This document shows positions 1 through 55,026 of a stretch of DNA of 55,026 nucleotides, one piece after another. The stretch comes from Comamonadaceae bacterium (GTDB taxonomy: Bacteria; Pseudomonadota; Gammaproteobacteria; Burkholderiales; Burkholderiaceae_C), in contig JAIXRH010000104.1 in the NCBI GenBank assembly GCA_027485285.1, positions 1 through 55,026 on the forward strand. Reading direction: 5' to 3'. Position numbers and translations under genes: made by a program. The notes under the pieces were generated by a model. The model had not been told where the DNA came from. It did not search any database and was given only the letters and a program-made list of their open reading frames with translations. The stretch's first letter is position 1, and the number at the start of each line of letters is the position of its first letter.

Positions 1-660
1 GACGTGGCAGAAGGTCACAAGACCGGCTTTTATTTAGACCAACGCGACAGCCGCAAGAAGTTTGCGGACTACGCCAAGCGCTTGCAGTTTCAGCGCGTGC
101 TCAATTGCTATTGCTACACAGGCGGCTTCACTGTGGCCGCTTTGGCGGGCGGTGCGGCACATGTGACGTCGATCGACTCCTCTGGCCCCGCGATCGCGCT
201 GGCCAAAGCCAACGTGGCGCTGAATGGCTTTGACGCCGCACGCACCACGATGATGGATGCGGATGTGAACGCGTCGTTGCGACAGTTCATTCAAGATGGC
301 CAAACCTTTGACGCCATTGTGCTGGACCCTCCTAAGCTTGCGCCGACTGCCGCGCACGCCGACCGCGCGGCGCGTGCTTACAAGGACATCAACCGTTTGG
401 CGTTCAAGTTGCTAGAGCCGGGCGGTGTGCTGTTTACCTACAGCTGCTCAGGTGGCATCAGCGCTGATTTGTTCCACAAAATCATCGCCTCGGCGGGCAT
501 TGACGCGCCGTGCGATGGCTACATCAGCGAGCGCATGCAAGGCGCGCCCGACCATCCGATGACGTTGACTTTCCCTGAGGGGGAATATCTCAAGGGTTTG
601 GTGGTGGTGAAAGCAGCGGAGCTGGTTGAAAAACCCAAGTCGGCCACAATATCGGGTTGA
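1..660 (+). CDS. RlmI-like class I rRNA methyltransferase, 5'-truncated by window edge
   Basis: C-terminal part of a SAM-dependent RNA methyltransferase resembling RlmI (23S rRNA m5C1962). The reading frame is open from base 1, so the gene begins outside the window. Visible are the GHKTGFYLDQRDSR segment that precedes the Rossmann fold in this family, the SAM-binding NCYCYTGGFTVAA motif, the acidic ribose-binding SIDSS strand, the catalytic-loop DPPKL, and the TYSCSG motif with the cysteine typical of m5C enzymes. The N-terminal PUA domain is not in view. It ends 31 bp before the cobW-type gene on the same strand. Confidence in the family is high; the exact target base is inferred from similarity. 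Confidence 0.85.
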   Translation, partial: DVAEGHKTGFYLDQRDSRKKFADYAKRLQFQRVLNCYCYTGGFTVAALAGGAAHVTSIDSSGPAIALAKANVALNGFDAARTTMMDADVNASLRQFIQDGQTFDAIVLDPPKLAPTAAHADRAARAYKDINRLAFKLLEPGGVLFTYSCSGGISADLFHKIIASAGIDAPCDGYISERMQGAPDHPMTLTFPEGEYLKGLVVVKAAELVEKPKSATISG

Positions 661-691
661 TTGAAACGTTTTAAAAAAAGGCTTCGCTTTT

Positions 692-1816
692 ATGTTGATC
701 CCCGCCACCATCCTGACCGGCTTTTTGGGCTCGGGCAAAACCACCTTGCTCAAGCGCGTGCTGACCGAGGCCCATGGTCAAAAGATTGCCATCATCGAAA
801 ACGAATTTGGCGAAGAAAACATCGACAACGAGATTTTGGTGTCTGACACCAACGAGCAAATCATCCAGATGAACAATGGTTGCGTGTGCTGCTCCATCCG
901 CGAAGACTTGCGCACCACGCTCCAATTGTTGGCCGCCAAAAAACGCAAGGGTTTGCTCGACTTCGACCGTGTGGTGATTGAAACCACCGGTTTGGCCGAC
1001 CCCGGCCCTGTGGCGCAAACCTTCTTCATGGACGACGAAATCGCCGAGAGCTTTTTGCTTGACTCCATCTTGACCTTGGTGGATGCCAAGCACGCCGCCC
1101 AGCAGTTGAACGACCGCCAAGAGGCTCGCCGCCAAGTGGGCTTTGCGGACCAAATTTTCATCAGCAAGGCCGACCTCGTGTCGCCCGCTGAGTTGGATGC
1201 TTTGCAGCACCGCTTGAAGCACATGAACCCACGCGCCCCACAGAAGGTGGTGCACTTTGGGGAAGTGGCGTTGAGCGAAGTGTTTGACCTGCGCGGCTTT
1301 AACCTGAACGCCAAGCTCGACATTGATCCCGACTTCTTGGGCGATGACGGCCACCATCACCACGATGGCGAGCATTGCGACCACCCATCGCACAAGCATG
1401 GCAACGCGCACGATGACCACGCGCATCACGACCATGACCATGCGCACGGTGAACATTGCGACCATCCTTCACACGCGCATGACCATGATCACGGGCCAGG
1501 CCACCATCACCACCACGATGACGACGTGAAGAGCTTTGTCTACAAGTCCAAGCGCCAGTTCGACCCTGCCAAGCTGGAAGACTTCCTAGGCGCCATCGTC
1601 AACATCTACGGCCCCAAGATGCTGCGCTACAAAGGCGTGCTCAATATGAAAGGCACCGAAAAGAAGGTGATCTTCCAAGGCGTGCACCAGTTGATGGGCA
1701 GCGATTTGGGCCCCGATTGGGCTGAAGGCGAAGAGCGCGTCAGCAAGATGGTGTTCATCGGCATCGACTTACCCAAAGACATCTTGGTCCAAGGACTTGA
1801 TCAATCCTTGGTTTGA
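692..1816 (+). CDS. CobW/COG0523-family GTPase (metallochaperone) with His-rich loop
   Basis: A 374-aa G3E-family GTPase of the CobW/YciC/ZigA type, thought to deliver zinc or another metal to client enzymes. Seen: P-loop GFLGSGKTT at residues 10-18, the metal-binding CxCC motif at C64-C67, ETTGLADP (Walker B/switch region), an SKAD guanine-specificity motif at 158-161 and the CobW C-terminal domain. Between the two domains (about residues 218-279) lies a very His/Asp-rich stretch that would bind many metal ions. No close Shine-Dalgarno is evident (AAAGG lies about 10 nt upstream). The substrate cannot be assigned. Long antisense ORFs here mirror the His-rich coding bias and are not genes. 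Confidence 0.9.
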   Translation: MLIPATILTGFLGSGKTTLLKRVLTEAHGQKIAIIENEFGEENIDNEILVSDTNEQIIQMNNGCVCCSIREDLRTTLQLLAAKKRKGLLDFDRVVIETTGLADPGPVAQTFFMDDEIAESFLLDSILTLVDAKHAAQQLNDRQEARRQVGFADQIFISKADLVSPAELDALQHRLKHMNPRAPQKVVHFGEVALSEVFDLRGFNLNAKLDIDPDFLGDDGHHHHDGEHCDHPSHKHGNAHDDHAHHDHDHAHGEHCDHPSHAHDHDHGPGHHHHHDDDVKSFVYKSKRQFDPAKLEDFLGAIVNIYGPKMLRYKGVLNMKGTEKKVIFQGVHQLMGSDLGPDWAEGEERVSKMVFIGIDLPKDILVQGLDQSLV

Positions 1817-1843
1817 TGAAATATGGCAGTTTTTGGAAATTTA

Positions 1844-1871
1844 TTGGCGCCTTGGGGTTTGTGGCTACAAT
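1844..1871 (+). promoter_or_regulatory. sigma-70-type promoter of the dksA-like gene
   Basis: A -35 box TTGGCG (1844-1849) and a -10 box TACAAT (1866-1871) are separated by 16 bp, in the gap behind the cobW-type gene. Transcription would start near 1878, about 50 nt before the GTG start of the dksA-like gene. Its position shows that the in-frame ATG at 1823 cannot be the gene's start if this promoter is used. Confidence 0.6.
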
Positions 1872-1930
1872 CCCGCGCGCCAGACCCGAGTCGCACACCC
1901 GTGCCGCCAGGGGCAGCAAGGAGACCCACA

Positions 1931-3091
1931 GTGAGTGCTAAATCCAAGAAAACTGCTTCTAAGAAGCCTGTTGATGCAAAAAAATCGGCCAAGTCGGTGA
2001 AAAAGTCTGTGGTGGTCAAGGCCCCAGTCAAGGCCGTTAAGCCTGCTGCCAAACCAGTGGCTAAAAAAGCAGCGCCAGTCAAAGTGACAGCGAAGAAGGC
2101 AGCGGCCAAGCCCGTTGCGCCAGCCAAGAAAGCGGCGGCGCCTACAAAGGCAGCGCCTTCAAAAGCAGTGGCGAAGACGGTGGTCGCTAAGAAGGCGGCT
2201 GCGCCAGCCAAAAAAACAGCACCTGCAAAAACACCTGTGAAGGCAGCGAAAGCGCCTGCTAAGACAGCCAAAGCCCCAGCGAAGGTCGCCAAGGCCCCAG
2301 CCAAAGTGGTCAAGGCACCTGCCAAAGCCGCGAAGGCACCCGTCAAGGCTGTGAAAGCCCCCGCCAAAGTGGCTGTGAAAGCGGCCAAGCCCGTGGCCAA
2401 AAAAGCTGCGGCTAAGTCAGCAACCAAAGTGGCGGCAGCGCCTGCACCGGTCGTGCATGTCACGCCCATCATTCCCGGCTACACCCCTGTGGTGCACAAG
2501 AAAAATTCCAGAGCGGCCAAGATGGCGGCTTTGGTCCCACCCCCGCCAGCTCAAGTGGTTGCGTCCAACGCAGCCAAGAACAGCTTTATGCCCATGACGG
2601 CACCCTCCGCCCCAACCATTGTTCCTGTGATACCTAAAAAAGACGCCAAGCTTGCCAATAACTGGAAGTCCAAAACCGCTGACCTGATGACCGATGCAGA
2701 AATCATCGCCATGCCTGACACAGAGTACATGAATGACATTCAAATGGCATTTTTCCGACTCAAACTCGTGCAGTTGAAAAACGAAGTCTTGGCCAACGCC
2801 AGCGAAACTACTGAGCATCTGCGTGAAGACACCGTGGTGGTGCCCGATCCAGCTGATCGCGCCACCATCGAAGAAGAACACGCATTGGAATTGCGCACAC
2901 GTGACCGTGAACGCAAGTTGCTCAAGAAGATTGAGCAGTCCATTCAGCGCATCGACAGCGGTGACTATGGCTATTGCGATGAAACCGGTGAAGCCATCGG
3001 TGTGGGTCGTTTGTTGGCCCGTCCCACGGCGAGTTTGTCGCTGGAAGCGCAAGAACGTCGCGAAATTAAGCAGCGCATGTTTGGAGATTGA
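1931..3091 (+). CDS. dksA: DksA-family RNA polymerase-binding factor with long Lys/Ala/Pro-rich N-terminal tail
   Basis: DksA binds the RNA polymerase secondary channel and acts with ppGpp in stringent control. I chose GTG 1931 because AAGGAG lies 7 nt upstream and the promoter at 1844-1871 excludes the ATG at 1823; this gives 386 aa against about 140-150 for ordinary DksA. Residues 1-190 are a histone H1/AlgP-like Lys/Ala/Pro tail, 190-245 a linker, and the DksA core starts near 248. The coiled-coil tip DxxDxA is intact (D306, D309, A311). Only one of the four zinc-finger cysteines remains (YCDET, then LSLEAQ in place of CxxC), a state I believe common in beta-proteobacterial DksA. The gene ends with its own terminator. 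Confidence 0.88.
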   Translation: MSAKSKKTASKKPVDAKKSAKSVKKSVVVKAPVKAVKPAAKPVAKKAAPVKVTAKKAAAKPVAPAKKAAAPTKAAPSKAVAKTVVAKKAAAPAKKTAPAKTPVKAAKAPAKTAKAPAKVAKAPAKVVKAPAKAAKAPVKAVKAPAKVAVKAAKPVAKKAAAKSATKVAAAPAPVVHVTPIIPGYTPVVHKKNSRAAKMAALVPPPPAQVVASNAAKNSFMPMTAPSAPTIVPVIPKKDAKLANNWKSKTADLMTDAEIIAMPDTEYMNDIQMAFFRLKLVQLKNEVLANASETTEHLREDTVVVPDPADRATIEEEHALELRTRDRERKLLKKIEQSIQRIDSGDYGYCDETGEAIGVGRLLARPTASLSLEAQERREIKQRMFGD

Positions 3092-3114
3092 CGGCCAAAA
3101 GGTCAAAAATCATC

Positions 3115-3145
3115 AAAAAGCAGGCCCATGGGCCTGCTTTTTTTA
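3115..3145 (+). terminator. rho-independent terminator after dksA
   Basis: An 18-nt perfect palindrome GCAGGCCCATGGGCCTGC flanked by AAAA on the left and a T7 tract on the right, 28 bp after the dksA stop. The symmetric A/T flanks could let it work in both directions, but only the plus strand has an upstream gene. Confidence 0.9.
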
Positions 3146-3392
3146 TGCCCGTTTATCTTCATAACCCACTTTTAGTGCCTTTTCTAAGTGCTTCATTTAT
3201 AACGATATTTATCTGCTACTCGGTATGCTAATATCGCTGTAAGTTGTTGATTTCATTGAAAAAATCACGCATTTGGGTGTTCTGAACTGGTTTTCCTGCT
3301 ACAGTGCAAATAAGTGCAATTAAGTGGTGAAAAGTGCCTTTTGGCCTTTTCGTCTTGGTTGTTTGTTTGCATGTGTAAAAAGGGTCACCAAC
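3146..3392 (+). promoter_or_regulatory. dcw promoter region with four-unit MraZ operator
   Basis: No gene lies between the dksA terminator and mraZ. Four AGTG cores sit exactly 10 bp apart (3303, 3313, 3323, 3333), three of them as AAGTG. Ten-bp-spaced repeats with an AAGTG-like core are the known kind of binding site for MraZ, the autorepressor encoded directly downstream. A possible extended -10 (TGCTACAGT, 3297-3305) lies just upstream of the array, but no convincing -35 goes with it. A loose inverted repeat CGATATT/AATATCG (3203-3209, 3230-3236) is further upstream; its role is unknown. Confidence 0.7.
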
Positions 3393-3821
3393 GTGTTTCA
3401 GGGTGCTTCATCGCTGAGTCTCGACGCCAAAGGTCGTTTGTCGGTGCCAACCCGGCATCGCGACGTTTTGAGCGCGACTGCGGCTGGGCAGCTCACGATC
3501 ACGCGTCACCCCCATGGGTGTCTGATGCTGTTTCCACGCACCGAGTGGGAGAAGTTTCGCGAACGCATTGCCGCACTGCCCATGAGCGCGCAATGGTGGA
3601 AACGTATCTTTTTGGGCAACGCGATGGATGTGGAGATGGACGGCACAGGCCGCATCCTCATCTCGCCTGAGCTGCGCACCGCAGCGGGCATCAGCAAGGA
3701 CACCATGTTGCTTGGCATGGGCAACCATTTTGAACTTTGGGACAAGGCGACTTACGAGTCGCAAGAGGCCCAAGCCATGCAGGGCGACATGCCCGATGTG
3801 TTCAAGGAATTTTCTTTTTAA
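3393..3821 (+). CDS. mraZ: transcriptional regulator MraZ
   Basis: First gene of the dcw cluster; a 142-aa AbrB-like DNA-binding protein that represses the cluster in other bacteria. The protein opens with [22 protein letters not shown] and carries the second repeat half [13 protein letters not shown], the two tandem swapped-hairpin motifs of the family. I chose GTG 3393: AGGG lies 8 nt upstream and the sequence then starts where the family starts. The longer ORF beginning at GTG 3324 would start inside the operator repeats and adds non-family residues. It is followed after 9 bp (or 3) by rsmH. Confidence 0.92.
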
Positions 3822-3830
3822 AGGATGACG

Positions 3831-4748
3831 GTGGACACGCCATGGCTGCACACCACCGTCCTACTCAGCGAAGCTGTCGATGCCCTCGACATTCAGCCGG
3901 ACGGTACCTACGTAGATGCGACCTTTGGTCGCGGTGGGCACTCCCGACTGATTTTGTCCAAGCTTTCGCCCCAAGGGCGTTTGATCGCCTTCGACAAAGA
4001 CCTCGATGCGATTGCCGAGGCGAACACCATCCAAGACCCCCGCTTTTCGATTCGTCACCAAGGCTTCACGCACTTGGACGAGTTGGAGGCGGGCGCCATC
4101 AACGGCGTGCTGATGGATTTGGGGGTGAGCTCTCCCCAGATCGACAACCCAGCACGCGGTTTCTCTTTTCGACACGACGGTCCTTTGGACATGCGCATGG
4201 ACACCACCCGTGGCCAGAGCGTGTCCGAGTGGCTGGCAGAGGCAGAAGTCCAACACATCGCGGAGGTGATACGTGAATATGGCGAAGAACGGTTTGCTTT
4301 ACAGATTGCAAAGGCGATTGATGCTCGCAGACAAGAACGGGGCGTGCCTACATCCACCGCTGAACTGGCCCAGCTCGTGGCTGACACGGTCAAAACCCGC
4401 GAGCCGGGCAAGGACCCTGCAACGCGCACATTTCAGGCTTTTCGGATTTTCATCAACGCCGAGCTTGAGGAGTTGCAACAGGCGCTGAGCGCTTCGTTGC
4501 AGGTGTTGCGCCCTGGAGGTCGATTGGCAGTGATCAGTTTCCATTCCTTGGAAGACCGCATCGTCAAACAATTCATCACGCAGCATTCGCGTGAGGTGTA
4601 TGACCGCCGCGCACCTTTTGCTGCGCCAAAGGTGATGGACTTCAAAGCGATCGATCGCATCAAGCCCAGCGCTGCAGAGGTGGCGGGCAACCCGCGTTCG
4701 CGCAGCGCCATCATGCGCGTGGCTGAGCGTTTAGGGGGCGAGGCATGA
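3831..4748 (+). CDS. rsmH: 16S rRNA m4C1402 N4-methyltransferase RsmH
   Basis: Methylates N4 of C1402 in the 16S rRNA P-site. The protein (305 aa) shows [13 protein letters not shown] at the N-terminus, the SAM motif [23 protein letters not shown], and the C-terminal [13 protein letters not shown] typical of MraW/RsmH. Two starts are possible: ATG 3825 and GTG 3831. The only Shine-Dalgarno (AAGGA, 3821-3825) overlaps the ATG but sits 5 nt before the GTG, so I prefer 3831; the difference is two residues. The stop overlaps the ftsL start (ATGA). Confidence 0.93.
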
Positions 4749-5053
4749 GCCGCGTGAGCGTGTTGCTGATGATGGCTGTGATGGCGAGTGCCTTGTATTT
4801 GGTGCGCACGCAGTACGAGTCGCGCTCGCTCACCATGGAGATTGATCGCGCCACCAGCTTGGCCCGTAACTTAGAAACAGAAAACGACCGCTTGGACGTG
4901 GAGCGCCGTGCGCAAGCCACACCGCTGCGTGTGGAAAAACTCGCGCGTGAGCAAATGAACATGCGCACCATCACACCAGCCATCACGCATTACGCCACCG
5001 TGCCGGGCGGTGCAACTGCATCGGCATCGGCTTCAGCGGAGGTTCGCCCATGA
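4745..5053 (+). CDS. ftsL: cell division protein FtsL
   Basis: A 102-aa bitopic divisome protein: short cytoplasmic N-terminus, one membrane helix (about residues 3-20, [17 protein letters not shown]), then a periplasmic heptad-rich segment ending near the conserved REQMNM region. FtsL forms the FtsQLB complex that activates FtsWI. Identity rests on size, topology and its position between rsmH and ftsI; FtsL sequences are poorly conserved. Start and stop both overlap neighbours by 4 bp (ATGA), implying translational coupling. Confidence 0.88.
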
Positions 5054-6789
5054 GCAGCCGCAGCGTGCAATACACCACCAGCCCTTTGCTTGCCAGCAAG
5101 ACGCCGATTTGGCGCAGCCAATTCATCGTGGCTGTGATTGCCGCGGGCTTTTTGGGTTTGGTGGCGCGCGCAGCCTATGTGCAGGTGATTGATAACGCGT
5201 TTTTCAAACGCCAAGGTGCGGTGCGTTTTGTGCGTACCTTGGAGCTGCCAGCCAACCGGGGCCGCATTTTGGACCGCCATGGCAACATCTTGGCGTCCAG
5301 TGTGCCCGTGCGTGGCATCACGGCCAACCCAGATGAAATAGACCGTGACCCCGTCAAGCTCAAAGCTTTGGCCAAGTTGCTAGGCATGAGCCAAGCTGAG
5401 CTGGATAAAAAGCTCAAAGACGAAGACAAAACCTACGTGATGCTCAAGCGCCAGGTGGAGGTGTCGGTTGCCAAGGAGGTGGCGGCGCTCAAAATCAAAG
5501 GCGTGTCAGACAGTCCTGAGTACAAGCGCATTTACCCAGAGGGCGAGTCGGTGGCGCACGTGGTGGGTTTTGCCAATTTAGAAAACGTAGGCCAAGAGGG
5601 CGTGGAGCTGACTTTCAACAAAGCCTTGGGTGGCAAAGCTGGTTCGCGTCGCGTGATCAAAGACCGTTTGGGTCGCGTGGTGGAAGACATTGGCGAAATG
5701 GTGCCGCCCTTGGATGGTCAAGATTTGCAGCTCAGCATCGACAGCAAGGTGCAGTACTTTGCTTACGAGAAGATCAAAGAAACCGTCATCGCCAACAAGG
5801 CTGCGGCCGGCAGTGTGGTGGTGCTCGATATCAAGACAGGCGAAGTGTTGGCCTTGGTCAACTACCCCAGTTACTCACCGGGCAAACGCGGCAACCTCAG
5901 TGGGGCCCAGCTTCGCAACCGCGCCCTCACAGACACATTTGAACCTGGCTCCACCATGAAACCCCTCGTGGTGGGTTTGGCTTTGGAGAAGGGCATTGTC
6001 AAGCCCGAAACCTTGATTCAAACGGCTCCCGGCAAGATGCAAATGGGCTCGGCCACCATCACCGATGCGCATCCACACGGCGTGTTGAGCGTGAATGAAA
6101 TCATTCAAAAATCCAGCAACGTGGGCACAGTCAAGATTGCCATGCAAATGCAGCCCCAAGACATGTGGGAAGTGTTCACGCAAATGGGTTTGGGTCAAAA
6201 GCCCCAAGTGCCGTTTCCGGGTGCAGTCGCTGGCAAGGTACGGCCCTACAAAACATGGCGTCCGATTGAGCAAGCCACCATGAGCTACGGCTATGGGTTG
6301 TCCACCAGTTTGTTTCAACTCGCACAGGCCTATACCGTGTTTGCGCATGACGGCGAGATGGTGCCCATGAGTTTGGTGAAAACCAATCAGGCGCAAGTCA
6401 GTGGCGCACGCGTGCTTTCGCCGCACAACGCTGCGGCCATGCGTCACATGTTGCACATGGTGACCATCCAAGGTGGCACAGCGCCCAAGGCGCAAACCAT
6501 GGGCTACTCGGTGGGCGGCAAAACAGGCACCGCGCACAAGGTGGAAGGCAAGGGCTACGCCAGCAAAAAATACCGAGGCTTCTTTGTTGGCATTGCGCCC
6601 ATTGACAACCCACGCATCGTGGTGGCCGTGATGGTGGATGAGCCCACCGGTGGCGCTTACTACGGCGGCGATGTGGCAGCACCCGTGTTCAGCCAAACCG
6701 TGCAACAAACCTTGCGCATGATGGGGGTGCAGCCCGACATGGCGGTCAAGCCCCAAGTGGTGACCAAGTTTGAGAAGGAGTCGTTTTGA
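5050..6789 (+). CDS. ftsI: peptidoglycan D,D-transpeptidase FtsI (PBP3)
   Basis: The septal cross-linking enzyme and a beta-lactam target, 579 aa. One membrane anchor lies near residues 20-42, followed by the class B dimerisation domain (ANRGRILDRHGNILA) and the transpeptidase domain. Catalytic motifs are complete: S301-T-M-K304, S355-S-N357 and K491-T-G493. It is flanked by ftsL (4-bp overlap) and murE (TGATG, 1-bp overlap), and pairs functionally with FtsW further along the cluster. Confidence 0.96.
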   Translation: MSSRSVQYTTSPLLASKTPIWRSQFIVAVIAAGFLGLVARAAYVQVIDNAFFKRQGAVRFVRTLELPANRGRILDRHGNILASSVPVRGITANPDEIDRDPVKLKALAKLLGMSQAELDKKLKDEDKTYVMLKRQVEVSVAKEVAALKIKGVSDSPEYKRIYPEGESVAHVVGFANLENVGQEGVELTFNKALGGKAGSRRVIKDRLGRVVEDIGEMVPPLDGQDLQLSIDSKVQYFAYEKIKETVIANKAAAGSVVVLDIKTGEVLALVNYPSYSPGKRGNLSGAQLRNRALTDTFEPGSTMKPLVVGLALEKGIVKPETLIQTAPGKMQMGSATITDAHPHGVLSVNEIIQKSSNVGTVKIAMQMQPQDMWEVFTQMGLGQKPQVPFPGAVAGKVRPYKTWRPIEQATMSYGYGLSTSLFQLAQAYTVFAHDGEMVPMSLVKTNQAQVSGARVLSPHNAAAMRHMLHMVTIQGGTAPKAQTMGYSVGGKTGTAHKVEGKGYASKKYRGFFVGIAPIDNPRIVVAVMVDEPTGGAYYGGDVAAPVFSQTVQQTLRMMGVQPDMAVKPQVVTKFEKESF

Positions 6790-8300
6790 TGAAACGACTG
6801 CATAGCCCCCAAGACGCCGCACAGTGGCTGCGTACCCAAGTGCGTGGCGTGTTGCACACCGACAGCCGTCGCGTGGGTGCGGGTGATGGTTTCATTGCTT
6901 GGCCTGGTGGTGTCACGGATGGCCGAGAGTTTGTGGCCTCAGCACTGAAGCAAGGCGCAACCGCCTGCGTGGTCGAACACGCAGGTGTTGAAAACTTTGC
7001 GTGGGGTGAGAGCGACGCCATCGCTACCTATGACGGATTGAAAGCTGCCAGCGGCTTGATTGCCGCTGCGTATCACGAACAACCCAGCCAGGCGTTGGAC
7101 GTGGTGGCCATCACAGGCACCAATGGCAAAACCTCCACCGCGTGGTGGTTGGCACATGCGCTGCAAAACGCAGGCCAGCGCTGCGCCCTGGTGGGTACCT
7201 TGGGTGTGGGCGAAGTGAGTCAGCTTGAAGTCACAGGCATGACCACCCCCGACCCTGTGCTGTTGCAAGCGAAGTTGCGCGACATGGTCGACGGTGGTGT
7301 GAGCGCTTGTGCGATCGAAGCCTCGTCCATTGGGTTGGCTGAGCACCGCTTAGACGGCACGCAGGTGCGCGTGGCCATGTTCACGAATTTCACGCAAGAC
7401 CATTTGGACTACCACGGCGACATGGCCAGCTATTGGCAAGCCAAGCTGGCGTTGTTTAACTGGGCGGGTTTGCAAGCGGCGGTGGTGAATGTGGATGACA
7501 TCGATGGCGCTGCCTTAGCGACGCAACTGCAAGCGCGGAGTGACCTCTGTGTGTGGACGGTGTCGTGTGCTGCCGATTCGTCTTCAGCCCCTGCGCAACA
7601 CATCGTGGCACGTCACATCCAACATGGTGCGATGGGCTTGTGCTTTGAGGTGGCTGAAGGTGAAGAAGTTCACGCCTTAGAGACGCAACTGGTCGGTCAC
7701 TACAACGTGAGCAATGTGTTGGGCGTCATGGCCTGCCTGCGTGCGTTGGGCTTCAGTTTGGCCGATGCCGTGCAAGCCTGCCGCGTGCTGCCCCCAGTGC
7801 CAGGCCGCATGCAAACCGTTGGTGTTGCCGGTGAGCCTTTGGTGGTGATTGACTACGCCCACACACCCGATGCGGTGGCGCTAGCGGTGCAAGCTTTGCT
7901 GCCCTTGGCCAAGTCACGCGGGGGTGAATTGACCTGTGTGTTGGGGTGCGGCGGTGAGCGCGATGCAACCAAGCGCCCCTTGATGGCGGCGGCTGCCGAG
8001 CAACATGCGCATCACGTGGTGCTGACCAGCGACAACCCGCGCAGCGAAGACCCACAAACTATTTTGAACCACATGCTCGCCGGCTTGCAACATCCGGCCA
8101 AGGCCATCGTGATGGCTGACCGTGCCCAAGCCATTGCACAAACCGTGCAACTCGCACGCAGGCAAGACGTGGTGTTGTTAGCAGGCAAAGGTCACGAAGA
8201 CTACCAAGAAATTTCAGGCGTCAAACATCCGTTCAGCGATGTGCAGCACGCACGCGAAGCCTTGCAACATCGCGCTGAAAAAAGGAGGGCGCATGTCTGA
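6789..8300 (+). CDS. murE: UDP-MurNAc-Ala-Glu:meso-diaminopimelate ligase MurE
   Basis: Cytoplasmic Mur ligase that adds the third stem-peptide residue. The 503-aa protein has the ATP-binding GTNGKT at 110-115, the EASSIGLAEHRLDG segment, and the DNPR signature at 415-418 that marks meso-DAP rather than lysine specificity. I use ATG 6789, which shares one base with the ftsI stop, rather than the TTG at 6786 just before it. The last 8 bp overlap murF. Confidence 0.95.
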   Translation: MKRLHSPQDAAQWLRTQVRGVLHTDSRRVGAGDGFIAWPGGVTDGREFVASALKQGATACVVEHAGVENFAWGESDAIATYDGLKAASGLIAAAYHEQPSQALDVVAITGTNGKTSTAWWLAHALQNAGQRCALVGTLGVGEVSQLEVTGMTTPDPVLLQAKLRDMVDGGVSACAIEASSIGLAEHRLDGTQVRVAMFTNFTQDHLDYHGDMASYWQAKLALFNWAGLQAAVVNVDDIDGAALATQLQARSDLCVWTVSCAADSSSAPAQHIVARHIQHGAMGLCFEVAEGEEVHALETQLVGHYNVSNVLGVMACLRALGFSLADAVQACRVLPPVPGRMQTVGVAGEPLVVIDYAHTPDAVALAVQALLPLAKSRGGELTCVLGCGGERDATKRPLMAAAAEQHAHHVVLTSDNPRSEDPQTILNHMLAGLQHPAKAIVMADRAQAIAQTVQLARRQDVVLLAGKGHEDYQEISGVKHPFSDVQHAREALQHRAEKRRAHV

Positions 8301-9714
8301 CATGAACCTCAACCTGACACAAATCAGCCAGTGGCTCGCGCCTGCGCAGTTGTGCGGTGACGGTAACTTGACCATTCAACGCGTCCACACCGACAGCCGC
8401 ACCTGCCAAGTGGGCGATTTGTTTGTTGCCTTGAAAGGCGAGCGATTTGATGCCAACGACTTCTTGCCGCAAGTGTCAGCCAGTGGCGCAACGGCTGCTC
8501 TGGTGCACCACGGTTTAGAGGCTGCCCAATTGGCCGGCGTGCAAGTGACCGACACGCGTATCGCTTTGGGTCAGCTGGCCAAAGGCTGGCGTGGCCAATT
8601 CAATTTGCCCGTCATCGCTGTGACTGGCAGCAACGGTAAAACCACCGTCACACAAATGATTGCCAGCATCTTGCGCGCTGGTTTTGGCGATGATGCCTTG
8701 GCCACGCAAGGTAATTTAAACAACGACATTGGCGTGCCCCTCACGCTGTTGCGCATGCGCGCCCATCACCGCAGTGCGGTGGTGGAGCTTGGCATGAACC
8801 ACCCCGGCGAGATTGCCGGCTTGGCCGACATGACCCAAGCCACCGTGGCATTGGTGAACAACGCCCAGCGCGAACATCAAGAGTTCATGGCCACGGTGCA
8901 AGCTGTGGCGCAAGAAAACGGCGAAGTCATTCAGGCCTTGCCTGCTGACGGCGTGGCTGTGTTTCCAGCGCACGACGACTACAGCCCGCTTTGGCAAGCC
9001 TTGGCAGGCAAGCGGGCTTGCATGCGTTTTTCCATGACAGCCCATGCAGCTGACAACGCAGAGGTGCAATTGCTCACAGCCGATTGGTTGAACGACCACT
9101 GGGCGGTCCAAGCGCAAACGCCCGCAGGCGTGTTGCGCACACGGTTGCACATTGCAGGCCGCCACAACGTGGGCAATGCCTTGGCTGCAACGGCCTGTGC
9201 GCTTGCAGCGGGGGTGTCTTTGGCCATCATTGAACAAGGCCTCCACAGTTTTGAGCCTGTCAAAGGTCGCTCACGCGCCTTTGGCATTCAGTGCCAAGGC
9301 CGCGCCATCACTGTGGTGGACGACAGCTACAACGCCAACCCAGACTCGGTGCGTGCTGCCATTGATGTGCTGGCCGAGTTGCCTGCACCACGTTTACTCG
9401 TGCTGGGAGATATGGGCGAGGTGGGCACACAAGGCGCCGAGTTCCATCAAGAGATGGGCTTGCATGCCGCAGACATGGACATTGACCATGTGCTGTGCTT
9501 GGGCGAATTGGCTGCACACACCGCCACCGCCTGCGGTGCGAATGCACAACACATGTCCGATATCGACGCTTTGAATCAGCGCGTGATGCAACTCTTGCCG
9601 CAACTGAGCAGCGTGTTGGTCAAAGGCTCACGTTTCATGAAGATGGAGCGCGTGATCGATGTGATCAGCGCCTGTCAAGACCACCACCCAAAGGAAACCA
9701 CGCCATGTTGCTGA
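8293..9714 (+). CDS. murF: UDP-MurNAc-tripeptide:D-Ala-D-Ala ligase MurF
   Basis: Adds the D-Ala-D-Ala dipeptide to complete the pentapeptide precursor. It has 473 aa, ATP motif GSNGKT at 112-117, the [11 protein letters not shown] and [12 protein letters not shown] segments and [11 protein letters not shown] chose ATG 8293 because a near-perfect Shine-Dalgarno (AAAGGAGG, 8281-8288) precedes it; the longer frame from 8239 only reads murE sequence. It overlaps murE by 8 bp and mraY by 10 bp. Confidence 0.95.
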
Positions 9715-10883
9715 CCCTAGCCCAATGGCTGCAAACCCTGTCGCCAGATTTTGGCTTCTTCCGCGTGTTTCAGTACCTCACTTTCCGTGCGGTGATGGCA
9801 GCGGTGACAGCCTTGCTGATTGGTCTGATGGCTGGTCCATTTGTGATTCGCCGTTTGGCGGCTTTGAAGATTGGTCAGCCGATTCGCGAATACGCCATGC
9901 AGTCGCACTTGGCCAAAAGCGGCACGCCCACCATGGGGGGTGTGTTAATTCTGATTGGCATCGCCGTGTCCACTTTGTTGTGGGCTGACTTGTCCAACCG
10001 CTTTGTGTGGATCGTGATGATCGTGACCTTTGGTTTTGGTGCGATTGGCTGGGTGGACGACTGGCGCAAGGTGGTGAACAAAGACCCAGAGGGCATGCCC
10101 TCGCGCGAAAAATACCTGTGGCAGTCTCTCATTGGTTTGTTGGCTGCGCTGTATTTGGTGTTCAGCATTTCCGAGAGCAGCAACTTGCGTGTGTTGGAGT
10201 TGTTTTACTCGTGGGTGCAGTCCGGCTTTGATGTGAACTTGCCGCCCAAAGCAGGTTTTCTGCTCCCCTTCATCAAAGAGGTGAGCTACCCACTCGGCGT
10301 GTTCGGCTTTGTGATCATGACTTACTTGGTCATCGTGGGCTCTAGCAATGCGGTGAATTTGACCGACGGATTAGACGGCTTGGCCATCATGCCGGTGGTG
10401 ATGGTGGGCTCGGCTTTAGGCGTGTTTGCTTATGTGACCGGCAGTTCGGTGTATTCCAAATACCTGTTGTTTCCCTACATTCCTGGTTCTGGCGAGTTGA
10501 TGATTTTCTGTGCAGCCATGGCTGGTGCAGGCTTGGCATTTTTGTGGTTCAACACACATCCCGCGCAAGTGTTCATGGGAGATGTGGGTGCGTTGGCCTT
10601 AGGCGCTGCGCTGGGAACGATTGCTGTGATCGTGCGCCAAGAAATTGTGCTGGCCATCATGGGCGGCATTTTTGTGGTGGAAGCCTTGTCGGTGATGTTG
10701 CAAGTGACGTACTTCAAGTACACCAAGAAGAAATATGGCGAAGGCCGTCGCATTTTGAAAATGGCGCCTTTGCACCACCACTTCGAGAAAAGCGGCTGGA
10801 AAGAAACCCAAGTCGTCGTGCGTTTTTGGATCATCACCATGCTGCTGTGCTTGGTGGGTCTGTCGACTTTGAAGCTGAGATAA
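9705..10883 (+). CDS. mraY: phospho-MurNAc-pentapeptide transferase MraY
   Basis: Integral membrane enzyme that makes lipid I by moving phospho-MurNAc-pentapeptide to undecaprenyl phosphate. 392 aa with about ten membrane helices. Family motifs seen: SGTPTMGG, the Mg-binding [24 protein letters not shown], and the cytoplasmic HHHFEKSGW loop. ATG 9705 is chosen because AAAGGA lies 9 nt upstream and the protein then begins [10 protein letters not shown]; the ORF extended from 9495 is out-of-frame murF sequence. Confidence 0.96.
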
Positions 10884-10887
10884 GACG

Positions 10888-12663
10888 ATGCAGCAACTCC
10901 ACAACCAATCTGTGCTGATTCTGGGCTTGGGTGATTCCGGCCTGGCGATGGCGCGTTGGTGCGTGCGCAACGGTGCACACGTGCAAGTGGTGGACACCCG
11001 TGCAGAGCCCCCGCATTTGGCAGCATTGCGTGCTGAGTTGCCTGCTGTCAAATTTGTGTGTGGTGCTTTTGACGCGGGTTTGGTCGAAGGCCAAGATGTG
11101 CGTGCGGTGTTCAAGAGCCCGGGCCTGAGCCCTGAGTCGGTTGCGCCTGTGTGGCGCGCCGCTGTGGCCGCTGGCTTGTGGGTGGGTACCGAGCTCACTT
11201 TGTTTGCACACGCCTTGAACGACTTGCAAACCAGTTTGGCCTACCACCCTAAGGTCTTGGCCATCACGGGCACCAACGGCAAAACAACGGTCACTTCGTT
11301 GACGGGCCAGTTGCTAGAACGTGCTGGCAAACGTGTGGCCGTGGCTGGCAATATTGGCCCCACCTTGCTCGACACCTTGTCGCAGGCGTTGGACCAAGCC
11401 GCTGACGAGCAAGCTGCGGCTGATGCGATGACCGCGCAAGAAGCTGCCGAGCGGGCTGCGGATGGCGCAGCGGCAGAGCAAGCCCGCGCAGTTGCAGAGG
11501 CCTTGGAGAACGCGGCCGCTCCACAAATGGCGTTCGATGCCAATGAAGACTTGGCGCCAGAGGCCACCGATGGCGAGCGCTACGAGGCTGATTTGCCGCC
11601 TTTGGTGCCGCCACCGCCGCCCCCCGCTGACCATCCCTTCCTGCCCCAAGTGTGGGTGTTGGAGTTGTCCAGCTTCCAGCTGGAAGGCGTGGACAATTTC
11701 GAGCCTGCTGCGGCTGCAGTGCTCAACCTCACACAAGACCACCTCGATTGGCACGGCAGCATGGCTGGCTATGCAGCAGCCAAGGCGCGCATCTTTGGCA
11801 AGCAAGGCGTGCAGGTACTCAACCGTGAAGACGCTGCGGTGATGGCCATGTTGGCCAGCGCGCCCGCTGAAGTGCGCCAAGTTGCGGCGAAGTCCTCGCG
11901 TGCCAAGACGCCCAAAACACGGCCACGCACCCACCTCACCTTTGGTGGTGACCTGCCGCAACGCCCCGGCGATTACGGCATGGAAACCGTCAATGGCATG
12001 ACGTGGTTGGTGCGTGCACTTGAAGCCGATGAAACTCGCAAACGTCGCAAAGACGACGAAGAAGAAATTCACATCCAACGCTTGATGCCCGCCGATGCGC
12101 TGCGCATTCGTGGCCGTCACAACGCACTCAATGCCTTGGCCGCATTGGCGTTGGCGGGCAACGCCGGTGGTGATTTGGCCCCGATGTTGTTTGGCCTGCG
12201 TGAATACGCAGGTGAGCCTCACCGCGTGGAATCTGTGACCATCCTCAACGGCGTGGAATATTTTGATGACAGCAAAGGCACCAACGTGGGCGCCACGGTG
12301 GCCGCCCTGCATGGCTTGGGCGTGGACCGCCGCGTGGTGGTGATTTTGGGTGGCGATGGCAAAAGCCAAGACTTTGCGCCGTTGGCCGAGCCCGTGTCGC
12401 GCTTTGCACGCGCCGTGGTGTTGATTGGCCGTGATGCGCCCGTCTTGCGTGAGGTGTTGCAGCACTGCGGCGTCCAATTGCTGGATGCTGCGTCCTTAGA
12501 AGAAGCCGTCCAGTTGTGCAGCAAACACGCCCATTCGGGGGATGCCGTGCTGTTGTCACCAGCCTGCGCAAGCATGGATATGTTTCGCAACTACGCGCAC
12601 CGTGCCGAGGTGTTTGTGAGCGCCGTGAACCACTTGGTGGAAGAAGCAGGGGGCATGGCATGA
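10888..12663 (+). CDS. murD: UDP-MurNAc-L-Ala:D-Glu ligase MurD with an ~80-residue insertion
   Basis: Cytoplasmic ligase adding D-glutamate to UDP-MurNAc-L-Ala. Normal MurD is about 440-500 aa; this one is 591. The N-terminal Rossmann part ([12 protein letters not shown]), ATP motif GTNGKT at 128-133, [24 protein letters not shown] and DDSKGTN motifs are all present. Residues 169-248 (11392-11631) are an extra Ala/Glu-rich, then Pro-rich segment with no Mur-ligase counterpart; a second basic/acidic insert lies before the GRHN motif. The frame is open throughout, so this is not a frameshift. Its stop overlaps ftsW by 4 bp. Confidence 0.93.
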
Positions 12664-13928
12664 GTGCTGTGCAACACATCAAGCAAGGCTTGGGTCGTCT
12701 GTGGGGTGCAGAGCCTCAGGTCGGCATGGATGCCTTGCCCGTGCGCGTCCACGGCACCGAGTTCACACGCACTGCGGCGTCGCCAGTGCATGTGAAAGGT
12801 TTTGACCAGCCCTTGGTGTGGGTCACCTTTGCCTTGCTGATGTTTGGCTTGGTGATGGTGTATTCGGCATCGATTGCCATTCCTGATAACCCACGCATGG
12901 GTGCCGGCTACTCACCCACCCACTTTTTGGTGCGTCATGCACTGTCTATGTTTGTCGCTTTTGTGGCTGCGTTGTTTGCATTTCAAATCCCGCTCAACAC
13001 CTGGGAGCGCATCGCGCCTTGGGTGTTCATCGCCTCCATTGCCATGCTCATCGTGGTGCTGATTCCTTTCATTGGCAAGTCTGTCAATGGCGCACGTCGT
13101 TGGATCAGCTTGGGTTTCATGAGCTTTCAGCCGTCCGAGTTGGCCAAACTGGGTGTGTTGTTGTACGCCGCCAATTACATGGTGCGCAAAATGGATGTGA
13201 AAGAAAACTTCTTCGCCGCAGTGCTGCCTATGGGCGCAGCGGTGGCGGCTGTGGGTTTGCTGTTGTTGTCTGAGCCTGACATGGGCGCCTTCATGGTGAT
13301 CGCCGTGATTGCCATGGGCATTTTGTTTTTGGGCGGCGTGAACGCCCGCATGTTCTTCTTGATTGCAGCCGCCTTGATTGGCGTGTTTGCCCTCATCATC
13401 GCCACCTCGGAGTGGCGACGAGAGCGCATCTTTGCGTACCTTGATCCTTGGAGCATGGAGCATGCGCTGGGCAAGGGCTATCAGCTGTCGCACTCGCTGA
13501 TTGCAATTGGGCGTGGCGAAATTTTTGGTGTCGGTTTGGGCGGCAGTATTGAGAAATTACATTGGTTGCCCGAGGCGCACACCGACTTTTTGCTGGCCGT
13601 GATTGGGGAAGAGTTTGGTTTTGTGGGTGTGGTGGCGGTGATTGGCATGTTCATGTGGTTGACACGCCGCATCATGTACATCGGCCGTCAAGCCATCGCC
13701 ATGGACCGTGTGTTTGCAGGTTTGGTGGCACAAGGTGTGGGCATTTGGGTGGGCTTTCAGTCCTTCATCAACATGGGTGTGAACTTGGGCGCACTGCCCA
13801 CCAAAGGCTTGACCTTACCGCTCATGAGCTACGGCGGCTCTGCAATTTTGTTGAACCTGATCGCCATTGCGGTGGTGCTGAGGGTCGATTTTGAGAACCG
13901 CGTTGTGATGCACGGGGGCAGGTTATGA
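12660..13928 (+). CDS. ftsW: lipid II polymerase FtsW (SEDS glycosyltransferase)
   Basis: Septal peptidoglycan glycosyltransferase acting with FtsI. 422 aa, with an N-terminal cytoplasmic stretch of about 50 residues and ten membrane helices. SEDS hallmarks: [31 protein letters not shown] (catalytic Asp region), [15 protein letters not shown] and [13 protein letters not shown] 12660 overlaps the murD stop (ATGA) and is preferred to the frame's upstream extension, which only reads murD sequence. The stop also overlaps murG by 4 bp. Confidence 0.95.
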
Positions 13929-15007
13929 ACCAACGCACCGCACTGATCATGGCGGGTGGCACAGGCGGCCACATCTTCCCGGGCTTGGCTGTGGCTGAGC
14001 AATTGCGCATCCATGGCTGGAACGTCCATTGGCTGGGTGCGCCTGAGCCGAGCATGGAAAGTCAGCTGGTACCGCCGCGTGGCTTTGCGTATGAAACCAT
14101 TCAGTTTGGTGGCGTGCGCGGCAAAGGTGTCATGACCTTGGCACTCTTGCCCCTCAAGTTGTTGCGCGCTTTTTGGCAAAGCCTGTGTGTGGTTCGCCGT
14201 GTCAAGCCCGATGTGGTGGTGGGCTTGGGCGGGTACATCACCTTCCCCGCCGGCATGATGGCTGTGTTGTGGGGCGCGCCCTTGGTGTTGCACGAACAAA
14301 ACTCTGTGGCAGGCATGGCCAACAAAGTGCTGAGTGGTGTGGCTGACCGCGTGTTCAGCGCCTTTCCGAAGGTGCTGCCAAAAGCCGAGTGGGTGGGCAA
14401 CCCCATGCGCGATGGTTTTGTGAAGCAAGCTACACCCGCGCAACGCTTTGCCGACCGCACTGGCCCGCTGCGCGTGCTGGTGGTGGGGGGCAGCTTGGGT
14501 GCGCAAGCCTTGAACACCGTGGTGCCGAAAGCCTTGGCCTTGATTCCTCATGACCAGCGTCCGGTGGTGACACACCAAAGCGGCGCGACACAAATTGATG
14601 CACTGCGCACGGCGTATGCCGAAGCGGGCGTGCAAGCTGAACTCAGCCCATTCATCAGCGACACCGCTCAAGCCTTTGCCGATGCCGACGTGGTCATTGC
14701 CCGCGCCGGTGCCAGCACCGTGACCGAGTTGGCCGCTGTGGGGGCTGCTGCGATGTATGTGCCGTTCCCCCATGCGGTGGACGACCACCAAACCACCAAT
14801 GCACGCTTTGTGGTGGACGCAGGGGGTGGCTGGCTGGTGCCACAAAACGAATTAACAGCGCAAGACTTGGCCGACCGTTTGCAATTCATGACACGCCGCA
14901 CCTTGTTGGCGTGTGCTGAAAAGGCCTATGCCGTGCGTCAGGTGCAAGCGGTGGATCACGTGGTGGCAGCGTGCGAGCAGCTCGCAGCAAAAGGAAAAAA
15001 ACAATGA
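13925..15007 (+). CDS. murG: UDP-GlcNAc:undecaprenyl-PP-MurNAc-pentapeptide GlcNAc transferase MurG
   Basis: Peripheral inner-membrane GT-B enzyme that converts lipid I to lipid II. 360 aa. The N-terminal [14 protein letters not shown] loop, [26 protein letters not shown] and the C-terminal UDP-GlcNAc site [14 protein letters not shown] with [10 protein letters not shown] are all readable. Start and stop overlap ftsW and murC (ATGA junctions). Confidence 0.96.
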
Positions 15008-16413
15008 AACACGCCATTCGTCACATCCATTTCGTCGGCATCGGCGGCGCAGGCATGAGCGGTATTGCCGAAGTGCTGTTGAACTTGGGCTATGCCATTT
15101 CTGGCTCTGATTTGTCAGACAGCGTGGCCTTGAAACGTTTGCAAAGTTTGGGCATACAAACCTACATCGGCCACGATGCCAAAAACATGGTGGGTGCAGA
15201 CGCCGTGGTCACCTCCACCGCGGTGCAAGCCGACAACCCGGAAGTGGTAGCGGCACATGCCAAGCTGATTCCTGTGGTGCCCCGCGCTGTGATGTTGGCC
15301 GAGTTGATGCGCCTCAAAACAGGCGTGGCCATTGCCGGCACGCACGGTAAAACCACCACCACCAGTTTGGTGGCCAGCGTGTTGGCCGAGGCGGGCATGG
15401 ACCCAACGTTTGTGATCGGCGGCAAGCTCAACAGTGCAGGCGCCAATGCCAAACTTGGCTCAGGCGACTACATCGTGGTTGAGGCCGACGAGTCAGACGC
15501 GTCGTTCTTGAATCTCTTGCCCGTGATGGCCGTCGTGACCAACATCGACGCCGACCACATGGACACCTATGGCCATGACTTCAACAAGCTGAAAGCGGCG
15601 TTCATCGAGTTCTTGCACCGCATGCCTTTCTATGGCGCAGCGATTTTGTGCACGGACGATGCCGCAGTGCGCAGCATCTTGCCCGAGGTGTCACGCCCCA
15701 TCACCAGCTACGGTTTCAACGAAGAAGCGCAAGTGCGTGCAGTGAATGTGCGTGCCGATCACGGCCGCATGTGCTTCACGGTGCAGCGTCGCAATGGTGT
15801 GACCTTGCCTGACCTCGACATCACGCTCAACTTGGCGGGCGAGCACAACGTGCTCAATGCTTTGGCGGCCATTGCGATTGCGGTGGAGTTGAACGTGCCC
15901 GATGAGGCCTTGCAAAAAGCACTGGCCGAGTTCAAAGGCGTAGGCCGTCGTTTCCAGCGTCACGGCGAAGTGGCAGCAAAAGGTGGTGGCGAATTCACCC
16001 TCATCGAAGACTACGGCCATCACCCCGTCGAGTTGGCAGCCACCTTGGCTGCAGCGCGGGGTGCATTTCCTGGTCGCCGCTTGGTGTTGGCGTTTCAGCC
16101 GCATCGCTACACCCGCACGCGTGATTGTTTTGAAGACTTTGTGGCCGTCTTGGGACACGCGGATGTGTTGTGGTTGTCTGAGATTTACGCCGCAGGCGAA
16201 ACGCCGATTGCGGCAGCCGATGGCCGTGCCCTGTCGCGTGCCATGCGCATGGCAGGCCACGAAGCCTTGGTGTTCGTGGACGACATTCAAAAAATGGCCC
16301 AAGTCATTGCCGACCACGCCCAAGCAGGTGATGTGGTGATGTGCATGGGCGCAGGGTCGATTGGCCAAGTGCCAGCCAAGGTGCTGGATGTGGTGCAACA
16401 ACGTAAGAGTTAA
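15004..16413 (+). CDS. murC: UDP-N-acetylmuramate:L-alanine ligase MurC
   Basis: Adds the first amino acid, L-Ala, to UDP-MurNAc. 469 aa; N-terminal [17 protein letters not shown] nucleotide-sugar motif, ATP-binding GTHGKT at 112-117, [17 protein letters not shown] and the C-terminal [12 protein letters not shown] 15004 overlaps the murG stop and gives the family's usual [12 protein letters not shown] start; the longer frame from 14971 reads murG tail. It is separated from ddl by 3 bp. Confidence 0.96.
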
Positions 16414-16416
16414 AAC

Positions 16417-17388
16417 ATGACTTTCAATATCAACACTGCCAAAGTTGCTGTCCTCACGGGTGGCCTGTCTGCCGAGCGTGATGTGTCCATCATGTCGGGC
16501 AGCGGCGTGCTCAAAGCTTTGCAAAGCAAGGGTGTCAACGCCACCGCGTTTGACCCCGCCGAGCGCAGCTTGGATGCGCTCAAGCGCGAAGGCTACACCC
16601 ACGCCTTCATTGCGCTGCATGGCCGCTACGGTGAAGACGGCGCTGTCCAAGGCGCTTTGGAATTGCTGGGAATTCCTTACACCGGCTCTGGCGTGATGGC
16701 GTCTGCGATGGCGATGGACAAAGTCATGACCAAACGCGTGTGGAGTGCCGTAGGCTTGTCGACGCCAGGCTACGTGTGGTTGTCCCCCGAAGACCAAACG
16801 GCAGACAACATCCAAGCCATTCCTGCCAAGTTGGGTTTGCCATTGATCGTCAAGCCACCGCGTGAAGGCTCTTCCATTGGCATGAGCAAGGTCACGCAAG
16901 TCAGTGACATGCGTGCGGCTGCTGAGTTAGCAACCAAGTACGACCCTGATTTGTTGGCAGAAGAATTCATCACCGGCGAAGAGCTGACTTGTCCCATCTT
17001 GGGCAACGGCCCACAGGCACGCGCGCTGCCCGTGGTGCGCATTGCAGCCCCCGATGGCGCATATGACTACAACAACAAATACTTCACCGATGACGTGAAG
17101 TACCACTGCCCAAGCGGGTTACCCGAAGCCGAAGAGCAAGAAGTCCAGCGCTTGGTGGTGGCCGCGTATCGTGCGCTGGGCTGCCGCGGTTGGGGCCGCG
17201 CCGACATCATGCTGCGCGCCTCTGACCGCAAACCGTTTTTGCTGGAGATGAACACATCGCCCGGTATGACCAATCATTCCTTGGTGCCCATGTCTGCGCG
17301 TGCCGCAGGCATCAGCTATGAAGACCTGTGCTTGATGCTGTTAGAAAGCGCCACGCTCGATCATCCCGGAGGCTTCAAAGCCCTATGA
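16417..17388 (+). CDS. ddl: D-alanine--D-alanine ligase
   Basis: ATP-grasp enzyme making the D-Ala-D-Ala dipeptide used by MurF. 323 aa. Seen: [29 protein letters not shown], the ATP-grasp [23 protein letters not shown], and the Mg-binding [15 protein letters not shown]. Its position between murC and ftsQ is the usual dcw order. It overlaps ftsQ by 4 bp (ATGA). Confidence 0.96.
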
Positions 17389-18206
17389 CCACGCGCTACA
17401 CCCACATGCGACCCCGTCCCGAGGTGGATGCCTCGGTGGAGTTGCCGCTGGACGTCAAGCTCATGCACATGGCGGCGTCGTTCATGTTTGTGTGCCTGAT
17501 CGTGGGTGCGCTGGTGGGCGGTGTGTGGGCCTTGGTGCAACTGCCAGCGTTTGCGCTGCGGGGCATCACGGTGAAGGGTGATGTGGCGCACAACAACGAA
17601 GTGACCTTGCGTGCCAATGTGGTGACCAAGTTCACTGGCAATTTTTTCACGGCCGATTTGGGCCGTGTGCGCAGCGCCTTTGAAAGCGTGCCTTGGGTGC
17701 GTATGGCCTCGGTGCAGCGCGAGTTTCCCAACCGCTTGCGCGTGACCTTGCAAGAGCACAAGCCCGTGGCCTATTGGGGTGACGACGGCGAGCAGCGCAT
17801 GGTCAACAGCTACGGCGAAGTGTTTGAAGCCAATGCGGCTGATTTGGATGACGACAAGATGCCGCGCCTGAGTGGGCCCGACAGCCAATCGCAGCAAGTG
17901 TTGGCCATGTATTTGGCCATAGAGCCCGCATTCAAAGCATTGAGCTTGGGCGTGGACAGCTTGGTTTTGAGCGACCGCGGCAGCTGGCGTGCCAAGTTGG
18001 CGCACGGTGCGGTGATTGAGTTGGGGCGCGGCAGTGTGGATGACGTGATGGTGCGCGTGCAGCGAGTTTCCCAGACATTGGTGCAAGTCACACAGAAGCT
18101 GGGCCGTAAGGCCTCGGCCATTGAGTCGGCCGATTTGCGGCATGACAACGGTTATGCGATTCGGGTGCGTGGGGTGAGCACACAAGACGTGCCTGCCAAA
18201 CGCTAA
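17385..18206 (+). CDS. ftsQ: cell division protein FtsQ
   Basis: Bitopic divisome protein of 273 aa: cytoplasmic N-terminus of about 25 residues, one membrane helix (about 28-50), then the POTRA domain ([22 protein letters not shown]) and the FtsQ beta domain ([22 protein letters not shown]). ATG 17385 overlaps the ddl stop. FtsQ binds FtsL/FtsB in the periplasm. The gene is followed by a 31-bp gap before ftsA. Confidence 0.94.
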
Positions 18207-18237
18207 CGAGCAGAAGTAGAGAAAGAACGAGGCTGTT

Positions 18238-19467
18238 ATGGCAAAAGAGTACAAAGATTTGGTGGTCGGCTTAGACATTGGCACAGCCAAGGTCATGGTG
18301 GTCGTGGCCGAAGTGTTGCCCGATGGTGAGCTCAAGCTCGCAGGCCTCGGCGTGGCACCTAGCAATGGGTTGAAGCGTGGCGTGGTGGTCAACATCGATG
18401 CCACGGTGCAAAGCATTCAGCAAGCGTTGAAAGAAGCCGAGCTGATGGCTGACTGCAAGATCACGCGTGTGTACACCGGCATCACAGGCAGCCACATCCG
18501 CGGCATCAACTCCACCGGCATGGTGGCGGTCAAAGACAAAGAAGTGACCGCAGCCGACGTGGCCCGCGTGGTGGAAACCGCCAAAGCCATCAACATCTCG
18601 ACCGACCAACGTTTGCTGCTGGTGCAGCCGCAAGAGTTTGTGATTGACGGCCAAGATGTGCGCGAGCCCATTGGCATGAGCGGTATCCGTTTGGAAGCCA
18701 AGGTGCACATCGTCACTGGCGCACAAAGTGCAGCAGAAAACATCATCAAGTGTGTGCGCCGTTGCGGCTTGGATGTGGATCGCCTCATGCTCAACCCCTT
18801 GGCATCGAGCATGTCGGTGTTGACCGACGACGAGCGCGAACTGGGCGTGGCTTTGGTGGACATTGGTGCGGGCACCACCGACGTGACCATCTTCACCAAC
18901 GGTGCGATTCGACACACCGCGGTCATCCCCATTGCGGGTGACTTGATCACCAGCGACATCGCCATGGCTTTGCGCACACCCACCAAAGACGCGGAAGAAA
19001 TCAAGATTGAATCGGGCTATGCCAAACAACTGTTGGCTGACCCAGACGTGCAAGTGGAAGTGCCGGGCCTGGGTGACCGCACGCCGCGTATGTTGAGCCG
19101 CCAAGCTTTGGCGGGTGTGATTGAGCCACGGGTGGAAGAAATTTTTTCGCTCGTGCAGCAAGTGATTCGCGACTCGGGCTACGAAGAAGTGCTGTCGTCA
19201 GGCATTGTGCTCACGGGCGGTAGCGCGGTGATGCCGGGCATGGTGGAGCTGGGCGAAGACATTTTCTTGAAGCCTGTGCGTCGCGGTGTGCCGCAGTACA
19301 GCAGCGCTTTGGCCGACATGGTGTCGCAGCCACGTGCAGCCACCGTGATGGGCTTGCTTGCAGAAGCCGGTGTGGACCGTCAGCGCGGCTTGAAAGTTTC
19401 ACAAAAGAGCGGGTCGGTCAATTCGTTGATGGACAGTATCAAAAACTGGTTTGTGGGGAACTTTTAA
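18238..19467 (+). CDS. ftsA: cell division protein FtsA
   Basis: Actin-like membrane tether of the FtsZ ring, 409 aa. ATPase fold motifs: VVGLDIGTAKVMVVVAEV, the 1C subdomain segment GITGSHIRGIN, VDIGAGTTDVTIF, and GIVLTGGSAVMPGM. The C-terminal amphipathic membrane-targeting helix (NSLMDSIKNWFVGNF) is intact. Start ATG 18238 follows a weak Shine-Dalgarno (AACGAGG). A 181-bp gap with a hairpin and short ORF separates it from ftsZ. Confidence 0.96.
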   Translation: MAKEYKDLVVGLDIGTAKVMVVVAEVLPDGELKLAGLGVAPSNGLKRGVVVNIDATVQSIQQALKEAELMADCKITRVYTGITGSHIRGINSTGMVAVKDKEVTAADVARVVETAKAINISTDQRLLLVQPQEFVIDGQDVREPIGMSGIRLEAKVHIVTGAQSAAENIIKCVRRCGLDVDRLMLNPLASSMSVLTDDERELGVALVDIGAGTTDVTIFTNGAIRHTAVIPIAGDLITSDIAMALRTPTKDAEEIKIESGYAKQLLADPDVQVEVPGLGDRTPRMLSRQALAGVIEPRVEEIFSLVQQVIRDSGYEEVLSSGIVLTGGSAVMPGMVELGEDIFLKPVRRGVPQYSSALADMVSQPRAATVMGLLAEAGVDRQRGLKVSQKSGSVNSLMDSIKNWFVGNF

Positions 19468-19522
19468 ACATGATGCCTCACACCTTGATTTATCTTGCAC
19501 GCGGCAGCCCGCCGCAACGACC

Positions 19523-19552
19523 GCACAGGCATCGACGATGTCGATTCTGTGC
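19523..19552 (+). promoter_or_regulatory. stem-loop in the ftsA-ftsZ intergenic leader
   Basis: GCACAG (19523-19528) pairs with CTGTGC (19547-19552) and ATCGAC (19531-19536) with GTCGAT (19540-19545), leaving a 3-nt loop and a 2/1-nt internal loop. No T-run follows, so it is not a classical terminator. It could slow or process the ftsA-ftsZ transcript or bind a protein. Confidence 0.5.
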
Positions 19553-19584
19553 AGCCAACGCGCCCCCCTCATAGAAGGAGCGCG

Positions 19585-19638
19585 ATGAACCACAAGCAAA
19601 AAACAAACGACTTAGGCAACTGCAAATTTTCAGATTAG
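19585..19638 (+). CDS. candidate 17-codon leader ORF upstream of ftsZ
   Basis: ATG 19585 is preceded by a strong Shine-Dalgarno (GAAGGAG, 4 nt away) and encodes MNHKQKTNDLGNCKFSD. Its TAG stop (19636-19638) overlaps the ftsZ Shine-Dalgarno TAGGAGA, so a terminating ribosome would sit on the ftsZ initiation region. I recognise no family; a role in translational coupling or control of FtsZ level is inference. Confidence 0.4.
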   Translation: MNHKQKTNDLGNCKFSD

Positions 19639-19648
19639 GAGAAACATC

Positions 19649-20911
19649 ATGACCATCGAAATGATCGAAGTTGAAGCATTCAACTCAGGCACACAAATTA
19701 AAGTCATTGGCGTAGGCGGCGGTGGCGGCAACGCCGTGGAGCACATGATCAGCTCTCGTGTTCAAGGCGTGGAGTTCGTCACAGCGAACACCGACGCACA
19801 AGCTTTGCGCGTGAGCAATGCACACAAAGTCATCCAACTCGGCTCTAGCGGCCTGGGCGCTGGCAGCAAGCCAGAGCGCGGCCGTGAAGCTGCCGAAGCC
19901 GCGATTGACGACATCCGTGCCGCGTTGGAAGGCACCAACATGTTGTTCGTCACAGCCGGTATGGGTGGCGGCACCGGCACGGGAGCTGCCCCTGTGGTGG
20001 CGCGTGTGGCACGCGAGATGGGCATCTTGACCGTCGGCGTGGTGACCAAGCCCTTCGAATTCGAAGGCAGCCGTCGCATGGGCAACGCCGAAGCCGGTTT
20101 GGCTGAACTCGAAGCCAACGTGGATTCACTCATCGTGGTGTTGAACGAAAAGCTGATGGACGTGTTGGGTGAAGACGCCAGCCAAGACGAAGCCTTTGCC
20201 TTTGCCAATGACGTGTTGAAAAACTCAGTGGGCGGCATTGCCGAAATCATCAACGTGGAAGCTTTGGTGAACGTCGACTTTGAAGACGTGCGCACTGTGA
20301 TGAGCGAAACCGGCAAAGCCATGATGGGCACAGCCGCAGCCAGCGGTCCAGACCGGGCACGCATTGCGGCTGAGCAAGCTGTGGCTTGTCCTTTGCTGGA
20401 AGGCGTGGACATGTCGGGTGCCAAGGGCGTGTTGGTGTTGATCACCGCAGCCAAGGGTGGCTTGAAGTTGTCTGAATCACGCGAAGCCATGAACACGATT
20501 CGCAAGTTTGCTTCGCCAGACGCACACGTGATTTACGGCACCGCTTATGACGAAAACTTGGGCGACCAAATTCGCGTCACTGTGGTGGCCACAGGTTTGG
20601 CCGGCAGCCGTCGCGCTGCACCTCAGCTGCAAGTGTTGCGCACAGGGACGGACGGCGTTAGCTTTCCCACCACGCAAGCACCCAATGCATCGCCAGCGGG
20701 CGTGTTGGCTGCGGCCACCGGTGGCTTGGCAGGTTTGGCTGCAGGCTTTGGCATGGGCGCTGCCTCTGCGCAACCCAACTACGAATCCATGAACTCTCCC
20801 GCTGTGTGGCGTGGCAACCGCACCTCGGCAGCTGCCAAGGTCGATGCCCTGTCGTCTGGCGGCATGGACGACTACGAAATCCCAGCCTTCTTGCGCAAAC
20901 AAGCGGACTGA
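19649..20911 (+). CDS. ftsZ: cell division GTPase FtsZ
   Basis: Tubulin-like protein that forms the division ring. 420 aa with the GTP-binding loops GVGGGGGNAVEHM and GGGTGTGAAPVVA, the NVDFEDVRTVM region, a variable linker rich in Ala/Gly, and the conserved C-terminal peptide DDYEIPAFLRKQAD that binds FtsA and ZipA-like partners. The Shine-Dalgarno TAGGAGA is 6 nt before the ATG. The next gene, lpxC, starts 24 bp on and seems to have its own promoter. Confidence 0.97.
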   Translation: MTIEMIEVEAFNSGTQIKVIGVGGGGGNAVEHMISSRVQGVEFVTANTDAQALRVSNAHKVIQLGSSGLGAGSKPERGREAAEAAIDDIRAALEGTNMLFVTAGMGGGTGTGAAPVVARVAREMGILTVGVVTKPFEFEGSRRMGNAEAGLAELEANVDSLIVVLNEKLMDVLGEDASQDEAFAFANDVLKNSVGGIAEIINVEALVNVDFEDVRTVMSETGKAMMGTAAASGPDRARIAAEQAVACPLLEGVDMSGAKGVLVLITAAKGGLKLSESREAMNTIRKFASPDAHVIYGTAYDENLGDQIRVTVVATGLAGSRRAAPQLQVLRTGTDGVSFPTTQAPNASPAGVLAAATGGLAGLAAGFGMGAASAQPNYESMNSPAVWRGNRTSAAAKVDALSSGGMDDYEIPAFLRKQAD

Positions 20912-20923
20912 GGGGGGATTCAT

Positions 20924-20936
20924 TAAAATCACACCG
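20924..20936 (+). promoter_or_regulatory. -10 box of lpxC, leaderless geometry
   Basis: TAAAAT (20924-20929) is followed by 6 nt and then the GTG start, so transcription would begin at or next to the start codon. No Shine-Dalgarno lies in the normal window; a G-run at 20912-20917 is 18 nt away. No good -35 is seen. Inference: leaderless lpxC mRNA. Confidence 0.45.
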
Positions 20937-21859
20937 TGCTCAAACAAAGAACCCTTCAATCCCTCACCAAGGCCGTAGGTGTTGGTCTTCACAGCGGTCA
21001 ACGCGTGGAACTGACACTGCGCCCCGCGCAACCCGACACGGGCATCGTGTTCCGTCGCGTGGATTTGCCGCAGCCCGTTGAGATTCCAATCACCGCCACG
21101 GCGGTGACGGACACGCGTCTGGCTTCGACCATTTCCAATGGCGGTGCGAAGGTGTTCACCGTTGAGCATTTGATGTCGGCTTGTGCCGGCCTGGGCATCG
21201 ACAACCTCTACATCGACATCACAGCAGAAGAGGTGCCCATCTTGGATGGCTCGGCTTCGTCGTTCGTGTTCTTGCTGCAAAGCGCGGGCATCGTGGAGCA
21301 AAACGCGCCCAAGCGCTTCATCCGCGTGTTGAAGACAGTAGAGGTGCATGAAGGCGAGGGCGCTCAGGTGAAGTGGGCGCGGCTTGATCCGCACCACGGC
21401 TACAAGCTCAGCTTTGAAATTGACTTTCGCCACCCTGCGGTGGACTCCACCGGCCAAAGCGTGGTGTTTGACATGGATGTGAACGACTACACGCGTGACA
21501 TTGCACGCGCCCGTACCTTTGGTTTCACCCGCGATGTGGAGATGATGCGTGCCAATGGCCTTGCCCTGGGCGGCGGTTTGGACAACGCCATCGTGATGGA
21601 TGACTACAAAGTCTTGAACAGCGATGGCCTGCGCTATGACGACGAGTTTGTGAAACACAAAATTCTCGACGCCATGGGCGACTTGTATTTGCTTGGCAAA
21701 CCACTGCTCGCCTCGTATGTGGCCTTTCGCTCGGGTCACGCCATGAATAACAGGCTGTTGCGAGAGCTGCTGAGCCATCCAGAAGCGTATGAAGTCGTGA
21801 CCTTTGAAGACGCGCGCCAAGCGCCCCAAGGCCTGGCGCAACTCGCGCCTGCTTGGTAG
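20936..21859 (+). CDS. lpxC: UDP-3-O-acyl-GlcNAc deacetylase LpxC
   Basis: Zinc enzyme of the committed step of lipid A synthesis. 307 aa starting at GTG 20936 with [20 protein letters not shown]. Zinc ligands and catalytic residues are in place: H78 (EHLMS), H241 and D245 (HKILDAMGD), and H268 (SGHAMNN). Last gene of the dcw cluster. It converges on ruvC with only 2 bp between the stop codons, so there is no room for a dedicated terminator. Confidence 0.96.
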
Positions 21860-21861
21860 GT

Positions 21862-22410
21862 TTAGCGGCTGCGACCCGCTTTGTAAGAGCCACGGGCGCT
21901 GCGTTGCACATCAGTGGCAGCAGCCAAGCGCGCCATTGACTGTCCCGCGTGTGCGTGCGTGATGGCAATGCCCAGCGCATCGGCGGCATCTGGCCCAGGA
22001 AGGCTGGGGAGGTTGAGCAAGCGTTTCACCATTTCTTGCACTTGTTCTTTTTTAGCCAAGCCGTGCCCAGCCACGGCTTGCTTCATTTGCAAAGCGGTGT
22101 ACTCAGCCACGGGCAAGTTGCAAGTGGCCAATGCGGTGATGCATGCGCCACGTGCCTGACCCAGCAACAGCGTGGCTTGGGGGTTGACGTTGACAAACAC
22201 AATTTCCACCGCTGATGTGTCGGGTGTGTAGCGCTCTACCACCTCGTGAATGCCATCAAACAGCACCTTCAGTCGCTCGGCCAAATGCCCTTGGACATCT
22301 TTGTTGGTCTTGATCGTGCCGCTGGCCACATAAAGCAGCTGGCTGCCGTGCTTTTCCACCACACCAAAGCCGGTGATGCGCAGGCCGGGGTCAATGCCAA
22401 GGATTCGCAT
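21862..22410 (-). CDS. ruvC: Holliday junction resolvase RuvC
   Basis: Endonuclease that cuts Holliday junctions with RuvAB. 182 aa from ATG 22410, which shares one base with the mtgA stop; the GTG codon one triplet earlier is an alternative. The RNase H-fold acidic residues are seen: D7 (ILGIDPGL), the Glu in AVEIVFVN, and the Asp pair in [11 protein letters not shown]. Last gene of the minus-strand vacB-tonB-mtgA group. Confidence 0.95.
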
Positions 22411-23144
22411 CACGGCAGTTGTGCGCTGCCCATGCGCATCAAAATAATTTCAGTACGGCCCGACAGGTATTCAGACTGCGGGAACTTTTGGTAATGCTTG
22501 GGGCGTGGCAGCATGACTGCCAAGCGGCCAGCCTCCCAGGCCGATAGCTGCGAGGCTGGCTTTTGAAAGTAATGTTGCGCAGCCGCTTCTGCACCAAAAA
22601 TACCTTCTCCCCATTCCACATGGTTGAGGTAAATCTCCAAGATGCGTTGCTTGTCCAGGATAGCTTCTAGCATCACGGTCAGCACAAACTCTTGGCCCTT
22701 GCGAACCAAGGTACGCTCACCTGACAGAAACAAGTTTTTGGCCAGTTGCTGCGTGATGGTGGAGCCACCCACCACTTGAGGTGCTGGTTTGCCTTGCGCT
22801 TTTTTGCTGGCTTGCAATTCGGCCTTGGCGTTTTTGGCCCAAGCTTTTTCGATGGCAGCCCATTGCACGCCGTCGTGCTGGGCAAAGATGTCGTCTTCAG
22901 ACGCAATCACGGCGCGCTTGAGGTGGTTGGAGATTTGGCTGTAGGGCACCCAGTCTTGACGCCAACGCAAACGGTCTTGGGTGTTGACGATGCGCCACGC
23001 TTGTGAACGCTCAAACGCGGTGGACTCAGGCGCCACACGCGCCATGACCGCAATGCGGATCAAGAAGAAAACTTGCAGGCCTAGCCACGCGACCAGCACC
23101 AGCAACAGCCAGCGCAGCCAGGGGCGAAAGCGAGACGTTTTCAT
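22410..23144 (-). CDS. mtgA: monofunctional peptidoglycan glycosyltransferase MtgA
   Basis: Membrane-anchored GT51 enzyme that polymerises lipid II into glycan strands without a transpeptidase domain. 244 aa. One N-terminal membrane helix ([19 protein letters not shown]) is followed by GT51 motifs [12 protein letters not shown] (catalytic Glu), [29 protein letters not shown] and [10 protein letters not shown]. It lies 17 bp after the TonB-like gene and has no clear Shine-Dalgarno, suggesting expression from the upstream transcript. Confidence 0.95.
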
Positions 23145-23161
23145 GTTGCGCGCTGATGGGG

Positions 23162-24064
23162 TTACTTGGCGGCTTCGCCGCCGCGTGTTTGCAAGGTGTT
23201 GTCACGGCTGAAGATGAAGCGTGACACCACGGCCAGTTGGTCGGCTTGTTTGCGCATTTCTTCGTTGAACTCACCAAACGGGCCTGCTGCGGTGGCAATG
23301 GCTTGGGCGCGACGGTCAAGGTCAGCTTGGCCTGAGCTTTGCACCACTTCGGTGGCCAAAACGCGGCCATCGGTGTTGACAGTGATGATCATGGTCAATT
23401 CGCCGTAGAGTTTTTGCCCGCTGCTGGTGGCAGGAAAGTAGCGCGTGCCACGGTCTTCAATTCTGCGGCGCAACGCGTCGTAATACAGCGCATAGGCCAC
23501 TTGTTTGGTGGCAGGGCTGACGTAGTGTTTGCGTGGGCGTGCGTTGTCTTGGTTGATGCGTTCTTCAATTTCGGCCAAGAGCTTGAGCAACTGACGGCGT
23601 TTTTGCTCTATCGCGTCTTGCTCGGCTTTTGTTTTTTGCGGCTGAGGGGGTGGCAGTTGTGCGAGTACGTTTTTGACTTGGGCCAGAAGCAGCGATTGCT
23701 GTTGGCGCATGGCGGCCACTTGCCTTTGCATGGACTCTGCCATGTCGCCCACCGAGGTCGTGGCCGCTGAGGGCAGGGGCGAGGCAGCGCGCCCGGTCTT
23801 TTGTTCGCCGCCACCCGCCAACTGGGTTTGGGCCAAAGCTTGGGCTTTGTCGGGCGCATCTGCCTTGGCGCGGGTGTTGACCAAAATCACGTCCAGCGGT
23901 GCGTCACTGAACAGGCGGTCAAACCGCTCAGGGGCGGCGATGCGCAGTGTGAGCAAAGCGCCGTGAATGGCAAACGAAATGACCAAGGCTTTTTGCAGCC
24001 TTGACCCCTGCCGCCATGAAAGATGCTTCCATGACCAATGCTTTTTTGAGAAAAGCCAAGCCAT
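23162..24064 (-). CDS. TonB/TolA-like membrane-anchored protein
   Basis: A 300-aa protein with an N-terminal membrane helix (ALVISFAIHGALLTLRI, about residues 26-42), a long Ala/Gln/Lys-rich helical stretch (residues 60-170), and a TonB_C-like end (GELTMIITVNTDGRVLATEVVQSSG with two flanking helices). I call it TonB-like because of this layout. It lacks the dense Pro-Lys/Pro-Glu spacer of classical TonB, and no exbB/exbD are near, so it may not energise outer-membrane transport. ATG 24064 overlaps the stop of the RNase gene by one base (TGATG). Confidence 0.7.
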   Translation of the reverse strand: MAWLFSKKHWSWKHLSWRQGSRLQKALVISFAIHGALLTLRIAAPERFDRLFSDAPLDVILVNTRAKADAPDKAQALAQTQLAGGGEQKTGRAASPLPSAATTSVGDMAESMQRQVAAMRQQQSLLLAQVKNVLAQLPPPQPQKTKAEQDAIEQKRRQLLKLLAEIEERINQDNARPRKHYVSPATKQVAYALYYDALRRRIEDRGTRYFPATSSGQKLYGELTMIITVNTDGRVLATEVVQSSGQADLDRRAQAIATAAGPFGEFNEEMRKQADQLAVVSRFIFSRDNTLQTRGGEAAK

Positions 24065-26154
24065 CACGTCGCAGTGCCTTCCGATGTGGGTGCCTCGTTC
24101 ACGTCCATGGCCAAAGCAATGGGGCCGGCTGCGCTGTCGTCTTCGTCGTCCGTCATCTCGGTTTGCTCGCCGCTGGAGGGCGCATCGGCCTCCAAGATGT
24201 GTAGCAGATGACCACTGATGTCGAGGCTGATGTCGTCCACATCGCTCAAACGCAATTGCACGCGTGCACCGCGTGGCAAGTCACCGCCGCCCAACACGGG
24301 CAAGACCAAGGGCAGGTCGTCGGCACGCGCCATGGGCGGTTGGCCTGGGAATGCTTTGAACACGGTGGCACTGAGCTCGGTGATGTGGTGTTGCTTCAAA
24401 TACTGCAGCGTCCAGAAACGCTCCATGCCGTTTTGGTAGGCGTTGTAAGCGCCATAAGCCCCATCGAACGCAGAGATGATGGAGAACAGCTCGGTGTCTT
24501 TGGGTTTGAACGGCGCAGCCAAGGCAGCCGTGCTGCCGTGTTTGACGCAGGCAATGATTTGCCACTGATTCACCAAGTCGGTGTAGCGGCGCAGCGGCGA
24601 GGTGCTCCACGCATAGCTGGGTACGCCAATGCCAGCGTGCGGCAAAGCTTTGGTGCCCATGCGTACTTTGACGCCGGGCAGCAAGCTGGCTTGGCTGCGG
24701 TAGATGCCGGGCACGCCCAGCTCGGCCATCCAATTGCCCCAGGTGCTGTTGGCCAAAATCATGGCCTCGGCCACCATCAAGTCGAGGGGTGCACCGCGTT
24801 GACGGATGCTGATGAGCACTTGCTCGTCGCCCGTGGGCGCTAGCCCACTTTTCTGATGCTCGTCAGCGCCGTCATGACCCACCAATCGGAAGTTGTAATC
24901 AGGGCGGTTGAAGTTTTCAGGTTTACCACGCACCACTTCGCGTTGGGCTTTGAGATGTTGGGCCAAGCGGAACAGAAACGCGAGTTGCGCGCGAGGCATG
25001 GCGGGTTCCACCACGTCAGCGGCGTGGGTGAAGCTGTCGTCGTTCAGCCAAGCTTCGGTGACGACGCGATCAAGCTGGTCGTGGCGCAAGTTGGCGGCGA
25101 TGGGCACACGCTCCACGCGCGTTTCCGTGTGTTGCAGTGCGAGCGTGGCTTCGTCAAAGGTGACGTACAACGACACCGCAGGGCAGTCGCGCCCCTCTTG
25201 CAGCGTGTAGCTTTGCACCACGTCGTCGGGCAGCATGGTGATTTTGTAGCCCGGCATATACACGGTGGACAAGCGGTTGCGGCCCAGCTGGTCAATCGCG
25301 TCGCCCGGCTTCAAAGCCAAGGCAGGTGCAGCGATGTGAATGCCCAGCGTGACGGTGCCCGTGCCCAAACCTTGCACCGACAAAGCGTCGTCAATCTCGG
25401 TGGTTTGCGAATCGTCAATCGAATAGGCCTGCACATTCGCCAGGGGCAACTCGTCCGCAATCGCAGGTGCTTGTAGGTTGGGAAACCCTGTGCCTTTGGG
25501 AAAGTTGTCAAACAAAAAGCGCTGCCAATGGAACTGGTAGGCCGAGTTGATGGCGCCTGCTTTTTGCAGCAAAGCCAGTGGCGCGGTGTGTGTGGCGCGC
25601 GCGGCTTCGACCACGGCTTTGTATTCGGGCGCGTTCTTGTCGGGCTTGAACAAAATTTTGTAGAGCTGCGTCTGAATAGGTGCAGGGCAAATGCCTTGGC
25701 CCAACTCGGCTGCCCAGCCTTCAATTTGCGCTTGGATTTGTTTTTTCTTTTCGATGCCCGCCAATGCTTGGGCAATCACTTCAGCAGAGGCTTTTTTGAA
25801 TCGACCTTTGCCAGCGCGGCGAAAGTAGTGTGGCGCTTCAAACAGGCGAATCAGCGCTGCCGTTTGTTCGGTGAGGGTGGCTTGCGCGCTGAAGTATTCG
25901 CGGGCGAGATCGGCAAAACCAAACTCGTCTTCAGGGGCAAATTCCCAAGCGAGGTCGAGCTCGAGGGTGGCGCTCAAGGCCTGTGCATCGCGCATCAGGT
26001 CGGCAGGCGTCGGCTTGTCAAACTTGAGCAGCAAATTGGCGGCCTTGACCTTGACCCGTTTGCCGGATTCCAGCTCGATTTGGGCGGAGCTGTCTGCTTC
26101 TGAGAGGATGCGGCCCGTCTGGAATTTTCCAGCGTCTTCAAACAATGCGTACAT
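24064..26154 (-). CDS. RNase II/RNase R-family exoribonuclease (VacB-like)
   Basis: Processive 3'-5' exoribonuclease family. The 696-aa protein has the catalytic RNB domain: the metal-binding DDSQTTEIDDALS segment, TVYMPGYKITMLPD, AEAMILANSTWG and YAWSTSPLRRYTDLVNQ are diagnostic. A C-terminal S1-like part (RVQLRLSDVDDISLD) follows. I chose ATG 26154 (MYALFEDAGKF), which fits my recollection of family N-termini, over ATG 26163: the latter falls inside a likely -10 box. The gene is shorter than RNase R and lacks its Lys-rich tail, so RNase II-like is the safer name. Confidence 0.88.
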   Translation of the reverse strand: MYALFEDAGKFQTGRILSEADSSAQIELESGKRVKVKAANLLLKFDKPTPADLMRDAQALSATLELDLAWEFAPEDEFGFADLAREYFSAQATLTEQTAALIRLFEAPHYFRRAGKGRFKKASAEVIAQALAGIEKKKQIQAQIEGWAAELGQGICPAPIQTQLYKILFKPDKNAPEYKAVVEAARATHTAPLALLQKAGAINSAYQFHWQRFLFDNFPKGTGFPNLQAPAIADELPLANVQAYSIDDSQTTEIDDALSVQGLGTGTVTLGIHIAAPALALKPGDAIDQLGRNRLSTVYMPGYKITMLPDDVVQSYTLQEGRDCPAVSLYVTFDEATLALQHTETRVERVPIAANLRHDQLDRVVTEAWLNDDSFTHAADVVEPAMPRAQLAFLFRLAQHLKAQREVVRGKPENFNRPDYNFRLVGHDGADEHQKSGLAPTGDEQVLISIRQRGAPLDLMVAEAMILANSTWGNWMAELGVPGIYRSQASLLPGVKVRMGTKALPHAGIGVPSYAWSTSPLRRYTDLVNQWQIIACVKHGSTAALAAPFKPKDTELFSIISAFDGAYGAYNAYQNGMERFWTLQYLKQHHITELSATVFKAFPGQPPMARADDLPLVLPVLGGGDLPRGARVQLRLSDVDDISLDISGHLLHILEADAPSSGEQTEMTDDEDDSAAGPIALAMDVNEAPTSEGTAT

Positions 26155-26167
26155 GCGCGGCATTGTC
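26154..26167 (-). promoter_or_regulatory. possible -10 box of the RNase II-like gene, leaderless geometry
   Basis: On the minus strand GACAAT (26167-26162) precedes ATG 26154 by 7 nt, with no Shine-Dalgarno. A 4/6 match, so weak alone; it follows the pattern seen at rodA, tldD, mpl and lpxC. Confidence 0.3.
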
Positions 26168-26178
26168 CCATGCGCAGT

Positions 26179-26805
26179 CTAGGGCGCAGGCTGCAAATGG
26201 AGAAATTCCAGCACTTGCGGCAGGTAGGTTTCAAAGTTGCTCAGGGCATGGTTGCCGCCTTCCATCACCTGTTGGTGAGAGCCAGGGTAGCGGGCGGTCA
26301 TTTCGCGCCAGTCCAGCACTTCGTCGCCTTTGGCAATCAGGGCCCAGACGCGCTCGGGGTGTTGCATGGGGCCGACTTCCAAGGCACGAAGTTCGTCCAC
26401 AAATTCTGGCGCGAAGTGAAAGCGCTCGGCGGGGTCATGCCAAGCGGTTTGTTCGCCGATGTATTTGGCCAAATCGCGGGCTGGATCAATGGCGGGGTTG
26501 AGCAGCACCGCTTTGCAGCCCCGCTGGGCTGCCAGCCATGTGGCGTAAAACCCGCCCAACGATGAGCCCATCACCGCCATGCGGTTGGCAGGCCAAGGGG
26601 CAGTCCCCTCTGCAATCAGGGCGGCAGCCGCTTTTGGCGAGGGCGGCAGTTGCGGACACCACCAGGTGATGTGCGCATAATGCGTGGCCATGATGGCCGC
26701 CACTTGCCGCGCTTTGCTGGACTGGGGTGAGGAGCGAAACCCATGCAAATACAGCACATGGGTGATGGGCAAGGCCGCAGGCCCTGACGAGTTGGAGGAG
26801 GTCAT
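26179..26805 (-). CDS. YqiA-like alpha/beta-hydrolase esterase
   Basis: A 208-aa alpha/beta-hydrolase resembling E. coli YqiA: VLYLHGFRSSPQSSK (oxyanion loop), the nucleophile elbow MGSSLGGFYATWLA, NPAIDP, an Asp in AKGDEVLDW, and GGNHALSNFE with the catalytic His. The physiological ester is unknown. I chose ATG 26805; 25 extra in-frame codons upstream have no family similarity and would run into the rodA promoter. The stop lies 24 bp before the RNase gene, so the two may share a transcript. Confidence 0.85.
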   Translation of the reverse strand: MTSSNSSGPAALPITHVLYLHGFRSSPQSSKARQVAAIMATHYAHITWWCPQLPPSPKAAAALIAEGTAPWPANRMAVMGSSLGGFYATWLAAQRGCKAVLLNPAIDPARDLAKYIGEQTAWHDPAERFHFAPEFVDELRALEVGPMQHPERVWALIAKGDEVLDWREMTARYPGSHQQVMEGGNHALSNFETYLPQVLEFLHLQPAP

Positions 26806-26816
26806 GCCGAATGCTA
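26805..26816 (-). promoter_or_regulatory. possible -10 box of the esterase gene, leaderless geometry
   Basis: TGCTAGCAT reads as an extended -10 (TAGCAT at 26816-26811) ending 5 nt before ATG 26805 on the minus strand, without a Shine-Dalgarno. It faces the rodA promoter across a 55-bp gap. Confidence 0.35.
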
Positions 26817-26848
26817 GCAGCGCCCATCGAGACGGCTGCGCAACAGGG

Positions 26849-26861
26849 GATAATCTGGCCA
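26849..26861 (+). promoter_or_regulatory. -10 box of rodA, leaderless geometry
   Basis: GATAAT (26849-26854, 5/6 match) is followed by CTGGCC and the ATG of rodA. A start point 7 nt after the box would be the A of the start codon. No Shine-Dalgarno is present. Confidence 0.5.
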
Positions 26862-28015
26862 TGCCCACCGTCATCCACAAACCCAGTCCGTTTCAAAGAC
26901 TCAGACCTTTGCTCAAAGGTTTTGATGGCCCCTTGGCATTTGGTATTTTTGTGTTGGCATGCGCGGGCATGTTGACCATGTACTCGTCGGGTTTTGCCAA
27001 CGGTGCGCGCTTTTTTGACCATGGCCGCAACATGCTGATTGCGGGTTTCATCATGTTTGTGGTGGCCCAGATTCCACCGCAGCGCTTGATGGCGTTTGCC
27101 GTGCCCATCTACACCATTGGCGTGGCGTTGTTGGTGGCGGTGGCCTTGTTTGGGTTGACCAAAAAGGGCGCACGGCGTTGGCTCAACATTGGCATCGTCA
27201 TTCAGCCCAGCGAAATCATGAAAATCGCCATGCCGTTGATGTTGGCTTGGTGGTTCCAAAAGCGCGAAGGCCAATTGCGGCCGCTTGACTTCTTTGTGGC
27301 CGGTCTGTTGCTGTTGATTCCTGTGGGATTGATCATGCGCCAGCCTGATTTGGGCACCGCCATTTTGGTGTTGTCGGCGGGCTTGGCTGTGATCTTCTTT
27401 GCCGGCTTGAGCTGGTGGCTCATCGTTCCTCCGATTTTGTTGGGCATGGTCGGCGTTGGCATGGTGGTGATGTTCAGTGCAGATTTATGTGCCGACGGCT
27501 TTCGTTGGCCCATCTTGCATGACTACCAGCAGCAGCGCATTTGCACTTTGCTTGACCCCACAAGAGATCCGCTGGGCAAAGGCTTTCACATCATCCAAGG
27601 CATGATTGCCATAGGCTCGGGGGGCTTTTGGGGCAAAGGCTTCATGCAAGGCACACAAACCCATTTGGACTTCATTCCCGAGCGCACCACCGACTTTGTA
27701 TTTGCCGCATTTGGCGAAGAGTTTGGCTTGATTGGCAATCTGCTGCTGCTGGGGGCCTTCATCTTTTTGATTCTGCGCGGCCTCGCCATTGCGGTGGAAG
27801 GTCCCACGCTGTTTGCGCGTTTGTTGGCCGGCAGCGTGACTTTGAGCTTCTTCATTTATGCGTTTGTGAACATGGGCATGGTCAGTGGCATGTTGCCTGT
27901 GGTGGGGGTGCCGTTGCCCTTTATCAGCTACGGCGGCACGGCCATGGTGACCCTGGGCTTGGGCTTAGGGATATTGATGTCGGTCGCCAAGGCCAAACAA
28001 TTGGTGCAGTCATAA
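26861..28015 (+). CDS. rodA: rod-shape SEDS glycosyltransferase RodA
   Basis: Lipid II polymerase of the elongasome, 384 aa, ten membrane helices. SEDS motifs: GARRWLNIGIVIQPSEIMKI, RQPDLGTAILV (catalytic Asp), ERTTDFVFAAFGEEFGL and LPFISYGGTAMVTLGLGLGILMS. I chose ATG 26861 (MPTVIHKPSPFQ), directly downstream of the -10 box; the longer frame from 26684 lies antisense to the esterase gene. No mreBCD or mrdA are in this window. It ends 7 bp before tldD. Confidence 0.94.
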   Translation: MPTVIHKPSPFQRLRPLLKGFDGPLAFGIFVLACAGMLTMYSSGFANGARFFDHGRNMLIAGFIMFVVAQIPPQRLMAFAVPIYTIGVALLVAVALFGLTKKGARRWLNIGIVIQPSEIMKIAMPLMLAWWFQKREGQLRPLDFFVAGLLLLIPVGLIMRQPDLGTAILVLSAGLAVIFFAGLSWWLIVPPILLGMVGVGMVVMFSADLCADGFRWPILHDYQQQRICTLLDPTRDPLGKGFHIIQGMIAIGSGGFWGKGFMQGTQTHLDFIPERTTDFVFAAFGEEFGLIGNLLLLGAFIFLILRGLAIAVEGPTLFARLLAGSVTLSFFIYAFVNMGMVSGMLPVVGVPLPFISYGGTAMVTLGLGLGILMSVAKAKQLVQS

Positions 28016-28023
28016 TTCCAGCA
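28011..28023 (+). promoter_or_regulatory. -10 box of tldD, leaderless geometry
   Basis: CATAAT (28011-28016, 5/6 match) overlaps the rodA stop codon and ends exactly 6 nt before the tldD ATG. No Shine-Dalgarno is present in the 7-bp gap or just before it. Inference: tldD has its own leaderless transcript in addition to rodA readthrough. Confidence 0.45.
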
Positions 28024-29483
28024 TGATTTCACGCGAACCCACCCTTGAGCGATTGGCCGTTGCCCGTCAACTGTTGTTAGAGCCTTTTGGTCTAGACGAG
28101 ACCGACTTGGCCAAAACCTTGGCCGAGATCAAAGCGCACAAAGTGGACGAAGCCGATTTGTACTTTCAATACACACGCTCAGAGGGCTGGAGCTTGGAAG
28201 AGGGCATTGTCAAAACAGGCTCATTCAGCATCGACCAAGGTGTGGGCGTGCGAGCGGTGAGCGGTGAAAAAACTGCTTTTGCGTATTCCGACGATATTTC
28301 CAAAGCCTCTTTGATGGATGCTGCACGGACCGTGCGCACCATTGGCGCTGCGGCCAAAGGTGGCCGCGTCAAAGTGGCCACGCGCAAGGTGGCCTCCAGC
28401 CGTTCTTTGTATGGTGGCTTAGACCCCATCGCCTCCCTCAACAGCACTGAAAAGGTCGAGCTGTTGGGCCGTATTGAACACATGGCCCGCGCCAAAGACC
28501 CCCGCGTGATTCAAGTCATGGCCGGTTTGGCCAGCGAATACGACGTGGTGATGGTGGTGCGTGCCGATGGCACCTTGGCCGCCGATGTGCGCCCCTTGGT
28601 GCGCCTGAGCGTGACCGTGATTGCTGAGCAAAATGGCCGCCGTGAAGTGGGCTCTGCGGGCGGCGGTGGCCGCTTTGGCTTAGGTCACTTTGACGATGTG
28701 CTGGCGCAAAGCTATGTGGATGAAGCCGTGCAATGCGCCCTCACCAACCTCGATGCACGTCCAGCCCCTGCAGGCGAAATGAGCGTGGTGTTGGGCGCGG
28801 GCTGGCCGGGCATCTTGTTGCACGAAGCGATTGGCCACGGCTTAGAGGGCGACTTCAACCGCAAAGGTTCAAGCGCGTTCAGCGGCCGCATTGGCCAACG
28901 TGTGGCGGCCAAAGGCGTCACGGTGCTCGACGATGGCACCCTTCCTGACCGCCGTGGTTCACTCAATGTGGACGACGAAGGCAACCCCAGCCAAAGCAAT
29001 GTGCTGATTGAAGATGGCATTTTGAAGGGCTACATCCAAGACAACATGAACGCCCGTCTGATGGGCGTCAAGCCCACAGGCAATGGCCGTCGCGAAAGCT
29101 ATGCCCATGTGCCCATGCCGCGCATGACCAACACCTACATGTTGGGTGGCGACAAATCGCCTGAAGAAATTGTGTCCAGCCTCAAAAAGGGTTTGTACGC
29201 CGTGAATTTTGGTGGCGGCCAAGTGGACATCACCTCGGGTAAGTTTGTGTTCTCCACTTCGCTGGCGTATTGGGTGGAAAACGGCAAGATTCAATACCCT
29301 GTCAAAGGCGCGACCTTGGTGGGCAATGGCCCCGATGCACTGACGCGCGTTAGCTTGATTGGCAACGACATGAAACTCGACCCTGGCGTGGGCACCTGCG
29401 GCAAAGAAGGCCAGAGTGTGCCGGTGGGCGTGGGTCAGCCGACCTTGCGCATTGATGGCTTGACGGTGGGTGGTACGGCGTAA
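28023..29483 (+). CDS. tldD: metalloprotease TldD
   Basis: TldD works with TldE/PmbA as a zinc protease that trims unfolded or modified peptides (microcin maturation, CcdA turnover in E. coli). 486 aa; the metal-binding HEAIGHGLEGDF motif, the N-terminal YFQYTRSEGWSLEEGIVKTGSF and the C-terminal VGTCGKEGQSVPVGVGQPTLRI are characteristic. The partner pmbA is not in this window. It is followed by 113 bp with a palindrome CCAGCGCTGG near 29495 but no clear terminator. Confidence 0.94.
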   Translation: MISREPTLERLAVARQLLLEPFGLDETDLAKTLAEIKAHKVDEADLYFQYTRSEGWSLEEGIVKTGSFSIDQGVGVRAVSGEKTAFAYSDDISKASLMDAARTVRTIGAAAKGGRVKVATRKVASSRSLYGGLDPIASLNSTEKVELLGRIEHMARAKDPRVIQVMAGLASEYDVVMVVRADGTLAADVRPLVRLSVTVIAEQNGRREVGSAGGGGRFGLGHFDDVLAQSYVDEAVQCALTNLDARPAPAGEMSVVLGAGWPGILLHEAIGHGLEGDFNRKGSSAFSGRIGQRVAAKGVTVLDDGTLPDRRGSLNVDDEGNPSQSNVLIEDGILKGYIQDNMNARLMGVKPTGNGRRESYAHVPMPRMTNTYMLGGDKSPEEIVSSLKKGLYAVNFGGGQVDITSGKFVFSTSLAYWVENGKIQYPVKGATLVGNGPDALTRVSLIGNDMKLDPGVGTCGKEGQSVPVGVGQPTLRIDGLTVGGTA

Positions 29484-29596
29484 ATGACATGGGCGTGCCA
29501 GCGCTGGTCACAGCGCGAGTCGCAGCGTTGATGCCTCTTTTAAACCTCAGCGCTTTGTCAGAAAACTGCCACATACCTTGTGATACATTCCAATCC

Positions 29597-29665
29597 ATGA
29601 GTGCAAACCGTTTTTATTTTGCTGACTTCTTTATCTCACGCCCCCATGGCGGTCGAGAGATCTGA
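29597..29665 (+). CDS. Phe/Tyr-rich leader peptide of the aroG attenuator
   Basis: A 22-codon ORF starting MSANRFYFADFFIS; 5 of residues 6-12 are Phe or Tyr (TTT TAT TTT GCT GAC TTC TTT). It ends at TGA 29663-29665, followed by a terminator before aroG, the layout of amino-acid attenuators such as pheA. TACATT (29584-29589) ends 7 nt before its ATG and could be the -10 box. There is no Shine-Dalgarno, so initiation may be leaderless. The long aroG-frame ORF from 29601 passes through here in another frame and is not coding. Confidence 0.7.
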   Translation: MSANRFYFADFFISRPHGGREI

Positions 29666-29702
29666 ACGTAGCCCAAACGCTCTGAACTCCAAACCAACCG
29701 CC
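29633..29702 (+). promoter_or_regulatory. aroG attenuator: alternative RNA pairings
   Basis: Two exclusive pairings can be drawn. Protector hairpin: ATCTC (29633-29637) with GAGAT (29657-29661) and CGCC (29639-29642) with GGCG (29648-29651). Antiterminator: GGCGGT (29648-29653) with ACCGCC (29697-29702), which takes the left arm of the terminator. A ribosome stalled on the Phe/Tyr codons (29612-29632) would mask the left side of the protector, free GGCGGT, and allow readthrough into aroG when charged tRNA-Phe or tRNA-Tyr is scarce. Pairings were drawn by eye. Confidence 0.6.
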
Positions 29703-29725
29703 GGACCTCCCGGCGGTTTTTTTTT
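29696..29725 (+). terminator. rho-independent terminator (attenuator) before aroG
   Basis: AACCGCCGG (29696-29704), loop ACCTC, and CCGGCGGTT (29710-29718) form a 9-bp stem; nine consecutive T run from 29717 to 29725. It lies 43 bp upstream of the aroG start and 30 bp after the leader-peptide stop, where an attenuator is expected. Confidence 0.85.
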
Positions 29726-29768
29726 GCCAAATCCTTTCATCATTTTTTTCAAACTTCAGGACGAGACC

Positions 29769-30878
29769 ATGAAAACGAACACCCTTTATTCAAGCTACGT
29801 TGAAAACACCAGTCAAACCGACGATCAACGTATCAAGGACATCACCGTGCTACCTCCTCCTGAACATTTGATTCGCTTCTTCCCCATTCAGGGGACGCCC
29901 GTGGAGAAGCTGATCACCCAGACCCGTCAAACCATCCATCGCATCATGCTCGGCAAAGACGACCGCCTGTTGGTGGTGGTGGGTCCCTGCTCTATCCACG
30001 ACCCTGCTGCCGCAATCGATTACGCGCGTCGCTTGCAACCGCTGCGCGAAAAGTACGCCGATACTTTAGAAATCGTGATGCGCGTGTATTTCGAGAAGCC
30101 TCGCACCACCGTGGGCTGGAAGGGCTTGATCAACGACCCGTACTTGGACGAGAGCTTTCGCATTGACGAAGGTCTGCGCATTGCGCGCCAGCTGCTGATC
30201 GAGATCAACCGGCTGGGTTTGCCCGCAGGCAGCGAGTTTTTAGACGCCATCAGCCCGCAATACATTGGTGATCTGATTTCGTGGGGCGCGATTGGTGCGC
30301 GCACGACCGAGAGCCAAGTGCACCGCGAGTTGGCTTCGGGCATTTCTGCACCCATCGGCTTTAAGAACGGGACCGACGGCAACATCAAAATCGCCACCGA
30401 CGCCATCCAAGCCGCTGCTGGCGCACACCACTTCTTGTCGATTCACAAAAATGGCCAAGTGGCGATTGTGCAAACCAAGGGCAACAAGGACTGCCACGTC
30501 ATTCTGCGAGGCGGCAAGGCCCCCAATTACGATGCAGCCAGCGTGACGGCAGCCTGCGCAGAGTTGGCCAAAGCCAAATTGCCAGCCTCCTTGATGGTGG
30601 ATTGCAGCCACGCCAACAGCAGCAAGCAGCACGAGCGTCAGCTGGTGGTGGCCAAAGACATTGCAGATCAAATCAGCGGTGGTTCACACCAGGTGTTTGG
30701 CGTGATGATTGAAAGTCATATTCTGGGTGGTGCGCAGAAGTTCACGCCTGGTAAGGATGATGTGTCTCAGCTGGAATACGGCAAGAGCATCACCGATGCA
30801 TGTTTGGATTGGAACGACTCGGTGGCTTCGTTGGACGTGTTGTCTCAGGCTGTGGTGGCGCGTCGTCAGCGTTCCTGA
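29769..30878 (+). CDS. aroG: 3-deoxy-7-phosphoheptulonate synthase, type I (AroG/F/H family)
   Basis: First enzyme of the shikimate pathway: condenses PEP and erythrose-4-phosphate. 369 aa, close to E. coli AroG in its motifs: GPCSIHDPAAAIDYA, VMRVYFEKPRTTVGWKGLINDP, SWGAIGARTTESQVHRELASG, FKNGTDGNIKIA, VILRGGKAPNYD and DCSHANSSKQ. Which amino acid inhibits it cannot be told by eye, but the Phe/Tyr leader peptide suggests a Phe- or Tyr-linked isozyme. ATG 29769 follows AGGACGAG. No terminator is visible after it. Confidence 0.95.
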   Translation: MKTNTLYSSYVENTSQTDDQRIKDITVLPPPEHLIRFFPIQGTPVEKLITQTRQTIHRIMLGKDDRLLVVVGPCSIHDPAAAIDYARRLQPLREKYADTLEIVMRVYFEKPRTTVGWKGLINDPYLDESFRIDEGLRIARQLLIEINRLGLPAGSEFLDAISPQYIGDLISWGAIGARTTESQVHRELASGISAPIGFKNGTDGNIKIATDAIQAAAGAHHFLSIHKNGQVAIVQTKGNKDCHVILRGGKAPNYDAASVTAACAELAKAKLPASLMVDCSHANSSKQHERQLVVAKDIADQISGGSHQVFGVMIESHILGGAQKFTPGKDDVSQLEYGKSITDACLDWNDSVASLDVLSQAVVARRQRS

Positions 30879-30941
30879 TTTTTTGGTTGATTCGGGGCTG
30901 GGTTGGTTGGACCTGCGGTGTTTTTGAACAGCGAAGCAGAA

Positions 30942-30975
30942 GCAGGCGCAGGCACAGGCACAGGCACCAAGACAG
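30942..30975. repeat. short GGCACA-type simple repeat between aroG and mpl
   Basis: A run of imperfect CAGGCA/CAGGCG hexamers lies in the 188-bp gap between the converging aroG and mpl genes. Nothing else is recognised in this gap: no gene and no convincing terminator. Confidence 0.5.
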
Positions 30976-31066
30976 GTCAGGCACTGACCACTCTGTGTGC
31001 GTGCGAAAGAACCACGACGAACCAAGACCAAAGGCAGGCAAGCAAGTGACCCATGGGCGAAAGAAG

Positions 31067-32518
31067 TTACTCAGCCAAAGCAGTCAACAACTTCGCATGA
31101 ATGCCACCAAACCCACCATTGCTCATGCAGAGCACATGGTCACCCGCTTGCGCAGCCGCCACTACTTGTGCAATGACTTCATCGACTGAGCCTGCCACAG
31201 AGGCACCCGCGCCCATGGGCGACAAGGCCTCCACCGCATCCCAATCCAAACCGCCCGAGTGACAAAACGCGAGGTCCGCGTCTTCCAAACTCCAAGGCAG
31301 TTGCGACTTCATCGTGCCCAGCTTCATCGTGTTGCTGCGCGGCTCAAATACCGCCAAGATGCGGGCGTTGGGCCCCACTTTGCGACGCAGGCCGTCCACG
31401 GTGGTGCGAATGGCGGTGGGGTGGTGCGCAAAGTCGTCGTACACCGTGATGTCACCGCCCGTGCGTGCCACGGTGCCGCGCACTTCCATGCGGCGGCGCA
31501 CGTTTTGAAACTCGGTCAATGAAGCCGCGGCTTGCGCAGGCGACACGCCCAGGTGCTCAGCGGCGGCGATGGCGGCCAAGGCGTTGAGTTGGTTGTGCAC
31601 GCCTGTGATGTCCCATTGCACGCGACCCACTTCTTGGCCTTGGTGCAAAACCGCAAAGTTGTCGGGCTCGCCTGCGACAGACCAGCCATCTGGGCCATTC
31701 AAGCCTGTCGCGTTCGCGCGCACGCCAAACTTGGCGATGCCGCTCCAGCAGCCTTGGTCCAAGACGCGCTGCAAGCTGTCTTCGTCAGCGTTGACCACCA
31801 CGCGGCCGCTGCCTGGCACGGTACGTACCAAGTGGTGGAACTGGCGCTCGATGGCGGCAAGGTTGTCAAAGATGTCGGCGTGGTCGAATTCGAGGTTGTT
31901 CAAAATCGCGGTGCGTGGGCGGTAGTGCACAAACTTGCTGCGCTTGTCAAAAAAGGCGGTGTCGTATTCGTCGGCTTCAATGACAAAGGGCGTGCGTTTG
32001 TGCGCGGCCAGATCGGCGTCTGAACTCAGCCGGCCCAAACGAGCGGACACCCCAAAGTTCAACGGCACGCCGCCGACCAAGAAGCCGGGTTCTAAGCCTG
32101 CGGCTTGAAGAATCCAAGCCAGCATCGCGGTGGTGGTGGTTTTGCCGTGTGTGCCTGCCACGGCCAGCACGTGGCGGGGTTGACTGGGATGGTGCAAGAG
32201 GTGTTCGGCCAGCCATTGCGGACCGCTGGTGTAGCTGGCACCGCTCTCCAAAATGGCTTCCATCAGCGGGAACTTAGGCGCACCATGGGCCAAGCGGGCG
32301 CGCGACACCACGTTGCCAATCACGTACACATCGGGGTTGAGTTGGGTTTGTTCAGCGCCAAAACCTTCTATCAGTTCAATGCCAAGGCTGCGCAGTTGGT
32401 CGCTCATGGGCGGGTAGACACCCGCATCGCAACCCGTCACCTTGTGGCCCGCTTCACGCGCCAATGCAGCCAGTCCACCCATGAACGTGCCGCAAATTCC
32501 CAAAATATGTATGTGCAT
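31067..32518 (-). CDS. mpl: UDP-MurNAc:L-Ala-gamma-D-Glu-meso-DAP ligase Mpl
   Basis: Peptidoglycan-recycling ligase that joins the murein tripeptide to UDP-MurNAc. 483 aa, MurC-like but with the Mpl N-terminus MHIHILGICGTFMGGLAALA. ATP motif [46 protein letters not shown] and FEPRSNTMKLG separate it from MurC, which is present in the dcw cluster. Works in the same recycling route as AmpD, encoded at 43450-44034. It diverges from the hypothetical gene at 32592. Confidence 0.95.
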   Translation of the reverse strand: MHIHILGICGTFMGGLAALAREAGHKVTGCDAGVYPPMSDQLRSLGIELIEGFGAEQTQLNPDVYVIGNVVSRARLAHGAPKFPLMEAILESGASYTSGPQWLAEHLLHHPSQPRHVLAVAGTHGKTTTTAMLAWILQAAGLEPGFLVGGVPLNFGVSARLGRLSSDADLAAHKRTPFVIEADEYDTAFFDKRSKFVHYRPRTAILNNLEFDHADIFDNLAAIERQFHHLVRTVPGSGRVVVNADEDSLQRVLDQGCWSGIAKFGVRANATGLNGPDGWSVAGEPDNFAVLHQGQEVGRVQWDITGVHNQLNALAAIAAAEHLGVSPAQAAASLTEFQNVRRRMEVRGTVARTGGDITVYDDFAHHPTAIRTTVDGLRRKVGPNARILAVFEPRSNTMKLGTMKSQLPWSLEDADLAFCHSGGLDWDAVEALSPMGAGASVAGSVDEVIAQVVAAAQAGDHVLCMSNGGFGGIHAKLLTALAE

Positions 32519-32530
32519 CTGCCCATTTTA
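32518..32530 (-). promoter_or_regulatory. -10 box of mpl, leaderless geometry
   Basis: On the minus strand TAAAAT (32530-32525, 5/6 match) is followed by 6 nt (GGGCAG) and then the mpl ATG at 32518. No AGGAGG-like sequence is in the initiation window. Confidence 0.45.
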
Positions 32531-32591
32531 GGAGGGTGTTTCAGCGGGCTTTGTGCGAGCCGCTCTGGGCGGCCCCACAATCACGTCTTAT

Positions 32592-33182
32592 ATGAATACG
32601 GTTCAAGAAGAAATTGCAGCCACTGCTGCTCGCATGGTGGTGGAGGAGGGCTTGGAATATGGCCCAGCCAAGCGGCGCGCTGTCAAACAGCTGGGTTTGA
32701 ACGCCCGTGCGCAGCTGCCCAACAACGACCAAGTCGAGGACGCGGTGCGCGACTACCTTGAGCTGTTTTGTGCCGACACGCAGCCAGCCGAGCTCAAGGC
32801 CTTGCGCGAGCTGGCAGCGGTGTGGATGGGGCGCATGGCGGCTTTCAGGCCACATTTAGGGGGCGCGGTGTGGCGCGGTACAGCCACGGCTTTGTCGGAC
32901 ATTTATCTGCAGTTGTTCTGTGATGACTCCAAGTCGGCTGAAATTAGCCTCATTGACCACCAAGTGCGCTACGAGGTCAGCACGGTTCAGGGCTTTCAAG
33001 GTGAGGCTGTGGATGCGCTGAGTGTTCTTTGTTCTTGCCCAGGATTGACACAAAAAGTGTTGGTTCACCTGATGATTTATGACTTAGACGATCTGCGCGG
33101 CGCCTTGAAGCCTGACGGGCAAGGTCGGACGTATCGCGGGAATTTGGCGGCATTAAATGAGTTGATGAAGGAATTTGAATGA
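32592..33182 (+). CDS. conserved hypothetical protein, possible nucleotidyltransferase fold
   Basis: A 196-aa soluble protein beginning MNTVQEEIAATAARMVVEEG. No signal peptide or membrane helix is seen, and I do not recognise a catalytic motif with certainty. I recall similar proteins next to mpl and tlpA in Burkholderiales, but cannot give a function. ATG 32592 is chosen over the frame start at 32553; it lacks a Shine-Dalgarno, and CACAAT at 32576-32581 could place a start site only a few nt upstream. Its stop overlaps the tlpA-like start by 4 bp. Confidence 0.7.
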   Translation: MNTVQEEIAATAARMVVEEGLEYGPAKRRAVKQLGLNARAQLPNNDQVEDAVRDYLELFCADTQPAELKALRELAAVWMGRMAAFRPHLGGAVWRGTATALSDIYLQLFCDDSKSAEISLIDHQVRYEVSTVQGFQGEAVDALSVLCSCPGLTQKVLVHLMIYDLDDLRGALKPDGQGRTYRGNLAALNELMKEFE

Positions 33183-33715
33183 CGATCAATGTAAATAGAC
33201 GTCAGGCCATGTATGCAGGCGTGGCTGCGCTAGCGGCTATCGCAGGCGCTGGCGTGGCTTGGCAGCGTCAAGCCTTGCAAGAGGCGAATGGCATCTCGGC
33301 GGAGGTGATGCGAGATTTTTGGGCGGCTGAGTTTGACACGCCCGCTGGTGAATCTTTGCCCATGTCCTCATTTCAAGGGCGTCCCTTGGTGGTCAACTTT
33401 TGGGCCACATGGTGCACGCCCTGTGTCGAGGAAATGCCATTAATTGACGTCTTCTTCCGTCAAAATCAAAAAAATGGTTGGCAAGTCCTGGGTTTGGCGA
33501 TTGATCAACCCAGCCGTGTACGTCAATTCATGGGTCAATTTCCAGTCAGTTACAAGATTGGCTTGGCGGGACTGAACGGCACAGAGCTTGGCAAATTGCT
33601 TGGCAACGAGGTGGGTGGCTTGCCGTTCACCGTGGTGTTGGACGCCCAAGGGCGTCTGTTGCAACGAAAAATGGGGAAATTGAGCCCTGAGGACATCAGA
33701 AAATGGGTGGCCTAG
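33179..33715 (+). CDS. TlpA/ResA-like membrane-anchored thiol-disulfide oxidoreductase
   Basis: 178 aa with an N-terminal hydrophobic anchor or signal (AGVAALAAIAGAGVAW, about residues 12-27) and a periplasmic thioredoxin fold. The redox motif is WATWCTPCVEEMP (CxxC), and the cis-Pro region reads VGGLPFTVVLDAQG. Likely reduces or oxidises exported cysteines, for example in cytochrome c maturation. Translationally coupled to the preceding gene (ATGA). It is followed by 72 bp holding the accB promoter region. Confidence 0.88.
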   Translation: MTINVNRRQAMYAGVAALAAIAGAGVAWQRQALQEANGISAEVMRDFWAAEFDTPAGESLPMSSFQGRPLVVNFWATWCTPCVEEMPLIDVFFRQNQKNGWQVLGLAIDQPSRVRQFMGQFPVSYKIGLAGLNGTELGKLLGNEVGGLPFTVVLDAQGRLLQRKMGKLSPEDIRKWVA

Positions 33716-33736
33716 GTAGTTTTAACAGCCGATGAT

Positions 33737-33769
33737 TTGTAAATTGGTGTAAATTAGCTGCTTATTTAC
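33737..33769 (+). promoter_or_regulatory. repeat-rich accB promoter/operator region
   Basis: TGTAAATT occurs twice, 10 bp apart (33738-33745 and 33748-33755). GTAAAT (33749-33754) also forms an inverted repeat with ATTTAC (33764-33769). The 10-bp spacing places the repeats on one DNA face, as in an operator. The core promoter hexamers are not clear. Confidence 0.4.
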
Positions 33770-33787
33770 GACAAATAGGATGTAGTT

Positions 33788-34246
33788 ATGGATTTGCGAA
33801 AACTCAAGACGTTGATTGACTTGGTGTCTGACTCCAATGTGTCTGAACTCGAAATCACCGAGGCAGAAGGCACGGTCCGTATCGTTAAGAGTGCACCCGC
33901 CCCTGTAGCGATGGTGACGCAAATGGCTGCACCTGCCCCCGTTGCGGTGGCCGCCCCTGTGGCTGCTGCTCCCGCACCCGCAGCTGCACCCGTGGTCGAA
34001 GCTGCGCCTGCCGGTCACATCGTCAAGTCCCCGATGGTGGGCACCTTCTACCGCTCGTCCAGTCCGGGTGCCAAGTCTTTTGCCGAAGTGGGTCAGCAAG
34101 TCAAAGAAGGCGAGACCATCTGCATCATTGAAGCGATGAAGATCTTGAACGAGATCGAGGCTGACAAGGCCGGCACCATCACCAAAATCTTGGCTGAAAA
34201 CGGCCAGGCTGTGGAATACGGCGCACCCCTGTTCATCATTGAATAA
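33788..34246 (+). CDS. accB: biotin carboxyl carrier protein of acetyl-CoA carboxylase
   Basis: 152-aa carrier that holds the biotin shuttled between AccC and the carboxyltransferase. N-terminal [25 protein letters not shown], a flexible Ala/Pro hinge (about 39-76), and the biotinyl domain with the lysine in [19 protein letters not shown] sits 9 nt before the ATG. It is directly followed by accC, 14 bp on, as the first step of fatty-acid synthesis. Confidence 0.96.
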
Positions 34247-34260
34247 GGGGCGAGCCGTTC

Positions 34261-35610
34261 ATTTTTAAAAAAATCCTGATCGCCAATCGTGGCGAAATCG
34301 CCCTGCGCATCCAACGCGCTTGTCGCGAGTTGGGTGTCAAAGCGGTGATGGTGTATTCCGAAGCCGACCGTGACGCCAAGTACGTCAAGCTGGCAGACGA
34401 AGCCGTGTGTATTGGCCCTGCGTCCTCTGCGCTCAGCTACCTCAACATGCCGGCCATCATTGCCGCAGCCGAAGTGACAGACGCTGAAGCCATTCACCCT
34501 GGCTACGGCTTTTTGAGTGAAAACGCTGATTTTGCTGAGCGGGTTGAAAAAAGCGGCTTCCAGTTCATTGGCCCAACCGCTGAATCCATCCGCATCATGG
34601 GTGACAAAGTGTCGGCCAAGCAATCCATGATCAAAGCGGGCGTGCCTTGCGTGCCCGGCTCGGAAGGTGAGTTGCCAGACGACCCTGCAGCCATCAAGCG
34701 CATTGCCAAGAGCGTGGGCTACCCAGTCATCATCAAAGCTGCTGGGGGAGGTGGTGGTCGTGGCATGCGCGTGGTGCACACCGAAGCTGCCTTGATCAAC
34801 GCGGTGGCCATGACCAAAGCCGAAGCAGGCACGGCTTTTGGTAACCCAGCGGTGTACATGGAGAAATTCCTCCAAAACCCACGTCACATCGAAATTCAAA
34901 TCTTGGCTGACAAGCACAAGAACGCGGTGTATTTGGGGGAGCGCGATTGCTCCATGCAACGTCGTCACCAAAAAGTGATCGAGGAAGCACCGGCGCCCGG
35001 CATTCCTCGCAAGTTGATTGAAAAAATTGGCGAACGCTGTGCGGCAGCTTGCAAAAAGATCAACTACCGCGGTGCGGGCACGTTTGAGTTTTTGTACGAA
35101 AACGGCGAGTTTTATTTCATTGAAATGAACACCCGCGTGCAGGTGGAACACCCCGTGACCGAATACATCACCGGTGTGGACATCGTGAAAACACAAATCA
35201 TGGTGGCGGCTGGCTTGAAGTTGCCGTTCCTGCAGCGCGACATCCAAGTGCGTGGCCATTCCATCGAGTGCCGCATCAACGCGGAAGACCCGTTCAAGTT
35301 CATCCCGTCGCCAGGCCGCATCACCATGTGGCATGCGCCAGGTGGCCCCGGAGTGCGTGTGGATTCCCACATCTATACCAACTACTACGTCCCGCCAAAC
35401 TACGACTCGATGATCGGCAAGATCATCGTGCACGGCGACACCCGTGACGAAGCATTGGCACGCATGCGCACCGCCTTGAACGAGACTTTGGTGGAAGGCA
35501 TCAACACCAACATCCCGCTGCATCGCGAGTTGATGGTGGACGCCAAGTTCATGGCGGGTGGCACCAACATTCACTACTTGGAAGAGTGGCTCGCTGCTCA
35601 CAAGCGCTGA
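34261..35610 (+). CDS. accC: biotin carboxylase subunit AccC, apparent ATT start codon
   Basis: ATP-dependent biotin carboxylase. The family N-terminus [17 protein letters not shown] is encoded here as ATT TTT AAA AAA ATC..., with ATT at 34261 where ATG is expected. No ATG, GTG or TTG exists in this frame between the accB stop and this point. The first internal candidates (TTG 34327, ATG 34330) would remove the first strand and the ANRGE motif of the ATP-grasp fold. From ATT the protein is 449 aa, the same length as E. coli AccC. Upstream AAGGGGCGAG (34245-34254) could serve as ribosome site. [26 protein letters not shown] and MIGKIIVHG are intact. Confidence 0.9.
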
Positions 35611-36491
35611 TGTTTGAGCTGCGTCTGATGTGCCCCGAAGACAGCGTGGAAGCTGTCTGCGAGGCATTGGACGTACTCGACGCCTTGAGCGTGTCCGTCG
35701 AAGACGCCGATGCACAAACCGATGCCGAGCAAGCCTTGTTTGGCGAGCCTGGCATGCCACCCCCCAAAGAAGGCTGGAAGCGTTCGCGCATCGTGGCCTT
35801 GTTTGCCGAGGAGGCGACAGCCAAGGTTGCTTCGCGTTTGTTGGCCCTGCAAGATTTCTTTGCTGACAGCCAAGTGTTGGGCATTCAGCCTGTGGCCGAC
35901 CAAGATTGGGTGCGTTTGACGCAGTCGCAATTTGCACCGGTCGAGATCACGCCTGAGTTTTGGATTGTGCCCACCTGGCATGAGCCACCTGCGCAAGCCA
36001 AACAAGTGATTCGCCTAGACCCTGGTCTGGCATTTGGCACGGGCACCCACCCCACCACCCGCATGTGCCTGCGCTGGATTGCCACACATGAGGTGGCCAA
36101 CCAACGCGTGCTGGATTACGGGTGTGGCTCTGGTATTTTGGCCATTGGTGCGGCTTTGCACGGCGCCAACAACATTGATGCCGTGGACATTGACGACGCC
36201 GCGGTGACGGCCACCGTGCTCAATGCCGAAGCCAACCACGTGCGCTTGAACGCGGGATTGCCTGACAAAGCCACGGGTCACTACCAAACTGTGTTGGCCA
36301 ACATCTTGGCTACGCCGCTCAAGGTGTTGGCACCGTTGTTGCGCAGCCATGTGGCCGCAGGCGGACACTTGGTGTTGGCGGGTATTCTTGAGCGACAAGC
36401 CCAAGAGCTCAAAGACGCTTACGCGCCGTATTGCACACTGCAAGTGAGCGACACGGAAGACGGCTGGATTTTGATGACGGCTCACTGCTGA
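35610..36491 (+). CDS. prmA: ribosomal protein L11 methyltransferase PrmA
   Basis: Trimethylates L11. 293 aa, family-typical length. SAM-dependent methyltransferase motifs: PGLAFGTGTHPTTRMCL, VLDYGCGSGILAIGAALHGA, VDIDDAAV and the NPPY-like catalytic segment VLANILATPL. ATG 35610 overlaps the accC stop by one base (TGATG); the frame's upstream extension reads accC sequence. Confidence 0.94.
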   Translation: MFELRLMCPEDSVEAVCEALDVLDALSVSVEDADAQTDAEQALFGEPGMPPPKEGWKRSRIVALFAEEATAKVASRLLALQDFFADSQVLGIQPVADQDWVRLTQSQFAPVEITPEFWIVPTWHEPPAQAKQVIRLDPGLAFGTGTHPTTRMCLRWIATHEVANQRVLDYGCGSGILAIGAALHGANNIDAVDIDDAAVTATVLNAEANHVRLNAGLPDKATGHYQTVLANILATPLKVLAPLLRSHVAAGGHLVLAGILERQAQELKDAYAPYCTLQVSDTEDGWILMTAHC

Positions 36492-36492
36492 T

Positions 36493-37218
36493 ATGCACAT
36501 CACCCACTGCCCCCAATGCGAGACCGCCTTCAAGGTGTCTCCCCAACAGCTTGAGCTGGCCAAGGGTTGGGTGCGGTGTGGGCGTTGTTCACATGTGTTT
36601 GAGGCGGCGCTGCATTTTGAAACGCCACCCGACATTCCCGCGCCACCCCAGCCTCGTGCCGATGCGCCTTCTCTGTTTCGATCTGCGATGGCAACTGCTG
36701 AGGCTGCCCCAAAGGCCAAACCTTCGTCGACCAACGCATCCACTGATGACAACATCGATGCAGCGCTACCTTTTGGGTGGCTGATGGGTGCAGCTGCGTT
36801 GGTGTTGGCTTTTCTCATGCAATGGGTGGTGGCACAACGCAATTGGCTAGCGGCTGAAGAGCCCGCATTGCGCCCTGTGCTCTCGGCCTTGTGCGCCTGT
36901 GAAGTCACTTGGCCGCGTGCGCCTGATGCGGTGCTGATTGAAAGCAGCAGCTTCACCGAGAATCCACAAGGCGGCTACACCGTGCAGCTACGCTTGAAAA
37001 ACACGCAGCACCACCCTGTGGCCATGCCTGCTTTGGAGTTGACTTTGACCGATTTGCAAGACCAAGTCTTGGTGCGCCGCGTGTTCACCGCCAACGAGTT
37101 GTCGGGCAAAGACCATGTGCAAGCTTTGCGCGATGTGCGCTCGACCTTGAACTTCGACTTAGACGACAAAGTGAGTCAACGCGTCATCGGTTTTCGTGCC
37201 TTTGTTTTTTATCCTTAA
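36493..37218 (+). CDS. zinc-ribbon and DUF3426 membrane protein
   Basis: 241 aa. The N-terminus is an MJ0042-type zinc ribbon (HCPQCETAFKVSPQQLE...VRCGRCSHVFEA, four cysteines), then a Pro/Ala linker, one membrane helix (about 95-115, LPFGWLMGAAALVLAFLMQWVV), and a C-terminal DUF3426 domain likely outside the membrane (LRLKNTQHHPVAMPALELTLTD). Function unknown; such proteins follow prmA in many beta-proteobacteria. It begins one base after the prmA stop. Confidence 0.85.
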   Translation: MHITHCPQCETAFKVSPQQLELAKGWVRCGRCSHVFEAALHFETPPDIPAPPQPRADAPSLFRSAMATAEAAPKAKPSSTNASTDDNIDAALPFGWLMGAAALVLAFLMQWVVAQRNWLAAEEPALRPVLSALCACEVTWPRAPDAVLIESSSFTENPQGGYTVQLRLKNTQHHPVAMPALELTLTDLQDQVLVRRVFTANELSGKDHVQALRDVRSTLNFDLDDKVSQRVIGFRAFVFYP

Positions 37219-37238
37219 TTTTTTTTGAAAGTCCTTGT

Positions 37239-38138
37239 ATGGCATCGCTGATTTGCGGCTCGTTTGCGTTTGACTCCATCATGAGTTTTGAAGGTCGATT
37301 TGCTGAGCAAATCTTGCCAGACCAATTGCACATCTTGAACGTGTCGTTCTTGGTGCCTGCTTTGCGTCGTGACTTTGGCGGCTGTGCGGGCAACATTGCT
37401 TACAGCTTGAAAATTTTGGGCGGTACGCCCGTGCCCATGGCCACCGTTGGCACCGATGCGGCTGACTATCTGCAGCGCCTCAACACTTTGGGTATTTCGA
37501 CCGAGTATGTGCGCCAAGTCGAAGGCAGCTACACCGCGCAAGCCATGATCATGACCGACCGTGACAACAACCAAATCACGGCTTTTCACCCTGGCGCGAT
37601 GATGCAAGCGCACATCACCAAGATTGAAAAACGCGACGACATCAAGTTGGCCATCATTTCGCCCGATGGCCGTGATGCCATGATTCAACATGCCGAGCAG
37701 CTCAAAGCAGCTGACATTCCTTTTGTGTTCGACCCAGGTCAGGGCCTGCCCATGTTTGATGCCGCTGATCTCAATCGCTTCATCGACCAAGCCACATGGG
37801 TCACGGTGAATGACTACGAAGGCAAGATGCTGAGCGATCGCACAGGTTTGAGCCATGCCGACATTTCACACCGCGTGCAGGGCCTGATCGTCACTTTGGG
37901 TGCCGAAGGTTGCGAAGTGTGGATGGACGGCGAGAAGACCTTGGTGCCGCCCATCAAAGCCGCGGCTGTGGTTGATCCCACTGGCTGTGGCGATGCCTGG
38001 CGCGGTGCGTTGTTGTTTGGTTTAGAGCAAGGCTGGCCTCTGGCCAAGTGCGCGGCCTTGGGCAACCAAGTCGGTGCGCTCAAAATTGCCCAGCGTGGCC
38101 CGCAAAACTACACGGTGGATGGTTTGATCCACGCCTGA
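37239..38138 (+). CDS. PfkB-family sugar/nucleoside kinase
   Basis: Ribokinase-like kinase, 299 aa. The GG motif region RRDFGGCAGNIAYSLKILGG and the PfkB signature DPTGCGDAWRGALLFG (catalytic Asp in GCGD) are clear. The sequence resembles proteins annotated as carbohydrate or adenosine kinases in Burkholderiales; substrate cannot be set by eye. Last gene of the plus-strand acc group. The weak ribosome site (GAAAG) lies 8 nt before the ATG. Confidence 0.85.
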   Translation: MASLICGSFAFDSIMSFEGRFAEQILPDQLHILNVSFLVPALRRDFGGCAGNIAYSLKILGGTPVPMATVGTDAADYLQRLNTLGISTEYVRQVEGSYTAQAMIMTDRDNNQITAFHPGAMMQAHITKIEKRDDIKLAIISPDGRDAMIQHAEQLKAADIPFVFDPGQGLPMFDAADLNRFIDQATWVTVNDYEGKMLSDRTGLSHADISHRVQGLIVTLGAEGCEVWMDGEKTLVPPIKAAAVVDPTGCGDAWRGALLFGLEQGWPLAKCAALGNQVGALKIAQRGPQNYTVDGLIHA

Positions 38139-38186
38139 CCAGGCTTGGCTGATCCGGTCGCATGATCGGCAGCCCGTGGACAAAGA

Positions 38187-38217
38187 AAAAGCCCGAGGCC
38201 TTGCGGCGTCGGGCTTG
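38187..38217 (-). terminator. terminator of the histone H1-like gene
   Basis: AAGCCCGA (38189-38196) pairs with TCGGGCTT (38209-38216) across a 12-nt loop. Read on the minus strand the stem is followed by a T-tract, so it terminates the histone-like gene. It may also block readthrough from the PfkB gene. Confidence 0.8.
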
Positions 38218-38251
38218 AGCTACGGAAAACCGTGGCCTTGATCTGTGACGA

Positions 38252-38683
38252 TTAAGGCTTGCTAGCTGTTGGGAAAGGCCAAGCAGCTTGCGGGTTCAAC
38301 GTGGTCTGTGCGCGGGCAGCGGGTGCTTTCGCAGCTTTCTTTGCAGCAGGCTTTTTAGCGGCTTTTTTCGCAGCTGGTTTTTTGGCAGCAGGCTTTTTAG
38401 CAGCAGTTTTCTTAGCAGCTACCTTTTTGGCGGCTGGCTTCTTAGCGGCTACTTTTTTCGCAGCAGGCTTTTTAGCAGCAACTTTTTTAGCTACTGGCTT
38501 TTTAGCCGCTACTTTTTTAGCTGCTGGCTTCTTAGCTGCAACCTTTTTGGCAGCAGGCTTCTTAGCTGCTACTTTTTTAGCTGCTGGCTTTTTAGCCGCG
38601 ACTTTCTTAGCTGCTGGCTTTTTGGCCGCGACAGCTTTCTTTGCAGGGGCCTTTTTAGCGGCCGGTTTTTTTGCAGTTGCCAT
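38252..38683 (-). CDS. histone H1-like Lys/Ala-rich DNA-binding protein
   Basis: 143 aa, almost entirely Ala, Lys, Pro and Val, like the C-terminal tail of histone H1 and bacterial AlgP/Hc1-type proteins; expected to bind DNA nonspecifically. Residues 18-97 are eight near-identical VAAKKPAAKK decamers, followed by irregular PAAKK units and a short end, TLNPQAAWPFPTASKP. AGGAG is 7 nt before the ATG. Repeat number probably varies between strains. The dksA-like gene at 1931 carries a similar tail. Confidence 0.88.
   Translation of the reverse strand: MATAKKPAAKKAPAKKAVAAKKPAAKKVAAKKPAAKKVAAKKPAAKKVAAKKPAAKKVAAKKPVAKKVAAKKPAAKKVAAKKPAAKKVAAKKTAAKKPAAKKPAAKKAAKKPAAKKAAKAPAARAQTTLNPQAAWPFPTASKP
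38393..38632 (-). repeat. tandem 30-bp coding repeat, about 8 copies
   Basis: Eight consecutive 30-bp units encode VAAKKPAAKK, with silent changes between copies and two substitutions (P to PV, P to T). Being coding, in frame and lacking unique spacers, it is not a CRISPR array. Confidence 0.85.
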
Positions 38684-38755
38684 TTCTGTTCTCCTAGATC
38701 GAATTTAGATCATTGGGTGAAAAACACTTCGCACTGGTTTTTGTGTGCAAAGCGA

Positions 38756-38789
38756 TTCATGGCGCTGGACCCGGGTCCAACCCCATGAA
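38756..38789. repeat. 34-bp near-perfect inverted repeat between nrdB and the H1-like gene
   Basis: Arms TTCATGG-cgc-TGGACCC and GGGTCCA-acc-CCATGAA meet without a loop; 14 of 17 positions per arm are complementary, and the core TGGACCCGGGTCCA is a perfect palindrome. There is no T-run. It lies in the 187-bp gap between nrdB and the H1-like gene, where no gene is seen. Operator or RNA processing hairpin are both possible. Confidence 0.6.
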
Positions 38790-38870
38790 CAGGGTACGTC
38801 TACCACCACACCTCGGCGGGTGTTTGTGGGTGTGGCAGACAAATTGGGTGACATGTATGTGTGGAAGCCA

Positions 38871-40097
38871 TCAGTCCCAAGACAGAGCACCACCAGATTG
38901 GTACTCGATCACACGGGTTTCAAAGAAGTTGCGTTCTTTCTTGAGGTCGATCATCTCGCTCATCCAAGGGAACGGATTTTCTTCGTTGGGGAACAGGGCT
39001 TCTAAACCGATTTGTGTGGCGCGGCGATTGGCGATGTAGCGCAAGTAGCCTTTGAACATCGAGGCATTCAAGCCCAACACGCCACGTGGCATGGTGTCTT
39101 CGGCGTAGCGGTACTCCAGTTCGACGGCTTTCATGAACAAGGCGTTGATTTCTTCCTTGAATTCCGCAGTCCACAGCTGTGGGTTCTCGAGTTTGATCTG
39201 GTTGATCAAGTCGATGCCAAAGTTGCAATGCATGGACTCATCACGCAAGATGTATTGGTACTGCTCAGCAGCGCCCGTCATTTTGTTTTGGCGACCCAAG
39301 GCCAAAATTTGGGTGAAGCCCACGTAAAAGAACAAGCCTTCCATCAAGCAAGCAAAAACGATCAAGGACTTCAACAGCGTTTGGTCGTTTTGCAGCGTGC
39401 CCGTGTGGAAATTCGGGTCCATGATGGCTTCGATGAATGGAATTAGAAACTCATCTTTGTCACGGATCGATTTGACTTCGTGGTACGCGTTGAAGATCTC
39501 GCTTTCGTCCAAGCCCAAAGATTCGACGATGTACTGGTAAGCGTGTGTGTGAATCGCTTCTTCAAACGCTTGGCGCAACAAGAATTGGCGGCACTCAGGT
39601 GCAGTGATGTGACGGTAAGTGCCCAACACGATGTTGTTGGCGGCCAATGAGTCGGCGGTCACGAAGAAGCCGAGGTTGCGCATGATCAAACGGCGCTCAT
39701 CATCGGTCAGGCCGTTGGGGTCTTTCCACAAGGCGATGTCACGCGTCATGTTGACTTCTTGCGGCATCCAGTGGTTGGCGCAGGTGGCGAGGTATTTTTC
39801 CCAAGCCCATTTGTATTTGAACGGCACCAACTGATTGACGTCGGTTTGCCCGTTGATGATGCGTTTGTCAGCCGCCATCACACGACGTGTGCTGGTGGCT
39901 GAGGCAGCGGATGCGGGAGAGGCTGGCGCTGTGGTTGACAGAGGCACTGTGGCGCCGTCATTCAAAATCCGCGTGGCTGCAACAGGCTGATCAGCCGGTG
40001 TCGCAGAGAGAGGTGGGAGTTCCATCGAGCGGCTGGGTAGTCCGCTTGTCAGAGGTGATGGCGATGAGGTTTTGACTTCTTCGTCCCAGGTCAGCAT
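38871..40097 (-). CDS. nrdB: class Ia ribonucleotide reductase small subunit NrdB
   Basis: R2 protein housing the diiron-tyrosyl radical. 408 aa, about 30 longer than E. coli NrdB because of a Ser/Thr/Pro/Ala-rich N-terminal stretch (residues 10-70) before the conserved [17 protein letters not shown]. Iron ligands lie in [17 protein letters not shown] and DESMHCNFG; the C-terminus, which docks into NrdA, ends ALSWD. It is downstream of nrdA in the same orientation, across an 84-bp gap with a large hairpin. Confidence 0.94.
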
Positions 40098-40126
40098 ATG
40101 TATTTATCCAATGTTCGAATTATGAA

Positions 40127-40168
40127 TGCAACGAAGACAAACGCAAAGCATTCGTGAACTTCGTTGCA
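40127..40168 (-). promoter_or_regulatory. intercistronic hairpin between nrdA and nrdB
   Basis: TGCAACGAAG (40127-40136) and CTTCGTTGCA (40159-40168) form a 10-bp perfect stem with a 22-nt loop. On the nrdA-nrdB transcript it lies between the two genes without a following T-run. It may stabilise the nrdA end or set the ratio of the subunits. Confidence 0.5.
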
Positions 40169-40181
40169 ATTTTTTGTTGTA

Positions 40182-43097
40182 TCACTGACACGATTCGCAG
40201 GTGGGATCATCCACACCGCAGAACGCAATGTCAGTGGCGGGAATGGCGTTCATCTGCGCTTGCGCTGCTGCGGCGGCGGCTTCAAGTGCACTCATGCCAC
40301 CTGCAGCTGGACCCGAAGACACCGCGTTGTGCGAGCCAGCTTGCACGGTTGATTTCTCAACTTGCTGTGCGCTGGAGGTGCGCAGGTAGTACGTGGTCTT
40401 CAAGCCGCGCAACCAAGCGAGCTTGTAGGTTTCGTCCAATTTCTTGCCTGATGCGCCGGCCATGTAGATGTTGAGTGATTGCGCTTGGTCAATCCACTTT
40501 TGGCGACGTGACGCAGCTTCAACCAACCAAGTGGCGTCCACTTCAAACGCAGTGGCGTACAGGGCTTTGATCTCTTGTGGCACGCGGTCAATGGGGCGCA
40601 ATGAACCGTCGAAGTGTTTCAGGTCCATGACCATCACGTCGTCCCACAAGCCGAGGCGCTTCAAGTCGTGTACCAAGTAGTGGTTGATGATGGTGAACTC
40701 GCCAGACAAGTTGGACTTGACCGACAAGTTGCCAAAGCAAGGCTCGATCGAGGCGTCCACACCAATGATGTTGGAGATGGTCGCGGTGGGCGCGATGGCC
40801 ACGCAGTTGGAGTTTCGCATGCCGTCTTTGGCGATGTTGGCGCGCAAAGCATCCCAATCCATGGTCTTGCTGCGGTCAACTTCGAGGTAGCCGCCACGTG
40901 CTTGAGACAACATGTCGAGCGAGTCGATCGGCAGGATGCCTTGGTCCCACAACGAACCTTTGTAGCTGGCGTATTGGCCACGCTCTTTGGCCAACTCGGA
41001 GGATGCCCAGTAAGCGTAGTAGCAAACGGCTTCCATGGAGCGGTCAGCAAACTCAACTGCCGCTTGTGAGGCATAAGGCACGCGCATTTCGTACAAGCTG
41101 TCTTGAAAGGCCATGATGCCCATGCCCACAGGGCGGTGACGCAGGTTGGAGTCACGCGCTTTCTTGACGGCGTAGTAGTTGATGTCGATCACGTTGTCGA
41201 GCATGCGCATGGCCACTTTGATGGTGCGCTTGAGCTTGTCGTGGTCGAGTTCTTTGCCGTTGGGGCCGTCGATCAAGTGTTGAGACAGGTTGACCGAGCC
41301 CAAGTTACACACCGCAGTTTCGGTGTCGCTGGTGTTGAGTGTGATCTCGGTACACAGGTTAGAAGAGTGCACCACGCCCACGTGTTGCTGAGGTGAGCGC
41401 ACGTTGCATGGGTCTTTGAACGTGATCCATGGGTGGCCTGTTTCAAACAACATGGTCAACATCTTGCGCCACATGTCGGTGGCTTGCACCGTTTTGTAAG
41501 GCTTGATCTCGCCGCGCTTGGCTTTGGCTTCGTAGGCCACATAGGCCGCTTCGAAAGGAGCGCCGAACAAGTCGTGCAAATCAGGCACGTCAGAAGGCGA
41601 GAACAAAGTCCACTCGCCTTTTTCCATCACGCGACGCATGAACAAGTCTGGAATCCAATTGGCGGTGTTCATGTCGTGCGTGCGACGGCGGTCGTCGCCG
41701 GTGTTTTTGCGCAACTCGAGAAATTCCTCGATGTCCAAGTGCCAAGTTTCGAGGTAGGTGCACACAGCGCCTTTGCGCTTGCCGCCTTGGTTCACCGCCA
41801 CGGCTGTGTCGTTGACGACTTTCAAGAAAGGCACCACCCCTTGAGATTCGCCGTTGGTGCCCTTGATGTGGCTGCCCAAGGCACGCACACGCGTCCAGTC
41901 GTTGCCTAGGCCGCCTGCAAATTTAGACAGCAGCGCGTTTTCTTTGATCAACTCATAGATGCCGTCCAAGTTGTCAGGCACGGTCGACAGGTAGCAGCTG
42001 GAGAGCTGCGAACGCAAAGTGCCGCTGTTGAACAGCGTGGGCGTGCTTGACATGAAGTCAAACGACGACAGCACTTCGTAGAACTCGATGGCGCGCGCTT
42101 CACGGTCCACTTCGTTGAGCGATAGGCCCATGGCCACCCGCATGAAGAAGGCTTGTGGTAACTCGATGCGGGTCTTGCGTACGTGCAAGAAGTAGCGGTC
42201 ATACAGGGTTTGCAGGCCGAGGTAATCGAACTGCAAATCACGGCTGGCTTTGAGTGCGGCGCCCAAGCGTGGCAGGTCAAACTGCAGCATGGCGGGGTCG
42301 AGCAATTCGTTGTCCACGCCTTTTCGAATGAACTGGGGGAAGTATTCCGCGTAGTGTTGACCCATGTCGGCGTGCAGCACCTCTTTGCCCAGCACCTCTT
42401 TGGCGATGGTGTGCATCAACAAACGTGCGGTGGCGTAGGTGTAGTCGGGGTCTTTTTCGATCAGCGTACGTGTGGCCAAGATGGCGGCTTTGTAAACCTC
42501 GTCCATGGGCACGCCGTCGTACAGGTTGCGCATGGTCTCGGCCATGATGGGCTCGGGTTTGACGTCAGCACCCAAGCCAGCGCATGAGTCGTTGATCAAG
42601 CGTTGCAAGTTGTTTAGGTCCAAGGCCACGCGCTGGCCGTGGTCAATCACGTGCAAAGTGGGAGCTGCAGGTGCTTTCTCTTCTTTGATGTGGGCACGTT
42701 CTTGGTTACGGCGCTCACGGTAGAGCACGTAAACGCGTGCGATTTCGTGGTGGCCGCCGCGCATCAAGCCCAATTCAACTTGGTCTTGCACATCTTCGAT
42801 GTGAAAAGTGCCGCCGCTTGGGCGTGAGCGCATCAGGGCGCGGACCACGCCTTGGGTCAGTGCTTCGACCATCTCACGAACGCTAGCGGATGCAGCGCCT
42901 TGCGTGCCGTGCACCGCCAAAAATGCTTTCATCATGGCAACCGCAATCTTGGAGGGTTCGAAAGGAACCACAGCGCCGTTGCGGCGGATGATTTGGTAAT
43001 GCGCCAACAGGGTAGGGGCTTCAGTGGCCGCACGGTCGTGCGCGACAGAGGCGTGGCCCATAGAGGTGGCGTGCACAGGGGTTTCTGCAGTTTGCAT
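40182..43097 (-). CDS. nrdA: class Ia ribonucleotide reductase large subunit NrdA
   Basis: Catalytic R1 subunit, 971 aa from ATG 43097 (MQTAETPVHA), which has AAGGA about 11 nt upstream; 22 further in-frame codons before it look untranslated. An ATP-cone domain (about residues 35-130, IIRRNGAVVPFEPSKIAVAM) gives allosteric control. Catalytic parts: FNSGTLRSQLSSCYL (redox Cys), SSNLCTEITL (active-site Asn, Cys, Glu), and the C-terminal shuttle cysteines DDPTCESCQ. Longer than E. coli NrdA (761 aa), which I believe is usual in beta-proteobacteria. Confidence 0.95.
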   Translation of the reverse strand: MQTAETPVHATSMGHASVAHDRAATEAPTLLAHYQIIRRNGAVVPFEPSKIAVAMMKAFLAVHGTQGAASASVREMVEALTQGVVRALMRSRPSGGTFHIEDVQDQVELGLMRGGHHEIARVYVLYRERRNQERAHIKEEKAPAAPTLHVIDHGQRVALDLNNLQRLINDSCAGLGADVKPEPIMAETMRNLYDGVPMDEVYKAAILATRTLIEKDPDYTYATARLLMHTIAKEVLGKEVLHADMGQHYAEYFPQFIRKGVDNELLDPAMLQFDLPRLGAALKASRDLQFDYLGLQTLYDRYFLHVRKTRIELPQAFFMRVAMGLSLNEVDREARAIEFYEVLSSFDFMSSTPTLFNSGTLRSQLSSCYLSTVPDNLDGIYELIKENALLSKFAGGLGNDWTRVRALGSHIKGTNGESQGVVPFLKVVNDTAVAVNQGGKRKGAVCTYLETWHLDIEEFLELRKNTGDDRRRTHDMNTANWIPDLFMRRVMEKGEWTLFSPSDVPDLHDLFGAPFEAAYVAYEAKAKRGEIKPYKTVQATDMWRKMLTMLFETGHPWITFKDPCNVRSPQQHVGVVHSSNLCTEITLNTSDTETAVCNLGSVNLSQHLIDGPNGKELDHDKLKRTIKVAMRMLDNVIDINYYAVKKARDSNLRHRPVGMGIMAFQDSLYEMRVPYASQAAVEFADRSMEAVCYYAYWASSELAKERGQYASYKGSLWDQGILPIDSLDMLSQARGGYLEVDRSKTMDWDALRANIAKDGMRNSNCVAIAPTATISNIIGVDASIEPCFGNLSVKSNLSGEFTIINHYLVHDLKRLGLWDDVMVMDLKHFDGSLRPIDRVPQEIKALYATAFEVDATWLVEAASRRQKWIDQAQSLNIYMAGASGKKLDETYKLAWLRGLKTTYYLRTSSAQQVEKSTVQAGSHNAVSSGPAAGGMSALEAAAAAAQAQMNAIPATDIAFCGVDDPTCESCQ

Positions 43098-43176
43098 GTC
43101 TTTTTTCTTCCTTGTGAGCAGTTCAATCGTGCTTGGCAAAAGCGGTGTCATGACCGCTTTCAAAAAATCTAAGACG

Positions 43177-43224
43177 ACACTATATCTGGTGTTTGACGGT
43201 ATGCCAAGACACTACAGGTAGTGT
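43177..43224 (-). promoter_or_regulatory. nrdA promoter with two NrdR boxes
   Basis: Two 16-bp near-palindromes, ACACTATATCTGGTGT (43177-43192) and ACACTACAGGTAGTGT (43209-43224), match the NrdR box and lie 32 bp apart, about three helical turns. On the minus strand a -35 box TTGGCA (43207-43202) and a -10 box TATAGT (43184-43179) are 17 bp apart, the -10 lying inside the proximal box. NrdR bound to (d)ATP would therefore block RNA polymerase. A stem-loop AAAGCGGT/ACCGCTTT (43139-43160) lies in the leader. Confidence 0.85.
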
Positions 43225-43449
43225 TTTGGTAGGAAATGATTACATTTGAAATCTCGTCGCATGGGATGACTGTCGCGTAGGACTTTAGACACCTGCTTGA
43301 GCGCAGCATTGGTGGGCGATTGAATTAGAAATCTAGCGCTGGCGCTGTGTTCCAAGTAGTTTGGGGCGCTGATGCGCATGGCAACTCAGACTGGAATTTC
43401 AAGACACCCAAAAGATGCAAATTATTTTTTTTTGATGAATGACAAAAAA
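43225..43449. other. intergenic region between nrdA promoter and ampD, no gene seen
   Basis: AT-richer than its surroundings, with an A/T-rich stretch near 43423-43452. No ORF with a credible start, no RNA gene and no clear terminator for ampD were found; a small palindrome AGCGCTGGCGCT lies near 43336. Confidence 0.5.
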
Positions 43450-44034
43450 TTAATTCTTGACAGGAAAACTGTCGTCAGCCCATCCCAAAGATTGCTGCAA
43501 AAGCAGCCAATCAAAGCCAGCACCGGGATCTTTTTTGCGATCAGGCGCCACATGTTCGTGACCCGCGATGTGATGCAACTGGTAATTCTGTGCGATGGCT
43601 GCACACACACTGCTAAGTGTTTCGTACTGAGGGGCCTCAAAGCTGTGGCCGTCTAAGCCTTCGAGTTCGATGCCGATCGAAAAATCATTGCAGTTGTCAC
43701 GCCCCTGGAAACTGGATGGGCCAGCATGCCAAGCGCGGTCGTCGCAGCTGACAAACTGAATCAGCGCACCATCGCGGCGAATCACAAAGTGTGCGGACAC
43801 CTCGGTGCCCCGAATTTGCTGAAAGTAGGGGTGCGCATCCCAATCCAGCGTGTTGGTGAAGAGCGCTTCAATGTCAGGGCCGCCGTACTGGCCAGGCGGT
43901 AAGCTGATGGCATGCACCACCACCAAATCAATGGAGGTGTTGTCGGGTCGGGGTCCAAAATTGGGCGACGGGGTGTGCTTGGCAAACCGGTACCAGCCCT
44001 GGTGCCACATCGTCGCCATGTCCTCAAACTTCAT
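43450..44034 (-). CDS. ampD: 1,6-anhydro-N-acetylmuramyl-L-alanine amidase AmpD
   Basis: Cytoplasmic zinc amidase that releases the stem peptide from anhydro-muropeptides for recycling, and so controls ampC-type induction. 194 aa. Zinc ligands appear in VVVHAISLPPGQYGG (His) and GHEHVAPDRKKDPGAGFDW (His and Asp); the substrate region SAHFVIRRDGALIQFVS is typical. I chose ATG 44034 (MKFEDMATMW), which overlaps the preceding small gene by 11 bp; ATG 44019 is also possible. Links functionally to mpl. Confidence 0.9.
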   Translation of the reverse strand: MKFEDMATMWHQGWYRFAKHTPSPNFGPRPDNTSIDLVVVHAISLPPGQYGGPDIEALFTNTLDWDAHPYFQQIRGTEVSAHFVIRRDGALIQFVSCDDRAWHAGPSSFQGRDNCNDFSIGIELEGLDGHSFEAPQYETLSSVCAAIAQNYQLHHIAGHEHVAPDRKKDPGAGFDWLLLQQSLGWADDSFPVKN

Positions 44035-44242
44035 GGCTGTCGCGGTGTGCTGGGCTGCAATACGGGCCTTTGGCACCTGGAGTGGCTTCGCTCTCAGGCA
44101 CATGTGTGCCGCAATGCACACAGGCCAACATCGCTTGCGGGCCTGTGGGTTTGGCGGCGGGCGGTTTGGTTTTGGGTTTGCGTTGTAGACGCAGCCACCA
44201 AATACCGGCTAAAACGATGAGCAGCAGCACCAGGTACTTCAT
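44024..44242 (-). CDS. small PP0621-type membrane zinc-ribbon protein
   Basis: 72 aa: an N-terminal membrane helix (KYLVLLLIVLAGIWWL), a basic Pro/Lys linker, and a cysteine motif CVHCGTHVPESEA...YCSPAHRD that resembles a treble-clef zinc site. I recall this as the PP0621 family; function unknown. Start overlaps the CcsA-like stop (ATGA) and the end overlaps ampD, so the three genes form a tight operon. Confidence 0.75.
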   Translation of the reverse strand: MKYLVLLLIVLAGIWWLRLQRKPKTKPPAAKPTGPQAMLACVHCGTHVPESEATPGAKGPYCSPAHRDSHEV

Positions 44243-45051
44243 GCCACACGTCCCAACACCACTTCCAAAACAAAGCGTGACCCCGCATAACCCAACATCA
44301 ACAAACTCGTGCCGATGTAGAGGACCCGAACCGCTTTGCGGCCTCGCCAGCCAAAACGACTGCGCGCAATCAGCAGCACAGCAAAGGTCAACCAAGACAT
44401 CAGCGAGAAGACGGTTTTGTGATCCCAATGCCATGCGGCTTCTTTGCCGTACAAACTGTCACCAAACAACCAACCTGCGGCCAAGGTGGCTGTCAGCAAG
44501 ACAAATCCAGCAGTGACAAACCGAAAGGTCAGGCGTTCTAACGTGAGCAAGGGCAAGCCCACAGGCGTTTCAGCACCCAAGCGCATGTTTTTCTCCACGC
44601 GGGTCATCATCGCTGCATGCACCACGGCTGCCGCAAACAAACCATAAGACGCCACACCCAGCGCCAAGTGAAGGGGCAGCAAAGGCGAGGTCTGCGTGTG
44701 CAGCGCCGAGCCAGGAAAAACGCAAGCCAACATCACCACAAAAGCGCCCAGAAAAGACAGTGTCCAGCGCGAGCGCAATTGAGGAAACCAATGTTGTTCC
44801 AGGGAGTAGAAGGTGATCACCAACCAAATGGTGACGGACAGCGCGGGCGCAAAACCAAACCGTAAGCCACCGTCTTGGGGGGCAAACAGCGCGAACACCA
44901 AGCCAAAGCCATGCAGCGCCCAAGGCACCACGATCAAGTGGTGACCCATGCTGGGGGCCACGCGCGGGCCGACCAAGGCCGTGAGTGCGTAAGCGGCTGC
45001 GGCTGGAACGCCAAGCCAAAGGTTGAGCGGGATGTCGCTGGCTAAAATCAT
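44239..45051 (-). CDS. CcsA/YpjD-like membrane protein (cytochrome c assembly family)
   Basis: 270 aa, about eight membrane helices, with the CcsA/ResC-type features HLALGVASYGLFAAAVVHAAMM and WHWDHKTVFSLMSWLTFA (conserved Trp/His region). Related proteins handle haem in cytochrome c maturation, but the YpjD-type group encoded next to ffh has no proven role. First gene of the operon with the PP0621-type gene and ampD; diverges from ffh across 57 bp. Confidence 0.82.
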   Translation of the reverse strand: MILASDIPLNLWLGVPAAAAYALTALVGPRVAPSMGHHLIVVPWALHGFGLVFALFAPQDGGLRFGFAPALSVTIWLVITFYSLEQHWFPQLRSRWTLSFLGAFVVMLACVFPGSALHTQTSPLLPLHLALGVASYGLFAAAVVHAAMMTRVEKNMRLGAETPVGLPLLTLERLTFRFVTAGFVLLTATLAAGWLFGDSLYGKEAAWHWDHKTVFSLMSWLTFAVLLIARSRFGWRGRKAVRVLYIGTSLLMLGYAGSRFVLEVVLGRVA

Positions 45052-45063
45052 GGCAACAGTTTA
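45051..45063 (-). promoter_or_regulatory. -10 box of the CcsA-like gene, leaderless geometry
   Basis: TAAACT (45063-45058 on the minus strand) ends 6 nt before the ATG at 45051, and there is no Shine-Dalgarno in between. A 4/6 match to TATAAT. Confidence 0.35.
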
Positions 45064-45108
45064 GCGTTTTGCTAGGCACTTTTAACCAGGCCCCATCAAG
45101 GGTTCCAT

Positions 45109-46488
45109 ATGGCCTCAGCCCTGACAGACAAACTCTCGCGCCTCGTCAAACACATCAGCGGACAGGCCCGCATCACCGAGAGCAACGTGGCCGACATGTT
45201 GCGCGAAGTGCGCATGGCTTTGCTCGAAGCCGACGTGGCGCTGCCCGTGGTGCGCGATTTCATTGCCCGCGTCAAAGAAAAAGCCCTCGGCCAAGAAGTG
45301 GTGGGTTCTTTGCAACCTGGCCAGGCCCTGGTGGCCATCGTCAACCAAGAGTTGGCCGCCACCATGGGCGAAGGCGTGAGCGACTTGAACCTCGCGGCCC
45401 AACCCCCCGCCGTGATTTTGATGGCCGGCTTGCAAGGCGCTGGTAAAACCACCACCACCGCCAAGCTGGCGCGTTGGTTGATCAACCAACGCAAGAAAAA
45501 AGTGCTGACCGTCTCAGGCGACGTGTACCGCCCGGCGGCCATTGAGCAGCTGAAAACCGTGACTGCGCAAGCTGGTGCCGAATGGTTCCCCAGCTCGCCC
45601 GACCAAAAACCAGCCGACATTGCACGCGCTGCGCTCGATCACGCCCGTAAACATTACTTTGATGTGTTGTTGGTCGACACCGCAGGTCGCTTGGCCATTG
45701 ACGAAGCCTTGATGGCTGAGATCAAAGAGCTGCACCGTGTGTTGAACCCGATTGAGACCTTGTTTGTGGTCGACGCCATGCAAGGCCAAGACGCCATCAA
45801 CACGGCCAAGGCGTTCAGTGATGCATTGCCGTTGACTGGCATTGTGCTGACCAAGCTCGATGGCGATTCACGCGGCGGTGCGGCTTTGTCGGTGCGCCAA
45901 ATCACGGGTGCGCCCATCAAGTTTGCGGGTACCAGCGAAAAGCTGGATGGCTTAGAGCTGTTCGATGCCAACCGCCACGCCGGTCGTGTGCTGGGCATGG
46001 GCGACATCTTGGCCTTGGTGGAGCAAGTCACCGCCGGTGTAGACATGGCGGCTGCGCAAAAGCTGGCCGACAAGGTCAAGCGTGGCGATGCGTTTGATTT
46101 GAACGACTTCCTTGCGCAAATTCAACAAATGCGCTCCATGGGTGGCTTGTCCAACCTCATGGACAAATTGCCCACGCAAATGGCGGCCAAAGCCGGCCAA
46201 GTGGACATGGACAAGGCCGAGAAAGACATTGGACGCAAGCAGGGCATCATCCACAGCATGACGCCGCTGGAGCGCCGCAAGCCCGATCTCATCAAAGCCA
46301 CGCGCAAGCGCCGCATTGCCGCTGGGGCTGGCGTGCAAGTGCAAGACGTCAACCGCTTGCTCAAAGAATTTGAGCAGATGCAAAGCATGATGAAGAAGAT
46401 GAGCGGCGGCGGCATGATGAAAATGATGAAAAAGCTGGGCGGCATGAAAGGCATGATGGGCGGCGGTGGCTTCCCTGGCATGCGCTGA
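45109..46488 (+). CDS. ffh: signal recognition particle GTPase Ffh
   Basis: SRP54 homologue that targets inner-membrane proteins to FtsY. 459 aa: N domain, G domain with GLQGAGKTTTTAKLA, DVYRPAAIEQL, DTAGRLAIDE and TKLDGDSRGGAAL, then the methionine-rich M domain (GMMKMMKKLGGMKGMMGG at the end) that binds 4.5S RNA and signal peptides. AAGGG lies 7 nt before the ATG. The gene ends in a bidirectional terminator shared with miaB. Confidence 0.97.
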   Translation: MASALTDKLSRLVKHISGQARITESNVADMLREVRMALLEADVALPVVRDFIARVKEKALGQEVVGSLQPGQALVAIVNQELAATMGEGVSDLNLAAQPPAVILMAGLQGAGKTTTTAKLARWLINQRKKKVLTVSGDVYRPAAIEQLKTVTAQAGAEWFPSSPDQKPADIARAALDHARKHYFDVLLVDTAGRLAIDEALMAEIKELHRVLNPIETLFVVDAMQGQDAINTAKAFSDALPLTGIVLTKLDGDSRGGAALSVRQITGAPIKFAGTSEKLDGLELFDANRHAGRVLGMGDILALVEQVTAGVDMAAAQKLADKVKRGDAFDLNDFLAQIQQMRSMGGLSNLMDKLPTQMAAKAGQVDMDKAEKDIGRKQGIIHSMTPLERRKPDLIKATRKRRIAAGAGVQVQDVNRLLKEFEQMQSMMKKMSGGGMMKMMKKLGGMKGMMGGGGFPGMR

Positions 46489-46508
46489 GCTTCTTGTCTC
46501 TCCCAAAC

Positions 46509-46546
46509 AAAAACCCCTGAGGCCTTACAGCTTCAGGGGGTTTTTT
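46509..46546. terminator. bidirectional terminator between ffh and miaB
   Basis: AAAAACCCCTGA (46509-46520) pairs with TCAGGGGGTTTT from 46533, with a T6 tract on the plus strand and a T5 tract on the minus strand. It sits between the converging ffh and miaB genes. Confidence 0.9.
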
Positions 46547-46561
46547 CATGGCGCATGCTGT

Positions 46562-47905
46562 TTAGGCAGACTCGCTCACCAACACCTCACCCCGCAGTGA
46601 ATGTGGGTTGGCTTCCGTGATCTTCACGTCAATCAGCTGGTTCATCAGGCGCTCTGGGTTGGGGCCGCCTTTGAAGTTGACGATGCGGTTGCACTCGGTG
46701 CGTGCACGCAGCTCGGTGGCGTCTTTCTTGGCATAACCATCCACCAGCACACGTTGCACCGTGCCCACGCGCTGCACGTTGATGTCGCGCATGTTGTCTT
46801 CGATGATTTTTTGCACCTCTTGCAAGCGGCGCAGTTTCACCGCGTGCGGCGTGTCGTCGTGCAGGTTGGCCGCGGGCGTGCCCGGGCGTGGGCTGAAGAT
46901 GAAGCTGAACGAGTTATCAAAGTACACATCGTGCATGAGCTTGATGAGCTTTTGGTGGTCCTCTTCGGTTTCGCCCGGAAAGCCCACGATGAAGTCAGAG
47001 CTCATGGCCATGTCGGGACGAATGGCACGCAGCTTCTTGATGGTGCTCTTGTATTCCATGGCCGTGTAGCCGCGCTTCATGGCCATCAAAATGCGGTCGC
47101 TGCCGTGCTGCACAGGCAGGTGCAGATGGCTCACCAATTGCGGTACCTTGGCGTACACATCAATCAAACGCTGTGTGAATTCGTTGGGGTGGCTGGTGGT
47201 GTATCGGATGCGTTCGATACCGGGGATTTCGGCCACGTACTCAATCATCAACGCAAAGTCGGCCATCTCAGACGTGCCGCCCATGGCGCCTCGGTAAGCG
47301 TTGACGTTTTGGCCCAAGAGCGTGACTTCTTTCACGCCCTGCGCAGCCAGACCCGCGACTTCGACCAACACGTCGTCAAATGGACGGCTCACTTCTTCGC
47401 CGCGGGTGTAGGGCACCACGCAGTAGCTGCAATATTTGCTGCACCCTTCCATGATGCTCACATAGGCGCTGCCGCCTTCGACGCGCGCAGGCGGCAGATG
47501 GTCAAACTTTTCGATTTCGGGAAAGCTGATGTCCACCTGTGGACGCATGAGCGACTCGCGTTGGTTCAGAAGCTCAGGCAGACGGTGCAAAGTTTGCGGG
47601 CCAAACACCACGTCCACATAGGGCGCGCGGTCAATGATGGTCGCGCCTTCTTGGCTCGCCACACAGCCACCCACGGCGATCTTGACGCCTTTCGCTTTCA
47701 AATGCTGGATGCGGCCGAGGTCAGAAAATACTTTTTCTTGAGCCTTCTCGCGCACCGAGCAGGTGTTGAAGACGATCAGGTCGGCTTGTTCGACATCGTT
47801 GGTTTTTTCGTAACCTTGGGCCTCGCCCAGCACGTCCACCATCTTGTCCGAGTCGTACTCGTTCATTTGGCAACCGAAGGTTTTGATGAAGACTTTGCGG
47901 CTCAT
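46562..47905 (-). CDS. miaB: tRNA-2-methylthio-N6-dimethylallyladenosine synthase MiaB
   Basis: Radical-SAM methylthiotransferase modifying A37 of tRNAs. 447 aa. The N-terminal UPF0004 domain has three cysteines ([25 protein letters not shown]); the radical-SAM cluster motif is [15 protein letters not shown]; the TRAM domain is at the C-terminus. A good Shine-Dalgarno (GGGAGG) precedes ATG 47905. Confidence 0.96.
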
Positions 47906-47979
47906 GGCTGAGCCTCCCCGTGGGGATGAAAGCAGCGGTTCATGGTGTTGATCCAGAGGCTGTGAAAGAAGCTGGCCAT
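47902..47979 (-). CDS. doubtful 25-codon ORF coupled to miaB
   Basis: Short frame starting [14 protein letters not shown] whose TGA overlaps the miaB start (ATGA). It forms the GC-rich-third-position end of a longer open frame reaching 48213 that otherwise has atypical codons. A TACAAT hexamer overlaps its ATG and could instead be the miaB -10 box. Existence of the peptide is uncertain. Confidence 0.2.
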
Positions 47980-48169
47980 TGTAGTGTTGGCGCGCTGGGG
48001 GCCTGTTTTGCCCACGATTGTTGCTTCGATGGGTTGCGGCAATAATTTGCCAATCTCTGTGGAAATTAAAGCTTGTGTCAAATCATGCCGATACCCACTG
48101 AGCAGTCCGAACAGCGACGTGTGCTGCACGTTGTTGTTCGGCTTTCTCAAAATGCACCCACTCAAGTGA

Positions 48170-49375
48170 ATGGCCATGAAAAAATATTTAAGACTGATCA
48201 TTGAAATCGTCATGGGTCTGCTGCTCGCAGGCGCTTTGGCGTTTGGTTACTGGAGCTACGCCGGTAAAAAGCATGTCATGGGCGAACTGACCGAAGCCAG
48301 CGAAGGCGCGACAGAAGTCCAAGCAGAACTGGAAAAGCTCACCCAAGCATTGGAAGAAGCCAAGGAGAAGCTCGAAGAGGCTGAGCCAGCCGCCAAGCAG
48401 CTGGAGGCTGTCAAAGAGTCGTTCACCAACGGCGTGGTCTTGCAAGACTACGAGGCTTTTATCAAAGCCCAAAAAGGCCCTGTGACCAGCGAGCGTCAAT
48501 TGGGCCTCGGTGCGTTGCGCTTGTTGACCAATGGTGCGGATGACCCAGAAACCATCAGTGCATTCCAAAAGGCCATGGAGATGGCCGAGTGGTCTTCCCG
48601 TTTGAAATCCATTTGCGCGGCGCAACGGGCGTTGGCTGCAGCGGGGCAAAAAGTCAAAGTCTTGGCTGACTGTGTGGCTGAACCATCAGATTCCAAAGCC
48701 CACAAAAAAGGCCACGCCGTGCATTGGGACTACGCCGGTGACATGGGACCAGAAAACTGGGGTGACGAGTTCCCCACCTGTGGCAAAGGCACCAAACAAG
48801 CACCATTGAACATCACCGGTCCTTTCGAGAAGTCCAAAGACGTGTTGGTGGTCAACTACAAAGAAGGCCCGCTGAAAATCTTGAACAACGGCCACACCAT
48901 CCAAGTGAACGTCGAGCCGGGCAGCACCTTGAAGATCAACAAAGACGTGTTCAATTTGTTGCAGTTCCACTTCCACCGTCCCAGCGAAGAGCAAATTGAC
49001 GGCAAGCCCATGGCCATGGTGGCGCACTTTGTGCACAAAAACGCCGACGGCAAGTTGGCGGTGTTGGGCGTGTTGCTGAATGACGGCAAAGACAATGCTG
49101 CCATTCAAACCCTATGGAATAACGCCCCCAAAGCCCAAGGCCCAGAGGTGGTGGTGGACAAGGTCAAATTTGACCCCAGCAGCTTGGTCCCCGCTGCGCT
49201 GACGCACTACAACTACGAAGGCTCGTTGACCACCCCCCCTTGTACTGAAGGCGTGAGTTTCTACATTTTGAAGACGCCCGTGGAGATCGGCAAGAAACAA
49301 GTCATGGACTTCCCCTTCAAGCGCAATGCACGCCCAGTGCAGCCTTTGAATGGCCGCAAGATCAACGCCAACTGA
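48170..49375 (+). CDS. membrane-anchored alpha-type carbonic anhydrase with coiled-coil region
   Basis: Hydrates CO2 to bicarbonate. 401 aa, much longer than the usual 220-260 aa of bacterial alpha-carbonic anhydrases. Residues 6-28 are a membrane helix without a clear cleavage site; 38-80 is a Glu/Lys/Ala-rich coiled coil; 80-175 is helical with no family I know; the enzyme domain follows from about 182 (HWDYAGDMGPENWG). Zinc ligands are H267, H269 (FHFHRPSEEQ) and H286 (AHFVH); the substrate-pocket GSLTTPPCTEG is intact. The active site should face the periplasm. Start may be ATG 48170 or 48176; neither has a clear ribosome site. Confidence 0.88.
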   Translation: MAMKKYLRLIIEIVMGLLLAGALAFGYWSYAGKKHVMGELTEASEGATEVQAELEKLTQALEEAKEKLEEAEPAAKQLEAVKESFTNGVVLQDYEAFIKAQKGPVTSERQLGLGALRLLTNGADDPETISAFQKAMEMAEWSSRLKSICAAQRALAAAGQKVKVLADCVAEPSDSKAHKKGHAVHWDYAGDMGPENWGDEFPTCGKGTKQAPLNITGPFEKSKDVLVVNYKEGPLKILNNGHTIQVNVEPGSTLKINKDVFNLLQFHFHRPSEEQIDGKPMAMVAHFVHKNADGKLAVLGVLLNDGKDNAAIQTLWNNAPKAQGPEVVVDKVKFDPSSLVPAALTHYNYEGSLTTPPCTEGVSFYILKTPVEIGKKQVMDFPFKRNARPVQPLNGRKINAN

Positions 49376-49417
49376 TGACCTTTTCAAGCGCGCCGTCTTA
49401 GCGCTTGAGCCCAAACC

Positions 49418-49453
49418 AAAAAGCCTGCTCTGTGCATTCAGAGCAGGCTTTTT
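49418..49453. terminator. bidirectional terminator, carbonic anhydrase / flagellar operon
   Basis: A 15-bp perfect stem: AAAAAGCCTGCTCTG (49418-49432), a 6-nt loop, and CAGAGCAGGCTTTTT (49439-49453). T5 tracts on both strands let it end both converging transcripts. A second hairpin CAAGCGC/GCGCTTG lies just upstream near 49385-49408. Confidence 0.92.
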
Positions 49454-49485
49454 CATGGTGCTGGCGCGTTTGCCAGAGACCAGAC

Positions 49486-49929
49486 TCAAGAGAGTTTGGG
49501 CGGCGGTGAGGGCAGGGTGTAGAGCAGCGGCATGGCCACGGCCACCAGCAAAAACACCAACACCACAAAGATCAGGAGAAGCTTGAAGAACTCGGGTGAG
49601 TCAGGAAATTTGGTTTTGGGCGCTGGGGCGGCTTCGATTTTGAAATGGGGAATTTGCAGTCCAGCGCCATCGCCAACAGCCCGCGATCGAAACACATTGA
49701 TCACTGGCATGCCATTGGCTTGCGTCCCGCTGAGGGTGCAGGCAATTTTCAGGGCCGCTTGCACCTTTGCCTGCTGCGACGTGAATTGGCCGTGGCCATC
49801 TGCTTCGAGTTCACGCACCTGCGCTTCGCTCAGCCCGCACAAACGGGCCACGCGGGCGTGGTCGAGCTTGCACAAGACACGCAGCCTCAGCATGGCCTGG
49901 GGGTCAATGAGGTGTGCGTTCATTGACAC
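49486..49929 (-). CDS. unknown protein: N-terminal helix-turn-helix, C-terminal membrane helix
   Basis: 147 aa, not recognised as a named family. Residues 10-65 look like a lambda-repressor-type HTH (LDHARVARLCGLSEAQVRELE), then a linker and a single membrane helix near 115-140 (FFKLLLIFVVLVFLLVAVAMPLLY) with a short Pro-rich tail. The layout recalls RodZ without its periplasmic domain. It lies 6 bp after fliN in the position where fliO usually stands, but FliO has its membrane helix at the N-terminus and no HTH. Could be a membrane-tethered regulator or a structural protein. Confidence 0.75.
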   Translation of the reverse strand: MSMNAHLIDPQAMLRLRVLCKLDHARVARLCGLSEAQVRELEADGHGQFTSQQAKVQAALKIACTLSGTQANGMPVINVFRSRAVGDGAGLQIPHFKIEAAPAPKTKFPDSPEFFKLLLIFVVLVFLLVAVAMPLLYTLPSPPPKLS

Positions 49930-49935
49930 ACACGA

Positions 49936-50349
49936 TTAGATGAGTTTCAGGCGCTCGGAAGAGGGCACCACGCGCGTCAGGCGAACGCCGTAGCGGTCAT
50001 TCACCAACACGATTTCACCTTGCGCCACGATCGAGTTGTTGACCAGCAGGTCCAGGGGCTCGCCCGCAATGCGATCCAGCTCGACCACGCTGCCTTGGGT
50101 CAGACGCATCAAGTCTTTGATCTTGATTTGTGCACGGCCCACTTCGATGGACAAATTCACCACGATGTTTTGCAACACCTCTGGGTTGATGTTGCCTGGC
50201 ATGGTGGGCTTGAAGTCCTCCAAACTCGGCTCGTCGTCATGTGCAGCCGTTGCAGCAACGGTCGTCGCTACTTCGTGCTCAGCCGCTTGCGCGGCAGTGG
50301 CCTCGGCGGCGTCGAGTTCTGGCGTTGGGTTTTCTTTTTCGTCGGTCAT
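49936..50349 (-). CDS. fliN: flagellar motor switch protein FliN
   Basis: C-ring component of 137 aa. An acidic/Ala-rich N-terminal part (1-55) precedes the SpoA domain (NLSIEVGRAQIKIKDLMRLTQGSVVELDR, then VNDRYGVRLTRVV). Works with FliM and FliG in torque and direction switching. 14 bp after fliM in the minus-strand operon. Confidence 0.95.
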   Translation of the reverse strand: MTDEKENPTPELDAAEATAAQAAEHEVATTVAATAAHDDEPSLEDFKPTMPGNINPEVLQNIVVNLSIEVGRAQIKIKDLMRLTQGSVVELDRIAGEPLDLLVNNSIVAQGEIVLVNDRYGVRLTRVVPSSERLKLI

Positions 50350-50363
50350 GATGTAGTCCTGTC

Positions 50364-51356
50364 TCAGGTTTTGCCGTGAACGTATTCGTGGTCAATTTGC
50401 ACCGCCACTTGTGAGCCGCGTGTGCCCACATTGACGTGGAACGCGGGTACGCCATTGGTGCTCATCAGCGCGGTGTCGTCTTTTTTGAAGAACAACAAAT
50501 CGCCTTCTTGCAGATGGTTCAGGTGGTGCAGCGTGGTTTTGATGTCACCCATGGTGACTTGCAATTCCAGCTTGGCGTCACCCACCGCTGCTGCGAGGGC
50601 CAGACGCCATTTCTTGTCTGACTCTTCGTTGCCTTCGCCGCTTTGCACACGGCTGCTGAGCAGCTCGCGCACAGGCTTCAAGGTCGCGTAGGGGTAGACC
50701 AAATCAATGAAGCCTTTGCCGCCGCTTGCGGTCGCGTCGGCTTCAAAGCGGCTCAAAACCACCAAGTCGTTTTCGTCTGCAATTTGCGCGAACTGAGGGT
50801 TGATCTCAGAGCTCACGTGTTCACATTCGATGGGCATCAAGGGGCTCCACGCTTCGGTGAGCGAGCGGAAAAACACTTCCAAGATGATTTTGATGATGCG
50901 TGTTTCGGTGGGCGTGAACAAGCGGCTGGGCGGCAATTCGCCCACGCCTTTGCCAAAACCACCAAAAAAGCTATCCAGTGAACTGAACACCACATTGGGG
51001 TCGATGATGATCACCGAGTTGCCACGCAGCGGATTCATGCGAATCATGTTGACCGACAGCGGGGCGCGCAGACCTTTGAGGTAGTCGCCAAACTTCAAAA
51101 TCTGCACACGTGTGGGGTTCACACGCGGGCTGGTGCGCAGCACTTCGAGCAAGCCAAGTCGGAACAGCCGGATGAAGCGTTCGTTGATCATGTCGATCGA
51201 CGACACGTTCACACCCAGGCTGCTGTCTTCGCTCGCGAGGTCGTGCTTGCGCACCCGCACGCTGTTGTTGAAGCCAGTGTCGGTCTCGATGGAGCCGTCG
51301 CGCACGCCTTCCGACAGCGCGGCCAGTTCTTCGTCCGAGAGCAGGTTAGATTTCAT
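50364..51356 (-). CDS. fliM: flagellar motor switch protein FliM
   Basis: 330 aa. The N-terminal CheY-P-binding peptide LLSDEELAAL is present (consensus LSQxEIDAL), followed by the middle domain (NMIRMNPLRGNSVIIIDPNVVFSSLDSFFGG) and the C-terminal SpoA domain. Links chemotaxis signalling to the C-ring. It starts 12 bp after fliL. Confidence 0.95.
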   Translation of the reverse strand: MKSNLLSDEELAALSEGVRDGSIETDTGFNNSVRVRKHDLASEDSSLGVNVSSIDMINERFIRLFRLGLLEVLRTSPRVNPTRVQILKFGDYLKGLRAPLSVNMIRMNPLRGNSVIIIDPNVVFSSLDSFFGGFGKGVGELPPSRLFTPTETRIIKIILEVFFRSLTEAWSPLMPIECEHVSSEINPQFAQIADENDLVVLSRFEADATASGGKGFIDLVYPYATLKPVRELLSSRVQSGEGNEESDKKWRLALAAAVGDAKLELQVTMGDIKTTLHHLNHLQEGDLLFFKKDDTALMSTNGVPAFHVNVGTRGSQVAVQIDHEYVHGKT

Positions 51357-51368
51357 GGGCTTGAATGG

Positions 51369-51965
51369 TTACTGCATCACAAATGAAGTGAAGAACACGT
51401 CTTCAACACCGCCGAAGTCTTCGTACTTCATGAGCATTTCGTTCATCACGACTTTGATTTTTGCGGCCAAGTCGATGCGGAAGTCAGGCTTGGCGACATC
51501 GGCTTCGGTGCTTTGACGCATCACGTCTAAGACGGCCGAGCGAATGGCAAACTCATGCTTCTTGATGTTGTCGAACACGCGCGAGTCATAGTGCGTCATG
51601 ACAGCAACCTGAACCACCATGACTTTTTTAGAGCCAGTGATGTTGGTCATGAATTCTTTGTCAATTTGAAGGTAGGTGTTCTCAAAGCGTGTGGCTTCGG
51701 CACCCTTCTTCACTTTGGCCATGCCCTCAGGCGACGCGGCTTTGGCGTTCTCCGCTTCTTTTTCTAGCTCGTCCACTTTTTCGTGCGCGGCGGCTTCGCT
51801 CTTGCGCTCAAAGTAGCCAGAGAAATACAAGGTGCCGAACGTGACGGACATGATCAGGACGATCACGGACAACACGATCACCAAGATCAAAAGAATGGGT
51901 TTCTTTTTCTTCGGTTCGCCTTCGACGACGTCTTCAGCCGGGGCTGCTACTGCTTCTGTTGCCAT
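51369..51965 (-). CDS. fliL: flagellar basal-body protein FliL
   Basis: 198 aa, single membrane helix (about 25-50, ILLILVIVLSVIVLIMSVTFGTLYF) with a periplasmic domain ending in VFFTSFVMQ. FliL associates with the stators around the basal body. AGGAG is 7 nt before the ATG. Between fliK and fliM in the operon. Confidence 0.92.
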   Translation of the reverse strand: MATEAVAAPAEDVVEGEPKKKKPILLILVIVLSVIVLIMSVTFGTLYFSGYFERKSEAAAHEKVDELEKEAENAKAASPEGMAKVKKGAEATRFENTYLQIDKEFMTNITGSKKVMVVQVAVMTHYDSRVFDNIKKHEFAIRSAVLDVMRQSTEADVAKPDFRIDLAAKIKVVMNEMLMKYEDFGGVEDVFFTSFVMQ

Positions 51966-52000
51966 TTCATTCTCCTAATGTTCAGATTGTCACGCGTAAT

Positions 52001-53704
52001 TTATGCATACAGGTCAAGCAAGGACGCATGGGCCTTGCTGCGGGCTGAGGTGGCGCTGTTCGCGCTGCTTGGGCCGTTGACCTGGGATGTTGAATTGTCT
52101 CTAACTTGGGCATTCCTGTTGGAATTTCCAGAGCTGTTGTGTGGGGTGTTGCCACCGCCTTGACCCACGTTGACTTGACCCGCATGAATGCCAAAGTTTG
52201 CAAGTGCTTCACGCAAGCGCTGGCTGCTGTTTTGCAACAAGTCGCGGGTTAAAGGGTTGTCGGCACGGAAGACGGCGTCGAGTTGGCCGTCCTTCATTTC
52301 CAGTTGAATTTCCACGCCGCCTAAATTGGAGGGACGCAGTGCAAATTTCATTTTCCATTCGCCGTCGCTGAGCTGCTTGTGCATGCGCGCGGCCATTTCA
52401 GTGGCCATCTTGTCGCTCAGTTGGTCATAGACCTCACCCATGTTGGCGGCTGTGGGGGCTGCGTTGGCCGTGGCGGCTTGGGCCGCGGTGTGTTGGCGGC
52501 TCAGGGTTTGGGCAAAGCTGTTGAAGTTGTCGCCTTCGTTGGACGAGCCCTGTTGCTGTTCAGAATGGCTGTCGCTGCCAGACTCTTCAGAGAAGCGCGA
52601 CAAAAGGGCGCTCACATCTTGTTCATCCACACCCGTGCCGAGCAGCGACAACATGTCTAGGGTGCTGGGCATGGGCGCGTTGGCGGCGGTGTGGGCGGCG
52701 GTGTTCACGGGCAGCACCGCGGCGGGCAAAACGGTGATTTGCAGTTGTTGGATGGCCGCCATGTCGGTGGGCGTCAAGCCAGGCAATGCGGGCGCCAACA
52801 AGGTGGTGGCTGCCGCTGCCAGGCCTGCGCCAGAAGCTGCTGCAGGCGTTTGTGCCGTGGCGGCCATGGCAGCCAGCTGTGTGGCCACCGCGCTGTCAGG
52901 GTTGGCGGCGCCGTCCGCAGTGGAGGGATTGACAGCTGAGCCGATGGCCGCTTGCAAGGCATGGATGGTTGGGGGAAGGCCAGCCGTCAGTGCCGTGGCG
53001 GCCGTGGCGGGCGTTTGGCCTAACAAGTTTTGAATGGCCGACTCGTCCAAGCCCATGGACTTGGCAAATGCAGCCAAGCTCTCAGGGCTGGGTGCTTGAT
53101 TGGGGTCGGTGATGAGGTGCATGTGCGGGCTGAGCACCACGGTTTGCAGTGCTGTTGCTTTGGCAAGGTCAACGCTTGCAGCGTCCAGGCTGGCATTGGC
53201 CGTGGCATCAGGCCCCATGACTGCGGCTGGCATGACTCCGGCTGGTACAACAGGCGCACCTTGCATCAGTCCTTCCAGCAAGGCATCCACGTCGGGGCGC
53301 TGTGCTTTTTGTGCGGCCGCCTTGCTGCGCTGTTGCGCTTGTTTGGCGGCATGGGCGTCTTCTGCCGCATCGTTTGCTGAGTCAGCGTCTGCGCGTGTCT
53401 CGCGGGGGGCAAGCGACGCACGGTCTGAATCAGATCGGTAGTCGCTGCGCTCGTCCTCGGCTGGGCGCGAATCTTGTGTGTGTTCCTCGGCGGCAGGCTG
53501 CTCGGGCACATCAGCGGCAAAAGCTTGCCGCTCTTGGGGCACCAAGCTTTCCATTTGACGCGCCATGATCTGTGCGAAATCAAAGCCCAAACTGGCACCC
53601 GCAGACGGGCCCGCACCAGGACGCGCGCCTTGTGGCGCTGGACTGGGGCTGCTGTTTGGCACCAAAGGTGCTGGCGGCATTTGAAGGTAGTTGGACAGGT
53701 TCAT
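52001..53704 (-). CDS. fliK: flagellar hook-length control protein FliK
   Basis: Secreted molecular ruler that sets hook length and switches export specificity. 567 aa: a long Ala/Gln/Pro-rich disordered N-terminal region (1-400) and the conserved C-terminal domain (MKFALRPSNLGGVEIQLEMKDGQLDAVFRADNP in part, LLQNSSQRLREAL). The ruler part is poorly conserved, as usual. First gene of the fliKLMN operon, behind a sigma-54-like promoter. Confidence 0.9.
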   Translation of the reverse strand: MNLSNYLQMPPAPLVPNSSPSPAPQGARPGAGPSAGASLGFDFAQIMARQMESLVPQERQAFAADVPEQPAAEEHTQDSRPAEDERSDYRSDSDRASLAPRETRADADSANDAAEDAHAAKQAQQRSKAAAQKAQRPDVDALLEGLMQGAPVVPAGVMPAAVMGPDATANASLDAASVDLAKATALQTVVLSPHMHLITDPNQAPSPESLAAFAKSMGLDESAIQNLLGQTPATAATALTAGLPPTIHALQAAIGSAVNPSTADGAANPDSAVATQLAAMAATAQTPAAASGAGLAAAATTLLAPALPGLTPTDMAAIQQLQITVLPAAVLPVNTAAHTAANAPMPSTLDMLSLLGTGVDEQDVSALLSRFSEESGSDSHSEQQQGSSNEGDNFNSFAQTLSRQHTAAQAATANAAPTAANMGEVYDQLSDKMATEMAARMHKQLSDGEWKMKFALRPSNLGGVEIQLEMKDGQLDAVFRADNPLTRDLLQNSSQRLREALANFGIHAGQVNVGQGGGNTPHNSSGNSNRNAQVRDNSTSQVNGPSSANSATSARSKAHASLLDLYA

Positions 53705-53737
53705 GGTGGTCTTTAAACGAGTTTGCCATCAAGTTAA

Positions 53738-53752
53738 GCAAGAACCGTGACA
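53738..53752 (-). promoter_or_regulatory. sigma-54-like promoter for fliK
   Basis: On the minus strand TGTCAC, 5 nt, TTGC (53752-53738) resembles the -24/-12 element TGGCAC-N5-TTGC with one mismatch in the conserved GG. It lies 34 bp before the fliK start. Confidence 0.4.
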
Positions 53753-53803
53753 GGACAGTTCTTGCCGCTCACGGCGCAAACGTACATCGGTGTCAGTTTG
53801 ACT

Positions 53804-53819
53804 TGGCACATCGATTGCT
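53804..53819 (+). promoter_or_regulatory. sigma-54 promoter for flhA
   Basis: TGGCAC (53804-53809), ATCGA, then TTGCT (53815-53819) is a full match to the -24/-12 consensus. Transcription would start near 53830, about 64 nt before flhA. It would need RpoN and an activator such as FleQ; neither is in this window. Confidence 0.65.
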
Positions 53820-53893
53820 TAATGAACATGCCTCGTTAATTTTTTCGGGGCAAAAAGCAACCTAAACGTTCCATTTTCAACTGGATTCCCTCA

Positions 53894-55026
53894 ATGAGCA
53901 CTCTCACTCTGTCAACGATTCGACAGAACTTGTCGAAATTTGACCTCTCCGGACTCAGTATTCCGGTGGTGGTGCTCGTCATCATGGCAATGTTGGTCTT
54001 GCCATTGCCTCCGTTGTTGTTGGACTTTTTGTTTACTTTCAACATTCTTGTCAGCTTGGTGGTGATCATGATCGCCATCGGCACCCGCAAACCCCTCGAG
54101 TTTTCATCCTTCCCCACGGTGTTGTTGTTTGCCACCATGTTGCGCTTGGCGCTGAACGTGGCGTCCACCCGCGTGATCTTGGTCGACGGCCACACCGGGC
54201 ATGAAGCCGCTGGCAAAGTGGTGGCTGCCTTTGGTGAGTTTGTGATTGCAGGTAACTATGTGGTGGGCTTCATCATCTTCGCGATTTTGATGATCATCAA
54301 CTTCATCGTGGTGACCAAAGGTGCAGGCCGCGTCTCTGAAGTGAACGCCCGTTTCACCTTGGACGCCATGCCTGGCAAACAAATGTCGATTGACGCTGAC
54401 TTGAACGCTGGCGTGATCGACCAAGATACCGCCAAGCAGCGCCGCGCTGAGTTGGCCCAAGAATCTGACTTCTTCGGCTCCATGGATGGTGCCTCTAAAT
54501 TTGTGAGCGGTGACGCCATCGCTGGCTTGTTGATTCTGTTGATCAACTTGATCGGCGGCTTGATCATCGGTGTGGCCCAGCATGACTTGCCCGTGGCGGA
54601 AGCAGGCAAGATTTACACCTTGCTCACCATTGGTGACGGCTTGGTGGCCCAAATCCCGTCGTTGCTGCTGTCACTGGCCACCGCCATCATCGTGACCCGC
54701 GTCACGACCTCTGAATCTATCTCTGAGCAAGCATCTACCCAGCTGGGCAATCCAACGGCCTTGTTCATCTCGTCCGTCATTTTGTTGATCTTGGGCATGG
54801 TGCCCGGCATGCCGCATTTGATGTTCATCACCTTGGCGTTGGCCTCTGCGGGTCTGGGTTTGATGATCGTCAGCCGTGACGTGCAAGAAGAGCAAGCCGA
54901 ACAAGCCGTCAAAGATGCCATCCCCACCGACGCGCCCAAAGAACTCGACTGGGACGATGTGGACCAAGTCGACCTGATTGGTTTGGAAATTGGCTACGGC
55001 CTGATTCCCTTGGTCAACGCCGAAAC
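53894..55026 (+). CDS. flhA: flagellar export gate protein FlhA, 3'-truncated by window edge
   Basis: Core of the flagellar type III export gate. 377 codons are visible and the frame is open to the window end. After a short N-terminus (MSTLTLSTIRQNLSKFDLSG) come the multiple membrane helices and the family motifs FPTVLLFATMLRLALNVASTR, VIAGNYVVGF, RVSEVNARFTLDAMPGKQMSIDADLNAG and GDGLVAQIPSLLLSLATA. The cytoplasmic C-terminal domain lies mostly beyond the edge. No clear Shine-Dalgarno is seen before ATG 53894. flhB is not directly upstream; fliK diverges instead. Confidence 0.95.
   Translation, partial: MSTLTLSTIRQNLSKFDLSGLSIPVVVLVIMAMLVLPLPPLLLDFLFTFNILVSLVVIMIAIGTRKPLEFSSFPTVLLFATMLRLALNVASTRVILVDGHTGHEAAGKVVAAFGEFVIAGNYVVGFIIFAILMIINFIVVTKGAGRVSEVNARFTLDAMPGKQMSIDADLNAGVIDQDTAKQRRAELAQESDFFGSMDGASKFVSGDAIAGLLILLINLIGGLIIGVAQHDLPVAEAGKIYTLLTIGDGLVAQIPSLLLSLATAIIVTRVTTSESISEQASTQLGNPTALFISSVILLILGMVPGMPHLMFITLALASAGLGLMIVSRDVQEEQAEQAVKDAIPTDAPKELDWDDVDQVDLIGLEIGYGLIPLVNAE

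Follow-up and report, generated by a model that had tools for sequence, protein, structure and literature searches.

The aroG gene of the window, the whole 55,026-nt stretch of Comamonadaceae DNA analysed here, is very likely controlled by a ribosome-mediated transcription attenuator. As listed in Table 1, a leader ORF with a cluster of Phe and Tyr codons and an intrinsic terminator precede aroG. The parts and their arrangement are conserved among relatives, and both alternative helices covary. The first-pass annotation had read the region as a classical attenuator in front of aroG, and conservation and covariation support that reading.

Parts of the aroG leader in the window

Table 1. Features of the aroG leader region (positions in the window).
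Feature	Position	Strand	Basis
Predicted extended −10 element of the leader promoter, TGATACATT; expected RNA start about 29595-29597	29581..29589	+	conservation in 38/40 family-like loci
Leader ORF, 22 codons + TGA, MSANRFYFADFFISRPHGGREI	29597..29665	+	translation; homologous ORFs in relatives
Control codons Phe6 Tyr7 Phe8 (Ala9 Asp10) Phe11 Phe12	29612..29632	+	aromatic cluster in the same place in relatives
Segment 1, ATCTCACGCC; partner is segment 2 with the GAGAGAT after it	29633..29642	+	leader fold; helix counted on alignment A1
Segment 2, TGGCGGT then CGAGAGAT; antiterminator 5′ strand, within the leader ORF end	29647..29661	+	
Segment 3, AACCGCCGG; terminator 5′ arm, also antiterminator 3′ strand	29696..29704	+	
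Intrinsic terminator, stem 9 bp, loop 5, T9	29696..29725	+	
aroG, class I DAHP synthase, 369 aa, regulated gene	29769..30878	+	

The 22-codon ORF with five Phe/Tyr codons in seven, claimed by the first-pass annotation, was correct to the base (codons 6-12 of the ORF). The perfect terminator was found where claimed, its arms AACCGCCGG and CCGGCGGTT (29710-29718) forming 9 pairs and its T9 occupying 29717-29725. The GGCGGT (29648-29653) had been proposed to pair either with an upstream CGCC or with ACCGCC of the terminator; both partners are present, and ACCGCC (29697-29702) is its exact complement. The upstream neighbour tldD lies on the same strand and ends at 29483, so that the terminator stands 212 nt beyond it. 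AGGA is found a few bases 5′ of the aroG start.

We infer where transcription starts, ribosome stalling, dependence on charged tRNA and the direction in which the system responds, as follows. The RNA would begin on the leader AUG or slightly 5′ of it, with the leader being translated during synthesis. When charged tRNA-Phe or tRNA-Tyr is scarce, the ribosome would stall in codons 6-12 and leave segment 2 free to pair with the ACCGCC of the terminator 5′ arm, and the polymerase would continue into aroG. When charged tRNA is abundant, the ribosome would reach the stop codon (29663) and cover segment 2, and the terminator would form and stop transcription after about 130 nt. If the leader is left untranslated, the upstream pairing would sequester segment 2 and the terminator would form too. 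The spacing in the window, 15 nt between the last control codon and GGCGGT and 9 nt between GGCGGT and the stop codon, would fit common ribosome footprints. In relatives the distance from segment 2 to the stop codon ranges from 1 to 28 nt, and coverage of segment 2 by a terminating ribosome is doubtful in those with the longest distances.

A GTG-started frame of 425 aa (29601-30878) runs free of stops through the terminator into aroG. A translational fusion from this GTG was considered, and the frame was taken as probably due to chance.

The aroG product scored 534.6 bits against the NCBIfam DAHP synthase model TIGR00034 (cut-off 173.2) and was the sole DAHP synthase found by protein search in the 98%-complete genome. 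A second one was rejected: the type II family is absent from the genome, and PF00793 otherwise matches one place only, a 285-aa ORF flanked by ORFs resembling pyrG and eno and taken, by its sequence and neighbours, to be a probable kdsA.

Conservation of the leader peptide and its predicted promoter

The best 80 of at least 592 matches to aroG in genome contigs were kept as named loci, 79 of them with enough upstream sequence. Upstream regions were scanned for ORFs of 12-45 aa with an ATG start and at least six Phe, Tyr or Trp within 11 residues. Among these best matches such an ORF was found upstream of aroG in 60/79 relatives and in 4/1988 control windows, the controls being other windows of the same loci, taken all over and on both strands and therefore mostly not intergenic. 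With at least five aromatic residues the counts from the same best 80 of at least 592 matches were 64/79 and 15/1988. By eye, a leader was recognised in 66 of the 80 loci (the best of at least 592 matches), counting weak or damaged ones such as L021, L061 and L080. Fourteen loci were left out of the by-eye set: L020, with 25 bases upstream, and those without a convincing leader (L031, L032, L034, L037, L040, L047, L049, L052, L053, L060, L070, L075 and L077). A terminator between the leader ORF and aroG was detected by script in 65/67 leaders. Leader ORF, aromatic codons and terminator are thus all conserved among relatives, as the alignment of upstream regions proposed by the first-pass annotation was meant to reveal; loss of any of these would have spoken against its reading.

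Typical leaders near the window read FYFAYFWFS followed by GGRE. The leader is MSAKFYFYFFWHLKPLADREG in Burkholderia and Caballeronia, FFTGYFYFSNSNPKAVE in Rugamonas and FYFWYYGFPMPLAEEG in Xanthomonas. Its length and ends vary among relatives. Across 67 leaders the aromatic codons were kept (TTT 193, TTC 96, TAC 73, TAT 54 and TGG 58) while their order and third base vary. The reading frame of GGCGG differs by group, being GGC GGT (Gly-Gly) in some and CTG GCG GAT (Leu-Ala-Asp) in others, which indicates that the peptide end varies and the RNA is kept. In four loci (L018, L024, L026 and L027) the leader ends GGCGG-A-TGA-GAGG, and the GAGAGG motif is kept across the stop codon with its GAG straddling it. 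Since the GAGAG after GGCGG is kept beyond the ORF stop, some of what is conserved is RNA rather than peptide sequence. The attenuator of Candidatus Burkholderia humilis (L061) looks decayed: some 190 bases 5′ of aroG, a shifted leader frame continues through the terminator.

The amino acids read by the leader differ between the window and its relatives. Trp occurs in 36 of 40 family-like leaders (the window and the 39 of L002-L046 that have a leader) and is absent from the window, L005, L016 and L042. Within the window's genus it was found in only 5 of 29 loci (L090-L118). At codon 10, 24 of the same 29 loci have Tyr, and the window, L103 and L107 have Asp. Given the Trp in 36/40 family-like leaders, the ancestral leader probably sensed Phe, Tyr and Trp together, and the window's lineage probably narrowed to Phe and Tyr with Trp mostly lost. 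Each codon type may matter for sensing. The name Phe/Tyr attenuator, given by the first-pass annotation, therefore holds for the window's lineage and not for the family. The mixed Phe/Tyr/Trp leader of most relatives is the most unusual trait of the element.

As for the promoter, TGNTANNNT, mostly TGCTACATT, ends 6, 7 or 8 nt ahead of the leader AUG in 38/40 family-like loci; the window has TGATACATT, seven bases ahead of this codon. Transcription beginning 6-8 nt past such a −10 element would place the first base of the RNA on the AUG. None of GGAG, GAGG and AGGA was found in front of the leader AUG in the 40 family-like loci, and the translated mRNA is probably leaderless. A simple promoter scan returned no promoter, so the extended −10 element is a prediction from conservation. 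By eye, a TG-N-TATC box was seen near the AUG in the Xanthomonas-like loci L081 and L176-L178. Seven Oxalobacteraceae-like loci have TATAGT instead, 25-39 nt before the AUG, and the −10 scan found no box in most Burkholderia-like loci. A transcription start downstream of the terminator would have counted against the attenuator; the conserved element just 5′ of the leader AUG, with its predicted start, points the other way.

Covariation and folding of the alternative helices

Alignment A1 comprised 65 sequences including the window, with 64 distinct rows; L061, whose leader frame is broken, and L080 were excluded since the script found no terminator in them. On the 64 distinct rows 97.0% of cells were paired in the terminator helix and 88.9% in the antiterminator helix, both above all slid controls. 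Against column shuffles, most measures for these two helices were rarely or never reached; the measure of further pair types was reached by 161/500 shuffles for the terminator, 13/500 for the antiterminator and 87/500 for the helix between segments 1 and 2 (helix 1:2).

Column 151 of the alignment, mostly G, A or U, pairs with column 167 in the terminator and with column 76 in the antiterminator. With column 167 the 64 rows give GC 42, AU 18 and UA 2, and with column 76 CG 32, UA 15, UG 5 and AU 2, both sides being changed in 17/64 rows. Column 151 thus is a case of three-way covariation, and an attenuator would be expected to show just this, one base covarying with two partners that exclude each other. 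The same triple was read in 71 further loci (74 less L153, L158 and L165, where the pattern found no terminator; L092 and L154 among them are identical to rows of A1). Its forms were C-G-C 39, T-A-T 10, T-G-C 6, A-G-C 6, C-A-T 4, G-C-G 3 and three single others, and the pattern C-G-C / T-A-T / G-C-G was broken beyond the T-G-C wobble in 13/71, with segment 2 taken here, as in the terminator script and the isolated folds, as the best or first candidate, a choice biased towards pairing. A variant clade in the window's genus that model R1 (below) missed (L133, L134 and L136) has GGGCGGCT opposite AGCCGCCC.

The pairing of segments 2 and 3 (at least four of five core pairs) formed in 63/63 isolated folds, subject to the same biased choice of segment 2; 63 of the 65 sequences were folded since the pattern found no segment 2 in L004 and L021. 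The sequence between the antiterminator strands helps modestly, with a mean z of −0.93 against shuffled interiors, below 0 in 49/63 and not in 14. The analysis thus finds an antiterminator that excludes the terminator and covaries with it. In helix 1:2, 81.4% of cells of A1 were paired, six pairs showed two-sided changes, and the covariation score was 0.212 against 0.131 for shuffled alignments, a score biased in its favour since the helix was chosen by inspection and counted afterwards. RNAalifold on A1 proposed the terminator alone, with no further conserved domain and helix 1:2 absent. In the window this helix is irregular, and segment 2 carries a T in place of the C of most relatives.

The first-pass annotation had suggested folding the region and comparing competing structures. 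Such structures were found, GGCGGT being hidden upstream, or paired in the antiterminator, or left aside by the terminator according to the position of the ribosome. The minimum-energy fold of the whole leader (−36.7 kcal/mol, z −2.74, equalled by 1/200 shuffles) holds the terminator and an upstream structure hiding GGCGGT, with CGCC (29639-29642) opposite GGCG. With segment 2 free and the RNA extended up to the terminator 5′ arm, the window folds as antiterminator at −16.1 kcal/mol. With a ribosome set on the stop codon the terminator alone is left, at −17.1 kcal/mol with flanks, and with the ribosome absent GGCGG is sequestered upstream at −19.6 kcal/mol. When folds were forced on the complete transcript, the terminator gave −27.0 and the antiterminator −18.9 kcal/mol. 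As the terminator is the stabler of the two there, read-through must depend on the order of folding during synthesis and not on equilibrium.

Other explanations of the region were weighed against the attenuator. The hairpin might be just the terminator of tldD, with the aromatic ORF arising by chance and the aroG promoter lying further downstream. The order of the genes fits this, with tldD upstream on the same strand and a hairpin that is a good terminator alone. A pattern scan of 29000-30500 found four terminator-like sites against a shuffle mean of 1.9, so that the hairpin by itself would mean little, although it has the longest stem of the four. This reading is nevertheless highly improbable. 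The hairpin stands 212 nt beyond tldD, a segment of the leader ORF covaries with the 5′ arm of the hairpin, the ORF is conserved far above the controls (60/79 against 4/1988, from the best 80 of at least 592 matches), and a −10-like element precedes it in 38/40 loci. Loci that lack the leader (L137, L138, L031, L032, L034 and L070) have lost the hairpin too. Chance and a tldD terminator were rejected on the control scan and the covariation.

That the RNA binds a protein or metabolite in the manner of a riboswitch, with an incidental ORF, we regard as extremely unlikely. The GAGAG kept past the ORF stop in L018, L024, L026 and L027 would suit it, but that strand is accounted for by helix 1:2 and by pairing inside the antiterminator. 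The absence of an extra domain from the RNAalifold proposal, the lack of an Rfam match at its cut-offs and the keeping of aromatic codons in varying order and third base across 67 leaders all argue against it. It is also very unlikely that the short terminated RNA or its peptide acts in trans as well, like rnTrpL/peTrpL of Sinorhizobium meliloti: the predicted product of about 130 nt resembles the one there in being a small leaderless mRNA (PMC7298713, in the part of the text available), but the length and ends of the peptide differ between relatives.

Relation to known attenuators and distribution

The aroG attenuator is real, strongly conserved and probably leaderless, and its type of mechanism is already known, also for DAHP synthase. 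The source study of the aroR leader of the aroF operon in Corynebacterium glutamicum is said to be that of Neshat et al. 2014. Attenuation of this DAHP synthase gene has been described; according to the available portions of the sources, Phe limitation raises expression at aroR and Tyr availability is without effect (PMC11802643, PMC4046766). As there, a leader peptide with Phe-Tyr-Phe precedes the DAHP synthase gene in the window. The aroR leader, however, comes from another phylum and has only Phe-Tyr-Phe, whereas 36/40 of the window's family-like relatives have Phe, Tyr and Trp, the two being likened by description. In Acholeplasma, the candidate attenuator uORFC-13-1 was proposed before aroF from 24 sequences of one genus and environmental samples, and the accessible text also mentions a hypothesis of attenuation for E. 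coli aroF (PMC8632094). The candidate resembles the window in its predicted Phe leader ORF and terminator before a DAHP synthase gene; compared by description, it differs in being a computational candidate with a ribosome binding site.

Leaders of this kind in enterobacteria bear the names pheL and pheM. Enterobacterial pheA (with pheL) and pheST share the Phe-rich leader and transcription attenuation, as far as the excerpted source goes (PMC11802643), but their target genes differ from aroG. The attenuator RNA of S. meliloti trpL/rnTrpL starts with the AUG of its leader ORF, as predicted here, again by the accessible part of the source (PMC7298713); its codons are Trp and its target is trpE(G), and its 5′ end is stated there and only predicted for the window. 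Attenuators have also been predicted for aroA-tyrA in Vibrio and for the gyrA-serC-pheA-tyrA cluster in Bordetella parapertussis (PMC1173090, partial text). In E. coli, TyrR and TrpR control the genes for DAHP synthase, by the available text of two papers (PMC5343134, PMC11802643). In the open literature, from which subscription papers are largely missing and where sources were available in part, no description of this leader in Burkholderiales or Xanthomonadales was found, and an earlier one is possible. The statement of the first-pass annotation that it knew of no such attenuator for a beta-proteobacterial DAHP synthase agrees with this, the precedents found in those partial sources lying outside the beta-proteobacteria. 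Rfam gave 0 matches at its gathering cut-offs for the window and ten of the 80 relatives, and an E-value search of 29480-29780 gave chance-level scores, the best of 17.4 bits being far below the cut-off of RF01859, presumably the Rfam Phe leader.

In Burkholderiales and Xanthomonas-like bacteria the leaderless mixed Phe/Tyr/Trp leader peptide could work as an OR-gate, an idea to which we give about even weight for and against. A shortage of any one of the three charged tRNAs would open aroG, so that RNA would do the work for which E. coli has three DAHP synthases and two repressors, and changes in the codon run, as in the window's lineage with Trp mostly lost, would retune the amino acid sensed. 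The attenuator names a probable control of the entry step of aromatic synthesis across a large family, where models drawn from E. coli TyrR and TrpR may not apply, and its RNA, unmatched in Rfam, now has a covariance model. It opens to testing whether one leader sums three amino acid signals and how prevalent leaderless leaders are in attenuators generally. In transcriptome studies such a leader, once terminated, could pass for a small RNA.

Distribution was searched with a covariance model (R1) built from A1. Its matches, which thus include relatives of its own sequences, were found at E ≤ 0.01 in 50/61 genomes of the window's genus (26/26 good genomes) and 290/299 of its family (261/267 good genomes), and at E ≤ 0.001 in 49/200 of its order, five of these in the same family. 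In the class they were rare (10/369, three of the ten in the same family); the remaining seven class loci divide into four that precede aroG and three (E 2e-4 to 8e-4) with no aroG behind them. The element was found in a few Xanthomonas-like genomes. In all 66 best-scoring loci of genus, family and order (L090-L126 and L147-L175) aroG lies directly 3′ of the match, starting from 18 bases before to 99 after the match end.

Twenty-one genus and family genomes were missed or weakly matched, 14 of them with an aroG match. Among the 12 of the genus, four have a variant leader region (L133-L136), one contig begins past the leader and keeps the terminator (L131), three contigs lack the aroG start and four assemblies show no aroG. 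Of the nine in the family, three showed no aroG and two only part of it. Two genomes of one genus of the family (G260 and G333, L137 and L138) have aroG and have lost the leader. There is no leader in the short gap after tldD in G152 (L140), and in G225 (L142) it is apparently absent upstream of aroG. In three Polynucleobacter loci (L031, L032 and L034) and one bin (L070), aroG follows shortly after tldD without leader or terminator, and a TAAAAT-like box lies near the aroG start. The attenuator was apparently lost in these.

The window's own genome gave 12 matches at E ≤ 10, one of them strong; a second copy was rejected on the four weaker matches that were read (C74, C42, C98 and C52), all without an aromatic leader. 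Five second matches elsewhere, in four genomes, were read. Three were strong (two in G222 and one in G039) and precede aroG, and the weak ones in G277 and G048 were dismissed as attenuators, having neither aroG nor an aromatic leader. A plasmid search with 29581-29730 gave no match. In another gammaproteobacterial genome (L180, bases 1451-1720), a short ORF with YYF and a terminator lie in front of an MFS transporter-like gene, and an arm of this terminator could pair with the end of the ORF; judged by eye, this is possibly another aromatic attenuator.
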